DNA of 64,000 nucleotides from Bartonella clarridgeiae ATCC 51734 (GTDB lineage: Bacteria; Pseudomonadota; Alphaproteobacteria; Rhizobiales; Rhizobiaceae), in contig NZ_JADC01000009.1 of NCBI RefSeq assembly GCF_000518185.1, positions 1 to 64,000 of the forward strand, written 5' to 3'. A program made the position numbers and the translations under genes. Positions 1 to 64,000 of this stretch are shown here, piece by piece; the first letter of the stretch is position 1, and each line of letters opens with the position of its first letter. The notes under the pieces were generated by a model. The model was not told the origin of the DNA and did no database searches. It was given only the letters and a program-made list of their open reading frames with translations.

Positions 1-824
1 GATATATAGATATTCTTAGATATATTGTTAGATATGTTGTTTGTCATTTAACCTCTCTTCAAAAAGAATATTGTTACATATTGACATCCTCTTATCTCTA
101 AAAGTTAAAGACCTCTAATACCATAAGACTTAACAGTTTTAAGTCTCTTTGATCACGAACATTTTATCAAAAGCCTTTATTTAAAATCCTCTACCTAAGA
201 GACAGAAAATTTAAACCATAAAATCTGATATGGATATTGTTATTTTATCAAAATGACAATATTAAGAGCGAAAAAATAATGTTTTTCTTTACAAAATGTG
301 CTTAATTTGCAACAAATACTGTTGAAATTCTCTTTTTGAGAGCAAAGCAGAGATTCATAAAAATTTTTATGTGGTATAGAAACAATGAGGTTTTTGATAA
401 AAATGATTTAATTTGTTTAAGTTAAGTTGTGTGTTCTGTAATGAAGATGAAATCGCTTTAAACATTTTCCGGATGTTTAAAATGTAAGAGAGCCAATATA
501 TAATTGATACGAATTTGGAAGAAAATTAACATACAGATTATTTAAATTTAAATTATAAGCATTTATTCATGTGATAAAACAGTATGAAAATATACGCATA
601 TCAAGAAACTAAGCTTACCTATTTTCATTACTCCAGACTGAAGTAAAAAAAATCAAAATATTTAGACGTACAAAATAATGTAAGTATAAACGTGGAAATT
701 TTTTAGTGTTTTTCTATTCTCTATAATTTTTTCCTATAGCCATTTTATTGACTGCGTATATTTCTTCACGTAAATCATCAATAATAATTTTTGTACTTTT
801 GATTTTCTAAACGGACCTTTGGTA
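1..824. other. AT-rich intergenic region upstream of dapD
   Basis: No convincing coding region is visible on either strand. The first 40 bases carry three AGATAT units at 8, 18 and 30. A short perfect hairpin (8-bp stem AGACTTAA/TTAAGTCT, 126-146) is followed by CTTT and could end a transcript entering from the left. The rest is strongly AT-rich. The dapD promoter must lie near the right end, but no single sigma-70 match stands out. Confidence 0.5.
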
Positions 825-1673
825 ATGACTAATCTCATACAACTTGAAGAAATTATTGAAAAAGCTTTTAATAATCGAGATTCTATCAATTCTGCTACAA
901 AGGGTGAAATTCGCGAGAGTGTTGAGCACATATTAAATCTTCTCGATAAAGGTGAGATTCGTGTAGCTCAACGTCAAGATGATGGTCAATGGCATGTTCA
1001 TCAATGGTTAAAAAAAGCTGTTCTTTTGTCCTTTCGACTTCACTCTATGTGTATCATTTCTGGTGGTGCAAATGAAACGCATTGGTGGGATAAAATACCT
1101 TCAAAATTTTCTGGTTGGCGAGAAGTTGATTTTAAAAAAGCAAATTTTCGCTTAGTTCCGGGGGCAATTGTACGTCATTCTGCTTATATTGCTCCTAATG
1201 TGATATTAATGCCTTCTTTTGTTAATATTGGTGCCTATGTGGGTGAAGGGACAATGATTGACACATGGGCGTCTGTTGGTTCATGTGCACAAATTGGTCG
1301 ATATGTTCATCTGTCTGGTGGTGTAGGTATCGGGGGCGTTTTAGAACCATTGCAAGCAGGTCCGACAATTATTGAAGATCATTGTTTTATTGGTGCACGC
1401 TCTGAAATTGTTGAGGGTTGTATTATCCGTGAAGGTGCTGTTTTAGGCATGGGAGTTTTTATTGGAAAATCCACTAAAATTATTGATCGTATAACAGGTG
1501 AAGTTTTTATCGGTGAAGTACCTGCTTATTCAGTTATTGTTCCAGGTTCGTACTGTGGGAAACCACTACCAAATGGTGAAATAGGTCCCAATCTTTACTG
1601 CGCCGTTATCGTTAAACGCGTTGACCAAAAAACACGAGAAAAAACATCAATTAATGATTTATTGCGTGATTAA
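825..1673 (+). CDS. dapD: 2,3,4,5-tetrahydropyridine-2,6-dicarboxylate N-succinyltransferase
   Basis: This enzyme transfers succinyl from succinyl-CoA to tetrahydrodipicolinate in the succinylase branch of lysine and meso-diaminopimelate synthesis, so it supplies peptidoglycan precursors in the cytoplasm. The product is 282 residues from the ATG at 825, the usual length for alphaproteobacterial DapD. A TTG two codons upstream would add only two residues and is less likely. The N-terminal helical domain is followed from about residue 100 by a left-handed beta-helix of hexapeptide repeats (for example [32 protein letters not shown]). The C-terminal part with [18 protein letters not shown] is typical of the family. 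It stands alone, converging on lepA, with no other dap gene adjacent. Confidence 0.96.
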
Positions 1674-1690
1674 AAAGTATTTTCTAAGAA

Positions 1691-1716
1691 TTATTGATTG
1701 ATAATTAAATCAATAA
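1691..1716. terminator. Hairpin between convergent dapD and lepA
   Basis: A perfect 9-bp inverted repeat, TTATTGATT (1691-1699) and AATCAATAA (1708-1716), encloses an 8-base loop between the dapD stop and the lepA stop. The stem is almost pure A/T and neither side has a long T-run. It is at best a weak bidirectional terminator or transcript-end stabiliser. Confidence 0.3.
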
Positions 1717-1723
1717 TAAAGAG

Positions 1724-3529
1724 TTATTTACTCATTTTAAGTGCTTGAATAAAGGCTGATTGGGGAATTTCTACTTTTCCAAATTGACGCATCCGTTTTT
1801 TACCTGCTTTTTGCTTTTCCAGCAGTTTACGTTTACGGGTAATATCACCACCATAACACTTAGCTGTTACATCTTTTCGTAAAGCACGAATTGTTTCACG
1901 AGCAATAATTTTACCACCAATTGCTGCTTGAATTGGGATCTGAAACATATGTTGAGGAATAAGATCTTTAAGTTTTTCACACATAGAACGCCCACGCTTT
2001 TCCGCTATGCTACGGTGCACAAGCATCGATAATGCGTCAATAGACTCTCCGTTGACCAAAATAGACATTTTAACCAAATCGCCTTCAGAATAATCAGTTA
2101 CTTGATAATCAAAAGAAGCATATCCTTTTGAGATGGATTTCAAACGATCATAAAAATCAAAAATCACCTCATTCAAAGGTAAATCATACATTACCATAGC
2201 TCGCGTACCAACATAGGATAAACCAGTTTGTAACCCACGCCGTTCTTGACAAAGTTCTAAAATAGCTCCGAGATAATTATTGGGTGTCATAATTGTTGCC
2301 CGAATCCACGGTTCTTCAATAGAAACAACTTTAACAACATCAGGCATATCGGCTGGATTATGTAATTCCTTAACAGAACCATCATTCATATTCATGCGGT
2401 AAATAACAGAAGGTGCGGTCGCAATTAAATCTAAATTAAATTCGCGTTCTAGCCTTTCTTGAATAATTTCAAGATGAAGAAGTCCTAAAAAGCCACAACG
2501 AAAGCCAAAGCCTAAAGCAGCTGATGTTTCCATCTCAAAAGAAAAGCTAGCGTCATTTAAACGTAATTTGCCCATAGCTGCGCGTAAATTTTCAAAATCG
2601 GCTGCATCAACTGGAAAAATACCACAAAAAACAACTGGTTGAGCAGGTTTAAAACCAGGCAAGGCTTTTTTACAAGGCCGGCGATCTTCAGTAATAGTAT
2701 CCCCTATTCGTGTATCAGCAACTTCTTTAATAGAAGCAGTTATGAAGCCAATTTCCCCTGGGCCTAATTTATCAACTGAAACCATTTTTGGAGTGAACAC
2801 TCCAACTCGTTCAACTGGATATTTGGCTCCTGTACCCATCATACGAATGGTTTGACCTTTTTTCAAAACACCATCAATCACACGCACTAGAACGATAACA
2901 CCAAGATAAGCATCGTACCAACTATCAACCAGCATCACCTTTAAAGGGTCTATAACGTTGCCAGTATGTGGAGGTGGTAATTGCGTAATAATTTCTTCCA
3001 AAACGTCAGCAATACCAAAGCCTGTTTTCGCTGATATTTCCACGGCTTTAGATGTATCAATACCGATTACATCTTCAATTTGCTCTTTCACACGCTCAGG
3101 TTCTGCAGCTGGAAGATCTACTTTATTAAGTACCACAACTAATTCATGAGAATTATCAATAGCTTGGTAAACATTCGCTAATGTTTGTGCTTCTACTCCT
3201 TGACTAGCGTCTACCACTAAGAGTGATCCTTCACAAGCTGCCAATGAACGCGATACCTCGTAAGCAAAATCAACATGGCCAGGTGTATCAATAAGATTTA
3301 AGATATAAGTTTCACCATTTTTTGCTTTATAGCGTAGACGCACCGTTTGAGCTTTAATAGTGATTCCACGTTCGCGCTCAATATCCATAGAATCAAGCAC
3401 TTGCTCTTTCATTTCCCGTGTTTCGAGACCACCTGTCATTTGGATTAAACGATCAGCCAAAGTGGACTTTCCATGGTCGATATGAGCTACAATGGAGAAA
3501 TTACGAATATAATTGCGATCTATTATCAT
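1724..3529 (-). CDS. lepA: Elongation factor 4 (LepA), ribosome-associated GTPase
   Basis: LepA is a translational GTPase that back-translocates or remodels ribosomes, mainly under ionic stress and during 30S assembly. The 601-residue product has the canonical order: GTPase domain with P-loop AHIDHGKST (residues 15-23), DTPGHVDF switch and NKVDLP; then EF-G-like beta-barrel domains; then the LepA-specific C-terminal domain ending in a basic [16 protein letters not shown]-like tail. The reading frame stays open 12 codons further upstream, to 3565, but family alignments begin at the [13 protein letters not shown] stretch, so I place the start at 3529. It is transcribed alone, convergent with dapD. 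Confidence 0.96.
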
Positions 3530-3933
3530 ACAAGGCGATTTAGCAAAGAATAATACAAAACGCAAAGACCAATACAGACTTTCAAAAATCTTTTAAAAAG
3601 ATAAATAAAAAGTGCTACTAAAAAAATTTTAGTTTTAATTTAAAAAGTGTGAATTCTCTATTGACTAAAATAACACAACAAAAGTCTTTAAAATATTTAA
3701 ATATTCTAATCACATTAAAACTACAGCAACTGTACAAACGGTTTCAGAATGTTGGTGTGACTTAAAAAGCTAAAGAAAAAATATCAAGAACGTATTAATA
3801 CTCTCTTAATCATATCATAATGTGGTGGTTTCTCAATTCGATAACTGATCTTGATTAATGAAAATGTTTAGATTTTTTTTATAATGTTCCTGTTTATTAA
3901 TACTATTTTATGGAAACAATTTTAATGGAGCGA
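3530..3933. other. Intergenic region between lepA and truA
   Basis: About 400 bases of AT-rich DNA lie between two leftward genes. It must hold the lepA promoter and the end of the def-fmt-truA transcript. I see no coding remnant, no clear hairpin with a T-run and no repeat. Confidence 0.5.
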
Positions 3934-4677
3934 TTAATAGTCAACTTTTATCAAATAAAGGCCTGAGGGAGGTGCAACTACACCACAACGAGCGCGATTT
4001 TTAGCATGAAGAGCTGCTTCGAGATCTTCAGCTGTCCAGCGTCCAATACCGACTTCCATCAGACTTCCTGCAAATGAACGAATCTGATGGTGAAGAAAAG
4101 AACGAGCTTGTGCATAAAGGAAAATTTCTTCTCCTTTTCTTTGGATATCTAAGCGTTCAAGAGTACGGATAGGACTTTTGGCTTGGCAGTGAGCTGATCG
4201 GAAAGTGGTAAAATCATGCTGTCCGACAAGTCTTTGAGCTGCTTTATGCATAGCATCAGCGTCTAGTGGTTTTGGTAACCACCAAACGCGCTTGGCATTG
4301 AGAACTGGTGGTGAGCGACGATTGAGAATTTTAAAAAGATAGTGGCGTTTAGTCGCACAAAATCGTGCATCAAAGTTATCGGGAACATTCTGGACATTTA
4401 GAATAGAAATATCTTCTCCTTGTTTCTGCAAATGTGCATTGAGAGCATCACGTACAGTATGCGTATTCCAATTTTTCTCAAAATCAATATGAGCAACTTG
4501 TCCTGTAGCATGGACTCCAGCATCGGTTCTTCCAGCTGTTGTGATGGTTAGTTTTTGTCCGCTAAAGTGAAAAATAGCTTGCTCAATGGAACCTTGTATC
4601 GTACGGAGATTCGCTTGACGTTGCCAGCCAGCATAATTTGAGCCATCATATTCAAGAGTAAGTTTAAAACGTGCCAT
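3934..4677 (-). CDS. truA: tRNA pseudouridine(38-40) synthase TruA
   Basis: TruA isomerises uridines 38-40 in the anticodon arm of many tRNAs. The 247-residue product starts at [12 protein letters not shown]. The catalytic aspartate lies in the diagnostic RTDAGVHA motif (Asp52). The second half carries the conserved [18 protein letters not shown] core and ends in the typical [13 protein letters not shown] tail. The frame is open further upstream to 4740, but that extension overlaps fmt and lacks family similarity. The start at 4677 sits one base after the fmt stop, so truA is the last gene of a def-fmt-truA operon. Confidence 0.96.
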
Positions 4678-4678
4678 A

Positions 4679-5608
4679 TTAAAAAACTGCAGAAATATTG
4701 GCTCCTCGCAAAAATGTTGCGCGATCAAGAAGTTTGCCACCGGATCTCTGGAGATGAGTTATTTCTATACATCCTTGTCCACAATGAATAATCAATTGCT
4801 CTGATTCTATCCGTCCAATTTCGAGAGAATGCTTTTCTATTAAGCGGCTTCCAAGAATTTTCACCCGTTCGTGTTTACCATTGATATTCATGATGCACCA
4901 ACAACCAGGAACCGGAGAAAGAGCGCAAATGTGCTTATGAATGAATTTGGCAGATTTAGTCCAATCAATTTGAGTTTCTTCTTTTTTGATTTTAGCAGCA
5001 TAGGTCACTCCTTCTGACGATTGTGGAGTAAATTTAAGTTGACCTTTTTCAAGAGCTGATAAAGCTTCTACGATGAGTTTTGCTCCTATATGTGATAGCT
5101 TATCTGAAAGTTCATAAGCTGTCATGTTATCAGTGATAGCAATTGAACGGGATAAAGCAATAGGTCCTGTGTCTAAACCTTCATCCATTTTCATAATCAT
5201 CATCCCTGTTTCTTTGTCACCAGCCATAATTGCACGTTGAATAGGTGCGGCACCACGCCAGCGCGGCAACAGTGAAGCGTGAGCATTGAAACAACCAAAG
5301 CGTGGTGATTCAAGAATAGGTTTGGGCAACAATAACCCATAAGCAACAACAACAGCGACATCAACAGAAAGTTCTGCAAATTGGATTTGCTCTTTAGTTG
5401 TTTTGAGAGTTTGAGGAGTGAAAACGGGAATCGATTTCTCTTTTGCTGCAATTTGAACAGGAGAAGGAGACAATTTGAGACCACGCCGCCCTGCTGGACG
5501 AGGAGGTTGGCTATAAACTGCTACGATGTTATGACCTGCTTCTAATAAAGCGTACAAAATGGGTACAGAAAAACTCGGTGTTCCCATAAAGCTTAATCGT
5601 AATGCCAT
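4679..5608 (-). CDS. fmt: Methionyl-tRNA formyltransferase
   Basis: Fmt transfers a formyl group from 10-formyl-tetrahydrofolate to initiator Met-tRNA. The product is 309 residues, normal for the family. The N-terminal Rossmann-type domain begins [15 protein letters not shown]. The active-site region contains the diagnostic [17 protein letters not shown] stretch with its Asn and His, followed by [12 protein letters not shown], which carries the catalytic Asp. The C-terminal OB-like domain, which binds the tRNA acceptor stem, follows from about residue 205. It lies between def and truA with gaps of 14 and 1 bases, so the formylation and deformylation enzymes are co-transcribed, as in many bacteria. 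Confidence 0.97.
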
Positions 5609-5622
5609 TATAAAACTGCTTT

Positions 5623-6138
5623 CTATGCATTTTGCTTTTTTGCACGTTTTTTAAATTTTCGTATTACCATATCACGTTTGATTTTTGAAATGTGGTCAAT
5701 AAAAAGACAACCATTCAAGTGATCAATTTCATGTTGCAAGCAAGTAGCCAAAAGATCATCTGCCTCAATCTCTGCCTGTTTTCCTTCACGATCTCTATAG
5801 CAAATACGGAGGTATTTGGGACGTTCAACTTCTGCGTAATATTCAGGAATAGAAAGACAACCTTCTCGGTAAATATTACGCTCATTTGATATCCATAAAA
5901 TTTCTGGATTAATAACAACAAGAGGATTTTTAGGGGCATCTTTTGAGGAGATATCTAAAACTAACATCCGCAATGGCACACCAACCTGAACCGCCGCAAG
6001 TCCAATACCTTGGGCATTATACATAGTTTCTAGCATATCATCAGCTAATTTTTGAATAATTGAATCAATATGCTCAACTGGTTTTGAAACTTCACGTAAA
6101 ATAGGATCAGGTAAAATAACTAAAGGCTTTATTGGCAT
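5623..6138 (-). CDS. def: Peptide deformylase
   Basis: This enzyme removes the N-formyl group from nascent proteins. The 171-residue product shows all three metal and active-site motifs: GIGLAAVQ (residues 44-51), EGCLS with metal ligand Cys94, and QHEIDH with metal ligands His136 and His140 and catalytic Glu137. The C-terminus is short and basic ([11 protein letters not shown]), as in type I Gram-negative deformylases. It is the first gene of the leftward def-fmt-truA operon and divergent from rmuC. The promoters of both must share the 65-base gap 6139-6203. Confidence 0.97.
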
Positions 6139-6203
6139 AGTAAATATAATAAAAATGATTTTATAAATTAACGTTGAATTTATTACAGATAAGCATTGAA
6201 TAA

Positions 6204-7439
6204 GTGGATGTATTTTTTTGCGACAAAACCGCTATATTTGCTTTTATGTTTGATTCGCTTTTCTTAATAATGCCCTTTGGGTGGCATTTTAGTCAACTGG
6301 TGATTTTTTTTGTTCTAATTGGTGTAGTGCTTTTAATCATTATGCGTAATAACCGGAAAAAAGCCATTTGGGAACGTTGGGAACGTGAAGTGGCTGAACG
6401 TTCTCGCGAAGCACAAATGCAGATGGCTACGTTGCTGCAAACACAAATTGAAATGCAAGGGCGTATGCAAACAATGGCAGAGATTTTTGGTCAAAGGCAG
6501 TTTGAATTGAATCAATCTATTTGCGAGCAACTCAATGGAATGAGAACCAGTTTAGATCAAACTCTTCAGGTACAAACTAGGTCTACTTATGAAAATTTGA
6601 CTCGTTTACAAGAGCGTTTGGCAGTGATAGATGCAGCACAAAATAATATTAAGTCGCTCACTGGACAGGTTGTTCAATTACAAGCTATTTTAAATAATAA
6701 ACAGACACGAGGTGCTTTTGGTCAGGGACGAATGGAAGCAATTATTGCTGATGCTTTACCATCTAGTGCTTATGTTTTCCAAGCGATTCTTTCAAATGGA
6801 AAACGACCTGATTGTCTTATTCATATGCCTAATAAGGCACCAGCTCTTGTTGTTGATGCTAAATTTCCTTTAGAAGCTTGGAATGCAATGCGTGAGGCAT
6901 CATCATCTCAAGAACGTCAGGAAGCTGAACGCCAATTTCGCAATGATATGGATGTTCATATTCGTGATATTAAGCAAAAATATTTAATTCCTGGAGAAAC
7001 ACATGATACAGCTTTTCTCTTTGTGCCATCGGAATCTATTTTTGCAACAATCTATGAGAATTTTGAGTCATTAGTGCAAAAGGCCAATCGAGCACATGTG
7101 ATTATTGTATCACCTTCTTTATTAATGTTATCTATTCAAGTTGTGCAAACTATTATGAAAGATGCAAGGATGCGTGAACAAGCGCATTTAATCCAATCAG
7201 AAGTGATAAAATTAATGGAAGATTTTGAACGAATGGATATACGTGTTCGCGCTTTACAGAAACATTTTTACAAAATGGGTGAAGATATCGAAGCAATTTT
7301 GGCATCGTCATCTAAAATTATGAAACGGGTTAATCGCATTGAATCTTTAGAATTACAAGAAAATGATTCTATATCGAAGCCGATAACAACAAATACTCAA
7401 CCTCAATCAAAAACTTTGCATTTAGATGATAAGGAGTAA
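6204..7439 (+). CDS. rmuC: DNA recombination protein RmuC homologue
   Basis: RmuC-family proteins limit recombination at inverted repeats; a nuclease-like fold has been inferred for the family. The product is 411 residues from the GTG at 6204. An ATG at 6246 would remove 14 residues and is equally plausible. There is one N-terminal transmembrane helix (about residues 20-45), then a long coiled coil rich in Glu, Gln and Arg (about 55-165). The RmuC domain follows with the conserved [12 protein letters not shown] core, the [16 protein letters not shown] block and [16 protein letters not shown]. Divergent from def; the next gene downstream lies 99 bases away. Confidence 0.9.
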
Positions 7440-7538
7440 AAGAAGAATATCAAAATACCATATTGATTTTTTTTATTTGTAAATTTAGTAAGAGTTTTCT
7501 AATGATATTCCATTTAATTTTAGGTTCAGGGAAAACAG

Positions 7539-8129
7539 GTGATACGGCACTTTTTTTTGTTAGGCGGATGTGTGCTTATATTAGGAAGTTGTGCTACAAA
7601 ACCTCCTATACATATTAACAACGCTTGTGCTATTTTAGCTCAAAAAGACAGTTTTTTTAATAATTGGAGAAAGGCTTCTAAAAACGCAGAGTTACTGCAT
7701 GGAATTCCTATGCCTATTATTCTTGCAACTATTCGTGTAGAATCAAGTTTTCGTCATAACGCAAGCCCTCCACGTAAAAAACTTTTCGGTTTTATTCCAT
7801 GGAAACGTCGTTCGACGGCTTACGGTTATTCTCAAGCACTTGAGAGTACATGGAATAATTATATCCGTTCTACAGGAAAAGTTTTTGCGTGGCGTACCAG
7901 CTTTGCAGATACAGTAGATTTTATTGCTTGGTATCATCGCCAAAGTGTTCGACGTAATGGTATTAGCCCCAATGATGCATATAATCTCTATTTAAATTAT
8001 CATATGGGGCATGGTGCTTATGCGCGGAACAAAGGCCCTTCGTCTGCTGCTATTGCTAAGACAGCGCAACGTGTAGAAGAGCTATCTAAACTTTATGATC
8101 AGCAATTAAAAGCATGTGGGCGGCGCTAG
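7539..8129 (+). CDS. Putative lipoprotein lytic transglycosylase (SLT-type domain)
   Basis: This is a 196-residue predicted outer-membrane lipoprotein. It has an N-terminal signal peptide ending in the lipobox LGSC (lipidated Cys18), then a small lysozyme-like domain. The IRVESSFRHNA motif supplies the likely catalytic Glu68. The AYGYSQALESTWNNYI and YNLYLNYHMGHGAYAR blocks match the SLT/lysozyme-like fold seen in short alphaproteobacterial transglycosylases. Such enzymes cleave the MurNAc-GlcNAc bond of peptidoglycan to 1,6-anhydro ends. The start is a GTG at 7539, the only one that gives a proper signal peptide. The exact family (MltE- or EmtA-like versus another SLT) is not settled. Confidence 0.8.
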   Translation: MIRHFFLLGGCVLILGSCATKPPIHINNACAILAQKDSFFNNWRKASKNAELLHGIPMPIILATIRVESSFRHNASPPRKKLFGFIPWKRRSTAYGYSQALESTWNNYIRSTGKVFAWRTSFADTVDFIAWYHRQSVRRNGISPNDAYNLYLNYHMGHGAYARNKGPSSAAIAKTAQRVEELSKLYDQQLKACGRR

Positions 8130-8241
8130 AAAAAGCCATGAAATTCTTTTATCAAAATAGTGTAATATTAATGATTGCTGAAATGGGTAGCTGTTATTGA
8201 ATGAATGCTGGGAATAGATATGAATTGCTTCTAATCTCTAT

Positions 8242-8256
8242 TTCTAAGTTTTAGAA
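8242..8256. promoter_or_regulatory. Perfect palindrome TTCTAA-GTT-TTAGAA
   Basis: A perfect 6+3+6 inverted repeat lies between the transglycosylase and the convergent DUF1150 gene. Its half-sites are those of an ICE-type element in inside-out order. It may be the stem of a weak terminator or a protein site; the sequence alone does not decide. Confidence 0.25.
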
Positions 8257-8359
8257 TAATTATCTCTTTTGCTGTGTTTACTGATATAAACACACACTAC
8301 GTCTTATCGAATTTTGGCATGTTGCTTAGGAATGATTCAGAAATTTTGAATCGGTTGAT

Positions 8360-8611
8360 TTATTGAAGTGTTACAATTTTTAGTTCATGCTCATTAGCAC
8401 CCGCGAGGGCGATAGAACGTTCATCGGATAAAATAATTGGGTGTCCTGTTTCTCCGAAAAGAGCCCATATTGTAATTCCTGGGATCATAGGTGGAAGATC
8501 TGGAAAGTTTTTAGCTAGATCATCTGTACAAACTTCTTTTAAATAAGCGATTTGTCGTGCATCAGGAAAGACCGTATCTTGTAACTGTAAGATTTGTTTA
8601 CACTCTTTCAT
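8360..8611 (-). CDS. DUF1150 family protein
   Basis: This is an 83-residue, soluble, acidic protein of the DUF1150 family, which is confined to Rhizobiales and relatives and has no known function. The family signature is the C-terminal stretch with ITIWALFGETGHPIILSDERSIALAGANEHEL. In relatives such genes often sit beside a small heat-shock gene (hsp20/ibpA). Here no such neighbour is present, and the gene stands alone between long noncoding stretches. I see no membrane segment, signal peptide or metal motif. Confidence 0.8.
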   Translation of the reverse strand: MKECKQILQLQDTVFPDARQIAYLKEVCTDDLAKNFPDLPPMIPGITIWALFGETGHPIILSDERSIALAGANEHELKIVTLQ

Positions 8612-9071
8612 TGTATTGATCCTTTATGCATTACCTTCTATTACTTTTTACTACTGGTCTTGATTTTAATTGTGATTGTTAAAGATTAATGGATAAAAGA
8701 CAATTTTTCAACTCAGCATTTGTGATATCGATTACTCTTAACAAGAAGAAGATATATTGAAATTGGTCGAAAGACTACACTGTAATATAAATACTAATAT
8801 TTTGAACTCTTTTTATGCTTTAATGAATGATTAGTTTTTGAGATCATTGATCTTAAATTTAATAAAAAACATGCATGGAATTTTTATTCCCTAACCGTTT
8901 TGATAAAAACGACCAACATTACCAATAATAGGGAGCATCATCAATTTGACGAATATTTCAAATTTTAGAAGAAATAAATATAATTATATAACACCATTGT
9001 GGTAGTTCTGCAAAGCAGCTATTTAGCAAAATTAAACAAAAACTTCAAAAAATAAGATCAAATAGAGTGCA
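8612..9071. other. Intergenic region between the DUF1150 gene and nth
   Basis: This 460-base AT-rich stretch separates two divergent genes, so it should hold both promoters. A small perfect hairpin (CGTTTT-GATA-AAAACG) lies near 8897-8912. A short open stretch on the minus strand around 8885-8960 reads as hydrophobic residues but matches nothing I recognise. Confidence 0.45.
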
Positions 9072-9818
9072 ATGACTGAAAAAGCGATCAAATCATTAAA
9101 ATTAAAGGTGTATAAAGATACCGATACAGTTTATGGAGTGGACGAAATTGCAGAAATATTTCGTCGTTTTTCCATTCAACGTCCTACACCTAAAAGTGAT
9201 CTTAGTTATACTAATGTTTTCACTCTTTTGGTCGCGGTTGTTCTCTCTGCTCAGACTACGGATGCTAGCGTTAACAAAGTTACAAAAAAATTATTTTGCC
9301 TTGCTGATCGACCAGAAAAAATGATTACTTTAGGAAAGGAGGGAATTGCACATCATATCCGTGCGATTGGTCTTTGGCGTGCAAAAGCCCAGAATATTTA
9401 TGAGCTTTGTTGTCGTTTGATTGATCAATATGATGGTCAAGTTCCTGATAGTCGTGAAGCACTTATGACGCTCCCTGGTGTAGGACGTAAAACTGCTAAT
9501 GTTGTTTTGAACATTGCTTTTGGACAACCTACTATGGCAGTGGATACGCATATTTTGCGTCTTGGAAATCGTCTTGGTTTGGCATCGGGAAAAACACCGG
9601 AAGAGGTCGAAGAAAAATTAGTAAAAATTATTCCGGATTGTTATCTACAGCATGCACATCATTGGCTCATTTTACATGGACGTTATATTTGCAAAGCACG
9701 TAAAGTAGAATGCACACAGTGTATCATTTCAGATCTCTGCAAAGCAGCAATTAAAACGAATGCGATTCCAGCGCCTTTAGTTGAAGTTAAAGGGAATGGG
9801 GCTCCAGTTTTTTTTTAA
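9072..9818 (+). CDS. nth: Endonuclease III (DNA glycosylase/AP lyase)
   Basis: Nth removes oxidised pyrimidines and cuts the abasic site in base-excision repair. The product is 248 residues. It has the helix-hairpin-helix [12 protein letters not shown] with catalytic Lys140, the catalytic Asp158 in MAVDTHILR, and the four-cysteine 4Fe-4S cluster loop (Cys207, Cys214, Cys217, Cys223; spacing C-x6-C-x2-C-x5-C). The N-terminal extension of about 25 residues beyond the E. coli enzyme is common in rhizobial Nth. It stands alone upstream of rpmI, and a possible rpmI promoter begins only a few bases after its stop. Confidence 0.96.
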
Positions 9819-9825
9819 CACGGAC

Positions 9826-9854
9826 TTGCTATTTTATGCATACTGGCTTATGAA
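9826..9854 (+). promoter_or_regulatory. Candidate sigma-70 promoter of rpmI-rplT
   Basis: TTGCTA (9826-9831) and TATGAA (9849-9854) are separated by 17 bases, just after the nth stop and about 105 bases upstream of rpmI. The spacing is ideal, and both boxes keep four of six consensus positions or better. Chance matches are common in AT-rich DNA, so this is tentative. Confidence 0.35.
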
Positions 9855-9960
9855 ACTGAAATCAGAACTGTCCGGCAGGGCATGCCGTGGCTGTTCAAAT
9901 GTTTACTCGAGCTTTAATCAGCTTTATCGAATTAAAACGTATAACGTATGGAGTAACGAA

Positions 9961-10164
9961 ATGCCCAAAATGAAAACAAAATCATCCGCTAAAAAGCGAT
10001 TTAAAGTTACTGCGACAGGTAAAGTTAAAGCTGCTGCTGCAGGTAAACGACATGGCATGATTAAACGTTCTAATAAGTTTATTCGTGATGCGCGTGGAAT
10101 GATGGTATTAGCTGAACAAGATGCTAAAAAAGTTATTCAGTGTTATTTACCAAATGGCCTTTAA
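9961..10164 (+). CDS. rpmI: 50S ribosomal protein L35
   Basis: L35 is a small basic protein of the large ribosomal subunit. The 67-residue product [15 protein letters not shown]... has the family's lysine-rich start, the [18 protein letters not shown] core and the terminal CYLPNGL. The frame is open upstream to 9781, but the ATG at 9961, preceded by GGAGTAACGAA, is clearly the start. It is followed 33 bases later by rplT. The usual first partner infC (initiation factor IF-3) is not here; nth precedes it. Confidence 0.97.
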
Positions 10165-10197
10165 GAATTGCACTTTTGATTTTGTAGGAGATTATCC

Positions 10198-10599
10198 ATG
10201 GCACGTGTAAAAAGAGGTGTTACAGCTCATGCTAAGCACAAGAAAATTCTAAAACAGGCTGAGGGTTTTTATGGTCGTCGTAAAAATACCATTCGTGCAG
10301 CTAAAACAGCAGTTGATCGTTCAAAGCAATATGCTTATCGTGATCGTAAGAATAGAAAACGCACTTTTCGTGCTTTGTGGATACAAAGAATCAATGCTGC
10401 TGTTCGCGTGGAAGGTTTGACTTATGGGCGTTTTATTGATGGTCTATCAAAGGCTGGTATTAAGATTGATCGTAAGATTCTTTCTGATATAGCTATTAAT
10501 GAGCCAACAATATTTAATGCTTTGGTGGCTTCCGCAAAGAAAGCTTTAGAATATTTGAAAAACACAACACCTAATGCTTTTGAAAGCGCTGTCAAGTAG
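10198..10599 (+). CDS. rplT: 50S ribosomal protein L20
   Basis: L20 binds 23S rRNA early in large-subunit assembly. In E. coli and Bacillus it also represses its own operon. The 133-residue product starts [21 protein letters not shown] and carries the [12 protein letters not shown]-like block (here [15 protein letters not shown]), the [23 protein letters not shown] core and a C-terminal extension rich in alanine that is usual in Rhizobiales. It is preceded by a clear GGAG ribosome-binding site and forms an operon with rpmI. A T-run hairpin follows at 10639-10670. Confidence 0.97.
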
Positions 10600-10638
10600 C
10601 CAGCTGCGTTCTCTTTAGGCATTCATTTATTCGGGATT

Positions 10639-10670
10639 CCGCCCTGGTTTTTACTGGTGCGGTTTTTTTA
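10639..10670 (+). terminator. Rho-independent terminator after rplT
   Basis: An imperfect GC-rich stem (CCGC...GCGG outer part, one internal mismatch, then CTGG/CTGG with two G-T pairs) is followed directly by seven T residues. It lies 40 bases past the rplT stop and 22 bases before pheS, so it separates the ribosomal operon from pheST. Confidence 0.6.
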
Positions 10671-10691
10671 TTGAAAAAATAGGCAGAAATT

Positions 10692-11777
10692 ATGAACGAT
10701 ATTGAGCATTTGGAACAAGAAATTTGTTTTGCTTTAGAAGCGGCAAATGATGAACAAGCACTTGAAGCAGTGCGTATTGGGGCCTTAGGGAAAAAGGGAA
10801 GCATTTCTGAAAAATTAAAGGCATTAGGCAAGATGACTGCTGATGAACGGCATAAAGTAGGCCCGGCACTTAATGGATTAAAAAAGCGGGTTCTAAAGTT
10901 ATGGATGCAAAAGCGTGATGCTCTTAAGCATCAAGCAATGGCTATACGCCTTTCTAATGAAACCGTTGATGTGACTTTACCTGTTCGCTCATCACCTATA
11001 GAGCGGGGTCGTATTCATCCTATCTCGCAGGTGATTGATGAAATCATAACCATTTATACGGATATGGGTTTTTCTATTGCAGAAGGGCCAGATATTGAAA
11101 CAGATTATTATAATTTTACCGCATTAAATTTTCCTGAAGGTCATCCAGCACGAGAAATGCATGATACTTTCTTTTTTGGTATTGACGAAATGGGAAATCG
11201 GAAATTATTGCGTACGCATACATCACCGGTGCAAATTCGTGTAATGGAAAAAGAACAAGCTCCGATACGTATCATTATTCCTGGAAAAACTTATCGTATG
11301 GATTCTGATGCAACTCATTCACCAATGTTTCATCAGGTGGAAGGATTAGTGATTGATAAAGTTTCTAACATTGCACATATGATGTGGCTTCATGAAACTT
11401 TTTGTAAATCTTTTTTTGAAGTACCTTCGGTAAAGATGCGTTTTCGTCCCTCTTTCTTTCCTTTTACTGAGCCTTCTATGGAAGTGGATATTCAATGTGA
11501 TCGTTCTGGTTTAGAAGTCAAATTTGGTGAAGGTCGTGATTGGTTGGAAATTTTAGGATGTGGAATGGTGCATCCTCATGTTTTGAAGAATGCTGGTTTT
11601 GATCCGACTGAATATCAAGGCTTTGCATGGGGAATGGGCATTGATCGTATTGCTATGTTAAAATATGGTATGCCTGATTTACGAGCTTTTTTTGATGCTG
11701 ATGTTCGTTGGTTAAATCATTATGGTTTTCGCTGTTTTGACATATCTCTTTTATTTTCTGGTTTGAAAAATTTGTGA
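10692..11777 (+). CDS. pheS: Phenylalanyl-tRNA synthetase alpha subunit
   Basis: PheS forms the catalytic half of the alpha2-beta2 enzyme that charges tRNA-Phe. The product is 361 residues. An N-terminal coiled-coil arm (about 1-90) is followed by the class II core: motif 2 region [40 protein letters not shown], and motif 3 with [17 protein letters not shown]. The last 20 residues ([16 protein letters not shown]) differ from the usual short tail, a small C-terminal extension. It lies 30 bases upstream of pheT in the usual operon. Confidence 0.96.
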
Positions 11778-11807
11778 TCTTATACAGTTGTCATGTGAGG
11801 TTTAAAA

Positions 11808-14222
11808 ATGAAATTTACATTATCCTGGTTGAAGGATCACTTAGAGACAAATGCGTCTTTGGATGAAATTTGTGATAAACTGACATCTATTGGTCTTGAG
11901 GTCGATCATGTCGAAGACCGTTCTTGTTTAACAAGTTTTTTAATTGCAAAGATTTTAACTGCTATTAAACATCCTGATGCGGATAAATTACAGATTTTGT
12001 CAGTAGATATAGGGTCTGGCGCGCCTATCCAAGTTGTATGTGGTGCATCAAATGCACGTCCTGGGCTTGTTGGTGTTCTTGCGTTGCCAGGGACTTATGT
12101 TCCGGGACTTGATGTGACGTTATCTGTAGGAAAAATTCGTGGTGTTGAAAGTTTTGGTATGATGTGCTCACAAGCAGAACTTGGCCTATCAGATGAGGAT
12201 TGCGGGATTATTGAACTTTCAGAAAGTGCACCCATTGGAATGTCGTTTGTAACTTATGCAGGATTAGATGATCCCGTTATTAATATTGGTTTAACTCCTA
12301 ATCGTTCTGATTGTACAAGTGTTAGAGGGATTGCTCGTGATTTGGCTGCAGCTGGAATGGGGAGATTAAAAGAATTATCTTTACCACAATTGTCTTCTTC
12401 TTTTGAAACTTTAGTCAAAGTTTCTTTGGATTATCCGCAGGACTCATCATTATGCTTAGGTTTTTCTTGGTGTGAAATTCGCAATGTACAAAATTGTACA
12501 TCGCCGCAATGGATGCAACAGCGTTTGAATGCAATTGGTTTGCGATCAGTGAATGCGTTGGTTGATGTAACAAATTATATCTGTTTTGATCTTGGTCGTC
12601 CCCTTCATGTTTTTGATGCGGATAAGCTTAAAGGGAAATTGAGTGTACGTCTTGGTCGTGAGGGTGAACAATTTCAGGCATTGAATGGTAAAGTTTACAA
12701 TTTAGGCGTTGAAAATTGTGTTATTGCAGATGAAGAGGGCGTTATTGCTATTGCCGGTATTATCGGTGGTGAGAGAACAGGCTGTGATGAAAAGACGTGT
12801 CGTGTCATTATTGAATCAGCGCTTTGGGATTCAAGGAATATTGCGCAAACGGGTCGTTCATTAGGGCTTATTAGTGATGCGCGTTACAGGTTTGAGCGAG
12901 GTGTTGATCCGGCTTTTATGGAATTGGGTCTTAAGATTGCCATAGAATTAGTTTTGCGTCTTTGTGGTGGTGAAGCATCAATGACACAAGTTATTGGGTA
13001 TCAAAAACCAGAAATCAAAGAGATCGTTTTTCCGTTTTCTGAACTTAAACGTTTAACCAATTTAGAGATAGAACGAGAGGAAGTTTTTATTATTTTGACA
13101 CACCTTGGATTTGGCCTTGAAGAAAAAGGGAATGTGGTTACGGTTAAAGTACCAACCTGGCGTCTTGATGTTTTTGGTACCGCTGATTTAGTAGAAGAAA
13201 TCATGCGAATTTATGGATTAGATAAAATTCAGCCTATACCGTTGAAAAAAATTGCTGAAGTTAAACAGCAAACTTTAAAGTTTTTGCAGATTTACTCACA
13301 CATTACGCGTCGGATTTTAGCGTATCGAGGTATGATGGAAGCTATAACTTGGTCATTTATTTCTGAAAATCAAGCATTAGCTTTTGGAGGCGGTCAAGCA
13401 CAGCTTAAATTAGTGAATCCTATTGCTTCTGATATGTCAGTAATGCGTCCTTCTCTTTTACCTGGTTTACTTGTTGCTGCACAGCGAAATATTGATCGTG
13501 GTTTTTCAGATTTTGCTTTATTTGAAGTTTCAAACATTTATGAAGGTGACACACCTGATAAGCAACAGAATGTTGCTAGTGGTATTCGTTGTGGTACGGA
13601 GAAATTTGAAGGAGCTGGACGCTTTTGGACTGGCAATGCAAAGGCAGTTGATGTTTTTGATGCTAAAGCGGATGCATTAGCTGTTTTGGAAGCATGTGGT
13701 ATGGATAGCAGTAAAGTGCAAATTGAGGTTGGAGCACCTGATTGGTATCATCCTGGTTGTTCAGGTGTTATCAAACTTGGATCGAAGGTTATTCTTGGTT
13801 TTTTTGGTATTTTTCATCCTAGTACTCTGGAAAAGTTAGATGTAAGTGGTCCTATATGCGGTTTTGAAATTTTCCTTAATCAAATTCCCGGACCCAAAAA
13901 AAAGGTCACTAAAATTCGTCCTCCTTTAAGTTTGTCACCTTTTCAAATGGTGCGACGCGATTTTGCGTTTGTTGTTGATAAAGAAATTGCATCCTCTCTT
14001 ATTGTTCGTGCTGCGAGTGGAGCGGATAAAAAACTTATTCATTCAGTACAGGTTTTTGATCTTTTTGAAGATCCAAGTTTTGGTCGAGATAGGAAATCTG
14101 TTGCAGTTGAAGTTACTATTCAGCCTATTGAACGTACTTTAACTGATAAAGATCTTGAAAAACTGTCTTTAAAAATAATTGAGAATGTTACTAAAATAAC
14201 TGGTGCATATTTGCGTTGTTAA
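11808..14222 (+). CDS. pheT: Phenylalanyl-tRNA synthetase beta subunit
   Basis: PheT is the tRNA-binding and editing subunit of phenylalanyl-tRNA synthetase. The 804-residue product has the full bacterial domain order: N-terminal fold, EMAP-like tRNA-binding domain (about 40-150), B3/B4 editing domain (about 215-390), B5 domain (about 400-475), a pseudo-catalytic core (about 485-690), and the C-terminal ferredoxin-like anticodon-binding domain (about 710-804). It starts with ATG at 11808 after a GTGAGG ribosome-binding site. No frameshift or missing domain was seen. Confidence 0.96.
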
Positions 14223-14327
14223 TTATTTTATTTTACAGAAACGGTTTTTACTTTTTTGGATATGAAAAAAATATTTAAATGTTCCTTAATCTTAAAGATA
14301 TCTGGAAAAGGCATTATTTTAAAATTA

Positions 14328-14356
14328 TTGCAAAATTAGAAATTAACTGTTATCTG
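14328..14356 (+). promoter_or_regulatory. Candidate promoter of sitABCD
   Basis: TTGCAA (14328-14333) and TATCTG (14351-14356) are spaced by 17 bases, just upstream of the palindrome at 14368-14382. The -10 box is weak. The palindrome would then cover the transcription start, as expected for a repressor site. Confidence 0.3.
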
Positions 14357-14367
14357 TGATATGGTAA

Positions 14368-14382
14368 TGCAAATCATTAGCA
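14368..14382. promoter_or_regulatory. Candidate Mur/Fur-type operator upstream of sitA
   Basis: TGCAAAT-C-ATTAGCA is an inverted repeat with 6 of 7 matching pairs, ending 15 bases before the sitA start codon. It resembles the manganese-responsive (Mur) palindromes described upstream of rhizobial sitA and mntH. Its location in front of a Mn/Fe importer supports metal-dependent repression. The regulator itself is not in this window. Confidence 0.5.
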
Positions 14383-14397
14383 ATAGAAAGAAAATCA

Positions 14398-15306
14398 ATG
14401 CAACTGAAGGCGTTTTTTATCGCATGTTTTTTGGGTATAATTCTTTTAACTCCCGGTATAGTTTTAAGTGCTGGTAAATTTAAAGCTGTTACAACTTTCA
14501 CTATAATTGCTGATATGGCTCGTAATGTTGCAGGTGATGTTGCCGATGTTGAATCAATTACTAAACCAGGTGCTGAAATTCATGAATATCAGCCTACACC
14601 ACGCGATCTTATGCGTGCTCAAGGAGCTAACCTTATCTTATGGAATGGTTTGGAATTAGAGCTTTGGTTTGAGAAGTTTTTTCAAAATGTCAAGGATGTT
14701 CCAAGTGTAGTCGTTTCAGAAGGTATTGTGACTATTAAAATTGGAGATGGGCCTTTTAGTGGTAAACCAAATCCCCATGCGTGGATGTCACCAGTCTCCG
14801 CTCTGATTTATGTTGATAATATTCGTGATGCTTTTGTAAAATATGATCCTGAGCATGCTGCTGTTTATAATAAAAATGCTGAAGTTTATAAACAAAAGAT
14901 TCGTTTGAGCATTGATCCAATTAAAGCTGAGTTGCAAACAATACCAGAAGACAGACGTTGGCTTGTAACAAGTGAAGGTGCATTTAGTTATTTAGCTCGT
15001 GATTTCGGTTTGAAAGAACTCTATTTATGGCCCATTAATGCTGATCAGCAAGGGACACCGCAGCAGATTAAGAATGTCATTGATGCGGTTCGGAAATATC
15101 ATATTCCAGTTGTTTTTTCTGAAAGCACTGTTTCCGCTGCACCTGCTAAGCAGGTGGCAAGAGAAACAGGAGCTAAATATGGGGGGGTACTTTATGTTGA
15201 TTCATTGAGTGATAAAGATGGTGAGGTTCCTACTTATATTGATTTATTACGTGTTACGAGTGCCCGTATTACTAAGGCTTTGTCAGATGAGGTAAAGGGT
15301 CGATGA
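14398..15306 (+). CDS. sitA: Mn/Fe ABC transporter, periplasmic metal-binding protein
   Basis: This is a cluster A-I (ZnuA/PsaA/SitA/YfeA-like) solute-binding protein that captures Mn(II), and probably Fe(II), in the periplasm. The 302-residue product has a signal peptide (about 1-25). The family's metal ligands are visible: His in [13 protein letters not shown], His in PNPHAWMSP, Glu in [15 protein letters not shown], and the region before VVFSESTVS. No His-rich loop is present, which argues against a zinc-specific ZnuA. It is first of four overlapping genes, sitABCD. In Yersinia and Bartonella literature the same genes are called yfeABCD. Confidence 0.92.
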
Positions 15307-16133
15307 CTGAGTCGGGAATATCTGCCCAAGATGTATCTGTGACTTATCGTAATGGACATACAGCTTTGCGAGAAGTGAGTTTTGAAAGTCCTATGGGTTC
15401 TATTTCCGCATTGATTGGGGTTAATGGATCAGGGAAGTCTACATTATTTAAAGCTATTATGGGATTTGTAAAACCTTCAAAGGGAAAAATTAGCATTTTA
15501 GGTTTATCAGTTAAAAAGGCTTTGAAACAAAACCTTATTGCATATGTTCCCCAGAGTGAGGATGTTGATTGGAATTTTCCTGTTCTCGTTGAAGATGTTG
15601 TTTTGATGGGAAGGTATGGCCATATGAATTTCTTTCGCTATGCCCGAGCACAAGATTATGAAGCTGTTCGTGTTGCTTTAGAACGTGTCGATATGTTGCC
15701 ATTTTCTAAACGTCAGATTGGTGAACTGTCTGGCGGACAAAAAAAACGCGTTTTTTTGGCACGTGCTCTTGCCCAGAAAGCAAAAGCTATTTTACTAGAT
15801 GAGCCTTTTACAGGAGTTGATGTCAAAACAGAGGATAAAATTATTGCTTTGTTAAAAGATCTGCGTAAAGAAGGTGCTATCATATTAGTCTCTACTCACA
15901 ATTTAGATTCCGTTGCTGAATTTTGTGATCGTACGATTTTAATCAAGGGGACGGTTGTAGCTTCTGGGTTAACAGAAGTGGTTTTTACACAAAAAAATCT
16001 TGAACAAATTTTTGATGGTGCTCTACGTCATCATTATGTTGGTTTTCAAAATGCACAAAAAAATAATGTTACCACAAATGATGATAAGTTTTTATTTCAT
16101 GATTGCAATCAAAAACTGGAGCATATTTTATGA
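15303..16133 (+). CDS. sitB: Mn/Fe ABC transporter, ATP-binding protein
   Basis: This is the cytoplasmic ATPase of the metal importer. The 276-residue product has a Walker [10 protein letters not shown], a Q-loop [11 protein letters not shown] that is characteristic of the SitB/YfeB/MntB group, the signature LSGGQKKR, Walker [13 protein letters not shown] and the STHNLDS switch histidine. Its ATG overlaps the sitA stop by four bases (ATGA), which implies translational coupling. The last 30 residues, rich in Asn, His and Asp, extend past the usual end and could be an adventitious tail or a metal-sensing segment; nothing proves either. Confidence 0.93.
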
Positions 16134-16993
16134 TTGCTTGGTTGCTTGAGCCTTTTACTTATCAATATATGATTAATGCAATGTGGGTTTCAGGGTTAGT
16201 TGGCTGTGTTTGTGCCTTTCTTTCTGCTTTTTTAATGTTAAAAGGTTGGTCATTGATTGGTGATGCGCTTTCCCATTCGATTGTACCTGGAGTTGCTGGG
16301 GCTTATCTTTTAGGACTACCTTTTTCTTTTGGAGCTTTTTTTTCTGGCGGGCTTGCTGCTGCAGCAATGTTATTTTTAAATTACAGAACAAAACTAAAAG
16401 AAGATACAATTATTGGTTTAATTTTTTCTTCCTTTTTTGCGTTTGGATTATTTCTGAAATCACTAAGACCAATGTCTGTTAATATTGATACGATTGTTCT
16501 TGGAAATATTTTAGCAGTTAGTTCATCAGATATTATGCAGTTGGCTTGTATTGGATTCTTTTCCCTTTTTATATTGTGTATAAAATGGAAAGACTTATTG
16601 GTCTTTTTATTTGATGAGAGTCATGCACACGCTATTGGATTAAATATCACGTTATTAAAAATTCTCTTTTTTACACTTCTTGCTGCTTGTACTGTTGCGG
16701 CTATGCAGACAGTAGGAGCTTTTTTAGTTATTTGTCTTGTGATTACACCGGGGGCAACTGCTTATCTTTTAACTGATCGTTTTGTAAATCTTTTGATCAT
16801 TGCAGTTATGATTGGAACCCTTACAAGTATCTTGGGTGTTTATATGAGTTATTTTCTAAACGCGCAAACCGGTGGTGTTGTTGTGCTTTTTCAAACATTT
16901 TTATTTATGGTAGCCTTTACTTTTGCTCCTAAACACGGTTACATTGCTGCACGCTTACGTGTGAGAACAGCAAAAAGGTGTAGCGATATATGA
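16130..16993 (+). CDS. sitC: Mn/Fe ABC transporter, permease
   Basis: This is the first of two inner-membrane permeases of the ABC-3 family. The product is 287 residues with about eight transmembrane helices and the family signature [19 protein letters not shown], in the loop that contacts the ATPase. The ATG at 16130 overlaps the sitB stop (ATGA), so I prefer it to the frame-open position at 16103, which would add nine non-conserved residues. The two permeases probably form a heterodimer. Confidence 0.92.
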
Positions 16994-17895
16994 TTCATCA
17001 ATTGCTGCTTCCTTTTCAGTTTTCTTTTATGATTAAAGGTATGATCATTACCATTGTTCTGGCTGTTCCAATGGCTATGCTTTCTTGTTTTCTTATTTTA
17101 AAAGGATGGGCCCTTTTAGGAGATGCAATTTCTCACGCGGTTTTTCCTGGGGTAGTTATTGGTTATATGGCGACCCCATGGGCGATGACATTTTTATCTT
17201 CTATACCGTTTCTTTGGTTTCATGATGTGCGTGCTGCTAATGTTACAATGACTTTGATTGCTTGTGGTGCTTTTTTAGCAGGTATGATTTGTGCCATTGC
17301 AACCGGTTTCTTAGGGAATAACAGTCGTATTAAACAGGATACGATTATGGGTGTTGTTTTTTCGTCCATGTTTGGTTTGGGACTTGTTTTGGCAACAGCA
17401 ATATATAGTGATTTGGATTTAAATCACATTTTATTCGGTAATCTTTTAGGTGTTAATTGGCTTGATATTACGCAAACAGCAATAATTGCTATGATTGTTG
17501 TAATGGTTTTGAGTATAAAATGGCGTGATTTTATGTTGTACATTTTTGATTCGATTCAAGCACGTGCAATAGGATTACAAATATCAGTGCTTCATTATAT
17601 TCTTTTAACAATGATTTCTCTCACAATTGTTGCTGCTCTGCAGGCAGTTGGAATTATTTTAGTTATTTCTTTGTTAATCGCACCGGGCGCTATTGCTTAT
17701 CTTATCACTAAGCGTTTTTTTTCTATGCTATTGATTGCTGTATTTATTGCAGTGTGTTCGAGTTTTCTAGGAATTTATCTCAGCTTATTTATTGGTTCTG
17801 ATTCTGCTGCCACAATTGTATTGATTTTAACACTCATTTTTATTGCTGTTTTTATATCAAATTTTTTTGTTCAGAGTACAGTTGAAGAAATTTAA
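16990..17895 (+). CDS. sitD: Mn/Fe ABC transporter, second permease
   Basis: This is the second ABC-3 permease of the importer, 301 residues with seven to eight transmembrane helices. The coupling motif GDAISHAVFPGVVIGYM is present near residue 50. The ATG overlaps the sitC stop by four bases, giving a fully coupled sitABCD operon. It has a somewhat longer periplasmic stretch (about residues 60-85, WFHDVRAANVT) than sitC, a known difference between the two subunits. A compact hairpin with a T-run ends the operon 15 bases past its stop. Confidence 0.92.
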   Translation: MIHQLLLPFQFSFMIKGMIITIVLAVPMAMLSCFLILKGWALLGDAISHAVFPGVVIGYMATPWAMTFLSSIPFLWFHDVRAANVTMTLIACGAFLAGMICAIATGFLGNNSRIKQDTIMGVVFSSMFGLGLVLATAIYSDLDLNHILFGNLLGVNWLDITQTAIIAMIVVMVLSIKWRDFMLYIFDSIQARAIGLQISVLHYILLTMISLTIVAALQAVGIILVISLLIAPGAIAYLITKRFFSMLLIAVFIAVCSSFLGIYLSLFIGSDSAATIVLILTLIFIAVFISNFFVQSTVEEI

Positions 17896-17909
17896 ATCTA
17901 ATGGAGCTC

Positions 17910-17932
17910 ATGCATAGCAGCTATGCATTTTT
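17910..17932 (+). terminator. Rho-independent terminator of sitABCD
   Basis: Perfect 8-bp stem ATGCATAG/CTATGCAT with a CAG loop, followed by five T residues, 15 bases past the sitD stop. It isolates the operon from the downstream small-RNA candidate. Confidence 0.7.
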
Positions 17933-17937
17933 GTATA

Positions 17938-17966
17938 TTGTTTCTAGAATTTGTTTTCATTACATA
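17938..17966 (+). promoter_or_regulatory. Candidate promoter of the AbcR-like small RNA
   Basis: TTGTTT (17938-17943) and TACATA (17961-17966) are separated by exactly 17 bases. The predicted start is around 17973, at the foot of the first RNA hairpin. The promoter lies just after the sitABCD terminator. Confidence 0.5.
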
Positions 17967-17972
17967 AAGAAA

Positions 17973-18084
17973 AGCTAGATCATTTTCCTCCTAATGTCTA
18001 GTTAATCAATGCAGTATTACTCCTCCCAACACTGCATTAGTAATTAAAGGGCTGCATTGATTTATCATGCAGCCTTTTCGTTTT
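17973..18084 (+). ncRNA. Candidate trans-acting small RNA, AbcR (alpha-r15) type
   Basis: About 112 bases that fold into three consecutive hairpins. Hairpin 1 (17973-18003) has an 11-bp stem with one bulge and the loop TTCCTCCT. Hairpin 2 (18008-18038) has a perfect 8-bp stem AATGCAGT/ACTGCATT and a loop holding CTCCTCCC. Hairpin 3 (18050-18074) is a perfect 8-bp stem GGCTGCAT/ATGCAGCC followed by TTTTCGTTTT, a standard intrinsic terminator. Two exposed anti-Shine-Dalgarno loops plus a terminator is the architecture of the Hfq-dependent AbcR small RNAs of Rhizobiales, which silence ABC-transporter mRNAs. It has its own promoter candidate, and a separate terminator precedes it. Family membership is inferred from architecture; no alignment was run. 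Confidence 0.72.
18050..18084 (+). terminator. Intrinsic terminator of the small RNA
   Basis: Perfect 8-bp stem GGCTGCAT (18050-18057) and ATGCAGCC (18067-18074), followed by TTTTCGTTTT. It is the strongest intrinsic terminator in this part of the window. Confidence 0.8.
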
Positions 18085-18270
18085 GAATTCTCTAAAGAAT
18101 TGATTTTTATTGTTTGAAAACTTTAAAATTATCATCATATTGTATAGATTGCTATCCACGCAAATGCATTAATTAATGTATTGTGTGGAGAGGTGATGAC
18201 GTATTAAAATTTTGTAAATAATATCTTGCATAATGATATCTGAATAAGAAAAAACAGCGATAAATAAATA

Positions 18271-18657
18271 ATGAAGAAAGATTTTAAGATATCCCGTCCT
18301 TTACGTATTTTCTATTCTATATTAGGGTGGGCAATGATTGTATTGGGTTTTATTGGCGTCGTTTTACCTATTATGCCTACAGTACCCTTTTTGTTGGTTG
18401 CTTCATGGTGTTTTGCTCGTTCATCACCGCGCTTTCATCATTGGTTGCATAATCACAGAATTTTCGGTTCTCCTATTAAACAATGGGAGGAAAGAAAAGC
18501 CATCCCACCATTTATTAAAATTTTTGCAGTGGTAAGTATGCTTGGTGGCTTTTTATCGTTTTTAGTGCTAATTCACCCTGCTTTGTGGTTTGCTTTATTA
18601 GTTGCGACTATTTTATTGATGATTTCTTTCTATATTGTAACACGTCCATCTTCTTAA
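18271..18657 (+). CDS. DUF454 (YbaN-like) inner-membrane protein
   Basis: A 128-residue membrane protein of the DUF454/YbaN family, function unknown. Two N-terminal hydrophobic helices contain the family core VVLPIMPTVPFLLVASWCFARSSPR. A short soluble segment with HNHRIFGSPIKQWEERKAIP follows, then two more helices (about 75-125). The conserved Pro-rich loop and the FARSSP motif make the assignment secure. It stands alone, 190 bases downstream of the small-RNA terminator and convergent with pncB. Confidence 0.88.
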   Translation: MKKDFKISRPLRIFYSILGWAMIVLGFIGVVLPIMPTVPFLLVASWCFARSSPRFHHWLHNHRIFGSPIKQWEERKAIPPFIKIFAVVSMLGGFLSFLVLIHPALWFALLVATILLMISFYIVTRPSS

Positions 18658-18952
18658 AAACATGATTGAAATGGAAAGATTTGATTGACAAAAAATGCTT
18701 TAACTCTAGCTTATTTTTAGGAGTTTATTAAGCACTTGTGAGTTCAAAATAGTTTCTCGCTTTTTATAAGATTTTTCAGAATATTATAAGATTTGATGCG
18801 TTCATTAAAAATAATTACTGTGCCAGTGAGTGTTATTGTGACGGGCAAAGCTAGATCATTAGAATTAGGATATTATTATATATTTTAAGAGAAAGATTTT
18901 ATTGGGTGAGTTTACTGTTAAGAAGTTTATTTTTATACAAATTGATTAATGA

Positions 18953-20257
18953 TTAAACTTTTACAGATTTAGCAATGCGTTGTTCATTCCCAAAAAAATT
19001 TAAATAGCGTTGTATTTCTTGTGGATCACCAATAGCTTTTTCAGGATTGTCTGAAAGTTTTACAGCTGGTCGGCCATTAGCGTGAGTAACTTTACAAACA
19101 AGGGAGATAGCTTCAAGGTTTGCAATATCTTGAGGTGCGCAGTTTTCAAAATCATTAGTGAGGTTAGTTCCCCAACCAAAACTCATGTGGACTCTGCCGT
19201 GAAAGTGGTGATAAGTTTTCTCGATTGTGTCTATATCTAGCGCATCGGAAAAAATTAATAATTTCTCATGTGGCTTTTTTCCTTTTTCTTGCCACCACTT
19301 GATGGTGCGTTCACCCCCTTCAATAGGTGGAGCACTGTCCAGTCTAAAACCTGTCCAATCTGCCACCCATTCTGGGGCGTTGCGTAAAAACGCTTCTGTG
19401 CCAAAAGTATCAGGCAAAACAATCAAAAGATTGCCACCATAATAACGATTCCAATCTTGTAAGACTTGATAAGATGCTTTACGCAGTTCGTTGTCATTGT
19501 TTGTAAGAGCAGCGATAACCATAGGTAATTCATGTGCATTTGTGCCAAGAGCTTCTAAATCTGTGTCCATAGCTAAAAGAACATTAGAAGTGCCTGTAAA
19601 AGAATTGCCAATTCCTTCTTTTAATGCTTCAACACACCAGCGTTGCCATAAAAAAGAGTGTCGACGTCTAGTGCCAAAGTCAGATATTTTAATATCAGGT
19701 AGTTTTTTAAGTCGTTCAATTTTGCTCCACATTTTTGTTTTGGCACGGGCGTAAAGAACATCAAGTGCAAAACGACCAAGATTTTTCATAGCAGCACGTG
19801 AACGTAATTCACTAATAATAGCAAGAGCAGGAATTTCCCACATAGAGCTATAAGCCCATGGTCCATCAAAACGAAGGATATATTGACCATCTTTGCAGGT
19901 TAGTTCGTATTCTGGAAGCTGAAAATTTTCAAGCCACTGTAGAAAATCTGGTTCAAAAATCCTTTTACGTCCATAAAATGTATTGCCAGCAAGCCAGATC
20001 ATTTCTTTTTTAGTAAAGCGCAAGCTAAGGGTATGATCAAGTTGAGCGCGCAACTCACCTTCATCAATATCATTGGCAAGGAGAATTGTTTTTGTGCGGT
20101 TTATGAGAGAGAAAGTGACATTAACATCTGGATACAGTCCCCAGATCATCTGCACCATAAGAAGCTTATAAAAATCTGTATCAAGAAGAGAACGAATGAT
20201 TGGATCAAGTTTCCACGTATGGTTATAGACACGTCTAGCAATATCTGTACAATTCAT
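18953..20257 (-). CDS. pncB: Nicotinate phosphoribosyltransferase
   Basis: PncB joins nicotinate to PRPP (with ATP hydrolysis) to give nicotinate mononucleotide in the Preiss-Handler salvage route to NAD. The product is 434 residues from [15 protein letters not shown]. The N-terminal [14 protein letters not shown] motif, the [11 protein letters not shown] active-site block, [10 protein letters not shown] and the C-terminal [12 protein letters not shown] and KLSDNPEKA motifs are all present. The frame stays open to 20317, but family similarity starts near 20257. It is transcribed leftwards, downstream of the glucan synthase but with its own 118-base spacer. Confidence 0.95.
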
Positions 20258-20375
20258 GACCTTTTCTCTTTTTCGTTGAGTAAAATCTAAAACTGTTGCG
20301 TATCCCAACATGGTCATTACAAGAAATGTATAAACTATAACAATTTTATAGTTTTGAGCAATATAAAAAAGTCCT

Positions 20376-23300
20376 TCATTGTTTATCTAGGGTATATACA
20401 ATTTCATGGTTGCCTGTTTTTTTTAATTTTATACCTCTATCAATTTTGATATACTCTTTTCCATCAATATTGAGCATATTTTTATTTGCTCGTCTGACTT
20501 TAATTTTATAAACAGCATTGTGGAATTTCATTTTTGCTTCATATTCAGGCCAGGATGAGGGTAAATGTGGGCGTAAAAATAGCTTTCCAGCTTGAAGATG
20601 AAGCCCAAGGATAGTTTGTGTTGCTGCACGATAAAACCATCCTGCTGAGCCTGTATACCATGTCCAGCCACCTTGTCCACGATATGGTTCAACTGTGTAA
20701 ATATCTGCCGCCATAACATAGGGCTCAACACGATAAATTTCTGGATTTTGGCCATGATTGATAGGATTTATCCTCGAAAACAGCGTGTAAGCTTTGTCTT
20801 CTTCTCCTATTTCAGCAAGTGCTAAAATGCTCCAAATAGCACCGTGAGTATATTGTCCGCCATTTTCTCGAATTCCTGGAGGATAACCTTTAATATAACC
20901 TGGTTCAAGGGTACTTTTGTTGAAAGGTGGCCAGAAAAGATGTATGAGACCAGTTTTTTCATCATAGAGATGATCAAGCAGTGATGCCATTGCTTGTTTT
21001 TGGCGTTTAGAAGATGCCATTTTTGAAATTACAGCCCAAGATTGGGCAATAGCATCAATTTGACATTCAGCATTTATTTTAGATCCAAGAGGGGTTGCGT
21101 CATCAAAATAACCACGTCTATACCAAGCACCATCCCAACCATTTTTTTCTAGAGCTTTGGTTAGACGTTTCAAATATGCACTCCAGGCTTTAGCACGGCT
21201 ATGATCACTACGGTTTTTAGCGAGAGGAATGAATGCTTGTAAGGTAGTACCAAGAAACCATCCCAGCCAGATACTTTCACCTTTTCCTTCAATACCCACC
21301 AAGTTCATACCATCGTTCCAATCACCACCTAGAATAAGGGGTAGATTATGTGGTCCACAGCGTTTGATAGCGAGATCTAAAGCTAAAGCACAATGTTCAT
21401 AAAGTGTTGTAATGTTGGAGGATTGTGTAGGCTGGAAATAAGAATCATGTTGCCCTGCGGCTAAAGGGGGACCTTCGATAAAAGGAACTGGAGTATCAAG
21501 AAATGCATCATCGCCAGTGGTGTTAACATATAGGGCTGTTCCATAAGCAAGCCAAACGACATCATCAGAAATAAATGTGCGGACACCAGCATTTGTATCA
21601 GGAAGCCACCAATGCTGTACATCTCCTTCGGGAAATTGGTGTGCTGCTGCATTTAACAAGTGTTCACGTGCTAATTGTGGTTCAAGCAATAATAAAGATA
21701 AACTGTCTTGCAATTGATCACGGAAACCAAATGCTCCACTGGCTTGATAAAAAGCTGAGCGTGCCATCAAACGGCATGCATAAATTTGATAGGGTAGCCA
21801 ATGATTGACCATAATATCAAAAGAGGGATCAGGGGTTTTTACTTGTAATGGAGAAACAAAATCATTCCATTGTTGTTTTTGTTGTGCAAGGAGAACTTTA
21901 AAATCATCTTTACGCACTTGATCTAGTAGCTTTTCAGCTTTTTCTATATTTTCAGCACTGCCAAGATAGAAAATGATTTCTTTTGCTTGTCCTGGTTGTA
22001 AATCGATATCATAGACAAGTGCTGAACAAGGATCACGACCTGGTTCTACTGTATTTGAAAGTGCTTCAGCTTTACGGATAGCTTGTGGATGTTGAACTGT
22101 TCCTGTTGTACCGATAAATTCAGTACGATCAGTAGTAAAACTGGTTGGCATTTCGGACGCTGATAAGAAAGTAACCTGTTGAGATTTTTCGATGTGATAA
22201 GGATTCTGGATAAAATGTGCACCACGTTTAGGATCGTAATGGGGAATAATAAAAGGTGCGTATTTTGTGCGAATGTTGCCTAAAACCCATTCAGCATAAT
22301 TATAAAGGCGTAAGCTATGGGATTTTTTTCCTTTATTTTTAATGATGAGACGAGAAAAACGAATTGGCTTTTCTCGATTAAGTGTGTGGGTAAGTTCTAA
22401 TGCAATATCTGAATGTGTAGATTTAAAAGTTGAAAATCCAAAACCATGGCAAGCTTCATAAATGACGCTATCATCACATTCGACAGCAGAAACTGGAGAA
22501 AAACATTTTAAAGAAAAGCGATCAACAAGATATAGCGCTTCCCCTGGACGATTGGTAATGGGATCATTGCTCCAAGGAGTTAATTGGTAATCACGGCTAT
22601 TATTAGCCCAGGTGAAGATTGTTCCTTCAGCGGATACGTGAAAGCCAAAGCTATGGTTTGCAATTATGTTAATCCATGGATGTGGCGTTGTTTGACATCC
22701 ATTTAGACGCACTACGTAATGGTTATGCTGATTAAAACCACCATAACCATTCCAATATTGCAGATCTTCGCGCTGTATGGGGAAAGAAGAAGCTTTTTGT
22801 TGGTCAGCGAGAGCAATAGAAGAAAATAGATTTTGTTTGGTTCGTGGGGTTTTTTGTGTTCTTTTATTATATTTTTTGTAGTTTAATTTATTATTAGATT
22901 CTTGGTTATGACTGCGAATAACTAAATCGGAATCAATATTTTCTATATGTTTCAATTGTTCAGATAAAGATCCATTTTGAGCATGCAGAATAATGCGGGC
23001 TGACGCGAGAAGTGTTTTGAAACTTTGTTCGCTTATTTGATTGCGTTGGAGGGTAAAAATATGATGTTGTCCATTCATTTCTTTTGTACGGTGACGGTAA
23101 GATTCACATGCCCATTCAATGGCGCGTTGTGTATCTTGTAGATAAGAAAATGTCTGTTCATTTAAAATAACTATATCAACGATGAGACCCCGCATACGCC
23201 AATACTCATATGCTTTAAGCAGCTCACGTAGTACAGTGATATACGTTTCATTATCTAGTCTGAGTAGGCAAATAGGATAATCCCCTGAAATGGACATTGG

Positions 23301-26300
23301 CCATAAATCAGATTGTTTTCCAAGAGTTTTTGCTAATATTTCGGGAGAAAGACGCCATTTTCGATCAGGATAGATAAGTGGTGTTATGTATTTTTGATAA
23401 GTAATAGCTTCTCTAGGACTGATATTGTTTTGATACAGTGAAACTTGTGAATGCGTCCATGCTTTTGATAATTCTTGCTGGAACATATCAGGTTGTCGAT
23501 AGTATTTAATGTAATGTTGTAACGTTTCTTTTGAATCGGCCGCAAAAGTCCAAAAAATAAGTTCTGCTTTTCCATGCGCCGGAACTTTTACACAACTGCG
23601 GATTGAAATAATCGGATCAAGAACACACCCTTGATTGCCTTTGAAATAAGTATTTTGATCAAAGGCAATTGGATGATGAATAGATCGACCACGGCTGATA
23701 AAAAGACGGCGATCAGTTTCTGCTTCTGCTTCTGGAATAATTCCTGATGGATCAGTAACAAAATGAGCGATATGAATATTGGGATCATGAGGAGAACGCT
23801 TGCGCCTTTTAGCTAAGATTGTCCCACCTGAATCAAGAATTTCTGTTTCTATAAACATCCGTGAAAAAATAGGATGAGCACAATCATTATCAATTGTTGC
23901 AAGCGCTAATTCACCATAAGAAGTTATTTCAATTATTCGATCTTTGTTGGTTGTGTTGATTAATTGTATACGTCGACCTTCACCATCACCTTCAGAAGCA
24001 ATAAGACATTCAAGTGTTGATTTCAGGCCATCAACCGTTTTTGTATATTCAGCTTTTTCATCTGTAAAAATGCTGACAACTTCTTCTTCAGCCACACGTG
24101 TTGGTTCATTGGTGATAGACCACCAGCGTTTATTGTGTGTATCTTTGATGAAGAATAAAGTCCCTTGTTGATCTTCTGATGCATCAGGAATAAAACGCGT
24201 AATAGCATAATTATGCCAACGGCTATAGCCAGAACCATTTGCTGTCATCATTATGGAATAACAGCCATTTGATAGAAGTAAAGTTGCTCGAGGTTTAAGA
24301 AGAGGATTCGTAATAATGCGCACAGGGGCATCATCAAAACCTTTAGAATTATTGCGCATAGGATTGTTGATTTTAGTATGAATGACAGGAATTTGTCGTG
24401 GAGCTCTTTCCTGTAATAATATTTGTGCAGCTTTTATAACTGGATCACGATGAAAGCGATCACGTATCCGCCCTTCAAAAATGACATTATTGATAGCAAG
24501 AATCGACATACCATGATGATGCGCGTAATAATTACGCACAATGGCATATTTTTTTCCTTTTTGCACACGTGAAGGAGTAAAATCAATAGAATCATAATAA
24601 CCATATGTTCCTAAAGCACCAAGATTACGTAGTTGCTTTAGATTAGCGATGGCTTGAGCTGGCATATATTGTGCAGCTAAAAGACTGGCATAAGGAGCAA
24701 TAACGGTATTGCGTGATAAGCCGCGTTGAAGTCCGAGACTTGGAACACCAAAATTAGAATATTGGTAATTCATTAAGTGATCACGGGCATTAAATGCTGC
24801 TTCTGAGATACCCCATGGTAATCGTCGTTTACGCGCATATTGTATTTGATGGCGGATAATGAGCCGATTTGTTTGATCGAGTATCGATCCTAAGGGCTCA
24901 TGCATAACTAGAGAAGGCATGAGATATTCAAACATGGATCCTGACCATGATAATAGAGCACCTTTCCAACCAATTGGGACAAGTAATCGGCCGAGATGAA
25001 ACCAATGTTTAAATTTAATATCGCCTTTAGCAATAGCAAATAAGCTTGCGAGACGTGCTTCTGAAGCTAGAAGATCATAGCAGCTTTCGTCGAGTTTATT
25101 TTCCTGTACGCGATAGCCAATAGATAAAAGTTGTCGTTCAGTTTGTTCTAAAAAATCAAATTTCATATCAAAAGCTATTTGTCGCGCTTTTTCAGATAAA
25201 ATATTTAATTTTTTGCATAGTTCTTTAATATCATAGTCACTGGTAATATCATGTTTATGAGCTTCACAAGTTTCTACCAGACATTTAGCCCAAGATAACA
25301 TGTGAGCAGATTCTTTTGTTTGGATTGTTTTATCGAGTTCGTTGATCAAATGTACAATATTACGAGCAGTAATCGAAAGACGAGTAATGTTCGTAACGGT
25401 TTTTGATTTTGTTTTGAGTGCGCTAACAGAGTGATGAAAATTAGCAATATGCTCTTTGATCTGTTGGCGTAATGGATAAAGAATATTAAGATTATCAGGA
25501 ATTTCTTTTAAGGTTTCTTCAAGAATATTATTAACATCGAATAAACTATCTAGATCACTTTGTAAAAAAGTGTCAGGTGTTTCAGCCCATTCGCTTAAAG
25601 CGGAAGCCAATGTTATTAAGTGGCCTGCAAGATTGCCTGAATCAACTGTTGAAACATAAGTTGGTAGAAGAGGTTTAAGTGTATCTGTTTCATACCAATT
25701 ATAAAGATGACCACGAAACTTTTCCATTTTTTCAAGAGTACTTAATGTGCACTTAATTCGCGTAATAGCATCTTCAAAGCTAATCCAACCAAAGTCGCGT
25801 GCAGCAATAATAGAAAGCAGATAAACTCCAATATTGGTAGGTGATGTGCGCTGCGCAACGAGAGGTTCAGGCTCTTCCTGAAAATTATCAGGTGGCAAAT
25901 AATTACTTTGTGAATTGACAAAAGTTGTATAATAAAACCATGTCCGTCGTGCAATGCATCGTAGTATTTTTTTATCTTTGGAAGATATAGATATATCAAG
26001 AACATCTTGAAATGTTTTTGGTTTACTGACAATACATGCAATCAGTGGTGAGAAAAACCAAAGAAGCCCAAAGGGTAAAGCAATCAAGATTGTTGAATTA
26101 TGAAAGTATAGTGGTAATCCTATAGCAATAATACCAATAAACACTGCTGGCCACATAGTGATAATATAGAAGCTTAAACTATTGGGAATTGATTTCGTTG
26201 CGGATGAAGTTTTCCATTCAAGAAGATACTGTTTTGAGATCATCATGCGATAGAGTGCGCGGATGATTGCATCAGTCATAAAATAAGCTGAGTGAGCTAT

Positions 26301-28955
26301 AAATGTGATTTTAAGAAGCATTTCTAATATTGTAGAGGAAATGCTACTTGAAATTAATTGTAACTGTCCGCGTAAAGAATAATCACTACTGGAAGGAATA
26401 AATGTGCGAAGGACACCTAAAATTGGTGCAATGAAGGGGCTGAGAAGAAGAAATATTTGCCAAAAAATTGCTATCTTTAACGGTAAAAGAGACCATCCTG
26501 CTGTTGCTGCGATAAGCCACATGAGTGGTGTGAGAGAACGGCGCAAATTGTCTTGCATTTTCCAGCGTGTAGTTAGACTCGTGTTATGGTGGTTTAAAAG
26601 ATAAGGCAATAGTTGCCAGTCACCACGGATCCAACGGTGATGGCGAGCAATATCAACGTTATAGGCTGTTGGATAATCTTCAATAATTTCTACGTCGCTT
26701 ACAAGTGCAGCACGTGCATAACTTCCTTCCAAAAGATCGTGACTAAGAACAGTATTATCTTTGATTTTATTATTCAGTGCTTGTTCAAAGGCATCGATAT
26801 TATAAAGACCTTTTCCAGTGAAAGTTCCTTCTCCCAAGAGATCTTGATAGGTATCGGATACAGCAAAGACATAAGGGTCAATTCCACGATTAGTAGAGAA
26901 AACTCGTTGCAGAATTGATGTTTCTTCTTCTGCTGTGAGAGAGGGTGTGATACGGGGTTGTAAAATGCTGTAGCCTTTTACAACTGCTCCATTTTTTTTA
27001 GAAAAAATAGGGCGATTAAGTGGATGGTTGAGCTTACCAACTAGTTTAGTGACACTTTCAGGAGTTAAACGTGTGTCTGAGTCCAAAGTCATAACAAAAC
27101 GACAATCCATAGGAAGATGTGGATCTGGAGTATAAAAACTGGTATTTTTATTTCCTCGGAGTAAGAGATTAAGCTCATGCAGTTTCCCACGCTTGCGTTC
27201 CCACCCCATCCAACATTTTTCATGAGCATTATAGAGACGCCGACGATGGAGAAGAAAAAATAGGGGAGTGGTATCACGATGATAACGATGGTTAAGTTGA
27301 GCAATACCCTTTTGTGCATAGTGCAACAGATCAAGGTCGTTTTGTGTTTCCGCAAAAGGGGCATCTGCCCAGTCCGTGATAAGAGCAAAATGAATGGCAC
27401 CTTGAGGGTTAGAAAGATAGTGCACTTCAAGATTACGTATTTGTTCATCGATATCATTACGTGATGTGATTAAAGTAGGGACAACGACTATTGTACGCGC
27501 ATCTTCGGGAATACCCTCTTTATATTCATAACCAATGAGCTGATTTGGTGGAACAAACCATGACACAACAGTGTTAAAAAAAGCAAAAGCGGCATCCATA
27601 GTAGGAAAAAGAGCTAGTGCAGTGAAGAGGAGTGTCATTAATGTTTTCAGGCCGGATATTCGTAACGAAGTATAGATCGCAAACAAAAGAACAAGTATTA
27701 AAAGAGAAACAGGGATTGCAATGGCTCCTATTTTTAAACGATAATAAGTTTGTATCCATTTTGTCAGAAATGATGGATTGTATCCGCAGGCTTCTTCAAA
27801 AATAGAACGTCCGTCATCAACAAGGTACCATCCAACAGAAAAATTATTTTTATGAGCAACATCTTGAGAGCAAGTTTGCGCCATCTCTACAGCTTTACGT
27901 GCAATTTCTACTTCACTAAGAGGTGAACGATGTGCGATCGTTTCGATGACTTGTCGATAAGCATTGCGTGAGTGAGAATCAATTTCAGAAAAATCACTAT
28001 TTTCACGCAGGATAAAGTCTACACAACTTACTGTTTCAAACCATGCTGTCCAATCAACATCATCAATAGTTTTGAGAGCACGAATAATATTGCCCATGGT
28101 TATACCATCTGTTGTTTGACGAGTATGTTCATCAGCTGTTATCATTTCTGTGCTACTACCATGAAGATACAACTGTTCTTCAAGCCAGGTTAATGCTCTT
28201 GTTGAATCAACAGATGTACCTCGCAGACGGTAAAATAAATGAGCTGAAAAAGTCGAATGAGAAGTTAGTTTTTCATAAAGAGTGAGAATATTTAATTGAG
28301 TTTCATTTTTTGCAAGGGCAGTTTTATCAGCTACTTGATTAGCAAGAGAGCGCATATACCGTGCTTGCTCAATACGCAATGAAAGACGACGGACATTTTC
28401 AATTAAGATCATACGAACAACAAAAGGAAGCGCCCACAATTCACTAATTTTTAGAGTACAAACTTTTTGAAAACCATTCACCATTGCTGTAAGTGTTTCT
28501 TGTAAAAACCTGCTATCTGTATGCGCAACATAAAGCCAGGCTAAAGCGAAAATACGTGGAATTTCTTTCTTTTGTTGGTAAGGGGGGAGTTGCTTGATGA
28601 AAGACTTAGAAAAATTGCAGCATAGCTGCTGTATAGTTTTATCAATGGTATAATGGTTATCAATAAGCCACTGGGCGGATGGTGCAATTGTTTCATTATT
28701 ACGTGCAGCAACATCATTGATGCGAAAGACATGGAGAATAAGTTTAGAATTTTCAATCAATCGTCTACGAAAATCATTTTCTTCTTTATATTCAGGAAGA
28801 AAGATTTCTTGGCCAGAGGCTATATTATGACCTAACTTATAAAGCTCTTCTTGTGATTTACTGGTTGAACGGATAGGGGAATTAGTTTCATCGAGATAGT
28901 GAATTTTTGCCTTTTGGGAAGAAAACCACTTCTTGCGATGTAATATGGATACCAT
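20376..28955 (-). CDS. ndvB: Cyclic beta-1,2-glucan synthase
   Basis: This 2859-residue inner-membrane enzyme makes cyclic beta-1,2-glucan from UDP-glucose by self-priming, elongation, length control and cyclisation; the glucan is exported to the periplasm. Its length matches ChvB/NdvB/Cgs (about 2830-2870). Hydrophobic helices occur near residues 410-470 and 815-990. The glycosyltransferase domain between them has a DSD motif near residue 623 and [10 protein letters not shown] near 775. The C-terminal half holds the glucan-processing and phosphorylase-like (GH94) region, with GGDWNDGMN near residue 2543 and [12 protein letters not shown] after it. The frame is uninterrupted over 8.6 kb. It stands alone between pncB and rpsA; no ndvA/chvA exporter is adjacent. 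Confidence 0.95.
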
Positions 28956-29110
28956 AATAATATTCTATTGCCATTCGATAATTGTTGTTTACTCAATAGA
29001 CTGTTGGTATTTTATCTCAATAAATGAACACTTCATTAAAAATAAGTTTTTATTTTTATTGTAAATTTTTAATTTTTTTAAAATTAAAGAGTTAAAATAG
29101 AATTTCTAAT

Positions 29111-29140
29111 GAAAAAAGGCCACTAAAAATTAATGACCTT
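29111..29140 (-). terminator. Rho-independent terminator of rpsA
   Basis: On the minus strand a 10-bp stem (AAGGTCATTA/TAGTGGCCTT, with G-T pairs) and a 5-base loop run into six T residues. It begins 11 bases past the rpsA stop and lies upstream of the glucan synthase start, so the two are separate transcripts. Confidence 0.75.
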
Positions 29141-29151
29141 TTGTTTCATTA

Positions 29152-30852
29152 TTAATCTTGTTCTTGCTTTTTTAAAGCTGCACCAAGAATATCACCAAGA
29201 GAAGCTCCTGAATCTGTAGATCCATATTGAGCAACAGCTTCCTTTTCTTCTTTGATTTCTAAGGCTTTGATCGATACTGAAAGCTTACGGGTTTTTTTAT
29301 CAAATGCAGTGACTTGAGCATCAACTTTTTGTCCAATAGAAAAACGCTCAGGACGTTGTTCATCACGATCACGTGTCAAATCAGTACGGCGGATGGTTAC
29401 TTCAAGATCGTGTTCAATAAGTTTTACATCAACTCCATTTTCATTAATTCCTATGACTTCACATGTAACAATAGCACCTTTACGTAATTCACCAGATGCT
29501 GACGCTTCTTTCACCTTATCACTGGAAAGCTGTTTAATTCCTAAAGAAATACGCTCTTTTTCAACATCAACATCAAGAACAACGGCTTGAACGGTATCAC
29601 CTTTGTTATAAGTATCAATAACTTGTTCACCGGGTCGATTCCAATCAAGATCAGAGAGATGGACCATACCATCCACATCACCTTCAAGACCGATGAAAAG
29701 ACCAAATTCTGTTTTGTTTTTTACTTCTCCTGTAATTTTTGAATTTACAGGGAATTTATTTGCAAAAGCTACCCACGGATTTTCAGATGTTTGTTTTAAA
29801 CCGAGAGAAATACGGCGTTTAGAAGAATCAATTTCAAGGACAACAACTTCTACTTCTTGTGATGTGGAAAGGAGTTTCCCAGGATGCACGTTCTTTTTCG
29901 TCCAACTCATTTCAGAAACATGGATAAGTCCTTCGATTCCTGGTTCGATTTCAACAAAACCACCGTAATCAGTAATATTTGTGACAGAACCGGTAATTTT
30001 TTTACCGATTGGATATTTGGTGTTAATACTATCCCATGGATCATTTTCAAGTTGTTTCATTCCAAGCGAAATACGATGCGTTTCTTGATTGATGCGAATA
30101 ATCTGAACCTTGATATTTTGGCCAATTGTTAAAATTTCAGATGGATGATTAATACGTCGCCACGCCATATCAGTAACATGCAAAAGACCATCAATGCCAC
30201 CAAGATCAACAAAGGCTCCATAATCTGTTATGTTTTTAACGATACCTTCAACAATTTGGTTTTCTTCAAGATTTTGAACAATTTCTAAACGCTGTTCAGC
30301 ACGATTCTCTTCTAAGACAGTGCGGCGTGAGACAACAATATTGCCACGACGACGATCCATTTTTAAAATCTCAAAGAGTTGTGAATTATGCATTAAAGGT
30401 GCAGCGTCGCGAATCGGCCGAATATCAACTTGACTACGCGGCAAGAAAGCAATGGCACCATCAAGATCAACTGTAAAACCACCTTTAACTTGGTTAAAGA
30501 TAACACCCTCTACTCGTGTACCAGCATTAAATTTTTCTTCAAGACGAATCCAACTTTCTTCGCGACGTGCTTTTTCGCGTGATAGCACAACTTCACCTAG
30601 CGCGTTTTCAATACGTTCAATGTAAACTTCAACTTCATCACCGATTTGCAAGGAACCGTCTTTACCTTTACTACCAAATTCCTTAAGTGGAATACGTCCT
30701 TCTACTTTAAGACCAGCATCAATAATGGCCATATCTTTTTCGATTGCAATGATGTGACCTTTAACAACAGATCCTTCATTAAGGTCATTAGTTTGAAATG
30801 ATTCCATTAAAAGGGTTTCAAAATCTGCTGTAGTGGGATTGTATTGTGACAT
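29152..30852 (-). CDS. rpsA: 30S ribosomal protein S1
   Basis: S1 binds mRNA and helps load structured messages on the 30S subunit. The 566-residue product contains six S1 (OB-fold) repeats; the third to sixth are very clear, with repeated GxVxxITDYGAFVDLGGIDGLLHVTDM-like cores and RISLGxKQ ends. Repeat boundaries are about 30-100, 115-185, 200-265, 285-350, 375-440 and 460-525. The C-terminal tail (about 535-566) is unique. A clear AGGAG precedes the ATG. In Rhizobiales it usually follows cmk and aroA, as here, with 134 bases between. Confidence 0.96.
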   Translation of the reverse strand: MSQYNPTTADFETLLMESFQTNDLNEGSVVKGHIIAIEKDMAIIDAGLKVEGRIPLKEFGSKGKDGSLQIGDEVEVYIERIENALGEVVLSREKARREESWIRLEEKFNAGTRVEGVIFNQVKGGFTVDLDGAIAFLPRSQVDIRPIRDAAPLMHNSQLFEILKMDRRRGNIVVSRRTVLEENRAEQRLEIVQNLEENQIVEGIVKNITDYGAFVDLGGIDGLLHVTDMAWRRINHPSEILTIGQNIKVQIIRINQETHRISLGMKQLENDPWDSINTKYPIGKKITGSVTNITDYGGFVEIEPGIEGLIHVSEMSWTKKNVHPGKLLSTSQEVEVVVLEIDSSKRRISLGLKQTSENPWVAFANKFPVNSKITGEVKNKTEFGLFIGLEGDVDGMVHLSDLDWNRPGEQVIDTYNKGDTVQAVVLDVDVEKERISLGIKQLSSDKVKEASASGELRKGAIVTCEVIGINENGVDVKLIEHDLEVTIRRTDLTRDRDEQRPERFSIGQKVDAQVTAFDKKTRKLSVSIKALEIKEEKEAVAQYGSTDSGASLGDILGAALKKQEQD

Positions 30853-30888
30853 GAGAACTCCTGATATATACCTTATATTGCTAAAGGT

Positions 30889-30967
30889 ATAAGCGCTAGG
30901 TTAGTGTTGATATGAGGTGAATCGAAACCCTCTTTCTTTTGATAGAAAGAAAGATAAGCGCTAGGTT
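30889..30967. repeat. 14-bp direct repeats flanking a hairpin in the rpsA leader
   Basis: Two identical copies of ATAAGCGCTAGGTT (30889-30902 and 30954-30967) lie 65 bases apart in the cmk-rpsA gap. Between them is a perfect 8-bp stem, CTTTCTTT/AAAGAAAG (30932-30953). Each repeat contains the palindrome AGCGCT. Confidence 0.6.
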
Positions 30968-30986
30968 TGAAATCACCTTGATGATT

Positions 30987-32995
<2,009 letters not shown>

Positions 32996-33144
32996 TTAGA
33001 CGCTCTTTATCATATGTTGTAATAAGCGTCATGGGAAAATTGGTGTGTAATTATTTATTTCTCTTTGACAAGTGAATACTTTTTCGCTTAAGCACCATGA
33101 AATCCGTTTTTAATGCAATTTAACTAAACAAAGAGGCACGGTCT

Positions 33145-33516
33145 ATGGCAAAACCAGAACTTGGAACCAAACGTGTTGACCCGGAAACGGGAAAGAAATT
33201 TTATGATCTTAATCGTGACCCTATTGTGTCACCTTATACAGGGCTTTCTTATCCGCGCTCTTATTTTGAGGTTGCAGCGGTTGAAGCAAGTAATGAAGAA
33301 GAGGTTGATACTGAAGAGCTTGATACGGCACTTGAGAAGTCTGCCTTTATGTTACTTGAAGAAGAAGTCGATGTGTCTAAAGATGATGAGCTTCCTGATT
33401 TGGATGATGGTGATGTAGATCTTGGTGATGATACATTTTTATCTCATGACGAAAGCGATGAAGATGATGATGTGGCTGATATCCTTGGAAATGGCGTCTC
33501 TAATGATGATGTTTAA
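33145..33516 (+). CDS. TIGR02300 / FYDLN acid domain protein
   Basis: A 123-residue very acidic protein. The N-terminal 40 residues carry the family signature GTKRVDPETGKKFYDLNRDPIVSPYTG; the remainder is a low-complexity run of Asp, Glu and Val. Function is unknown; the N-terminus resembles a degenerate zinc-ribbon that has lost its cysteines. A good AAAGAGG ribosome-binding site precedes the ATG. Divergent from aroA. In many Alphaproteobacteria this gene lies beside aroA and tRNA-Ala, as it does here. Confidence 0.88.
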   Translation: MAKPELGTKRVDPETGKKFYDLNRDPIVSPYTGLSYPRSYFEVAAVEASNEEEVDTEELDTALEKSAFMLLEEEVDVSKDDELPDLDDGDVDLGDDTFLSHDESDEDDDVADILGNGVSNDDV

Positions 33517-33621
33517 GAAAAGCAAGAAGATATTATGTTCTATTTTACTGAATATAGATTTTTCTTGATCTTCAGTTTGTCTCGTTCTAAGAATTCTTAC
33601 AGATTATTTATTTTCTTTTGT

Positions 33622-33697
<76 letters not shown>

Positions 33698-34274
33698 AAA
33701 AGATCAAATATTTTCCTTAATAAAATGAGAACATTCGAAAATAGAGTTTGGTATATTCATCGAGATAAAAATCATTTCATTATTATTTAATACTTAAAAA
33801 GCTTTATAAAAATATCATAAAGTTTTGTTATCATTTATAATAGGAGATATAGTAATAATAAGCTAAAAGCTCCTTCATAAAGTATATGTTTACAATTATA
33901 ATATGCTATTTTACATTTGGAATCGTTAAGGAATAAATAAGTAAAGATTATGAGTATTTTTTATGAAGATTCTTTATTGGTTGTAAACTACAATTGCCAA
34001 ATGGGCTTCATAAAATGATTTGAAATTTTATGGTTCCGATAGCTAAAATTCTGAGCGTTATTATAAAAAGATGATCAAACAGTATTGTCGTTTGTATATT
34101 TTATAATATTTTTGTGATTATTCTATGAGTATGAAAGATGAATTTAATTCATTTTTTAAATCGTTGGTACAGATTAGAACTTTTTTAATTTAATTTTTTA
34201 GCTAAATAAAAAAGCCTTTTAGGAATATGAAAATTTATTATTGTAAGATTTTTCTTTAACTTTGTATCGCCAGT
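33698..34274. other. AT-rich intergenic region between tRNA-Ala and mutS
   Basis: About 580 bases separate two convergent transcripts. No gene, tRNA or clear intrinsic terminator was seen. A few residues at 33953-33995 read like the start of an RluA-type pseudouridine synthase domain (IFYEDSLLVVN), but the similarity stops at once and may be chance. Confidence 0.4.
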
Positions 34275-37010
34275 CTATTGCTTATCAAGTTGTTTGAGAC
34301 GGTAGAGTTCTTCTAAAGCAGCTTTAGGTGATAATTCATCAGGATCGATATTTTTAAAAGCATCTTTAATCGCGCAACATTTTTCATTTTTTTCATTTGT
34401 GAAAGATGTTAATTTAAGAGGGAATAACGGCAAATTATCAATTAATTTATGCCCTTTTCCCGACATTTCACCTTGTTCTAATTGGCGCAGAACATCTGTT
34501 GCACGAGAAATAACTGTTGCAGGTAAGCCAGCCAGCTTTGCAACTTGTACACCATAGGAGCGATCAGCAGTGCCCTTAGTGACTTCATGAAGAAAAATGA
34601 CATCGCTATTCCAATTTTTGACTTTTATTGTTACATTATGAAGGCGATTGAGTTTTTTGGTTAACGCTGTCATTTCATGAAAATGTGTAGCAAGAATAGC
34701 GCGACAGCGATTTATCTCATGGAGATGTTCAACTGTCGCCCAAGCAATTGAAAGACCATCAAAAGTTGACGTTCCTCGTCCAATTTCATCAAGGATGACG
34801 AGAGAATGACTACTGGCATGATTGAGAATAGTTGCTGTTTCAACCATTTCCATCATAAAGGTTGAGCGTCCTCGAGCAAGATCATCAGAAGCACCAACAC
34901 GACTGAATAAACGATCAACAATGCCAATATGAGCTGAAGTGGCTGGGACAAATGAGCCCATTTGCGCCATAATAGCAATGAGAGCATTTTGTCGTAAAAA
35001 AGTTGATTTTCCTCCCATATTGGGGCCTGTTAACAACCAAATGTCTGCATTTGGATGTTGGTTCCGTGCTGAAAGGTCACAGTCATTGGCAACAAATGGT
35101 TCTGCAGCTTGTTTTCGTAATGCTTGTTCTACAACGGGATGACGGCCAGCGGTAATATGAAAGGCTAATGAATTATCAATTTTGGGACGACAATATCCTT
35201 GCTCTTCAGCTAAGTGAGCTAAAGCAACAGATACATCTAAAATAGCAAGGGCTTCAGCAGCTTGACGAATGAAATCAATTTGTTCGGTAATTTCATAAAC
35301 AAGTGTATCAAAAATTTCCAATTCAAGTGTCAAGGCATGATTTGCTGCATGGGCAATACGACTTTCGAGTTCGGTCAGCTCTGTTGTGGTGAAGCGCATG
35401 GCATTTGCCATTGTCTGTCGGTGGATAAAACGGGCTTTTGCTTGTGGAGTGTTTGTGAGAGCTGATGCTTGTAAGTTCGTGACTTCAATAAAGTAACCTA
35501 AAATGTTGTTATGTTTAATTTTGAGTGTTTTGATATCTGTTTCTTGAGCATATTGTGCTTGGAGTCTAGCAATGACACAACGCGATTCATCTCGCAAATT
35601 ACGCATTTCATCTAATTCTTGGTGATAATTAAGACGAATAAAACCACCGTCCCGCTTGAAAAGAGGGAGATCGTCAGCCAGTGCTTGTTCTAGATGAAAA
35701 TGCAGAGTGGTAGGTAAGTGTGAGAATACCTCTCGTACATCATTGATTTCTTGAGGAAGTAATTCATTATTAAGAATTTGATTAATTTCATTGATGATTT
35801 CAAAACCGCGCTGGATTGTACCCATATCACGCGGTCCTCCTCGACCAAGCGCTAAACGTGATACTGCGCGTGGCATATCTGGTCCTCCTTTCAAAATAAG
35901 TTTAATAGCTTCTGCAAGAGGAGGATTACGCAGAAAAAAATCTATTGAATCAAGACGTTTGTCAATAGCTGTTGGATTGGTTAGGGGAGAAATTAAACGA
36001 TCAACAAGAAGGCGTGAACCACCTCCTGTGACAGTACGATCAATTGCTTTTAGTAGACTGCCATCGCGTTGACCGGATGTGGTTCGAATGAGTTCAAGGC
36101 TAAATCTTGTTGCTGTATCAATGAAAAGAGTTGTGCTTTCATTTTGACGCTCAGGTCGCATGAGAGGGGGACGGTGTGTGATTTGTGTTTTTTCGATATA
36201 GCGAATAGCAGCCGCGATTGCTGAAAGTTCTGAACGAGAATAATCAGCAATGCCTTCAAGGGTTGAGAGTTTGAAGTAATGACAAATATCTCGTTCAGCA
36301 GTGGTGGTATCAAAAAGATTTTCTGGTTGAGGGGAGATAATATGACCAAGAACATTGAAAAGAGCTTTTTGAGATTTATCATGGAAAAGTGAATCTGCTA
36401 CAATTACCTCTTGTGGGTCCACACGCATAATGTCTGTTAAGAGATTTTCATGACGACTTTCTGTAACTCGAAATATACCAGTAGAAATATCAATCCAAGA
36501 AAGGGCATATTCCTCTCTATTGCTTATTATAGTGCGAGTAAGTGTCATGAGATAATTTGCACGTGTTGGATCAAGAAGTTTTTCTTCTGTTATAGTTCCG
36601 GGTGTTATAAGGCGGACCACATCCCGTTGAACAACTGATTTTGAACCACGCTTTTTTGCTTCTGCAGGATCTTCTATTTGTTCGCATACGGCAACGCGAT
36701 AACCGCAGGCAATAAGTTTTTGTAAGTAATCATCTGCAGAGTGAACAGGAACACCACACATCGGGATATCTTTACCTAAATGTTTACCGCGTGTTGTGAG
36801 TGTAATCCCTAAGGCTTGAGCAGCTTCAATCGCATCGTTAAAAAATAATTCATAGAAATCACCCATACGATAAAAAAGAAGAGAATCACTATTAAGAGCT
36901 TTTATTTCTATATACTGCTCCATCATAGGTGTAAGACGCTCTTGATGAGTATTGGGTGGAATCGTAGGGTGTTGGAGTGAATCATTTTTATGTTCAGTCT
37001 CTTTTTCCAT
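34275..37010 (-). CDS. mutS: DNA mismatch repair protein MutS
   Basis: MutS recognises mismatches and short loops and recruits MutL. The 911-residue product has the mismatch-binding domain with the Phe-x-Glu wedge (Phe52, Glu54 in [11 protein letters not shown]), connector, lever and clamp domains, and the ABC-type ATPase with Walker [14 protein letters not shown] near residue 667, [14 protein letters not shown] and [13 protein letters not shown]. The C-terminal helix-turn-helix dimerisation region is intact. An N-terminal extension of about 25 residues (Gln/Pro/Thr-rich) precedes the family start. It is divergent from the malic enzyme pseudogene. An intact mutS means the pseudogene decay beside it is not due to a mutator state from this gene. 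Confidence 0.96.
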
Positions 37011-37203
37011 TTTAGTACGATTTTTCCCTCTTTAATGTGGGCTTTTTTGGCCTTTTTTATTTATTTCGAAATATATCTTAATTACCTTTAAAATGAAGCG
37101 CATGATAAGGTGCTTTTATAAAGAGAGCATAACGATTTTTGGCATATGAATCAAATTTTTAATCAAAATTTATGTGTTTTCAGAAAGTAAGTGAAATAAA
37201 AAA

Positions 37204-39530
37204 ATGGACAGGACCAAACAACATATAAAAAATTTTATAGTGTATGCGAGCAAGAAGTTCTTGATTTTCACAGTGGTGATTGTCCTGGTAAGCTTGAAAT
37301 TGTTGCAACAGAATCTATAGCAATACAGTATGATTTAGCACTTGCTTATTCACGGGGTATTTCTGTTCCAGTTAAAGAAAAAGAAATTGCTGAAAATCGG
37401 TTAATGGCTTACGATTGGTTGTACGACAAAAGGGAATCTTGTCACTGTTATATCAAATGGGACAGCTGTTTTGGGTTTGGGTAATGGTGCCTTGACATCT
37501 AAGTCAGTGATAAAAGGAAAAGCAGTTTTCTTTAAACGATTTTCAGATGTGGATTCAATTGGTTTGATTTAGAAACTGATACGAACAATACAAAAAGCTT
37601 TATTAATCTATACGGTATTTGGAACCATCTTTTGGTGGCATTAATCTTGAAGATATTAAAGCACCTGATTGTTTTTTTGAGAGCCGTTTGCGCGAATTCA
37701 TGAATGTTGCTGTTTTTCATGATGATCATCATGGTAAAGTAATTATTGTGGCTGCTGGTGTGATAAACGTTTTGCATTTAACGGAGCGTAATATGCAAGA
37801 TACATGATTAGTGTGTAATGGAGCAGGTTTTGCAGAAATTTCTTGTATTAAATTCATTAAGGTAAAGAGTTTTCGATCTTGAGATATTTTGTTGTGTGAT
37901 ACAAAAAGGTGTTGTCTATGAAAGTCGTAAAGAGGGGATGAATCATTGGAAAATCGTTCATGCCATTAAAACAGATAAATGCACCCTTTCTGAAGCAATG
38001 GAAAGTGCTGATATATTTTTTGTAGTTTCGAAAAAGATGCACTAATCACTGAAATGGTAAAATCAATGGCGCCACAATCAATTATTTTTGCTATGGATAA
38101 TCCTGATCCAAAAATTACATCTGAAGAAATAGCAGAAATAGGTGATGATGCTATTATAGTAAACAGGTCGATCAGACTATCCCAATCAAATTAATAATGT
38201 TCTTTGTTTTCCCTATATATTTCGGGATACTCTTGATGTTTGTATAACGGTTATCAATGAAAGTATGAAAATTGCTGCAGAAAAAGCTATTGCAAAATTA
38301 GCTCATGAGGAAGTCTCTGATGGTATTGTAGGAGTTTATCATGGAAACCGTCTGAAATTTGGTCCCAATTATATTTATTCTAGTTCCATTTGATCCACTT
38401 TTACTGACAGTTGTTTTAATTACGGTGGAAAAAGGAGCGATGGAAACCAGTGTTGCTAGAAAGCATATTCATGATTTAAAGCGTATGAACGTGATTTGAA
38501 TGCTCAACGTGATCCGATTGCATTCACGATGCTTGGTGTTTATGATTATGGCTTGGTGTTTATGATTATGTTTGTCAAGTAATAAAGAAAATTGTTTTTG
38601 CAGAAGGGGAAGAAAAGCTGGTCATGTGAGCGGCTGTACCTTGCGTTCACCAAAAACTAGGGAAAGCAATTTTAATTGGTCATGAAGAACAGATTAAAGA
38701 TACTTTCTCTATTGCAGGAATTGATCTTGAGCGTGAAAGAATTTCTATTCTGAATGCAAAGCGATCTTGTTGCATTGATGCTTATACTCAGTATTTTATA
38801 AAAAGATGCAGCGCCAAGGCTGGCTGTTGCATGATTGTCATAATATTATCAATAATGATCGCAATTATTTTTTTACCTATATGTTAGCTTTGAGTGATGT
38901 TGATGCAATGATTACAAGAGTAACAGGCAATTATGAAACGGCCTTGGAGATATACGTCGACGTCGAATGATTGATTAAGAAACTATAAAAACGATTAATT
39001 GGTATTTCGATAGCTATTTGTCGCGGACGCACTTTTTTATTACTGATACAGCTGTTTATGAGCATCCAAATGCTGAAAAATTTGCTGATATAGCTAAACA
39101 GAAAGCTTTTTTTGTTTGTGGATTTGGATATCAACCGTGGGTAGCGTTTTCTACTTTTGGTCATATAAAAGATCAAGTTAAACAACGTGTTCAGAGAGCT
39201 GTTTATATTTTATGTGAACATAAAGTTGACTTTGAATTTGATGAAGAAAGGAGAAATAAGTGCTGATGTAACTCTTAATTCGAAATTAATGCAACAATGT
39301 TCCTTTATGGGACTAACGAAACCGGTTAATATTTTAGTGATGTCTGAATATCATTCATCTTCAATTTCTAGCAAAATGTTGTAAGAACTTAGTGCAGCAA
39401 CCATTATTGGTCCTATCCTGATTGGATTGGAGAGATCAGTGCAAATTGTACCGTTTAGTAGGTGCTGACATAGATATTGCTAATATTGCAACTTTGACTG
39501 CTTATTATGCAGAAAAGTTGCTAAAAAAGC
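37204..39530 (+). pseudogene. maeB: Degraded NADP-dependent malic enzyme (malic + phosphotransacetylase-like domains)
   Basis: Translation in shifting frames recovers most of a two-domain malic enzyme. Segments include LDFHSGDCPGKLEIVAT and LALAYSRGISVPVK (37245-37370), [18 protein letters not shown] and [15 protein letters not shown] (37430-37562), PSFGGINLEDIKAPDCF and VAVFHDDHHGKVIIVAAGVIN (37623-37770), then SMAPQSIIFAMDNPDPKIT, and the phosphotransacetylase-like domain (KKIVFAEGEE, ITDTAVYEHPNAEKFADIA, VNILVMSEYHSSSISSKML). Numerous frameshifts, stops and a 20-bp tandem duplication break it. The intact enzyme would convert malate to pyruvate and NADPH, so the lineage has lost this route at this locus. 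Ends are approximate. Several short open frames inside are by-products. Confidence 0.93.
38531..38570 (+). repeat. 20-bp perfect tandem duplication inside the malic enzyme pseudogene
   Basis: GCTTGGTGTTTATGATTATG occurs twice with no spacer (38531-38550, 38551-38570). Twenty is not a multiple of three, so the duplication by itself shifts the reading frame; the second copy reads on into the KKIVFAEGEE segment. Confidence 0.95.
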
Positions 39531-39601
39531 TTTTGAAGTTCAAGGGTTTTTTGTAATGAAAGAAGTAAAAATAGATTTTATGTAATTTTAAAAGCTAATT
39601 T

Positions 39602-40078
39602 TTAAGATGGTTGTGTTTGATTATTTTTTTGTTCTTCGGCGACACGTTTTTGGAACATAGTTGCAAAATCAATTGGATCAATCCACAAGGGTGGAAAACC
39701 ACCATTTTGTGTAGCATCAGATATAATTTGCCGAGCAAAAGGAAACAAAAGACGCGGACATTCAATAAAAACAAGCGGCATTACATGTTCTTGTGGAATA
39801 TTTTTAATATGGAAAATACCACCATAAATCAACTCTACATGAAATAACATTTCAGTATCATCTTTAGTTTTAACTGAAAGGGATAATATGACATCATAAT
39901 TGTCATCACCAATTGGATTGGCGTTGACATTAATGTTAACATCAATTTGTGGCGCTTTTTCTCGTGGGCGCAGTGAACGAGGTGCATTCGGATTTTCAAA
40001 TGAAAAATCTTTTAAATATTGGGTCAAAACAGCAAACACCGGTTCTCCACTATTATTATGCATTTCACCTTCGGCCAT
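39602..40078 (-). CDS. secB: Protein-export chaperone SecB
   Basis: SecB is a cytosolic tetrameric chaperone that keeps precursors unfolded and hands them to SecA. The 158-residue product has the family core: [21 protein letters not shown] near the N-terminus, the beta-strand segment [11 protein letters not shown]-like (here [13 protein letters not shown]), [11 protein letters not shown] and [21 protein letters not shown]. The C-terminal tail is acidic and Gln-rich, as usual. It ends just past the malic enzyme pseudogene, and it is divided from fxsA by 116 bases on the same strand. Confidence 0.96.
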
Positions 40079-40194
40079 ACTAAAAACCTTTCATTATAAT
40101 ACACATATTTCTATCGTAAGTTTAAAATAAGTTATCATGACTTGCAAAGGGTTGCAAGAAATGCTCTCTTTATCTTTATTTATTTTTTTATATT

Positions 40195-40683
40195 TTAGTG
40201 ATTATCATTATTTTTGTACCAGGGAGATTTTTCGGTATTATAGCTCTGATAATCCTCCGCGTTAAGTTCAATTATTTTTTCAGATTCATTTTGTGTGTTA
40301 GAATTTGTTTTATTGATAAGGGATAAAAAAAGATTCCAACTAAAAGTACGAACTGGTTTTATAAGAAGTAATATTCCACAAATATCGCTTATAAAACCAG
40401 GAAGAATAAGCAGAACTGCACCAAGAACAGTAAGCGCATCATTGGCTATGTAATATTCTAGTATATGTCTTTGAATGAGTTTATTTTGTATATTTTTTAT
40501 AAGACTTATACCTTTAATACGCAACAAAACAATTCCACTTATCATTGTTAAAAGAATTAAACTCAAAGTTGCTAAAATTCCAATTTCTTTTCCAACAATA
40601 ATAAAGCCCGCGATTTCAAAAAAGAGAGCGCTGAGGACTATAATTAAAAAAAATCGAGACTTTATATGATAAAATTTTGTCAA
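40195..40683 (-). CDS. fxsA: FxsA family membrane protein
   Basis: A 162-residue inner-membrane protein of the FxsA family. E. coli FxsA was named for suppressing F-plasmid exclusion of phage T7 when over-produced; its normal role is unknown. The sequence has helices at about 10-30, 33-53 and 78-105, with the family signature ALTVLGAVLLILPGFISDICGILLLI. The C-terminal tail (about 120-162) is hydrophilic. The secB-fxsA-Tim44 neighbourhood is conserved in Rhizobiales. It is divergent from the Tim44-like gene. Confidence 0.9.
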   Translation of the reverse strand: MTKFYHIKSRFFLIIVLSALFFEIAGFIIVGKEIGILATLSLILLTMISGIVLLRIKGISLIKNIQNKLIQRHILEYYIANDALTVLGAVLLILPGFISDICGILLLIKPVRTFSWNLFLSLINKTNSNTQNESEKIIELNAEDYQSYNTEKSPWYKNNDNH

Positions 40684-40856
40684 ATGAAGGTATCCTTCTC
40701 AGTTTTTTGTTGAGAAAATTATATTATTGTTTTCTCAATTTAAATTGGGGAGTCATAAAGATTATTAAATAATAGATTTACTTATTTTACATGTTTATTG
40801 ATAAATGATATTGACTGCAATGATAATCATTTAAGGCTGGGAGATTGACAGCACTC

Positions 40857-41549
40857 ATGGAATTTGACGTTGTACTGATAATAGCTCTTATTGTCGTAGT
40901 TGTTGTTTTTGTGCAACTGCGGAATGTATTGGGAAAACGGATTGGTTTTGAAAAGCCTCCTTTTGATTCTTATTCCGGTTATCCTAAAAAGCAGATCGAA
41001 GTAGAAACAACCGATAATATTGTTTCTTTGCCTGATCAGTCTTCTTCACAAAAGAGTGATTTTAGCGAAATTGATGCTATTGCACCAGAAGGAAGTGAAC
41101 TGAATGTTAGTTTGCGTACTATTCGTCAGTTTGATCCTTCTTTTTCTCCTCGATTTTTTATGAATGGTGTTCAAATTGTTTACGAAATGATTATGACAGC
41201 TTTTGCGCAAGGTGATCGTGTTAAGCTTAAAGAACACCTTTCATCTGATGTTTTTGAGAGTTTTTGTGCGGCTATTGAGCAACGTGAAAAAAATAATGAA
41301 AGAATTCAATTTACTTTTGTGGGGATTAATAGGATTGAATTTATTGCAGCAGAGATGCAGAAAAAAGAAGCGTTTTTGACAGTACGTATTGTTAGTGAAA
41401 TGATTTCTGCAACTTATAATGAACAAGAGGAATGCATAGATGGTAATCCTGAAGCTATTATAGAAATTAGAGATATCTGGACTTTTGTTCGTAATACTAC
41501 GTCCCAAAGCCCAAATTGGAAACTTTTTGCAACGGAAGATGAAAATTAA
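40857..41549 (+). CDS. Tim44-like domain protein
   Basis: A 230-residue protein with one N-terminal transmembrane helix (about residues 3-23) and a C-terminal Tim44/MBA1-like domain (about 90-228), the NTF2-like fold shared with mitochondrial Tim44. The helix followed by LRNVLGKRIGFEKPP is typical of the alphaproteobacterial TimA group, which has been linked to envelope protein insertion or assembly. A TTG at 40845 would add four residues; the ATG at 40857 gives the conserved start. It is followed 39 bases later by the Smr gene. In relatives an mltA gene usually stands between them and is missing here. Confidence 0.88.
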   Translation: MEFDVVLIIALIVVVVVFVQLRNVLGKRIGFEKPPFDSYSGYPKKQIEVETTDNIVSLPDQSSSQKSDFSEIDAIAPEGSELNVSLRTIRQFDPSFSPRFFMNGVQIVYEMIMTAFAQGDRVKLKEHLSSDVFESFCAAIEQREKNNERIQFTFVGINRIEFIAAEMQKKEAFLTVRIVSEMISATYNEQEECIDGNPEAIIEIRDIWTFVRNTTSQSPNWKLFATEDEN

Positions 41550-41588
41550 AATTATTTTTGGTTTATGAAGAATTTTTCATAAGATTAT

Positions 41589-42173
41589 ATGAGATTAAAG
41601 AGTTTAATGGTTAAAGATAAAGGAAAAAAAAATCCACTGATTCTACAAGACTATTTTTTATGGGAGCGCGTCTGTCGTACGGCAGTGCCGCTTTATGATC
41701 GATTTAACCGTCTTATGCGGGAAAATGTTGAAAATACAAAACTACAAGCCATACAAGTTCTCTCATCTTCTCAGGAAAGTCCACAGAAGCAAAAGACAAC
41801 AGTAGTTAAAGGGCAAGAGAAAGGAATAATGAAAGCAGAGAAAATGCGGTGTTTCGATCGTACAGTGCATCGTAAAATTGCAAAAGGTCTCTATCGTATA
41901 GAAGCACGTATCGATCTTCATGGTTTGATACAAGATGAAGCATATCGTTGTTTAAAAGAATTCTTACAATCATCTCACCAACGCGGATTGCGTTATGTTC
42001 TCGTGATAACAGGAAAAGGTCGTTCGCACGGAAGTGATGGCGTTTTATGTCAGTTTGTCCCTTATTGGTTATCAACACCTATTTTTCAATGTTATGTTCA
42101 CGCTTTTGAGCAAGCAGTTCATAGACATGGAGGTAGTGGTGCCCTTTATATTCAGTTACGCCGTTTTCTATAA
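41589..42173 (+). CDS. Smr domain protein
   Basis: A 194-residue protein with a C-terminal Smr domain (about 105-190), the small MutS-related fold found in nucleases acting on DNA or RNA. Visible motifs are ARIDLHGL (the LDxHG-type motif), VITGKGRS and HGGSGALYIQLRR. The N-terminal 95 residues are basic and probably disordered. Its position after the Tim44-like gene agrees with the Rhizobiales order Tim44-MltA-Smr. The nuclease role is inferred from the family. It converges on the Fic-like gene, 55 bases away. Confidence 0.88.
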   Translation: MRLKSLMVKDKGKKNPLILQDYFLWERVCRTAVPLYDRFNRLMRENVENTKLQAIQVLSSSQESPQKQKTTVVKGQEKGIMKAEKMRCFDRTVHRKIAKGLYRIEARIDLHGLIQDEAYRCLKEFLQSSHQRGLRYVLVITGKGRSHGSDGVLCQFVPYWLSTPIFQCYVHAFEQAVHRHGGSGALYIQLRRFL

Positions 42174-42228
42174 AGGAAAAGGAATATAGAGCCCGTTAAT
42201 GCATGTATAAATTACGTTTTGGTTTTGA

Positions 42229-42903
42229 TTATATACAATAGCCTCGAGTCTTACGCATTTTTTTGCACTCGCAGATCTTTTCGAACATAGACCGCATAGG
42301 CTTTAAATCTTTATCTGGCATTGCACTAACACAAACGTCCAACATACAGTCTTCTGTCACACTTTTAAAATCAAGTTGATAGCCTGCAGCTTCAGCGAGC
42401 CTTTCACAAAATATCTGTTGCGTTAAGTTATTACCTTTTTTGAAAGGACGTATATAGCTAAGAGAGGCAAATATTTGTGTTATTTCATTGAGAAATTCTT
42501 CGCGCGATAAGCCTTTTAAGTTGTTCTTCTCGGCAAGTGTCTTTTCGATTTCTTTTAAATCTTCCTGAATTTTGTTACCAATTGCAAAGAAAGTATTCGA
42601 AAGCACTTTTTTCAGTTTTGGTTGGGCAACAATTGTTCCATCCGAAAATGTAAATGGAATATCACGAGTATGTCCAGCCCATTCAAACGCCTTTCCAAAC
42701 AAAGATTTATGAATATATTTTAAATAATTGGAATCAAATTTTTGTGGTAGAGGCTCTTGGTACAGCTTAGCGGCTGCGCATGCTGCGTGATGTTCATATA
42801 CCAGCTGAAGTTTTTCAGAATTTTTAATGTTCCATTTATTTTTCAATGTGCCACTATTTGGATAGTTATAGTCATAGATTAAGCTTATTTTTTCTTCATT
42901 CAT
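42229..42903 (-). CDS. Stand-alone Fic-fold protein with degenerate catalytic motif
   Basis: A 224-residue protein clearly related to the Fic domains of Bartonella Bep effectors (YDYNYPNSGTLKNKW start, FGKAFEWAGHTRDIPFTFSDG, LREF-like and LAEAAGYQLDF blocks). Fic proteins usually transfer AMP to target hydroxyls using HPFx(D/E)GNGRxxR. Here the motif reads RPFKKGNNLTQQ (from Arg152). The catalytic His is Arg, the metal-binding acidic residue is Lys, and the Gly-Arg pair and the last Arg are lost. No BID secretion domain or second domain follows, and no FicA-type antitoxin with an SxxxEG motif is seen nearby. It may be a pseudo-enzyme, an immunity-like relic, or a recently decaying effector. 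The frame is otherwise intact. Confidence 0.85.
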   Translation of the reverse strand: MNEEKISLIYDYNYPNSGTLKNKWNIKNSEKLQLVYEHHAACAAAKLYQEPLPQKFDSNYLKYIHKSLFGKAFEWAGHTRDIPFTFSDGTIVAQPKLKKVLSNTFFAIGNKIQEDLKEIEKTLAEKNNLKGLSREEFLNEITQIFASLSYIRPFKKGNNLTQQIFCERLAEAAGYQLDFKSVTEDCMLDVCVSAMPDKDLKPMRSMFEKICECKKMRKTRGYCI

Positions 42904-43819
42904 AATAACCTCTTAAATAATGTAATTTCATTCCTAGACATATTAAATTCTTATAGCAGATAATGCCCTCTCTCAAATTTTGAATTAGCAACCATCCTTA
43001 CCACTTTCAAATGGTGCACTCTGAGTGTTCGAAACTGTTTACCGATTTATCTGCATTATTTAATATTTTCTAATTTTCTTTGCTTGATTTACTGATGTAA
43101 TTAATGCACTTTTAGATGATTCTTATAATGATGATCATTGAGTATTTAACGCTTGATGTTATGAAATACAGAAAGTGATTATCCACAAATTATAAACTAT
43201 AAAGATCATTATTAAATTAAAAAGAAGTTTTTAATATATTTTCAAAGTATCTTTCCGTATATTTTTTGACACGTTAAAGGATATTTATATTGTTTGTTCA
43301 AGTACTTCTAATGCTTATGTGTAGTGGTATTGGTCTGTTTAATACTCCTAATCTCACCTCAGCTTTTAAAGACTTTATGGTTCTGAATAATTCTTAGTTT
43401 TTAACTAACTTTTAAAAAATTTTCACCTCTTTTGCATTGCAGATTTTTATGACCTATATTTTAAAATTTGCAAACTTAGAAATAGATTGAGAAAGCTATT
43501 TAATCGATTTCAAATCTCTGATAAATTTATTACCTCATTTTAATATTCCCATGATAAAAAACTCATTTTGTATCTTATAGCATATCATTCATATATTTGT
43601 GAAGAAGTTTTACGAAAAAAGTTTTCAAATTTTATAATAAATTATAATGTAATTTTTAGTATCTTATACCTTGGCATTAATAAAAGTTTCCAAAATAAAA
43701 AAATAACAAATAGATGAATATGTTATGTGCAATAAAATTGATAATAAATTTGTAAATTTTTAGCATAATTTTTTTATGGAAAGAAAAGCTTTTCTGTTAC
43801 AGTAATAAGGAATAATTGT
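42904..43819. other. Long AT-rich noncoding region upstream of the Fic-like gene
   Basis: About 915 bases without a supported gene. It lies between the divergent... leftward Fic-like gene and the end of hslO on the same strand. A single exact DnaA-box-like TTATCCACA sits at 43179-43187. No coding remnant, repeat or terminator with a good T-run could be recognised. It could be the eroded remains of genes lost beside the Fic gene, but nothing in the sequence proves it. Confidence 0.4.
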
Positions 43820-44821
43820 TTATGCTTTTACTTCAAAAAGTTCTTCTGGTTTGAAATGGTAAATCGTTGAGCAAAATTCACATGTGACAGAAGTTTGTTG
43901 GTTTTCTATTGTTTGAGTGCGTTCTTCAACAGAAAAATTTTTTAATATTTGTTTGATTTTTTTTCGTGAGCAAGAACACTGATCTATAATAGAAGAGGTT
44001 TGAAAAACTTTTACATCTTTTTCATGAAAAAGGCGGAAAAGTAATCGTTCAGTGCTAACCTGAGGATCTGTAAGTTCTGTACTGTCAATAGTTGCAGTGA
44101 GAGCTTTAACTTCTTGCCATTGGTTTTCGAGTTGGATACAGGTTTTGGTTTTCTCTGATTTTGTATTTGTTTGATATGGTACATGATCAGGAGAGGCCTG
44201 GGGTAAGAGCTGAGTCAAAAATCCTCCTGCCCGCCAGCTTTTTTGTATTTTTCCCTTTTGATCAAGGTTAATTAACATGGAAACTGCCAAACGGAGATCA
44301 GTAGGAATTTGTTCTGATTGATTAAAATAGGTACGGGAAACTTCTTGAAAATTTGATCCATCTAAGGCAACTATTCCTTGATAGCGCTGTGTATAGGGGC
44401 CTTGGTCAATAGTGAAAGCTAAAGTTCCTTTTCCAAGAAGAATTTCTGAAGATGTTTGATCATTAGCTGTGGCCTGTTTTAATCTTTCTTTATCAAAACG
44501 GGCATAACCACGCAAATTGGAGGGAGGAACAAAGTCACATACCAACATATTAACTGGTCCATCAGAATGAGTTTGTAAAATAAATTTTCCCTCAAATTTC
44601 AATGATGTTCCAAGTAAAACAGTTACGACTAAAGCCTCTGCTAGGAGATGAGAAACGGGATCAGGATATTGATGCCTTGTGAGAATGGAATTTAAGCTTT
44701 CTCCAAGTTTTACAGCGCGTCCACGAATATCAAGTTCTTCAACTTGAAAGGGAACAACGGTATCATCTCTATTTTGATAAAAATTATTTAAATAGATTTG
44801 ATCTTTAGATTCTTTGTTCAT
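43820..44821 (-). CDS. hslO: 33 kDa redox-regulated chaperonin Hsp33
   Basis: Hsp33 is a cytosolic holdase switched on by oxidative unfolding. The product is 333 residues from MNKESKDQIYLNNFY. The N-terminal substrate-binding domain shows ILTRHQYPDPVSHLLAEAL and LQTHSDGPVNMLVCDF. The C-terminal zinc/redox switch has the CSCSRKK pair and the later CEFC pair, giving the four cysteines of the CxC...CxxC site. The frame is open upstream to 44887 but overlaps argF. It lies 35 bases after argF in an argD-argF-hslO operon, an order seen in other Rhizobiales. Confidence 0.95.
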   Translation of the reverse strand: MNKESKDQIYLNNFYQNRDDTVVPFQVEELDIRGRAVKLGESLNSILTRHQYPDPVSHLLAEALVVTVLLGTSLKFEGKFILQTHSDGPVNMLVCDFVPPSNLRGYARFDKERLKQATANDQTSSEILLGKGTLAFTIDQGPYTQRYQGIVALDGSNFQEVSRTYFNQSEQIPTDLRLAVSMLINLDQKGKIQKSWRAGGFLTQLLPQASPDHVPYQTNTKSEKTKTCIQLENQWQEVKALTATIDSTELTDPQVSTERLLFRLFHEKDVKVFQTSSIIDQCSCSRKKIKQILKNFSVEERTQTIENQQTSVTCEFCSTIYHFKPEELFEVKA

Positions 44822-44856
44822 ATTTCCTGCTTTTTGATAGTTTGTGTCATAAATTA

Positions 44857-45789
44857 TCAGATTAAGAAGAATGCATCTTGTAAACACCAGGAAAGGATTG
44901 CTTTTTGGGCATGTAGGCGATTTTCAGCTTCATCAAAAACGACAGAATTTGGTCCATCGATTACCGCATCTACAACTTCTTCACCACGATGGGCGGGCAG
45001 GCAATGCATGAAAAGAGCATCAGGTTTAGCATATGCCATTAAAGCTTCATTGACTTGATAAGGTTGAAAAATAGAACGACCACGCGCACGAAATTCTTGT
45101 CCCATAGAGACCCATGTGTCGGTGATAATACAATCGACATTCTCAGCGGCTTTTTGAGGATTTTGGGTAAGCATAATATGTGCTCCTCGTTCCCGTGCCC
45201 AGTTTACATATTTTTCTTGGGGTTCACTTCCTTGTGGGGTAGCAATGTGCAGATGAAAATTAAAAATAGCTGTTGCTTCGATTAAGGAATGAAGAACATT
45301 ATTGCCGTCTCCCATCCAAGCAAAGGTTTTTCCAACAATAGGTCCACGGTGTTCTTCATAGGTAAGGATATCTGCTAAAATTTGGCAAGGATGTGTGTCG
45401 TCTGTAAGAGCATTAATGATAGGAATTTGCGCATATTGTGCCAATTCGAGCATCCGATGATGTGCTGTAGTCCGTAGTATTATAATCTCTACAAAACGTG
45501 ATAATACGCGCGCTGTATCAGCGATTGTTTCACTATTACCAAGCTGCATTTCAGATCCCGTTAACATGATTGTTTCTCCACCAAGTTGACGCATGCCAAG
45601 ATCAAATGAAACTCGGGTTCGTGTAGAGGGTTTTTCAAAAATCATTGCTAGTGTTTTACCAGCAAAAGGTTTTGAACTTTCCCCTGCTTTAAAGGCGGTT
45701 TTAAGTATTTTTGCGTAATCGATAAGAGCGCGTGCTTGTTGTGGAGTCAAAATAGATATGTCGGTAAAGTGGCGAAGGGCATTTGTCAT
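44857..45789 (-). CDS. argF: Ornithine carbamoyltransferase
   Basis: ArgF joins carbamoyl phosphate to ornithine to make citrulline in arginine synthesis. The 310-residue product starts at [15 protein letters not shown]. It has the carbamoyl-phosphate motif [12 protein letters not shown], the HPCQILADI motif and the ornithine-site [11 protein letters not shown] motif, all intact. An upstream extension of the frame overlaps argD and is not conserved. The gap to argD is four bases, so the two are co-transcribed. The presence of argD and argF suggests arginine synthesis or ornithine use, although other steps are not in this window. Confidence 0.96.
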
Positions 45790-45793
45790 ATTA

Positions 45794-46999
45794 TTATACT
45801 TGTCTTTTTTTGTTTGTTTGCGAAAGATGAGCAATTGCTTTTTCAATACGACGCAAACCTTCATACATTTCTTCTTCAGTGATTATAAGGGGAGGCAATA
45901 AGCGAACGATATTATGACCAGCCCCAACACTTAAAATACGTTCGTTATCCAATGCAGTGATGACCTCATTTTTAGGGATAACACATTGCATGCCCATCAT
46001 AAGGCCTATACCTTGAATTGCACAGATAATATCAGGATAAGTGTTAAAAATATTTAGAAGTCCTTGTTTTAGCTTACTACTCATATGTTGGACATGATCA
46101 AGAAAACCGGGTTCTAAGAGAATATCAAGAACATTATTGCTTACAGCTATGCCAAGAAGATTGCCTCCAAAGGTCGTACCGTGCGTTCCTGGTGTCATGC
46201 TTTTTGCCGCTTTTTCTGTTGCAAGGCAAGCCCCTAATGGAAAACCACCACCCAATCCCTTTGCAAGAGTGAGGATATCAGGTGTGATATCATGCCATTC
46301 ATATGCAAAAAGTTTTCCTGTGCGTCCGATGCCGGTTTGAACTTCATCTAAAATCAATAATAGTTGGTTTTCATCACATAATTTGCGTAGCAGTTTTAAA
46401 GTTTCATACGGGACTGTTCGTAATCCTCCTTCTCCTTGAATCGGTTCAATAAGGATAGCTGCAGTGTTTTTATTGATAGCATTACGTAAAGCTTTTTCAT
46501 CATCAAAGGGCACTTGAATAAAGCCACAAACTTTTGGGCCAAAACCTTCAAGATATTTTTTTTGCCCGCTAGCAGCAATTGTTGCAAGTGTACGACCATG
46601 AAATGCACCTTCAAAAGTAATGATTTCGAATCGTGTTGGTTGACCCGATGTATAATGATAGCGGCGAGCAGTTTTGAATGCGCATTCCAATGCTTCAGCA
46701 CCAGAATTACAGAAAAAAACTTTATCAGCAAAACTATTGGCACAAAGACGCGTAGCAAGTGATTCTTGTTCAGGTGATTCAAAAAGATTAGAAACGTGCC
46801 AAAGTTTTTCAGCTTGTGTTTTAATAGCATCAACGAGCTTTGGGTGTGTGTATCCTAGAACATTGACAGCAATGCCAGATGTAAAATCAAGATAACTTTC
46901 TCCTTTATCAGATATAAGCCATACACCCTTTCCTTGTGTAAAATGCAAGTTGCGTCGAGAAAAATTGTTGTAAAGTGATTGTGGAAGGGTAGTCTTCAT
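45794..46999 (-). CDS. argD: Acetylornithine/succinyldiaminopimelate aminotransferase
   Basis: A PLP-dependent class III aminotransferase that converts N-acetylglutamate semialdehyde to acetylornithine; it commonly also serves the DapC step of lysine synthesis, which would connect it with dapD. The 401-residue product carries [45 protein letters not shown] (PLP-ring Asp) and [14 protein letters not shown] with the Schiff-base lysine. The remaining conserved [12 protein letters not shown] loop is also present. It is the first gene of argD-argF-hslO and divergent from gcrA. Confidence 0.95.
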
Positions 47000-47420
47000 T
47001 ATGAACTCTTGATTTTAAATACTGCAATACGACATACGAAAGTTATGCTGTGTTTATTAACACATTGATAATCTACTTTATTATAATAAACTATCGTGCT
47101 AATTGATAAAAAATCAATTAAGGTTTCGAAAAGATATGTTTAGGTAAAAAAATCAGAGTTAAAATAAAAATTTTTTCTATGATTTGTTTGCAAGTTGGGG
47201 AAAATATTTTAAAAGAACATGATCAAGACATAATGACTCTTGTTATGGAGTCAGTGCATATTATAGTAAGCGAAATTGTGTTTCTATTTATAAATTCCGT
47301 GATTTGGGTAAAGTATTATGCATTTTGTTAGGTTGAGTTTTTAAGCTGTTCAAATATGATTAAGATATTTGAAGATGCAGTTAAGACTTTTCAGTAAGAT
47401 AATTGGAATGGAGTTCTAGT
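47000..47420. other. Divergent intergenic region argD-gcrA
   Basis: About 420 bases, AT-rich, must contain both promoters. A GANTC site (GAGTC) lies near 47250 upstream of gcrA, of interest because GcrA activity depends on CcrM methylation of GANTC, but such sites are expected by chance. No hairpin or coding remnant was recognised. Confidence 0.45.
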
Positions 47421-47954
47421 ATGGGATGGACATGTGAGCGCGTTGAACTTCTTAAGAAGCTTTGGGGTGAAGGTTTGAGTGCAAGTCAAATTGCAGCTCA
47501 GTTGGGTGGAGTCAGCAGAAATGCTGTGATTGGTAAGGTACATCGGTTAAAATTATCAGGACGGGGTAAAACAACGCAAGTAGTGTCACGTGTACAAAAA
47601 GTTTTAACAGGTGTTAATGCATCAGCGCCGCGGATGCGTCGTGCGACATCATCGATTTTACAAGATAATGGTTCTTCTTGCGATTCTGAAGTAACAAATT
47701 TAAGAATAGAGTCTGTCATTGAGAATGTGACAGAAGCGAGCATACCTGAAAAATCAAATGTAGTTATTCCTATGTCACGTAATCTTAATCTTTTACAATT
47801 AAATGAAAATACATGTAGATGGCCTGTTGGGGATCCTCTATCATCGAGCTTTCATTTTTGTGGTGCTGATTCTAGCGAAAATAGTCCTTATTGTGATTTT
47901 CATGCTAAAATAGCGTTTCAACCATTATCAGAAAGACGGAGATTAAGAGTATGA
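47421..47954 (+). CDS. gcrA: Cell-cycle regulator GcrA
   Basis: GcrA is an alphaproteobacterial sigma-70 cofactor that activates promoters carrying methylated GANTC sites and controls division and replication genes together with CtrA, DnaA and CcrM. The 177-residue product starts MGWTCERVELLKKLWGEG and has the N-terminal helix-turn-helix-like DNA-binding domain with SASQIAAQLGGVSRNAVIGKVHRL, a variable linker, and a C-terminal sigma-binding region with NTCRWPVGDP and CDFHAKIAF. The frame is open upstream to a TTG at 47403, but the ATG at 47421 is the family start. Confidence 0.95.
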   Translation: MGWTCERVELLKKLWGEGLSASQIAAQLGGVSRNAVIGKVHRLKLSGRGKTTQVVSRVQKVLTGVNASAPRMRRATSSILQDNGSSCDSEVTNLRIESVIENVTEASIPEKSNVVIPMSRNLNLLQLNENTCRWPVGDPLSSSFHFCGADSSENSPYCDFHAKIAFQPLSERRRLRV

Positions 47955-48263
47955 TATGTACAAATAGTCAACTCTTTTGATATTTTGAGTATTAATTTAG
48001 CCTATAGCAATTATTTTGTTGAGAAAACAGTTATTATTTACACTAAACTTAAAAAATAAAGTGTGGTAAGAATAAGTTTCTACTTCTAGTAGATATTGAT
48101 TTTTCACTTAAACTTTATTTTCAGATATTTATTAGTACCAGTTAATATAAATTGAGACAGTTATTAATCTTTTACTGTTGCACTGTAATCTTTTCACTCA
48201 TTTCAGTAGTGTATTTTGTTATTAAAAATTGAGTGAGTCACGATTTTACTTCGATTTTCCTAT
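47955..48263. other. Convergent intergenic region gcrA-ccmG
   Basis: About 310 bases between two converging genes. Only short imperfect inverted repeats are visible (for example ACACT...AGTGT near 48040-48064), without a convincing T-run. No gene seen. Confidence 0.4.
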
Positions 48264-48896
48264 TTATGTGTTATGAGTTGTTATGGTTAAATTACTTTTA
48301 ACATGAATGTAATCTGTAATTATAGCTTTTTCGATTTTTGGCAGGATTTCTTTCTGATAAATTTGCCACGTTAGAGGGCCAGTATGTTTTCCGATGATGA
48401 TACTATCTTTATTTAAGATAAAGGTTTCTGGTGGTCCATATATGCCCCAATTAATAGCTGTAAGACCTAAAGCATCAAAACCAATTAATTTAAAAGGGTT
48501 GCCAAAATTGTTTAAAAAACGTTGGGCATTATCTTGGTTATCTTTATAATTAATTCCGATAAGATCAAAACGCTTATCTTTTGCGATTTCTATAAGAATT
48601 GGGTGTTCTGCACGACAGGGTAAGCACCAGGATCCCCAAAAATTAATCAATGTTACGCGTCCTTTAAGCTGCTCTGAATTAAAATAGTCTTTACTATTTA
48701 GCAAGGGAATCCGGGTTTGAGGAGCGAATTTTCCAACTAATGCGTTTGAGATGAAAGAAATATTATGGGAATGTTTGTTTTCTATAGATTTAAAGAAAAA
48801 TATAATCAGAAGGAGAAAAAGAAAAAATGGGCACAAAAAGCTTAATAAGACAGGCAAAGATATGTTTTTTTTAGGTCTGAGAGGAATGATTTTCAT
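48264..48896 (-). CDS. ccmG: Cytochrome c maturation thioredoxin CcmG/DsbE
   Basis: CcmG is a membrane-anchored periplasmic thioredoxin that reduces the haem-binding CxxCH cysteines of apocytochrome c. The 210-residue product has an N-terminal membrane anchor (about 14-35), the active site WCLPC (Cys91, Cys94) in INFWGSWCLPCRAEHP, and the WGIYGPPETFIL segment with its cis-proline. It overlaps ccmD by 26 bases and is the last gene of the visible ccmABCDG operon. CcmE, CcmF and CcmH, needed for a complete System I, are not in the window. Confidence 0.92.
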   Translation of the reverse strand: MKIIPLRPKKNISLPVLLSFLCPFFLFLLLIIFFFKSIENKHSHNISFISNALVGKFAPQTRIPLLNSKDYFNSEQLKGRVTLINFWGSWCLPCRAEHPILIEIAKDKRFDLIGINYKDNQDNAQRFLNNFGNPFKLIGFDALGLTAINWGIYGPPETFILNKDSIIIGKHTGPLTWQIYQKEILPKIEKAIITDYIHVKSNLTITTHNT

Positions 48897-49122
48897 TATA
48901 TTGTTTTTTCCAAATTGTGTCTTTTGTTTGAAGTTGTTTCAGAATTTTTTTCTGGCGCACACTTTTACGAAGGATGTATCCAATAAAACAAAATAAAACA
49001 CTTGCAGAGAGCATATAACTTAAAGCAACAATTTGCTCATGGTGGAGAGTTCCAAGAAAAAAATCAATTCGCTGGACAAAATTTCCAAAAGCTTCATTTT
49101 GAGTGTCATTTAGTTGGAGCAT
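48871..49122 (-). CDS. ccmD: Haem exporter protein CcmD
   Basis: CcmD is a small membrane protein that helps release holo-CcmE from the CcmABC complex. The frame encodes 83 residues with one hydrophobic helix (about 33-52) followed by a basic cytoplasmic tail (RKSVRQKKILKQLQ), as usual for the family; typical CcmD is 50-70 residues, so the N-terminal segment is somewhat long. It overlaps ccmC by 13 bases and ccmG by 26. Sequence similarity in this family is weak, so the call rests mainly on its place and topology. Confidence 0.75.
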   Translation of the reverse strand: MLQLNDTQNEAFGNFVQRIDFFLGTLHHEQIVALSYMLSASVLFCFIGYILRKSVRQKKILKQLQTKDTIWKKQYNENHSSQT

Positions 49123-49883
49123 GGCGAAAAATCCTGGTGTTGATGATGGGCTGCTTTAATTTGAAGTGTTTTAATATGACGATAGGTGATTTCATTTTGC
49201 ATAGTCATTAAATGTAATACAATAAACATGAAGGTAAAACAAAACGTCATCGTTATGAGAGGCCATAACATGGTACGATCAATGGTCATACCGCCTGCAC
49301 GTAAAAGTGATGCTGGTTGATGGAGTGTATTCCACCAATTGACGGAAAATTTTATAATGGGAATATTGACTAATCCAACTAATGTTAAAATTGCTGTAGC
49401 GTGTGCAGCTTTGATTTGGTTATCAAAAGAATAAGCAAGAGTAACAATGGCAAGATAAATAAAAAACAAAATTAAAACCGATGTCAATCTGGCATCCCAT
49501 ACCCACCATGTTCCCCAAGTAGGACGCCCCCAAAGTGCTCCTGTTATAAGTGCTAAAGCTGTAAAGATAGTCCCAATAGGGGCGCCGCATTTTAGTGCTA
49601 TGTCAGCAAGGCGATGGCTCCAGATTAGACTTCCTAATGCGGCAGCACTCATTATGATGTAACAAAAGGTAGATAACCAGGCAAACGGAACATGAATATA
49701 CATAATTTTGACAGTGATACCCTGTTGATAATCATTAGGAGAATACACAACCAAAATAAGACCTAAGATAAGAAGAAATAATGTTATACTGGTTAACCAA
49801 GGTAAAGCAGCACTACTTATTTCCATAAAGCGGGTTGGATTTTCGAGGGAAATCTTCGTTTTTTTTTGCGATAATTCATTCAT
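49110..49883 (-). CDS. ccmC: Haem exporter protein CcmC
   Basis: CcmC carries haem to the periplasmic chaperone CcmE. The 257-residue product has six transmembrane helices and the WWD-type haem-binding motif WGRPTWGTWWVWDARLTS. Conserved histidines flank it (HVPFAWLSTF and NWWNTLHQPAS). It lies 45 bases downstream of ccmB and overlaps ccmD. All visible features are normal for the family. Confidence 0.94.
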   Translation of the reverse strand: MNELSQKKTKISLENPTRFMEISSAALPWLTSITLFLLILGLILVVYSPNDYQQGITVKIMYIHVPFAWLSTFCYIIMSAAALGSLIWSHRLADIALKCGAPIGTIFTALALITGALWGRPTWGTWWVWDARLTSVLILFFIYLAIVTLAYSFDNQIKAAHATAILTLVGLVNIPIIKFSVNWWNTLHQPASLLRAGGMTIDRTMLWPLITMTFCFTFMFIVLHLMTMQNEITYRHIKTLQIKAAHHQHQDFSPCSN

Positions 49884-49928
49884 AAATTTATAATAGGCAG
49901 ATTTTTGCTTTGTAGCAATTATCTTTTG

Positions 49929-50594
49929 TTATTCTGATAAGTATTTGAGTGTTATAGCTGTTACGAAAGAACTGAAAATACCAAAAAAGATTGAAAAAGC
50001 GAACAGAAAAGCTAAAGCAGTAAGGAAAGAAATTTTTGATGTTATTGGAGCTGTGGCGGCTGTAACGCCAAAAATTATAATTGGAATTGTCCATGGCAAA
50101 ATAATAATAAAGATGAGCATTGTGTTATGCGCTAATGATGTTGCTAAAGCTGCTCCAATTGCACCAATGAAAATGAGAGCAGGTGTTCCAAATACAAGGG
50201 TTAGAATTGTTGTAAAAGTTATTATAGTATCTAAATGGAACATAAACGCTGCGATAGGGATGATAAAAATAAGGGGGAGCATAGTTCCTGCCCAATGAGC
50301 AAGGCATTTGATAAAGACAATGAATGTTAAGCTTTTCCTTTGACCAAAAAGAATAAGTTGATCAAGATTTCCATCATCGCGGTCGGTTTGAAAAAGTTTA
50401 TTAAGATTGAGTAGTCCTGCTAGAAGAGCGCTTAGCCATAATATGCCTGGCCCTATTCGTGTGAGAGTATCTGGATCTGTCCCGAGGGCAAAGGGGGTTA
50501 TTATAATGATGGCAATGAAAAACAAGGGCCCTGTTAATAAAGAAGTGTGTGATGCTAAAATTAATTTAAGGTCGCGCCAAAATAATGCTTTCAT
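49929..50594 (-). CDS. ccmB: Haem exporter ABC permease CcmB
   Basis: CcmB is the permease partner of the ATPase CcmA in the complex that releases haem-charged CcmE. The 221-residue product has six transmembrane segments and begins MKALFWRDLKLILASH, with the conserved LFQTDRDDGNLDQLIL motif near residue 70. It starts one base after the ccmA stop. The helices are rich in Ile, Phe and Thr; no motif is missing. Confidence 0.93.
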   Translation of the reverse strand: MKALFWRDLKLILASHTSLLTGPLFFIAIIIITPFALGTDPDTLTRIGPGILWLSALLAGLLNLNKLFQTDRDDGNLDQLILFGQRKSLTFIVFIKCLAHWAGTMLPLIFIIPIAAFMFHLDTIITFTTILTLVFGTPALIFIGAIGAALATSLAHNTMLIFIIILPWTIPIIIFGVTAATAPITSKISFLTALAFLFAFSIFFGIFSSFVTAITLKYLSE

Positions 50595-50595
50595 T

Positions 50596-51216
50596 TTATT
50601 TTTTCCTAAGGGGATAAAAATGCTCTAAGGCAATAACATGGTGTTCTTTTAGACCAAGAGGAATATGAGTTGCTGCAATAATCATCCCACCTTGATTGAG
50701 ATGACGCTGAAACAATTTAGCAAAAATCGTTTGAGCATAGTGATCAAGTCCAGATATTGGTTCGTCTAGAACCCAAATAGGGCGATAGGAGAGGAGAAGG
50801 CGAGCAATAGCTACACGTCTTTTTTGTCCAGTTGATAGAATATTAAAGGGTAAATGCGCGAGGTCAGAAAGACCAATATCTGCAAGAGCATCATGGGGAT
50901 AGTAGAAATGTTGTCCGTAAAATTCAGCCCAAAATTTTAGATTATCAATAACTGATAAGGAAGATTTCATGGCGTTTTGAGTGTTGAGATAGTGGCATGC
51001 GATTGCTAGAGGATATATTTTCCCCTTATCTTCTAACTTTAAATCGCCTTCAGTAGCTTTGAAAAGACCGACAATGATTCGCAATAATGTAGATTTTCCA
51101 ATACCATTTGGGCCTGTGATTGTCATGAGTTGTTGTGTAGATAAGGAAAAGGAAAGACCTTTAAATAAAGTTTTTTCATTTCTATGTACCGTTAGATTTT
51201 TACCCGATAACACCAT
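50596..51216 (-). CDS. ccmA: Haem exporter ATP-binding protein CcmA
   Basis: CcmA is the ATPase of the CcmABCD complex in cytochrome c maturation System I. The 206-residue product has Walker A GPNGIGKST, the Q-loop region, the degenerate signature STGQKRRVAIARLL (LSAGQ-type, as in other CcmA) and Walker B IWVLDEPISGLD. It is the first gene of the leftward ccmABCDG operon. Its start is separated from the divergent acnA by 296 bases that hold an ICE-like palindrome. Confidence 0.94.
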   Translation of the reverse strand: MVLSGKNLTVHRNEKTLFKGLSFSLSTQQLMTITGPNGIGKSTLLRIIVGLFKATEGDLKLEDKGKIYPLAIACHYLNTQNAMKSSLSVIDNLKFWAEFYGQHFYYPHDALADIGLSDLAHLPFNILSTGQKRRVAIARLLLSYRPIWVLDEPISGLDHYAQTIFAKLFQRHLNQGGMIIAATHIPLGLKEHHVIALEHFYPLRKK

Positions 51217-51297
51217 AATAATAACCTGTTATTCTATTATTTTTTTAGTTTTTATTGCATAATAAAATAAAAAAACACGTTTTTTATGAAATTGTAC

Positions 51298-51312
51298 CTA
51301 GAATAGTTCTAG
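51298..51312. promoter_or_regulatory. Perfect ICE-like (Irr) palindrome between ccmA and acnA
   Basis: CTAGAA-TAG-TTCTAG is a perfect 6+3+6 inverted repeat whose core TAGAA-N3-TTCTA matches the iron-control element bound by the haem-responsive regulator Irr in Rhizobiales (TTTAGAA-N3-TTCTAAA as I recall it). A second, overlapping pair with a 4-base spacer follows (51310-51323). It lies 82 bases from the ccmA start and 201 bases from acnA. Both gene sets use iron or haem, which supports the call. Confidence 0.6.
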
Positions 51313-51324
51313 AAATAGTTCTAT

Positions 51325-51512
51325 AAGGCACGTGTTACGCCAGCAGTCGGCTTCGAATGGGTTTAAAGCCATTCTCTGAATCTACCGATAAAAGGGCGGG
51401 GAATGAATAGCGGAAATAGTTTTACCCGCATTCAAGCTGTGACCTTGACCTGCAGTTTGCATTGTTCGTTCTGAGAAATGGGTTGGTTTGTAATACTTAA
51501 GGGTGAACAGTC
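51325..51512 (+). promoter_or_regulatory. GC-richer, structured acnA leader region
   Basis: Compared with the flanks, this stretch is visibly richer in G and C. It contains a hairpin GAATGG/CCATTC (51355-51374) and a GCGGG/CCCGC pair (about 51396-51429). It could be a long 5' leader of acnA or a small RNA gene; no intrinsic terminator was seen inside it. Confidence 0.35.
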
Positions 51513-54200
51513 ATGTCTCAAATTGATAGTTTTAATTGTCGCAGAATTTTAAGTGTTGATGGTAAAGAATACATTTATTACAGCTTGATTGAAGCAGAAA
51601 AAAATGGACTTGAAGCGGTTTCTCATTTACCATTTTCGATGAAAGTTCTTCTTGAGAATTTGTTGCGGTTTGAAGACGGTCGCATAGTCAAGAAAGAGGA
51701 TATCTTGAATGTCGCCGAATGGTTAAATAATAAAGGGCGTTCTGGTGTAGAAATTGCTTATCGTCCTGCGCGCGTTTTAATGCAAGATTTTACAGGTGTT
51801 CCTGCAGTTGTTGACCTTTCTGCTATGCGAGATGCCATGCAAAAGCTTGGAGGCAACGCTGAAAAAATTAATCCACTTATTCCTGTTGATCTTGTTATTG
51901 ATCACTCAATTATTGTTGATGATTTTGGTAATTCAGAGGCATTTAAGAAAAATGTTGGATATGAATATGAACGCAATAGTGAGCGTTATCGTTTTTTAAA
52001 GTGGGGACAGCAAGCGTTTAAAAATTTTCGTGTTGTTCCTCCTGGCACAGGAATTTGTCATCAAGTGAATCTAGAATATTTAGCACAATGCGTATGGACG
52101 AAGGATGATGAAAGCTGTCAAACTGTTTACCCCGACACATGCGTAGGAACTGATTCGCATACAACCATGATTAATGGTTTAGGTGTTTTAGGTTGGGGTG
52201 TTGGTGGTATTGAAGCAGAAGCCGCAATGCTAGGACAGCCAGTTTCAATGTTGTTGCCTGAGGTGATTGGTTTTCGTTTAACGGGCAAACTTAAAGAAGG
52301 TGTGACAGCGACTGATTTAGTGCTCGTAATTACGCAAATGTTACGCAAAAAAGGTGTTGTCGGTAAATTTGTTGAATTTTTTGGTTCGGGACTGAAACAT
52401 ATGACGCTTTCTGATCGCGCTACGATTGCAAATATGGCACCGGAATATGGCGCAACTTGTGGTTTTTTTCCAATCGATAAAGAGACAGTGCGTTATCTCA
52501 ATATGACAGGACGTGATGAAGGTCGCATTGCTTTGGTGGAAACTTATTCTAAAGCACAAGGAATGTGGCATGATGAAAGAGTTGAAGATCCTGTCTTTAG
52601 TGATACAATTGAATTGGATATGGGGAGTGTTGTACCTTCTATGGCAGGTCCAAAACGTCCAGAAGGGCGTATTTCATTGGAAAATGTCGGGCAAGGTTTT
52701 GAGAAGGCACTGGTTGATGATTATAAGAAAACCATTAATCAAAATGATTATTATAAGGTTGAGAATAAGGATTATGAAATTGGTCATGGGGATGTAGTCA
52801 TTGCTGCAATTACTTCTTGTACGAATACATCAAATCCAAGCGTTCTTATTGCTGCCGGTCTTTTAGCACGTAATGCTGTAGCAAAAGGTCTCAGGAGTAA
52901 ACCATGGGTTAAAACTTCTCTTGCACCGGGATCGCAGGTGGTTGAAGCTTATCTTATTGATTCAGGTCTTCAAAAAGATTTAGATGTGTTAGGATTTAAT
53001 TTAGTGGGATTTGGGTGTACAACATGTATTGGGAATTCTGGTCCTTTATCGCCAGCCATTTCTAAAGTCATTAACGATAATGGTTTAATTACTGCAGCAG
53101 TTCTTTCAGGTAATCGTAACTTTGAAGGACGTGTATCACCTGATGTGCAAGCAAACTATTTGGCTTCACCTCCGTTGGTTGTTGCGCATGCGCTAGCAGG
53201 GACAGTGCGTAAAAATTTAACAAAGGAGCCTCTTGGTGTAGGGTCAGATGGTCAACCTGTTTACTTAAGAGATATTTGGCCAACTTCTGAAGAAATACAA
53301 GAATTTATCGAACAAAATGTTACTCGTGAGATTTTTGTTGAGAAATATGCAGATGTATTTAAGGGAGATGAAAATTGGCAGAAAGTTCAGGCTCCAGCCG
53401 GAGTTACTTACTCTTGGGATGATCAGTCGACTTATGTGCGGAATCCACCTTATTTCGATAATATGCTTAAAGTTCCTGGTGCGTTAGCAGATATTAAAAA
53501 TGCAAGAATTTTGGGTTTATTTGGTGATAAAATCACGACTGATCATATTTCTCCTGCTGGTTCCATTAAGGTCGATTCGCCTGCAGGAAAATATTTGATT
53601 GATCATGGTGTTAAAGTCGCTGATTTTAATCAGTATGGAACGCGTCGTGGAAATCATGAAGTTATGATGCGTGGAACCTTTGCTAATATCCGAATTCGTA
53701 ATTTTATTCTTGGGGAAAATGGCCGTGAAGGAGGTTATACAGTTCATTATCCGTCAGAAAGGGAAGAATCCATTTATGATGCAGCAATGACATATAAACA
53801 AGAAGGAGTTCCCCTTGTTGTTTTTGCTGGTATTGAATATGGTAACGGATCATCTCGAGATTGGGCAGCTAAAGGTGCCTATCTTCTTGGTATAAAAGCA
53901 GTAGTTGCTCAATCTTTTGAGCGTATTCATCGATCTAATCTCGTTGGTATGGGAATTGTTCCCTTTGTCTTTGAAGTAGGTACAAGTTGGCAATCGCTAG
54001 GATTGAAGGGAAATGAAACAATAACAATTGAAGGAATCAATGATTTAAAACCTCGTCAAAAGATAACAGCTACAATAACTTTTATTGATGGAACAGAGAA
54101 GACATTACCATTATTATGTCGTATTGATACTGAAGATGAGCTGGATTACTTACATCATGGTGGTATTTTGCAATATGTTTTACGTAATTTAGCAGTTTAA
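51513..54200 (+). CDS. acnA: Aconitate hydratase A
   Basis: AcnA interconverts citrate and isocitrate in the TCA cycle with a 4Fe-4S cluster. The 895-residue product begins MSQIDSFNCRRILSV. It shows DFTGVPAVVDLSAMRDAM, the cluster ligands in ITSCTNTSNPSV and GFGCTTCIGNSG, and the C-terminal swivel domain with GDKITTDHISPAG and EYGNGSSRDWAAKG. Nothing is missing. A GGGTGAACAG ribosome-binding region precedes the ATG. As an IRP1-type aconitase it could also act as an iron-sensing RNA-binding protein. It is divergent from the ccm operon and downstream of the ICE-like palindrome. Confidence 0.97.
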   Translation: MSQIDSFNCRRILSVDGKEYIYYSLIEAEKNGLEAVSHLPFSMKVLLENLLRFEDGRIVKKEDILNVAEWLNNKGRSGVEIAYRPARVLMQDFTGVPAVVDLSAMRDAMQKLGGNAEKINPLIPVDLVIDHSIIVDDFGNSEAFKKNVGYEYERNSERYRFLKWGQQAFKNFRVVPPGTGICHQVNLEYLAQCVWTKDDESCQTVYPDTCVGTDSHTTMINGLGVLGWGVGGIEAEAAMLGQPVSMLLPEVIGFRLTGKLKEGVTATDLVLVITQMLRKKGVVGKFVEFFGSGLKHMTLSDRATIANMAPEYGATCGFFPIDKETVRYLNMTGRDEGRIALVETYSKAQGMWHDERVEDPVFSDTIELDMGSVVPSMAGPKRPEGRISLENVGQGFEKALVDDYKKTINQNDYYKVENKDYEIGHGDVVIAAITSCTNTSNPSVLIAAGLLARNAVAKGLRSKPWVKTSLAPGSQVVEAYLIDSGLQKDLDVLGFNLVGFGCTTCIGNSGPLSPAISKVINDNGLITAAVLSGNRNFEGRVSPDVQANYLASPPLVVAHALAGTVRKNLTKEPLGVGSDGQPVYLRDIWPTSEEIQEFIEQNVTREIFVEKYADVFKGDENWQKVQAPAGVTYSWDDQSTYVRNPPYFDNMLKVPGALADIKNARILGLFGDKITTDHISPAGSIKVDSPAGKYLIDHGVKVADFNQYGTRRGNHEVMMRGTFANIRIRNFILGENGREGGYTVHYPSEREESIYDAAMTYKQEGVPLVVFAGIEYGNGSSRDWAAKGAYLLGIKAVVAQSFERIHRSNLVGMGIVPFVFEVGTSWQSLGLKGNETITIEGINDLKPRQKITATITFIDGTEKTLPLLCRIDTEDELDYLHHGGILQYVLRNLAV

Positions 54201-54428
54201 ACAATACTAACTCAATTTATTCGTATTGAGAATATATATTTAAAAATGAGAAATTGAGGAAATGCTTTATTAATTTTATACTTATTTTTGAGAATTTAAT
54301 TGACGTTAGCTTTAATGTTACGTTATAAGTTTGCAGGTAGTGAATAGCTTTTTATAGCTTGAAGTTGTTTGTTTCAGTATTGACGTAGTTTAGGCTATTT
54401 GTACTGATCAGTTAAGAAAGATATGTTT

Positions 54429-54695
54429 ATGGCGAATACACCTTCAGCCAAAAAGGCTGTCCGTAAGATCGCAGCACGTACGCAGATCAACAAAGCGCGT
54501 CGTTCGCGTGTGCGCACTTTTATTCGTAAGTTGGATGACGCTTTAGCTTTTGGTGATAAAGAATTTGCTGAAGTGGCGTTTAAGAATTTTGAACCTGAAA
54601 TTATGCGCGCGGTTTCTAAAGGGGTTCTTCATAAAAATACTGCTGCACGAAAAGTTTCGCGTTTGGCTAAACGTTTAAAAGCTCTTAAAGCTTAA
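54429..54695 (+). CDS. rpsT: 30S ribosomal protein S20
   Basis: S20 binds 16S rRNA early in 30S assembly. The 88-residue basic product starts [27 protein letters not shown] and ends [14 protein letters not shown], the typical S20 pattern of three helices. The frame allows an ATG six bases earlier (54423), but family members start with MANTxSAKK. Codon use is richer in G and C than in neighbours, as expected for a highly expressed gene. It lies upstream of dnaA, a Rhizobiales arrangement, with a terminator behind it. Confidence 0.96.
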
Positions 54696-54726
54696 TTTCG
54701 CTATATATAACTAAGTATGCTCATTA

Positions 54727-54757
54727 CTGGCATCTAAATTGGTGCTGGTTTTTTTTT
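54727..54757 (+). terminator. Rho-independent terminator of rpsT
   Basis: Stem CTGGCATC/GGTGCTGG (8 pairs, three of them G-T) with a 6-base loop and a following run of nine T residues, about 30 bases past the rpsT stop. Confidence 0.7.
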
Positions 54758-55405
54758 AATTCGTTTTTTTCAGGAAGGTGATTCAATAATTACTTCCGAA
54801 AGAATATCGTTGTTTTTTTATATTTGAATAGTTATCCACAAGTGTTGTGGATTTTGGTAGAGTCGTTTTTTGTCAAGCTTTTTTTATTTTTTATTTTTAA
54901 TAAATGAAATCTTTAATTATTGGTAAATTTTACGAAAAAAAAGTTATTTGAATCAATAGTCTTTCTCATTTTCTTTCTGCAAATACAAATTTATAGCCGT
55001 TTTTTATGGTCTTTTGATTTCATTTTAGCCTCTTGCATTTTACCTTTGCTGTTTTGTATGTTCCTTATGAAAATTGAAAATACGCAAGGTTTACATCAGG
55101 TGAGTATTCTATATTATGTTATATAGAGTTATTTTATCTTATGCTTTGTGTATGAGCTCATGTTAGGAAGTTTTTTAGCGAGGTTTTTTAGTTTTCATTA
55201 CTGATATGTTTTCAGTTTTGGAAAGCATATCATGCAATCAAACAAGATAAATCTTATTGGTCATCTTTGTTAGTAGGATTGTATTAACGCTATCCTAAGG
55301 GGGGGGATGAATAATCTTATTTGGGGAAGGGTGTGTTTCTACCTTCGCAGGGTGGACTTTTGTTATTTGGTAGAGCGAGATTATAGTTTTTTTTTGGAAT
55401 GAAAA
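54758..55405. other. Intergenic region between rpsT and dnaA
   Basis: About 650 bases. It holds the DnaA-box palindrome at 54832-54854, long T-rich stretches on either side of it, a run of eight G (55299-55306) and a G-rich segment just before dnaA. A 68-codon hydrophobic frame at 54920-55126 has no ribosome-binding site or family resemblance and is judged spurious. The region must contain the dnaA promoter and may be part of a replication-initiation control zone. Confidence 0.5.
54832..54854. promoter_or_regulatory. Inverted pair of DnaA boxes upstream of dnaA
   Basis: TTATCCACA (54832-54840) is an exact consensus DnaA box. A second box on the opposite strand (TGTGGATTT, 54846-54854) faces it. 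Together they form the perfect palindrome ATCCACAA-GTG-TTGTGGAT (54834-54852). It lies about 550 bases upstream of dnaA, so it could mediate DnaA autoregulation or belong to an origin. Confidence 0.7.
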
Positions 55406-56980
55406 ATGGTGAATAAATTGAATTCTAAAGCTGATTCCTTTAAAAAGGTTACAATGGATATCCTATCGACAGAGAAAATGATAAATGAAATGGTGGAGAT
55501 AAAAGGAGCAGGTGGTGTTAAGTCTTCTTTAGAACCTCTCGTTTTTTCAGAGGAAGAAAGTACTGCTGCTTTCGCACGCGTAATGGCGCAGTTAAAGGCG
55601 CAAATTGGTGTTGAGGCTTATACGAGTTGGTTTGGCCGTCTGAAACTTGCTGAATATAATCGCAATCTTATAAAGCTTTCTGTTCCTACAGCATTTTTAC
55701 GTTCATGGATTAATAATCACTATAGTGCTCTTTTAACTACTTTATGGCAACAGGAGAATTCAGAAATTCTTCGCGTTGAAGTTATTGTTCGAAGTATGGA
55801 GCGTGTTTCAAAAGGTCTCGTGTGTAGGTCTAATAAAAGCTCAGTTGTTATTGTTCCTGAAGAACAATCTGTTTCTCCTTTAGTTGAGAGTTATGGGGAA
55901 CAATCAATTAAGGGTATTCAGGTGGGTGTTTTTGGTTCTCCACTTGATTCTCGCTATACTTTTGAGAGTTTTGTTGAAGGTTCTTCGAATCGTGTTGCTT
56001 TGGCTGCAGCCCGCTCGATTGCAGAAGGACATAAAAGTTCTTTGCGCTTTAATCCTCTTTTTATTTACGCGTCTGTTGGTTTAGGGAAGACACATTTGCT
56101 TCAGGCTATCGCAGCAGCTGCGCTCAAGCGCTCAACGCCTGTGCGGGTTATTTATTTGACCGCTGAATATTTTATGTGGCGTTTTGCTACGGCCATTCGC
56201 GATAATGATGCTCTTTCATTTAAAGAGCAACTTCGTGATATTGATCTTTTAATTATTGACGATATGCAATTTTTGCAAGGAAAATCAATTCAACGTGAAT
56301 TTTGCCATTTACTTAATATGTTACTCGATAGTGCAAAACAAGTTATTGTAGCTGCTGATCGTCCGCCGGCAGAATTAGAATCGCTTGATCTTCGTGTGCG
56401 CTCTCGTCTTCAAGGAGGTGTTGCTCTTGAAATTGAAGCGCCGGATTATGAAATGCGTTTGGAAATATTGCGCCAAAGATTAAAAGCTGCGCAGCAAGAT
56501 GATAATATGATTACAATTTCTGATGAGATTTTGGAATATATTGCTAAAACGGTTTTAGGATCAGGTCGTGATATTGAAGGGGCTTTTAACCAGTTGTTAT
56601 TCCGTCAATCTTTTGAAACTGATTTATCTTTAGAGCGGATTGATGAATTCTTAGGTCATTTGACACGTTCAGGTGAATTGAAGCGTATTCGGATTGAGGA
56701 AATTCAGCGTACTGTTGCACGTCATTATAATATTTCTAGGCAAGATTTATTGTCTAATCGCCGAACACGTACAGTTGTTAAACCGCGGCAAGTTGCAATG
56801 TATTTAGCAAAAGTTTTGACACCTCGTTCATTACCTGAAATTGGACGTCGTTTTGGGGGACGCGATCATACGACTGTTTTACATGCTGTACGTAAAATTG
56901 AAGATTTAGTTTGTGATGATCAAACTTTAGCCAAAGAGCTCGAGTTGCTTAAGCGATTAATAGGAGAGCATGCTGCATAG
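55406..56980 (+). CDS. dnaA: Chromosomal replication initiator DnaA
   Basis: DnaA opens the origin and loads helicase. The 524-residue product has the N-terminal domain I (about 60-140, [18 protein letters not shown]), a linker, the AAA+ domain with Walker A GLGKTHLL near residue 225, [13 protein letters not shown] (Walker B) and the arginine-finger region. Domain IV DNA-binding ends with [19 protein letters not shown]. The long, poorly conserved N-terminus leaves the start open: ATG at 55406 or an internal ATG at 55454. It is followed by dnaN and recF, in the classical bacterial order, but with a 198-base gap before dnaN. Confidence 0.96.
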
Positions 56981-57178
56981 TATTCACAATATTTTTTGAG
57001 TTGTTAAAAATATAAGAGAGGATTGACAAAAATAGTGATTTTGGTTTGTATTAAAATCTATTGCTATTTTTAAAGAAGTTCATTAAACCTTAGGTATATG
57101 GCTTTAAGTTAATTAGTTGCTTTTAGTTTAGCGAATTCCTATAGTTATTTGAATAATAAGTTATAAACAGGGATTTTT

Positions 57179-58300
57179 ATGCGCATTATCATTGGTCGCA
57201 GTCAGCTGCTCAAATCTCTTAGTCGTGTTCACCGTGTTGTTGAGCGTCGTAATGCTATTCCCATTTTGTCGAATGTATTGATTGATGCAAGTAGTGGTGG
57301 TATGCAATTAAAAGCAACAGATCTCGATCTAGAAGTTATAGAATCTTCTTCAGTTAATATTGAAAAAGCCGGAGCGATAACTGTTCCAGCACATTTGCTT
57401 TATGATATTGTTCGCAAGCTTCCTGATGACAGTGAGGTTATTTTAGAAGTTGATGAAAACCAACCAAGTACCATGTCTGTTACCTCTGGTTGTGCTAATT
57501 TTCGGCTTCAATGTCTTCCTAAGGTAGATTTTCCAGAATCGCTTCCAGGTCAGTTTAGTTGTCGTTTTTCTTTGCTAGCATCAAGATTAAAATATTTACT
57601 TGATTGTACGCAATTTGCTATGTCTACTGAAGAGACACGTTATTATCTAAATGGTATTTATTTTCATATCATTGATGATGGTACTTCGAAGTTACGTTTG
57701 GTTTCTACTGATGGTCATCGTTTAGCACAGGTTGATATAGAAGCCCCTTCAGGGGCTGGTGGCATGCCGGGTGTTATCATTCCTCGTAAAACCGTGGGAG
57801 AGTTGCAAAAACTTCTTGGGGAGGAAGCTGATAATGATGTTTGTATAGAGCTTTCAGATACAAAGATTCGTTTTTCTGTTGGGTCTGTGATTTTAACGTC
57901 AAAATTAATCGATGGAGTATTTCCAGAATATCAACGTGTTATCCCATTAGGAAATGATAAAAAGTTGGTTATCAATCGGCAAGATTTTTCTTCTGCAGTT
58001 GATCGTGTCTCAACAATTTCAAGCGATCGTGGATGTGCAGTAAAATTAACGATCGAAAAAGGGCTTTTAAGATTTGTAGTGAATAATCCTGATTCAGGAA
58101 GTGCAGAAGATCAATTGGTTGCAGATTATGCATCTGATCTACTTGAGATAGGTTTTAATTCACGGTATCTTCTGGATATTGCAGCACAAATTTCAAGTCA
58201 TGAGATGATTTTTATGCTCGCTGACCCTGGTGCACCAGCGCTGATTCGTGGAAATGGTGATACAAACGCCCTTTATGTGCTGATGCCTATTCGTGTTTAA
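57179..58300 (+). CDS. dnaN: DNA polymerase III beta subunit (sliding clamp)
   Basis: DnaN is the ring-shaped processivity clamp. The 373-residue product has three repeated clamp domains (about 1-125, 126-250 and 251-373). Typical segments are MRIIIGRSQLLKSLSRVHRVVERRN-like start, LRLVSTDGHRLAQ in domain II and the terminal ALYVLMPIRV, which includes the hydrophobic end that contacts partner clefts. It starts with ATG at 57179 and is followed 12 bases later by recF. Confidence 0.97.
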   Translation: MRIIIGRSQLLKSLSRVHRVVERRNAIPILSNVLIDASSGGMQLKATDLDLEVIESSSVNIEKAGAITVPAHLLYDIVRKLPDDSEVILEVDENQPSTMSVTSGCANFRLQCLPKVDFPESLPGQFSCRFSLLASRLKYLLDCTQFAMSTEETRYYLNGIYFHIIDDGTSKLRLVSTDGHRLAQVDIEAPSGAGGMPGVIIPRKTVGELQKLLGEEADNDVCIELSDTKIRFSVGSVILTSKLIDGVFPEYQRVIPLGNDKKLVINRQDFSSAVDRVSTISSDRGCAVKLTIEKGLLRFVVNNPDSGSAEDQLVADYASDLLEIGFNSRYLLDIAAQISSHEMIFMLADPGAPALIRGNGDTNALYVLMPIRV

Positions 58301-58312
58301 GGATGATCGGTT

Positions 58313-59455
58313 TTGCGATGCAGTGCTGGCCATATACATAAAGTGGCTGTCAGACAACTGAAATTAGCAAATTATCGTAATTATTGTTCTCTAGTTCTTC
58401 ATTTATTAGGTCAGCATGTTGTTTTAACTGGTCGTAATGGTGCTGGCAAGACCAATCTTTTAGAGGCACTATCTTTTCTTTCTCCTGGTCGTGGTTTGCG
58501 ACGTGCAGCTTATTCTGATGTCAGTTTTTCTGAGAGAAAGGGTGCAGGGTTTGTTGTATTTGCTCGTCTTGAATGTGCTCTTTATGGTGAAGTAAATATT
58601 GGTACAGCTTTAGAAGTTAATGATAGTAGTAGAAAAGTACATATTAATGGTATTAATGAGGCAAGCGATTGCTTAACAGACTATTGCCACATTAGTATAT
58701 TGACGCCTTCTATGGATCGACTTTTTACAGGTCCTTCACTTAATCGACGCCGTTTTTTGGATCGTATGGTTTTATCCATTGATTCTTTGCATGGCCGCCG
58801 TATAGCAGATTATGACAGAGTGATGCGTGCGCGCAATCGTTTATTTTTAGATAGAAATAACGATCGTGCTTGGTTAGATGCTTTAGAGGTGCAGATGGCT
58901 GAACTTGCAACAGCCATTGCAGCGGCGCGGATTGATGTTATTCAGCTTTTGAATGATATGTTTGCGCAAACTTCTTCTTGTATACCCTTTCCAAGGGCTT
59001 TGTTAAAAGTTGATGGTTTTTTGGAAAAAGCGCTTAGGGAAACATCTGCCATTGAAGTTGAAGAACAATTTTTGCATCGGTTGCGTAAAAACCGTGCGAT
59101 AGACTGTGCTGCTGGGCGAACATTAGAAGGTCCGCATCGTACAGATTTACAAGTTTTTTATGCAGATAAAAATATGGACGCGACATTTTGTTCAACTGGT
59201 GAACAAAAAGCTTTGTTGACAGGCTTAGTTTTGTGTCATGCACGTTTAACAAGCACAATATCTAATATGGCACCTATTCTTCTTCTTGATGAAATAGCTG
59301 CTCATTTTGATTCTCATCGGCGTGCTGCTTTATTTGATATTCTTGATGATTTGGGTGGACAGGCATTTATGACAGGAACAGATCATGTTTTATTTGATTC
59401 CTTAAAAGGACGGGCAGAGTTTTTTGAAATTGAAAATGGCATTTTATTGTCATGA
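58313..59455 (+). CDS. recF: DNA replication and repair protein RecF
   Basis: RecF is an SMC-like ATPase that helps load RecA at gaps. The 380-residue frame has Walker A GRNGAGKTNLLEAL (residues 40-47 for the core), the SPGRGLR segment after it, LDRMVLSIDSLHGRRI, and the C-terminal signature FCSTGEQKALLTGLVL and Walker B PILLLDEIAAHFD. No ATG gives a correct start: TTG at 58313 is used here, and GTG at 58343 (before the AVRQLKLANYRNY stretch) is an equally good alternative. It lies 12 bases after dnaN. Confidence 0.93.
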   Translation: MRCSAGHIHKVAVRQLKLANYRNYCSLVLHLLGQHVVLTGRNGAGKTNLLEALSFLSPGRGLRRAAYSDVSFSERKGAGFVVFARLECALYGEVNIGTALEVNDSSRKVHINGINEASDCLTDYCHISILTPSMDRLFTGPSLNRRRFLDRMVLSIDSLHGRRIADYDRVMRARNRLFLDRNNDRAWLDALEVQMAELATAIAAARIDVIQLLNDMFAQTSSCIPFPRALLKVDGFLEKALRETSAIEVEEQFLHRLRKNRAIDCAAGRTLEGPHRTDLQVFYADKNMDATFCSTGEQKALLTGLVLCHARLTSTISNMAPILLLDEIAAHFDSHRRAALFDILDDLGGQAFMTGTDHVLFDSLKGRAEFFEIENGILLS

Positions 59456-59507
59456 GAAGTATATTAATAATTTTTTTATAAGGGAATAATTGAAATAAAG
59501 GCCTGTC

Positions 59508-59951
59508 ATGTCTACGATTATAACGGTTTTGAATGGTCTTAATTTGAATTTTCTTGGTAAACGTGAACCAGAAATTTATGGTAATGCGACTTTAAAAGAT
59601 ATTGAAAGATCATGTAAAGATCGAGCCGTAGAATTTGGAATAACATTACACTTTTATCAAAGTAATTGTGAAGGCCAATTAGTATATTGGATACAAACAG
59701 CCATTGAAGTGAGTGACGGGTTGATTATTAATCCAGGTGCTTATGGTCATACATCTTTTGCAATTTTTGATGCATTAAAGATGTTTCCAGGACCAATAGT
59801 AAAAGTTCATTTATCAAATATTTATCAACGTGAATCTTTTCGTCATCACTCTTATTTTCCACGGCAGCAAATGCGGTTATTATCGGGTGTGTTTGTGAGG
59901 GGTATTGGTTTGCACTTGAATATATTGCTAAGCAGCTTAAATGTAGTTTAA
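59508..59951 (+). CDS. aroQ: 3-dehydroquinate dehydratase, type II
   Basis: AroQ converts 3-dehydroquinate to 3-dehydroshikimate in the shikimate pathway. The 147-residue product has NGLNLNFLGKREPEIYG with the catalytic Tyr and Arg region, FYQSNCEGQLVYWIQ, LIINPGAYGHTSFAIFDAL with the catalytic His, and VHLSNIYQRESFRHHSY. All are typical of the dodecameric type II enzyme. It is the second aro gene in the window, after aroA at 32 kb. It stands alone between recF and the cyo operon. Confidence 0.95.
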   Translation: MSTIITVLNGLNLNFLGKREPEIYGNATLKDIERSCKDRAVEFGITLHFYQSNCEGQLVYWIQTAIEVSDGLIINPGAYGHTSFAIFDALKMFPGPIVKVHLSNIYQRESFRHHSYFPRQQMRLLSGVFVRGIGLHLNILLSSLNVV

Positions 59952-60088
59952 AAAGCTAAAATTAGATGATATTGATATACTTATTTAAAATTTACTTGAT
60001 AATTTTTGTTTGAATAAGTAAGACATAACTAAAGAATGCTGCTCTTATATTATGATAACTGCCAGGGGCATGTACGGGGAAGATAGGA

Positions 60089-61060
60089 ATGAGAGACTTT
60101 ATTAAACAAATAAAGATGCTCGCGATTTTATGGATGGCATTGCTTTTATCTGGTTGTAAAATTGATGTTCTTCAGCCTGCGGGATATGTTGCACGCCAGC
60201 AACTTATTTTAATTATTTTATGTGTTCTAGTTATGTTGTGCGTTGTAATTCCAGTAATGGTTGCGGTAGTTTTTTTAGCCGTAAAATATCGCGCTTCGAA
60301 AACGACAGAAGATTATTTACCGGATTGGGGACATTCAAATAAAATTGAAGCTTTTATGTGGGGTATTCCCATTATTATTGTGACGGTTTTGGGTCTATTT
60401 ACGGCCTATTATACTTATAAACTTGAACCATCAAATTCTCTTCCTACGGATGTTGTTGGTGAAGAAAAGCCTTTGCAAGTGGATGTTGTCGCACTAGATT
60501 GGAAGTGGTTATTTATTTATCCTGAGTATGGTATTGCATCGGTTAATGAAATTTATGCGCCACAAGGTCGTCAAGTGTTGTTGCAGATAACGTCAGAGAG
60601 TTCTGTTAATGCGTTCTGGGTGCCAAGACTTGGTACAGTTCTTTATGCTATGCCGCAGATGAATGCTAAATTGCATTTAGTGGCTGATAAGAAAGGGGTA
60701 TTTAATGGAAGCTCAGCAAATTATAGTGGTGATGGTTTTGCAAATATGCGTTTTCAATGGCATTCTGTATCATTGAAAGATTTCGATAGCTGGGTTGCTA
60801 AAGTTCGGGAAAATGGTCAAAAGCTTGATCGTCTGTCTTATCGTCAACTTTCTGTTGCTCCTCTTATGGGGGATATTGCTGCGAAAGAAAAAGATGCTGA
60901 AGTGCGTTATTTTTCACCTGTTGAAAAACGGCTTTATTATCGTATTGTAAATCGATGCGTTGATGAAAATGTAATCTGTAATGAAGATTTAATGAAGCGG
61001 GCTGCTGCTCAGACGCTTTGGGGTACACTTTGTTCAGTTTTTGATCCGGGTGCTATTTAG
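60089..61060 (+). CDS. cyoA: Cytochrome bo quinol oxidase subunit II
   Basis: CyoA is subunit II of the proton-pumping ubiquinol oxidase. The 323-residue product has a lipoprotein signal with lipobox LLSGC (Cys23), two membrane helices (about 37-63 and 88-106), and a periplasmic cupredoxin domain. The CuA ligands of cytochrome c oxidases are absent, as expected for a quinol oxidase. Key segments are WKWLFIYPEYGIASVNE, the AFWVPRLGTVLYAMPQM block and NYSGDGFANMRFQ. It starts the cyoABCD operon. An unusual 79-base gap with a hairpin separates it from cyoB. Confidence 0.96.
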   Translation: MRDFIKQIKMLAILWMALLLSGCKIDVLQPAGYVARQQLILIILCVLVMLCVVIPVMVAVVFLAVKYRASKTTEDYLPDWGHSNKIEAFMWGIPIIIVTVLGLFTAYYTYKLEPSNSLPTDVVGEEKPLQVDVVALDWKWLFIYPEYGIASVNEIYAPQGRQVLLQITSESSVNAFWVPRLGTVLYAMPQMNAKLHLVADKKGVFNGSSANYSGDGFANMRFQWHSVSLKDFDSWVAKVRENGQKLDRLSYRQLSVAPLMGDIAAKEKDAEVRYFSPVEKRLYYRIVNRCVDENVICNEDLMKRAAAQTLWGTLCSVFDPGAI

Positions 61061-61076
61061 GAAATAGTCAATCGAG

Positions 61077-61107
61077 AAAGAATCCTTTTTTAAAATAATG
61101 ATTCTTT
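61077..61107 (+). other. Intercistronic hairpin between cyoA and cyoB
   Basis: Perfect 8-bp inverted repeat AAAGAATC (61077-61084) and GATTCTTT (61100-61107) with a 15-base AT-rich loop, in the cyoA-cyoB gap. No T-run follows. It may stabilise the processed upstream mRNA or change the cyoA:cyoB ratio. Confidence 0.4.
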
Positions 61108-61139
61108 TCAATTAGAATTCATTTGATATAGGGTAAAAA

Positions 61140-63158
61140 ATGTTTGGAAGACTTACAGATCCCACAGCTGCTGCTTTTCATGCACTTGCACATGAGCCAA
61201 TCGTTCTTTATACATGTATTGCAATTGTTTTGGGTGGTTTAGTTGTTGCTATTGCTTTAACAATACTTGGTTGGTGGAAAGTTCTTTGGCGAGATTGGAT
61301 TACGACTGTTGATCATAAACGGATCGGTATTATGTACATCATTCTCGGCATCATTATGCTTGTTCGTGGTTTTGCTGATGCGATTATGATGCGAACACAT
61401 CAGGCCTTAGCGTTTGGCAGTGAAACAGCAGGTTATTTGCCTCCTGAGCATTTTGATCAGATTTTTTCAGCACATGGTGTTATTATGATTTTCTTCATGG
61501 CTACACCGATTTTATTTGGTCTTTTCAATTATCTTATACCACTTCAGATTGGTGCTCGTGATGTTGCGTTTCCATTTGCGAATAATCTAGGATTTTGGAT
61601 AACAGTTGCGGCAGCAGTATTAATTAATATATCACTTGGGGTTGGTAATTTTGGTCGTGGTGGTTGGTTAATGTATCCACCTTTCTCAGAATTGCAAAAT
61701 AGTCCAGATACAGGAGTGGATTATTATTTGTGGTCTCTTCAGCTTTCTGGCATTGCAACAACGATGGGATCAGTCAATTTTGTGGCAACCATTATTAAAA
61801 TGCGTGCTCCTGGAATGACGATGATGAAAATGCCTGTTTTTTGTTGGTCTGCTTTTGTTAGTAACACTCTTATTTTAGTTATTTATCCTGTTTTAGGTGT
61901 TGCATTTGTACTCTTGGCAGCTGATCGTTATTTAGGCATGAATTTTTTTACTAATGTTGCTGGTGGTAACCCAATGGTATGGATTAATTATGTTTGGGTT
62001 TTTGGTCATCCTGAGGTTTATGTTTTAGTTGTGCCTGCCTTTGGAATTGTTTCTGAAATTGTCTCAACATTTTCTTCAAAACGCCTTTTTGGTTATGCTT
62101 CAATGATATGGGCAATTATAGTGATTTTGGTTCTTTCTCTTCTTGTTTGGGGACACCATTTCTTTACGATGGGAGGTGGTGAAGCTGTGAATACCTTCTT
62201 TGGTATTGCGACGATGATCATTTCAGTTCCAACGGGTGTTAAAGTCTTTAATTGGTTACTGACTATGTATAAGGGGCGGATTCGTTTTGAGCCTCCGATG
62301 CTTTGGTGCATGGGGATGATTTTTACGTTCGTTGGTGGTGGATTAACGGGTGTTTTGATGTCAATTGTTCCTGCTGATTGGCAGTTCCATAATTCTTTAT
62401 TTTTGGTAGCTCACTTCCATCATACGATTATTGGAGGTGTTGTTTTTGCTTATTTAGCTGGGTTAGCCTTTTGGTTTCCGAAAGTTTTTGGCATTAAACC
62501 AAATCGTATATTAGGTATTGCATCTTTTTGGTGTTGGTTTGTTGGCTTTTACCTTGCTTTTTTTCCAGTTTATATGCTTGGATTGATGGGTGCTACGCGT
62601 CGTCTTCAACATTATATTGAGCCAGGGTGGCAGCCGATGTTTATGATTGCTGCAGTAGGCGCTTTTGTTATTCTCCTTGGTATACTTTGTTTCGTATTAC
62701 AAATGGTTTTAACGATTTGGTATGGTATTAAGCATAAAGGACATTTGCCGGTAACATCAAATGATCCTTGGGGAGATGCACGAACACTTGAGTGGTCTAT
62801 TTCTTCTCCTCCTCCTTCTTATAATTTTGCAATTATTCCAGAAGTACAAAGTGAAGATGCTTATTGGGATATGAAAAAGAGAGGTTATCAGCGTCCGACA
62901 AGTGGGTTTGTAAAAATCCATATGCCTTCAAATACATCAGCTGGAATTGTTGCAGGCTTTTTCTCATTAATTGTTGGTTTTGCTCTTGTTTGGCATATTT
63001 GGTGGCTGGTTATTCTTGGGTTAATTGGTTTTATTACAACGATTATTTATCATTCATTAACGGGTGATCATCATGGTTATTATATTTCAGCTGAAGAAGT
63101 GCAAAAAACAGAAGATATCTTCACAGCTGTTCTAAAAGAACAAGAGGTAAAACTATGA
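61140..63158 (+). CDS. cyoB: Cytochrome bo quinol oxidase subunit I
   Basis: CyoB is the catalytic haem-copper subunit with low-spin haem b, haem o3 and CuB. The 672-residue product has about 15 transmembrane helices. Haem and CuB ligands are visible in FSAHGVIMIFF, VFGHPEVYVLV (CuB His and the cross-linked Tyr), WGHHFFTMGG (two CuB histidines) and LVAHFHHTIIGG. The N-terminal WITTVDHKRIGIMY and the long C-terminal helix pair are typical of the bo3 family. It ends overlapping the cyoC start by four bases. Confidence 0.97.
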   Translation: MFGRLTDPTAAAFHALAHEPIVLYTCIAIVLGGLVVAIALTILGWWKVLWRDWITTVDHKRIGIMYIILGIIMLVRGFADAIMMRTHQALAFGSETAGYLPPEHFDQIFSAHGVIMIFFMATPILFGLFNYLIPLQIGARDVAFPFANNLGFWITVAAAVLINISLGVGNFGRGGWLMYPPFSELQNSPDTGVDYYLWSLQLSGIATTMGSVNFVATIIKMRAPGMTMMKMPVFCWSAFVSNTLILVIYPVLGVAFVLLAADRYLGMNFFTNVAGGNPMVWINYVWVFGHPEVYVLVVPAFGIVSEIVSTFSSKRLFGYASMIWAIIVILVLSLLVWGHHFFTMGGGEAVNTFFGIATMIISVPTGVKVFNWLLTMYKGRIRFEPPMLWCMGMIFTFVGGGLTGVLMSIVPADWQFHNSLFLVAHFHHTIIGGVVFAYLAGLAFWFPKVFGIKPNRILGIASFWCWFVGFYLAFFPVYMLGLMGATRRLQHYIEPGWQPMFMIAAVGAFVILLGILCFVLQMVLTIWYGIKHKGHLPVTSNDPWGDARTLEWSISSPPPSYNFAIIPEVQSEDAYWDMKKRGYQRPTSGFVKIHMPSNTSAGIVAGFFSLIVGFALVWHIWWLVILGLIGFITTIIYHSLTGDHHGYYISAEEVQKTEDIFTAVLKEQEVKL

Positions 63159-63826
63159 ATGCAACGACAATGAATCATGTATGTACGAACGAGTATCATC
63201 ACGATCATCACAATAGTTCGATAATGATATTTGGATTTTGGGTTTACATTCTTTCAGATTTGATTTTGTTCTCAACATTGTTTTCTAGTTTTGCTGTATT
63301 CTCTGCTTCTTATGGAGGAGGTAAAGCTGGTAATGAGTTTATTAATTTAAACTTTGTTTTGGTTGAAACAACAATTTTATTGTTGTCATCGATTACTTAT
63401 GGGTTTGCTATGGTCTATGCTTATAAGGGATCTCTTGCTAATTTACGCGTCTGGATGGCAATCACCTTCGCGCTTGGATTATGCTTTGTTGGAATGGAAC
63501 TTTATGAATTTCATGAACTGCTCAATGAAGTATTCTATTACGATCCTAATGCTTATGTTGGTATTGATCCTGCAACAGGCATAAAATCTTTTGGGCGAAA
63601 TGTTCTATCCGCTTATTGGTCAGCATTTTTTGCATTAGTTGGTACCCATGGCCTTCACGTAAGTGTTGGTTTACTGTGGATGGTTGTAATGTTTTTTCAT
63701 TTGCGTCGTAGCGGTTTGGATCAGAATAACAAAACACGCTTAACATGTCTTTCAATTTTCTGGCATTTACTTGATATTGTTTGGGTTGGTGTCTTTACTA
63801 TGGTTTATCTGCTAGGAGCACTGTGA
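63155..63826 (+). CDS. cyoC: Cytochrome bo quinol oxidase subunit III
   Basis: CyoC is the small structural membrane subunit III. The 223-residue product has a His-rich N-terminus (NEYHHDHHNSS) and five transmembrane helices, with the family segment GTHGLHVSVGLLWM and the final WHLLDIVWVGVFTMVYL. It overlaps cyoB by four bases (ATGA) and cyoD by one base (TGATG), giving tight coupling along the operon. Confidence 0.95.
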   Translation: MNATTMNHVCTNEYHHDHHNSSIMIFGFWVYILSDLILFSTLFSSFAVFSASYGGGKAGNEFINLNFVLVETTILLLSSITYGFAMVYAYKGSLANLRVWMAITFALGLCFVGMELYEFHELLNEVFYYDPNAYVGIDPATGIKSFGRNVLSAYWSAFFALVGTHGLHVSVGLLWMVVMFFHLRRSGLDQNNKTRLTCLSIFWHLLDIVWVGVFTMVYLLGAL

Positions 63827-64000
63827 TGAGTACGGATAAAAAAACACATAATCCAAGTATTGGTTCTTATTTAGTTGGCTTTATTTTAGCTGTTCTTTTT
63901 ACTTTAGGTTCTTTTATTCCTGTAATGTATGGACTGTTAGATAGTTGGGCGATTAGTACAAAAGTCATTTATCTTATTGGGATGGCACTTATACAAATTA
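63826..64000 (+). CDS. cyoD: Cytochrome bo quinol oxidase subunit IV (partial)
   Basis: The first 58 codons are present; the gene runs off the right end of the window. The start MSTDKKTHNPSIGSYLVGF is followed by two hydrophobic helices, the usual layout of the three-helix CyoD. It overlaps the cyoC stop by one base. The complete protein is expected to be about 110-125 residues. Confidence 0.9.
   Translation, partial: MSTDKKTHNPSIGSYLVGFILAVLFTLGSFIPVMYGLLDSWAISTKVIYLIGMALIQI

Follow-up and report, generated by a model that had tools for sequence, protein, structure and literature searches.

A small RNA gene appears to lie between a sitABCD-like metal transporter operon and a DUF454 family gene in Bartonella clarridgeiae ATCC 51734, and the locus raises the question of which family this RNA belongs to, what switches it on, and on which messages it might act. 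The locus sits in what is here called the window, the whole 64,000-nucleotide stretch of DNA that was analysed (contig NZ_JADC01000009.1, positions 1 to 64,000). An initial annotation had described a trans-acting RNA with two anti-Shine-Dalgarno (anti-SD) loops and its own promoter and terminator, and had placed it in the AbcR (ar15) family or, failing that, among convergent designs. The description is supported by the present analysis, now with covariation, and the family is not. We judge, at a probability of about 80%, that the locus specifies a stand-alone, eroded ar14 (NfeR1) orthologue of ~110 nt, which would be activated by a regulator of the LsrB/VtlR type and would act by blocking translation initiation.

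Architecture of the locus

The RNA gene begins, by our reading, 77 nt beyond the end of sitD and on the same strand. The features of the locus are as follows.

14398..17895, + strand: sitABCD-like metal ABC transporter operon of four ORFs, upstream of the RNA (ORF calls and family matches)
17910..17933, + strand: palindrome plus T-run, a terminator-like hairpin (the terminator scan lists 17910-17928) with a possible second role as sit terminator
17912..17926, - strand: palindrome GCATAGCAGCTATGC, which fits the VtlR/LsrB box GCAT-N3-TG-N3-T, at -61 to -47 from the putative start at 17973
17938..17966, + strand: candidate promoter read by eye, with -35 TTGTTT (17938-17943), a 17-nt spacer and -10 TACATA (17961-17966)
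17973..18082, + strand: small RNA gene, divergent ar14 (NfeR1-type) orthologue, from Rfam ar14 and our own model R1; start putative
17973..18003, + strand: hairpin 1, with loop UUCCUCCU at 17985-17992 (anti-SD 1)
18008..18038, + strand: hairpin 2, with loop AUUACUCCUCCCAAC at 18016-18030 (anti-SD 2)
18046..18085, + strand: hairpin 3 (stem 18046-18078) and T-rich tail, an intrinsic terminator whose loop lacks an anti-SD motif
18271..18657, + strand: DUF454 family ORF, downstream of the RNA (97.5 bits, below the cut-off of 163)

The first and last ORFs of the sit operon match metal/zinc ABC transporter families with scores below the curated cut-offs. Farther along the window, the - strand carries an ORF of 2859 aa (20376-28955), which we take to resemble cyclic beta-glucan synthases.

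The three hairpins described earlier within ~110 bases are confirmed by folding. The minimum free energy of 17973-18090 is -34.3 kcal/mol, compared with -17.45 +/- 3.23 in dinucleotide shuffles (z = -5.22), and none of 200 such shuffles is equally stable. Loops 1 and 2 read as first reported, the second containing CUCCUCCC; the tail TTTTCGTTTT follows hairpin 3. The terminator scan does not list hairpin 3 with this tail, although the stem and a T-rich tail are kept in 41 of 41 rows of the Bartonella alignment described below. The initial annotation had further suggested that the 5' arm of hairpin 2 might pair with the terminator. Such an alternative fold, pairing 18004-18014 with 18052-18062, is physically possible: it is predicted at -25.6 vs -34.3 kcal/mol for the full-length RNA, and of seven truncated lengths tried, those ending at 18058, 18066 and 18070 adopt it as their best fold and those ending at 18040, 18050, 18075 and 18080 do not. 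It is predicted for truncated transcripts of only six of the 41 orthologues, however, so it was rejected as a conserved switch. A small ORF inside the RNA was also considered and is unlikely, because its length varies irregularly between species.

Assignment to the ar14 family

Rfam models were run on the window at curated thresholds, which yielded only a tRNA, and then in E-value mode on 386 bases. At the RNA locus the only match with a low E-value was to ar14 (RF02344), a full-length one over 17967-18082 with 35.5 bits (E 3.7e-5) against a cut-off of 58.8. The ar15 (RF02345) model, to which the initial annotation had pointed, gave no match at the locus up to E 10 and none in the whole genome at E <= 0.001.

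The window RNA shares with NfeR1 (Smr14C2) the three hairpins, of which the last is a terminator, the anti-SD loops, the full-length covariance match, an LsrB-type box upstream and a sigma-70-type promoter. It differs in several respects. A published account of NfeR1 gives an anti-SD motif in all three hairpins as a family feature (PMC10746234), and the corresponding CCUCCUCCC should be unpaired in each; the window RNA has CCUCCU and CUCCUCCC in two loops and no anti-SD motif in the terminator loop, and loop 1 is shortened to UUCCUCCU. The score below the gathering cut-off and the presence of two rather than three anti-SD loops weaken the assignment, and we therefore speak of an ar14-derived orthologue, not of a textbook member.

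The case for ar14 is carried by relatives. Among 61 Bartonella genomes, ar14 matches at E <= 0.001 in 35, and orthologues in 13 pass the curated cut-off that the window RNA misses (loci L024-L036, hereafter the cut-off-passing group, from species that we assume to be bee-associated). All 13 of these loci have sitD upstream, at a distance of ~0.9-1.3 kb; in five that were examined, a gene starting with the motif [I/V]INLDRS, presumably of glycosyltransferase family 25, separates sitD from the RNA. The copies examined align with the window RNA over its whole length; each of their three loops has an anti-SD motif, and CTCCTCCC is present in the terminator region. Together with the covariation of the stems set out below, this synteny and full-length alignability identify the window RNA, at the level of sequence comparison, as an eroded ar14 (NfeR1-type) orthologue. 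In 12 of the 13 genomes of the group (G006, G007, G008, G012, G014, G017, G020, G056, G057, G068, G071, G074), a second, lower-scoring ar14 copy (46.7-57.7 bits) is present elsewhere.

An unrelated, Bartonella-only RNA that acquired anti-SD loops by convergence would account for the sub-threshold Rfam score, and it would suit the original report on B. bacilliformis, in which the likely orthologue is presented as a novel sRNA. We nevertheless consider convergence improbable: ar14 scores of 30 to 87 bits recur across Bartonella at one syntenic place, the upstream box is shared, and loops, stems and linker can be aligned.

Conservation and covariation in Bartonella

A genome scan that finds close relatives only returned 40 Bartonella sitD records (two from one assembly), and the RNA lies directly 3' of sitD in all 40. 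Another SitD-like protein, at 56% identity, the same as in Pseudochrobactrum records, comes from a record titled Bacillus subtilis (L103, JAHREI010000001.1), probably a mislabelled or contaminated assembly. The model R1 was built from the 40 loci and the window (41 rows, alignment A1), and it detects the RNA in every one of 71 Bartonella genomes, with a best E <= 1.3e-7 in each and 119.7 bits for the window RNA. One copy is present in 68 of the 71; two copies are spaced ~145 nt from each other in G009 and G066 and lie on separate contigs in G058, an assembly with 10% contamination. Beyond the genus, R1 was run on 30 non-Bartonella ar14 loci and matched nine of them at the ar14 position with E <= 1, the best being L143 at 32.5 bits. 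Since false minus-strand matches of R1 on the inverted repeat of the terminator reach 26.7 bits, only three of the nine (32.5, 28.6 and 27.1 bits) stand above background, and the match to just nine of 30 loci makes descent from ar14 less firm.

In A1, 94.6% of cells pair, five pairs are double-changed (38 of 500 shuffles have as many) and the covariation score is 0.143 (21 of 500 shuffles score as high); there is too little divergence in this alignment, and its covariation is consequently modest and not decisive. More divergence was brought in with A4, an alignment to which cut-off-passing orthologues were added (27 matches from 26 sources, picked for spread). Here 94.9% of cells pair, 11 pairs are double-changed vs a shuffle mean of 6.0, the double-changed cells number 55 vs a mean of 15.3, and the covariation score is 0.300 vs 0.217 in shuffles. 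In pairs, cells and score alike, no shuffle out of 500 comes up to A4, and versions of A4 that were slid score 0.091 at most; further pair types, one of five measures taken, are no more numerous than in shuffles (35 vs 35.8). The fitting of A4 to the model structure inflates these figures. Stem 1 is plainly rewritten among the A4 orthologues with its pairing kept. The stems thus covary in relatives, as the initial annotation would have had it.

Promoter and upstream palindrome

The -10 element ends six bases before 17973, where transcription would start, and the TTGT of the -35 element is conserved by eye in the aligned Bartonella rows. The promoter candidate with 17-base spacing noted earlier is present, and is weak by sigma-70 consensus, as TTGTTT-17-TACATA is unlisted in a consensus promoter scan.

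The palindrome farther upstream had been taken for a separate terminator of the sit operon. A hairpin with a T-run does exist at 17910-17933, but it is better read first as an operator. The sequence GCAT-N3-TG-N3-T is described as a proposed VtlR box for Brucella abortus and A. tumefaciens (PMC7486931), and a VtlR/LsrB box is reported at -61 to -49 of an LsrB-activated AbcR1 promoter (PMC8844928). Of the 41 aligned Bartonella loci, 39 have an exact box and two a box with one mismatch, and the palindrome starts 69-73 nt before loop 1 throughout the 41. Among 30 Bartonella ar14 loci (taken from 48 Bartonella ar14 matches, second copies not among them), 29 likewise have an exact box, at -51 to -55 relative to the start of the model. 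For other genera, an exact box lies within 150 nt in six of 30 ar14 loci, against ~29 box matches in ~93 kb overall. A stricter form of the palindrome has a single occurrence, always at the RNA, in 14 of the 16 Bartonella genomes searched, and is also present in one of nine non-Bartonella genomes of the order; a reversed control gave no match.

These data bear on two rival explanations. According to the first, the palindrome is solely the sit terminator, for which the hairpin with T-run, the scan match and a T-run kept at each of the 41 loci next to sitD all speak. This is unlikely, however, given that the palindrome fits the VtlR box near a published position and stays at a fixed distance from the RNA even where sitD is not adjacent and the T-run is broken, as in the five examined loci with a gene between sitD and the RNA. 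According to the second, the RNA is a processed 3' part of the sit transcript without a promoter of its own, which its short distance from sitD and common direction would allow. In those same five relatives, however, palindrome and RNA remain together across the intervening gene, and the second copy in B. bacilliformis has its own palindrome; such processing is very improbable. Because the palindrome tracks the RNA and not sitD, and the T-run is broken in the five examined loci where sitD is non-adjacent, the operator reading is favoured, with a second role as sit terminator possible. It is made somewhat less firm by the box of the NfeR1 promoter itself, which is placed at -72 to -60 (PMC10746234), not exactly the position of -61 to -47 found here.

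The candidate LysR regulator and an AbcR1-like RNA elsewhere in the genome

The genome has a single PF00126 (LysR) match, in the gene directly 3' of trxB. Its protein, used as a query, has a single match in 17 of 25 Bartonella genomes and 4-14 matches in the other eight. The same eight multi-LysR genomes pass the ar15 cut-off, and neither this genome nor the other 16 single-LysR genomes yield an ar15 match at E <= 0.001. The protein is near the solved structure 9hh1 (462 bits), which is named only as a LysR-family regulator; on the strength of trxB-lsrB being, as we assume, the usual gene order, we infer that it is LsrB/VtlR.

AbcR1/2 are described as lying beside lsrB (PMC8844928). An AbcR1-like RNA was collected by pattern 3' of the LysR gene at 17 of 25 loci, ten of them in single-LysR genomes, this one included. 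The copy in this genome follows trxB-lysR outside the window, on contig C1 at ~276355-276474 (L157:2523-2642), folds with a z of -4.9 and has a box-like, inexact LysR site upstream. It has no ar15 match, and its identity thus rests on alignment and synteny. Four AbcR1-like loci were compared with ar15 in E-value mode: L174 scores 50.9 bits, L160 reaches a sub-threshold 26.2 bits (E 0.076), and L163 and L166 have no match up to E 0.1. An exact LysR box is present 3' of the LysR gene at 8 of 8 multi-LysR loci vs 1 of 17 single-LysR loci, that of the present genome not being the one.

An AbcR identity for the window RNA has in its favour the two anti-SD loops and the type of LysR box, which AbcR1/2 (ar15) carry near -61 to -49. 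It was rejected, and is extremely improbable, in view of the missing covariance match where ar14 matches instead, a locus that adjoins sitD and not lsrB/vtlR, and the AbcR1-like RNA that follows trxB-lysR in the same genome, whose counterparts match ar15 in L174 and weakly in L160, though not in L163 or L166.

Correspondence with BbsR14

BbsR14 of B. bacilliformis is described as an RNA-seq-expressed RNA, reported among novel sRNAs, with two stem-loops containing TTCCTCCTAA (PMC7717549). Exactly this motif pair is found at the orthologous locus of B. bacilliformis Ver097 (L087), in the copy adjoining sitD. G009 and G066, two genomes of 1.4 Mb in which the RNA is present in tandem, also have the pair a single time each, at the orthologous RNA, and it is absent from three other Bartonella genomes tested. 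By this match to the published description, BbsR14 is likely to be the B. bacilliformis counterpart of the window RNA, from which it differs in having a tandem second copy. The duplication (L087:3974-4097 and 4243-4357) includes the palindrome, and the loops of the second copy have diverged.

The main text of the BbsR14 paper contains none of the terms r14, ar14, r15, NfeR1, AbcR or Rfam (PMC7717549). Literature joining Bartonella with ar14 or VtlR was not found in a search that a Greek-letter spelling of ar14 could escape. A review, in its passage on ar14, gives the carriers as Rhizobiaceae, Brucellaceae and Phyllobacteriaceae, and the passages of a Mesorhizobium paper that mention Bartonella and NfeR1 draw no link between them.

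Erosion of the anti-SD loops and candidate targets

Across the 41 aligned RNAs, CCTCC is kept in loop 1 of 40, whereas loop 2 has the full CCTCC in 13, is reduced to CTCC in 27 and lacks both in one; CTCC or CCTC is found in the terminator region of none. Thus, in 28 of 41 rows loop 2 departs from NfeR1 in lacking CCTCC, often having a C-tract instead, and its longest C-run ranges from 2 to 11. The segment corresponding to loop 2 (18016-18030) is, in many Bartonella, a C-tract of variable length (to 11) that would be slippage-prone and might serve as a tunable seed.

NfeR1, the founder of the family, is reported from experiments in S. meliloti to repress mRNAs via its anti-SD motifs and to silence ntrBC, and is described there as Hfq-independent (PMC10746234). 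Seven Bartonella genomes were searched for NtrC: the cut-off was passed in G003 and G006 and missed in G000, G001, G002, G004 and G005. The genome studied here has no NtrC match over the cut-off, in which it again differs from the NfeR1 setting, and the NfeR1-ntrBC circuit is for this reason probably gone. The best match to the NtrC model in this genome (346.7 bits) is presumably NtrX.

Repression of the neighbouring sitABCD genes, which the initial annotation had entertained, is unsupported. When loop-to-start-region duplex energies were computed over 45 mechanically called window ORFs, sitA ranked 36 (-3.4 kcal/mol), sitB 15 (-7.0), sitC 23 (-6.0) and sitD 25 (-5.8), and the DUF454 ORF gave -2.6; repression by loop pairing was rejected on these ranks, which are only a weak negative because the ORF starts are mechanical. 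Genome-wide, the full 11-nt complement of loop 1 occurs in no mRNA; its sole exact match lies in the RNA gene. When one mismatch is allowed, there are 46 sites (the RNA gene included) vs 69 for a reversed control, and four of the 28 sites examined have a start codon in range and an ORF >= 50 aa. The lack of long complementary targets is in keeping with a short seed, and blocking of Shine-Dalgarno sites is the favoured reading.

Proposed mechanism and implications

In the mechanism that we propose, the LsrB/VtlR-type regulator, encoded by the only LysR gene found in the genome, would bind the palindrome at -61 to -47 and activate the sRNA promoter. The RNA would then expose CUCC-rich loops able to pair with Shine-Dalgarno sequences, and this pairing would block translation initiation of several mRNAs, the prospective target set.

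A broader evolutionary scenario is offered tentatively, and we think it rather doubtful as a whole. Bartonella, while shrinking its regulator set, may have kept one LysR protein (LsrB/VtlR) to switch both AbcR1 and the ar14 RNA after the loss of NtrC. The ar14 RNA may have shed its anti-SD loops stepwise, from three to two to one plus a length-variable C-tract, so that a regulator of nitrogen stress became a damper acting broadly on translation through a short seed, with an operator that doubled as the terminator of a metal transporter operon. The AbcR1 half of this scenario is weakened by the box counts given above, an exact box being found at a single one of the 17 single-LysR loci, and not here, vs all eight multi-LysR loci.

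The locus illustrates that an operator palindrome preceding an sRNA can be mistaken for the terminator of the upstream operon. A conserved Bartonella RNA, whose likely orthologue BbsR14 entered the literature with neither a family assignment nor a demonstrated function, can now be given a family, together with a candidate regulator and a mechanism open to testing. Given that five single-LysR genomes searched have no NtrC match over the cut-off, the genus may also provide a natural test of what role such an RNA assumes once its best-known target circuit is lost, and of how an anti-SD RNA loses its seeds.
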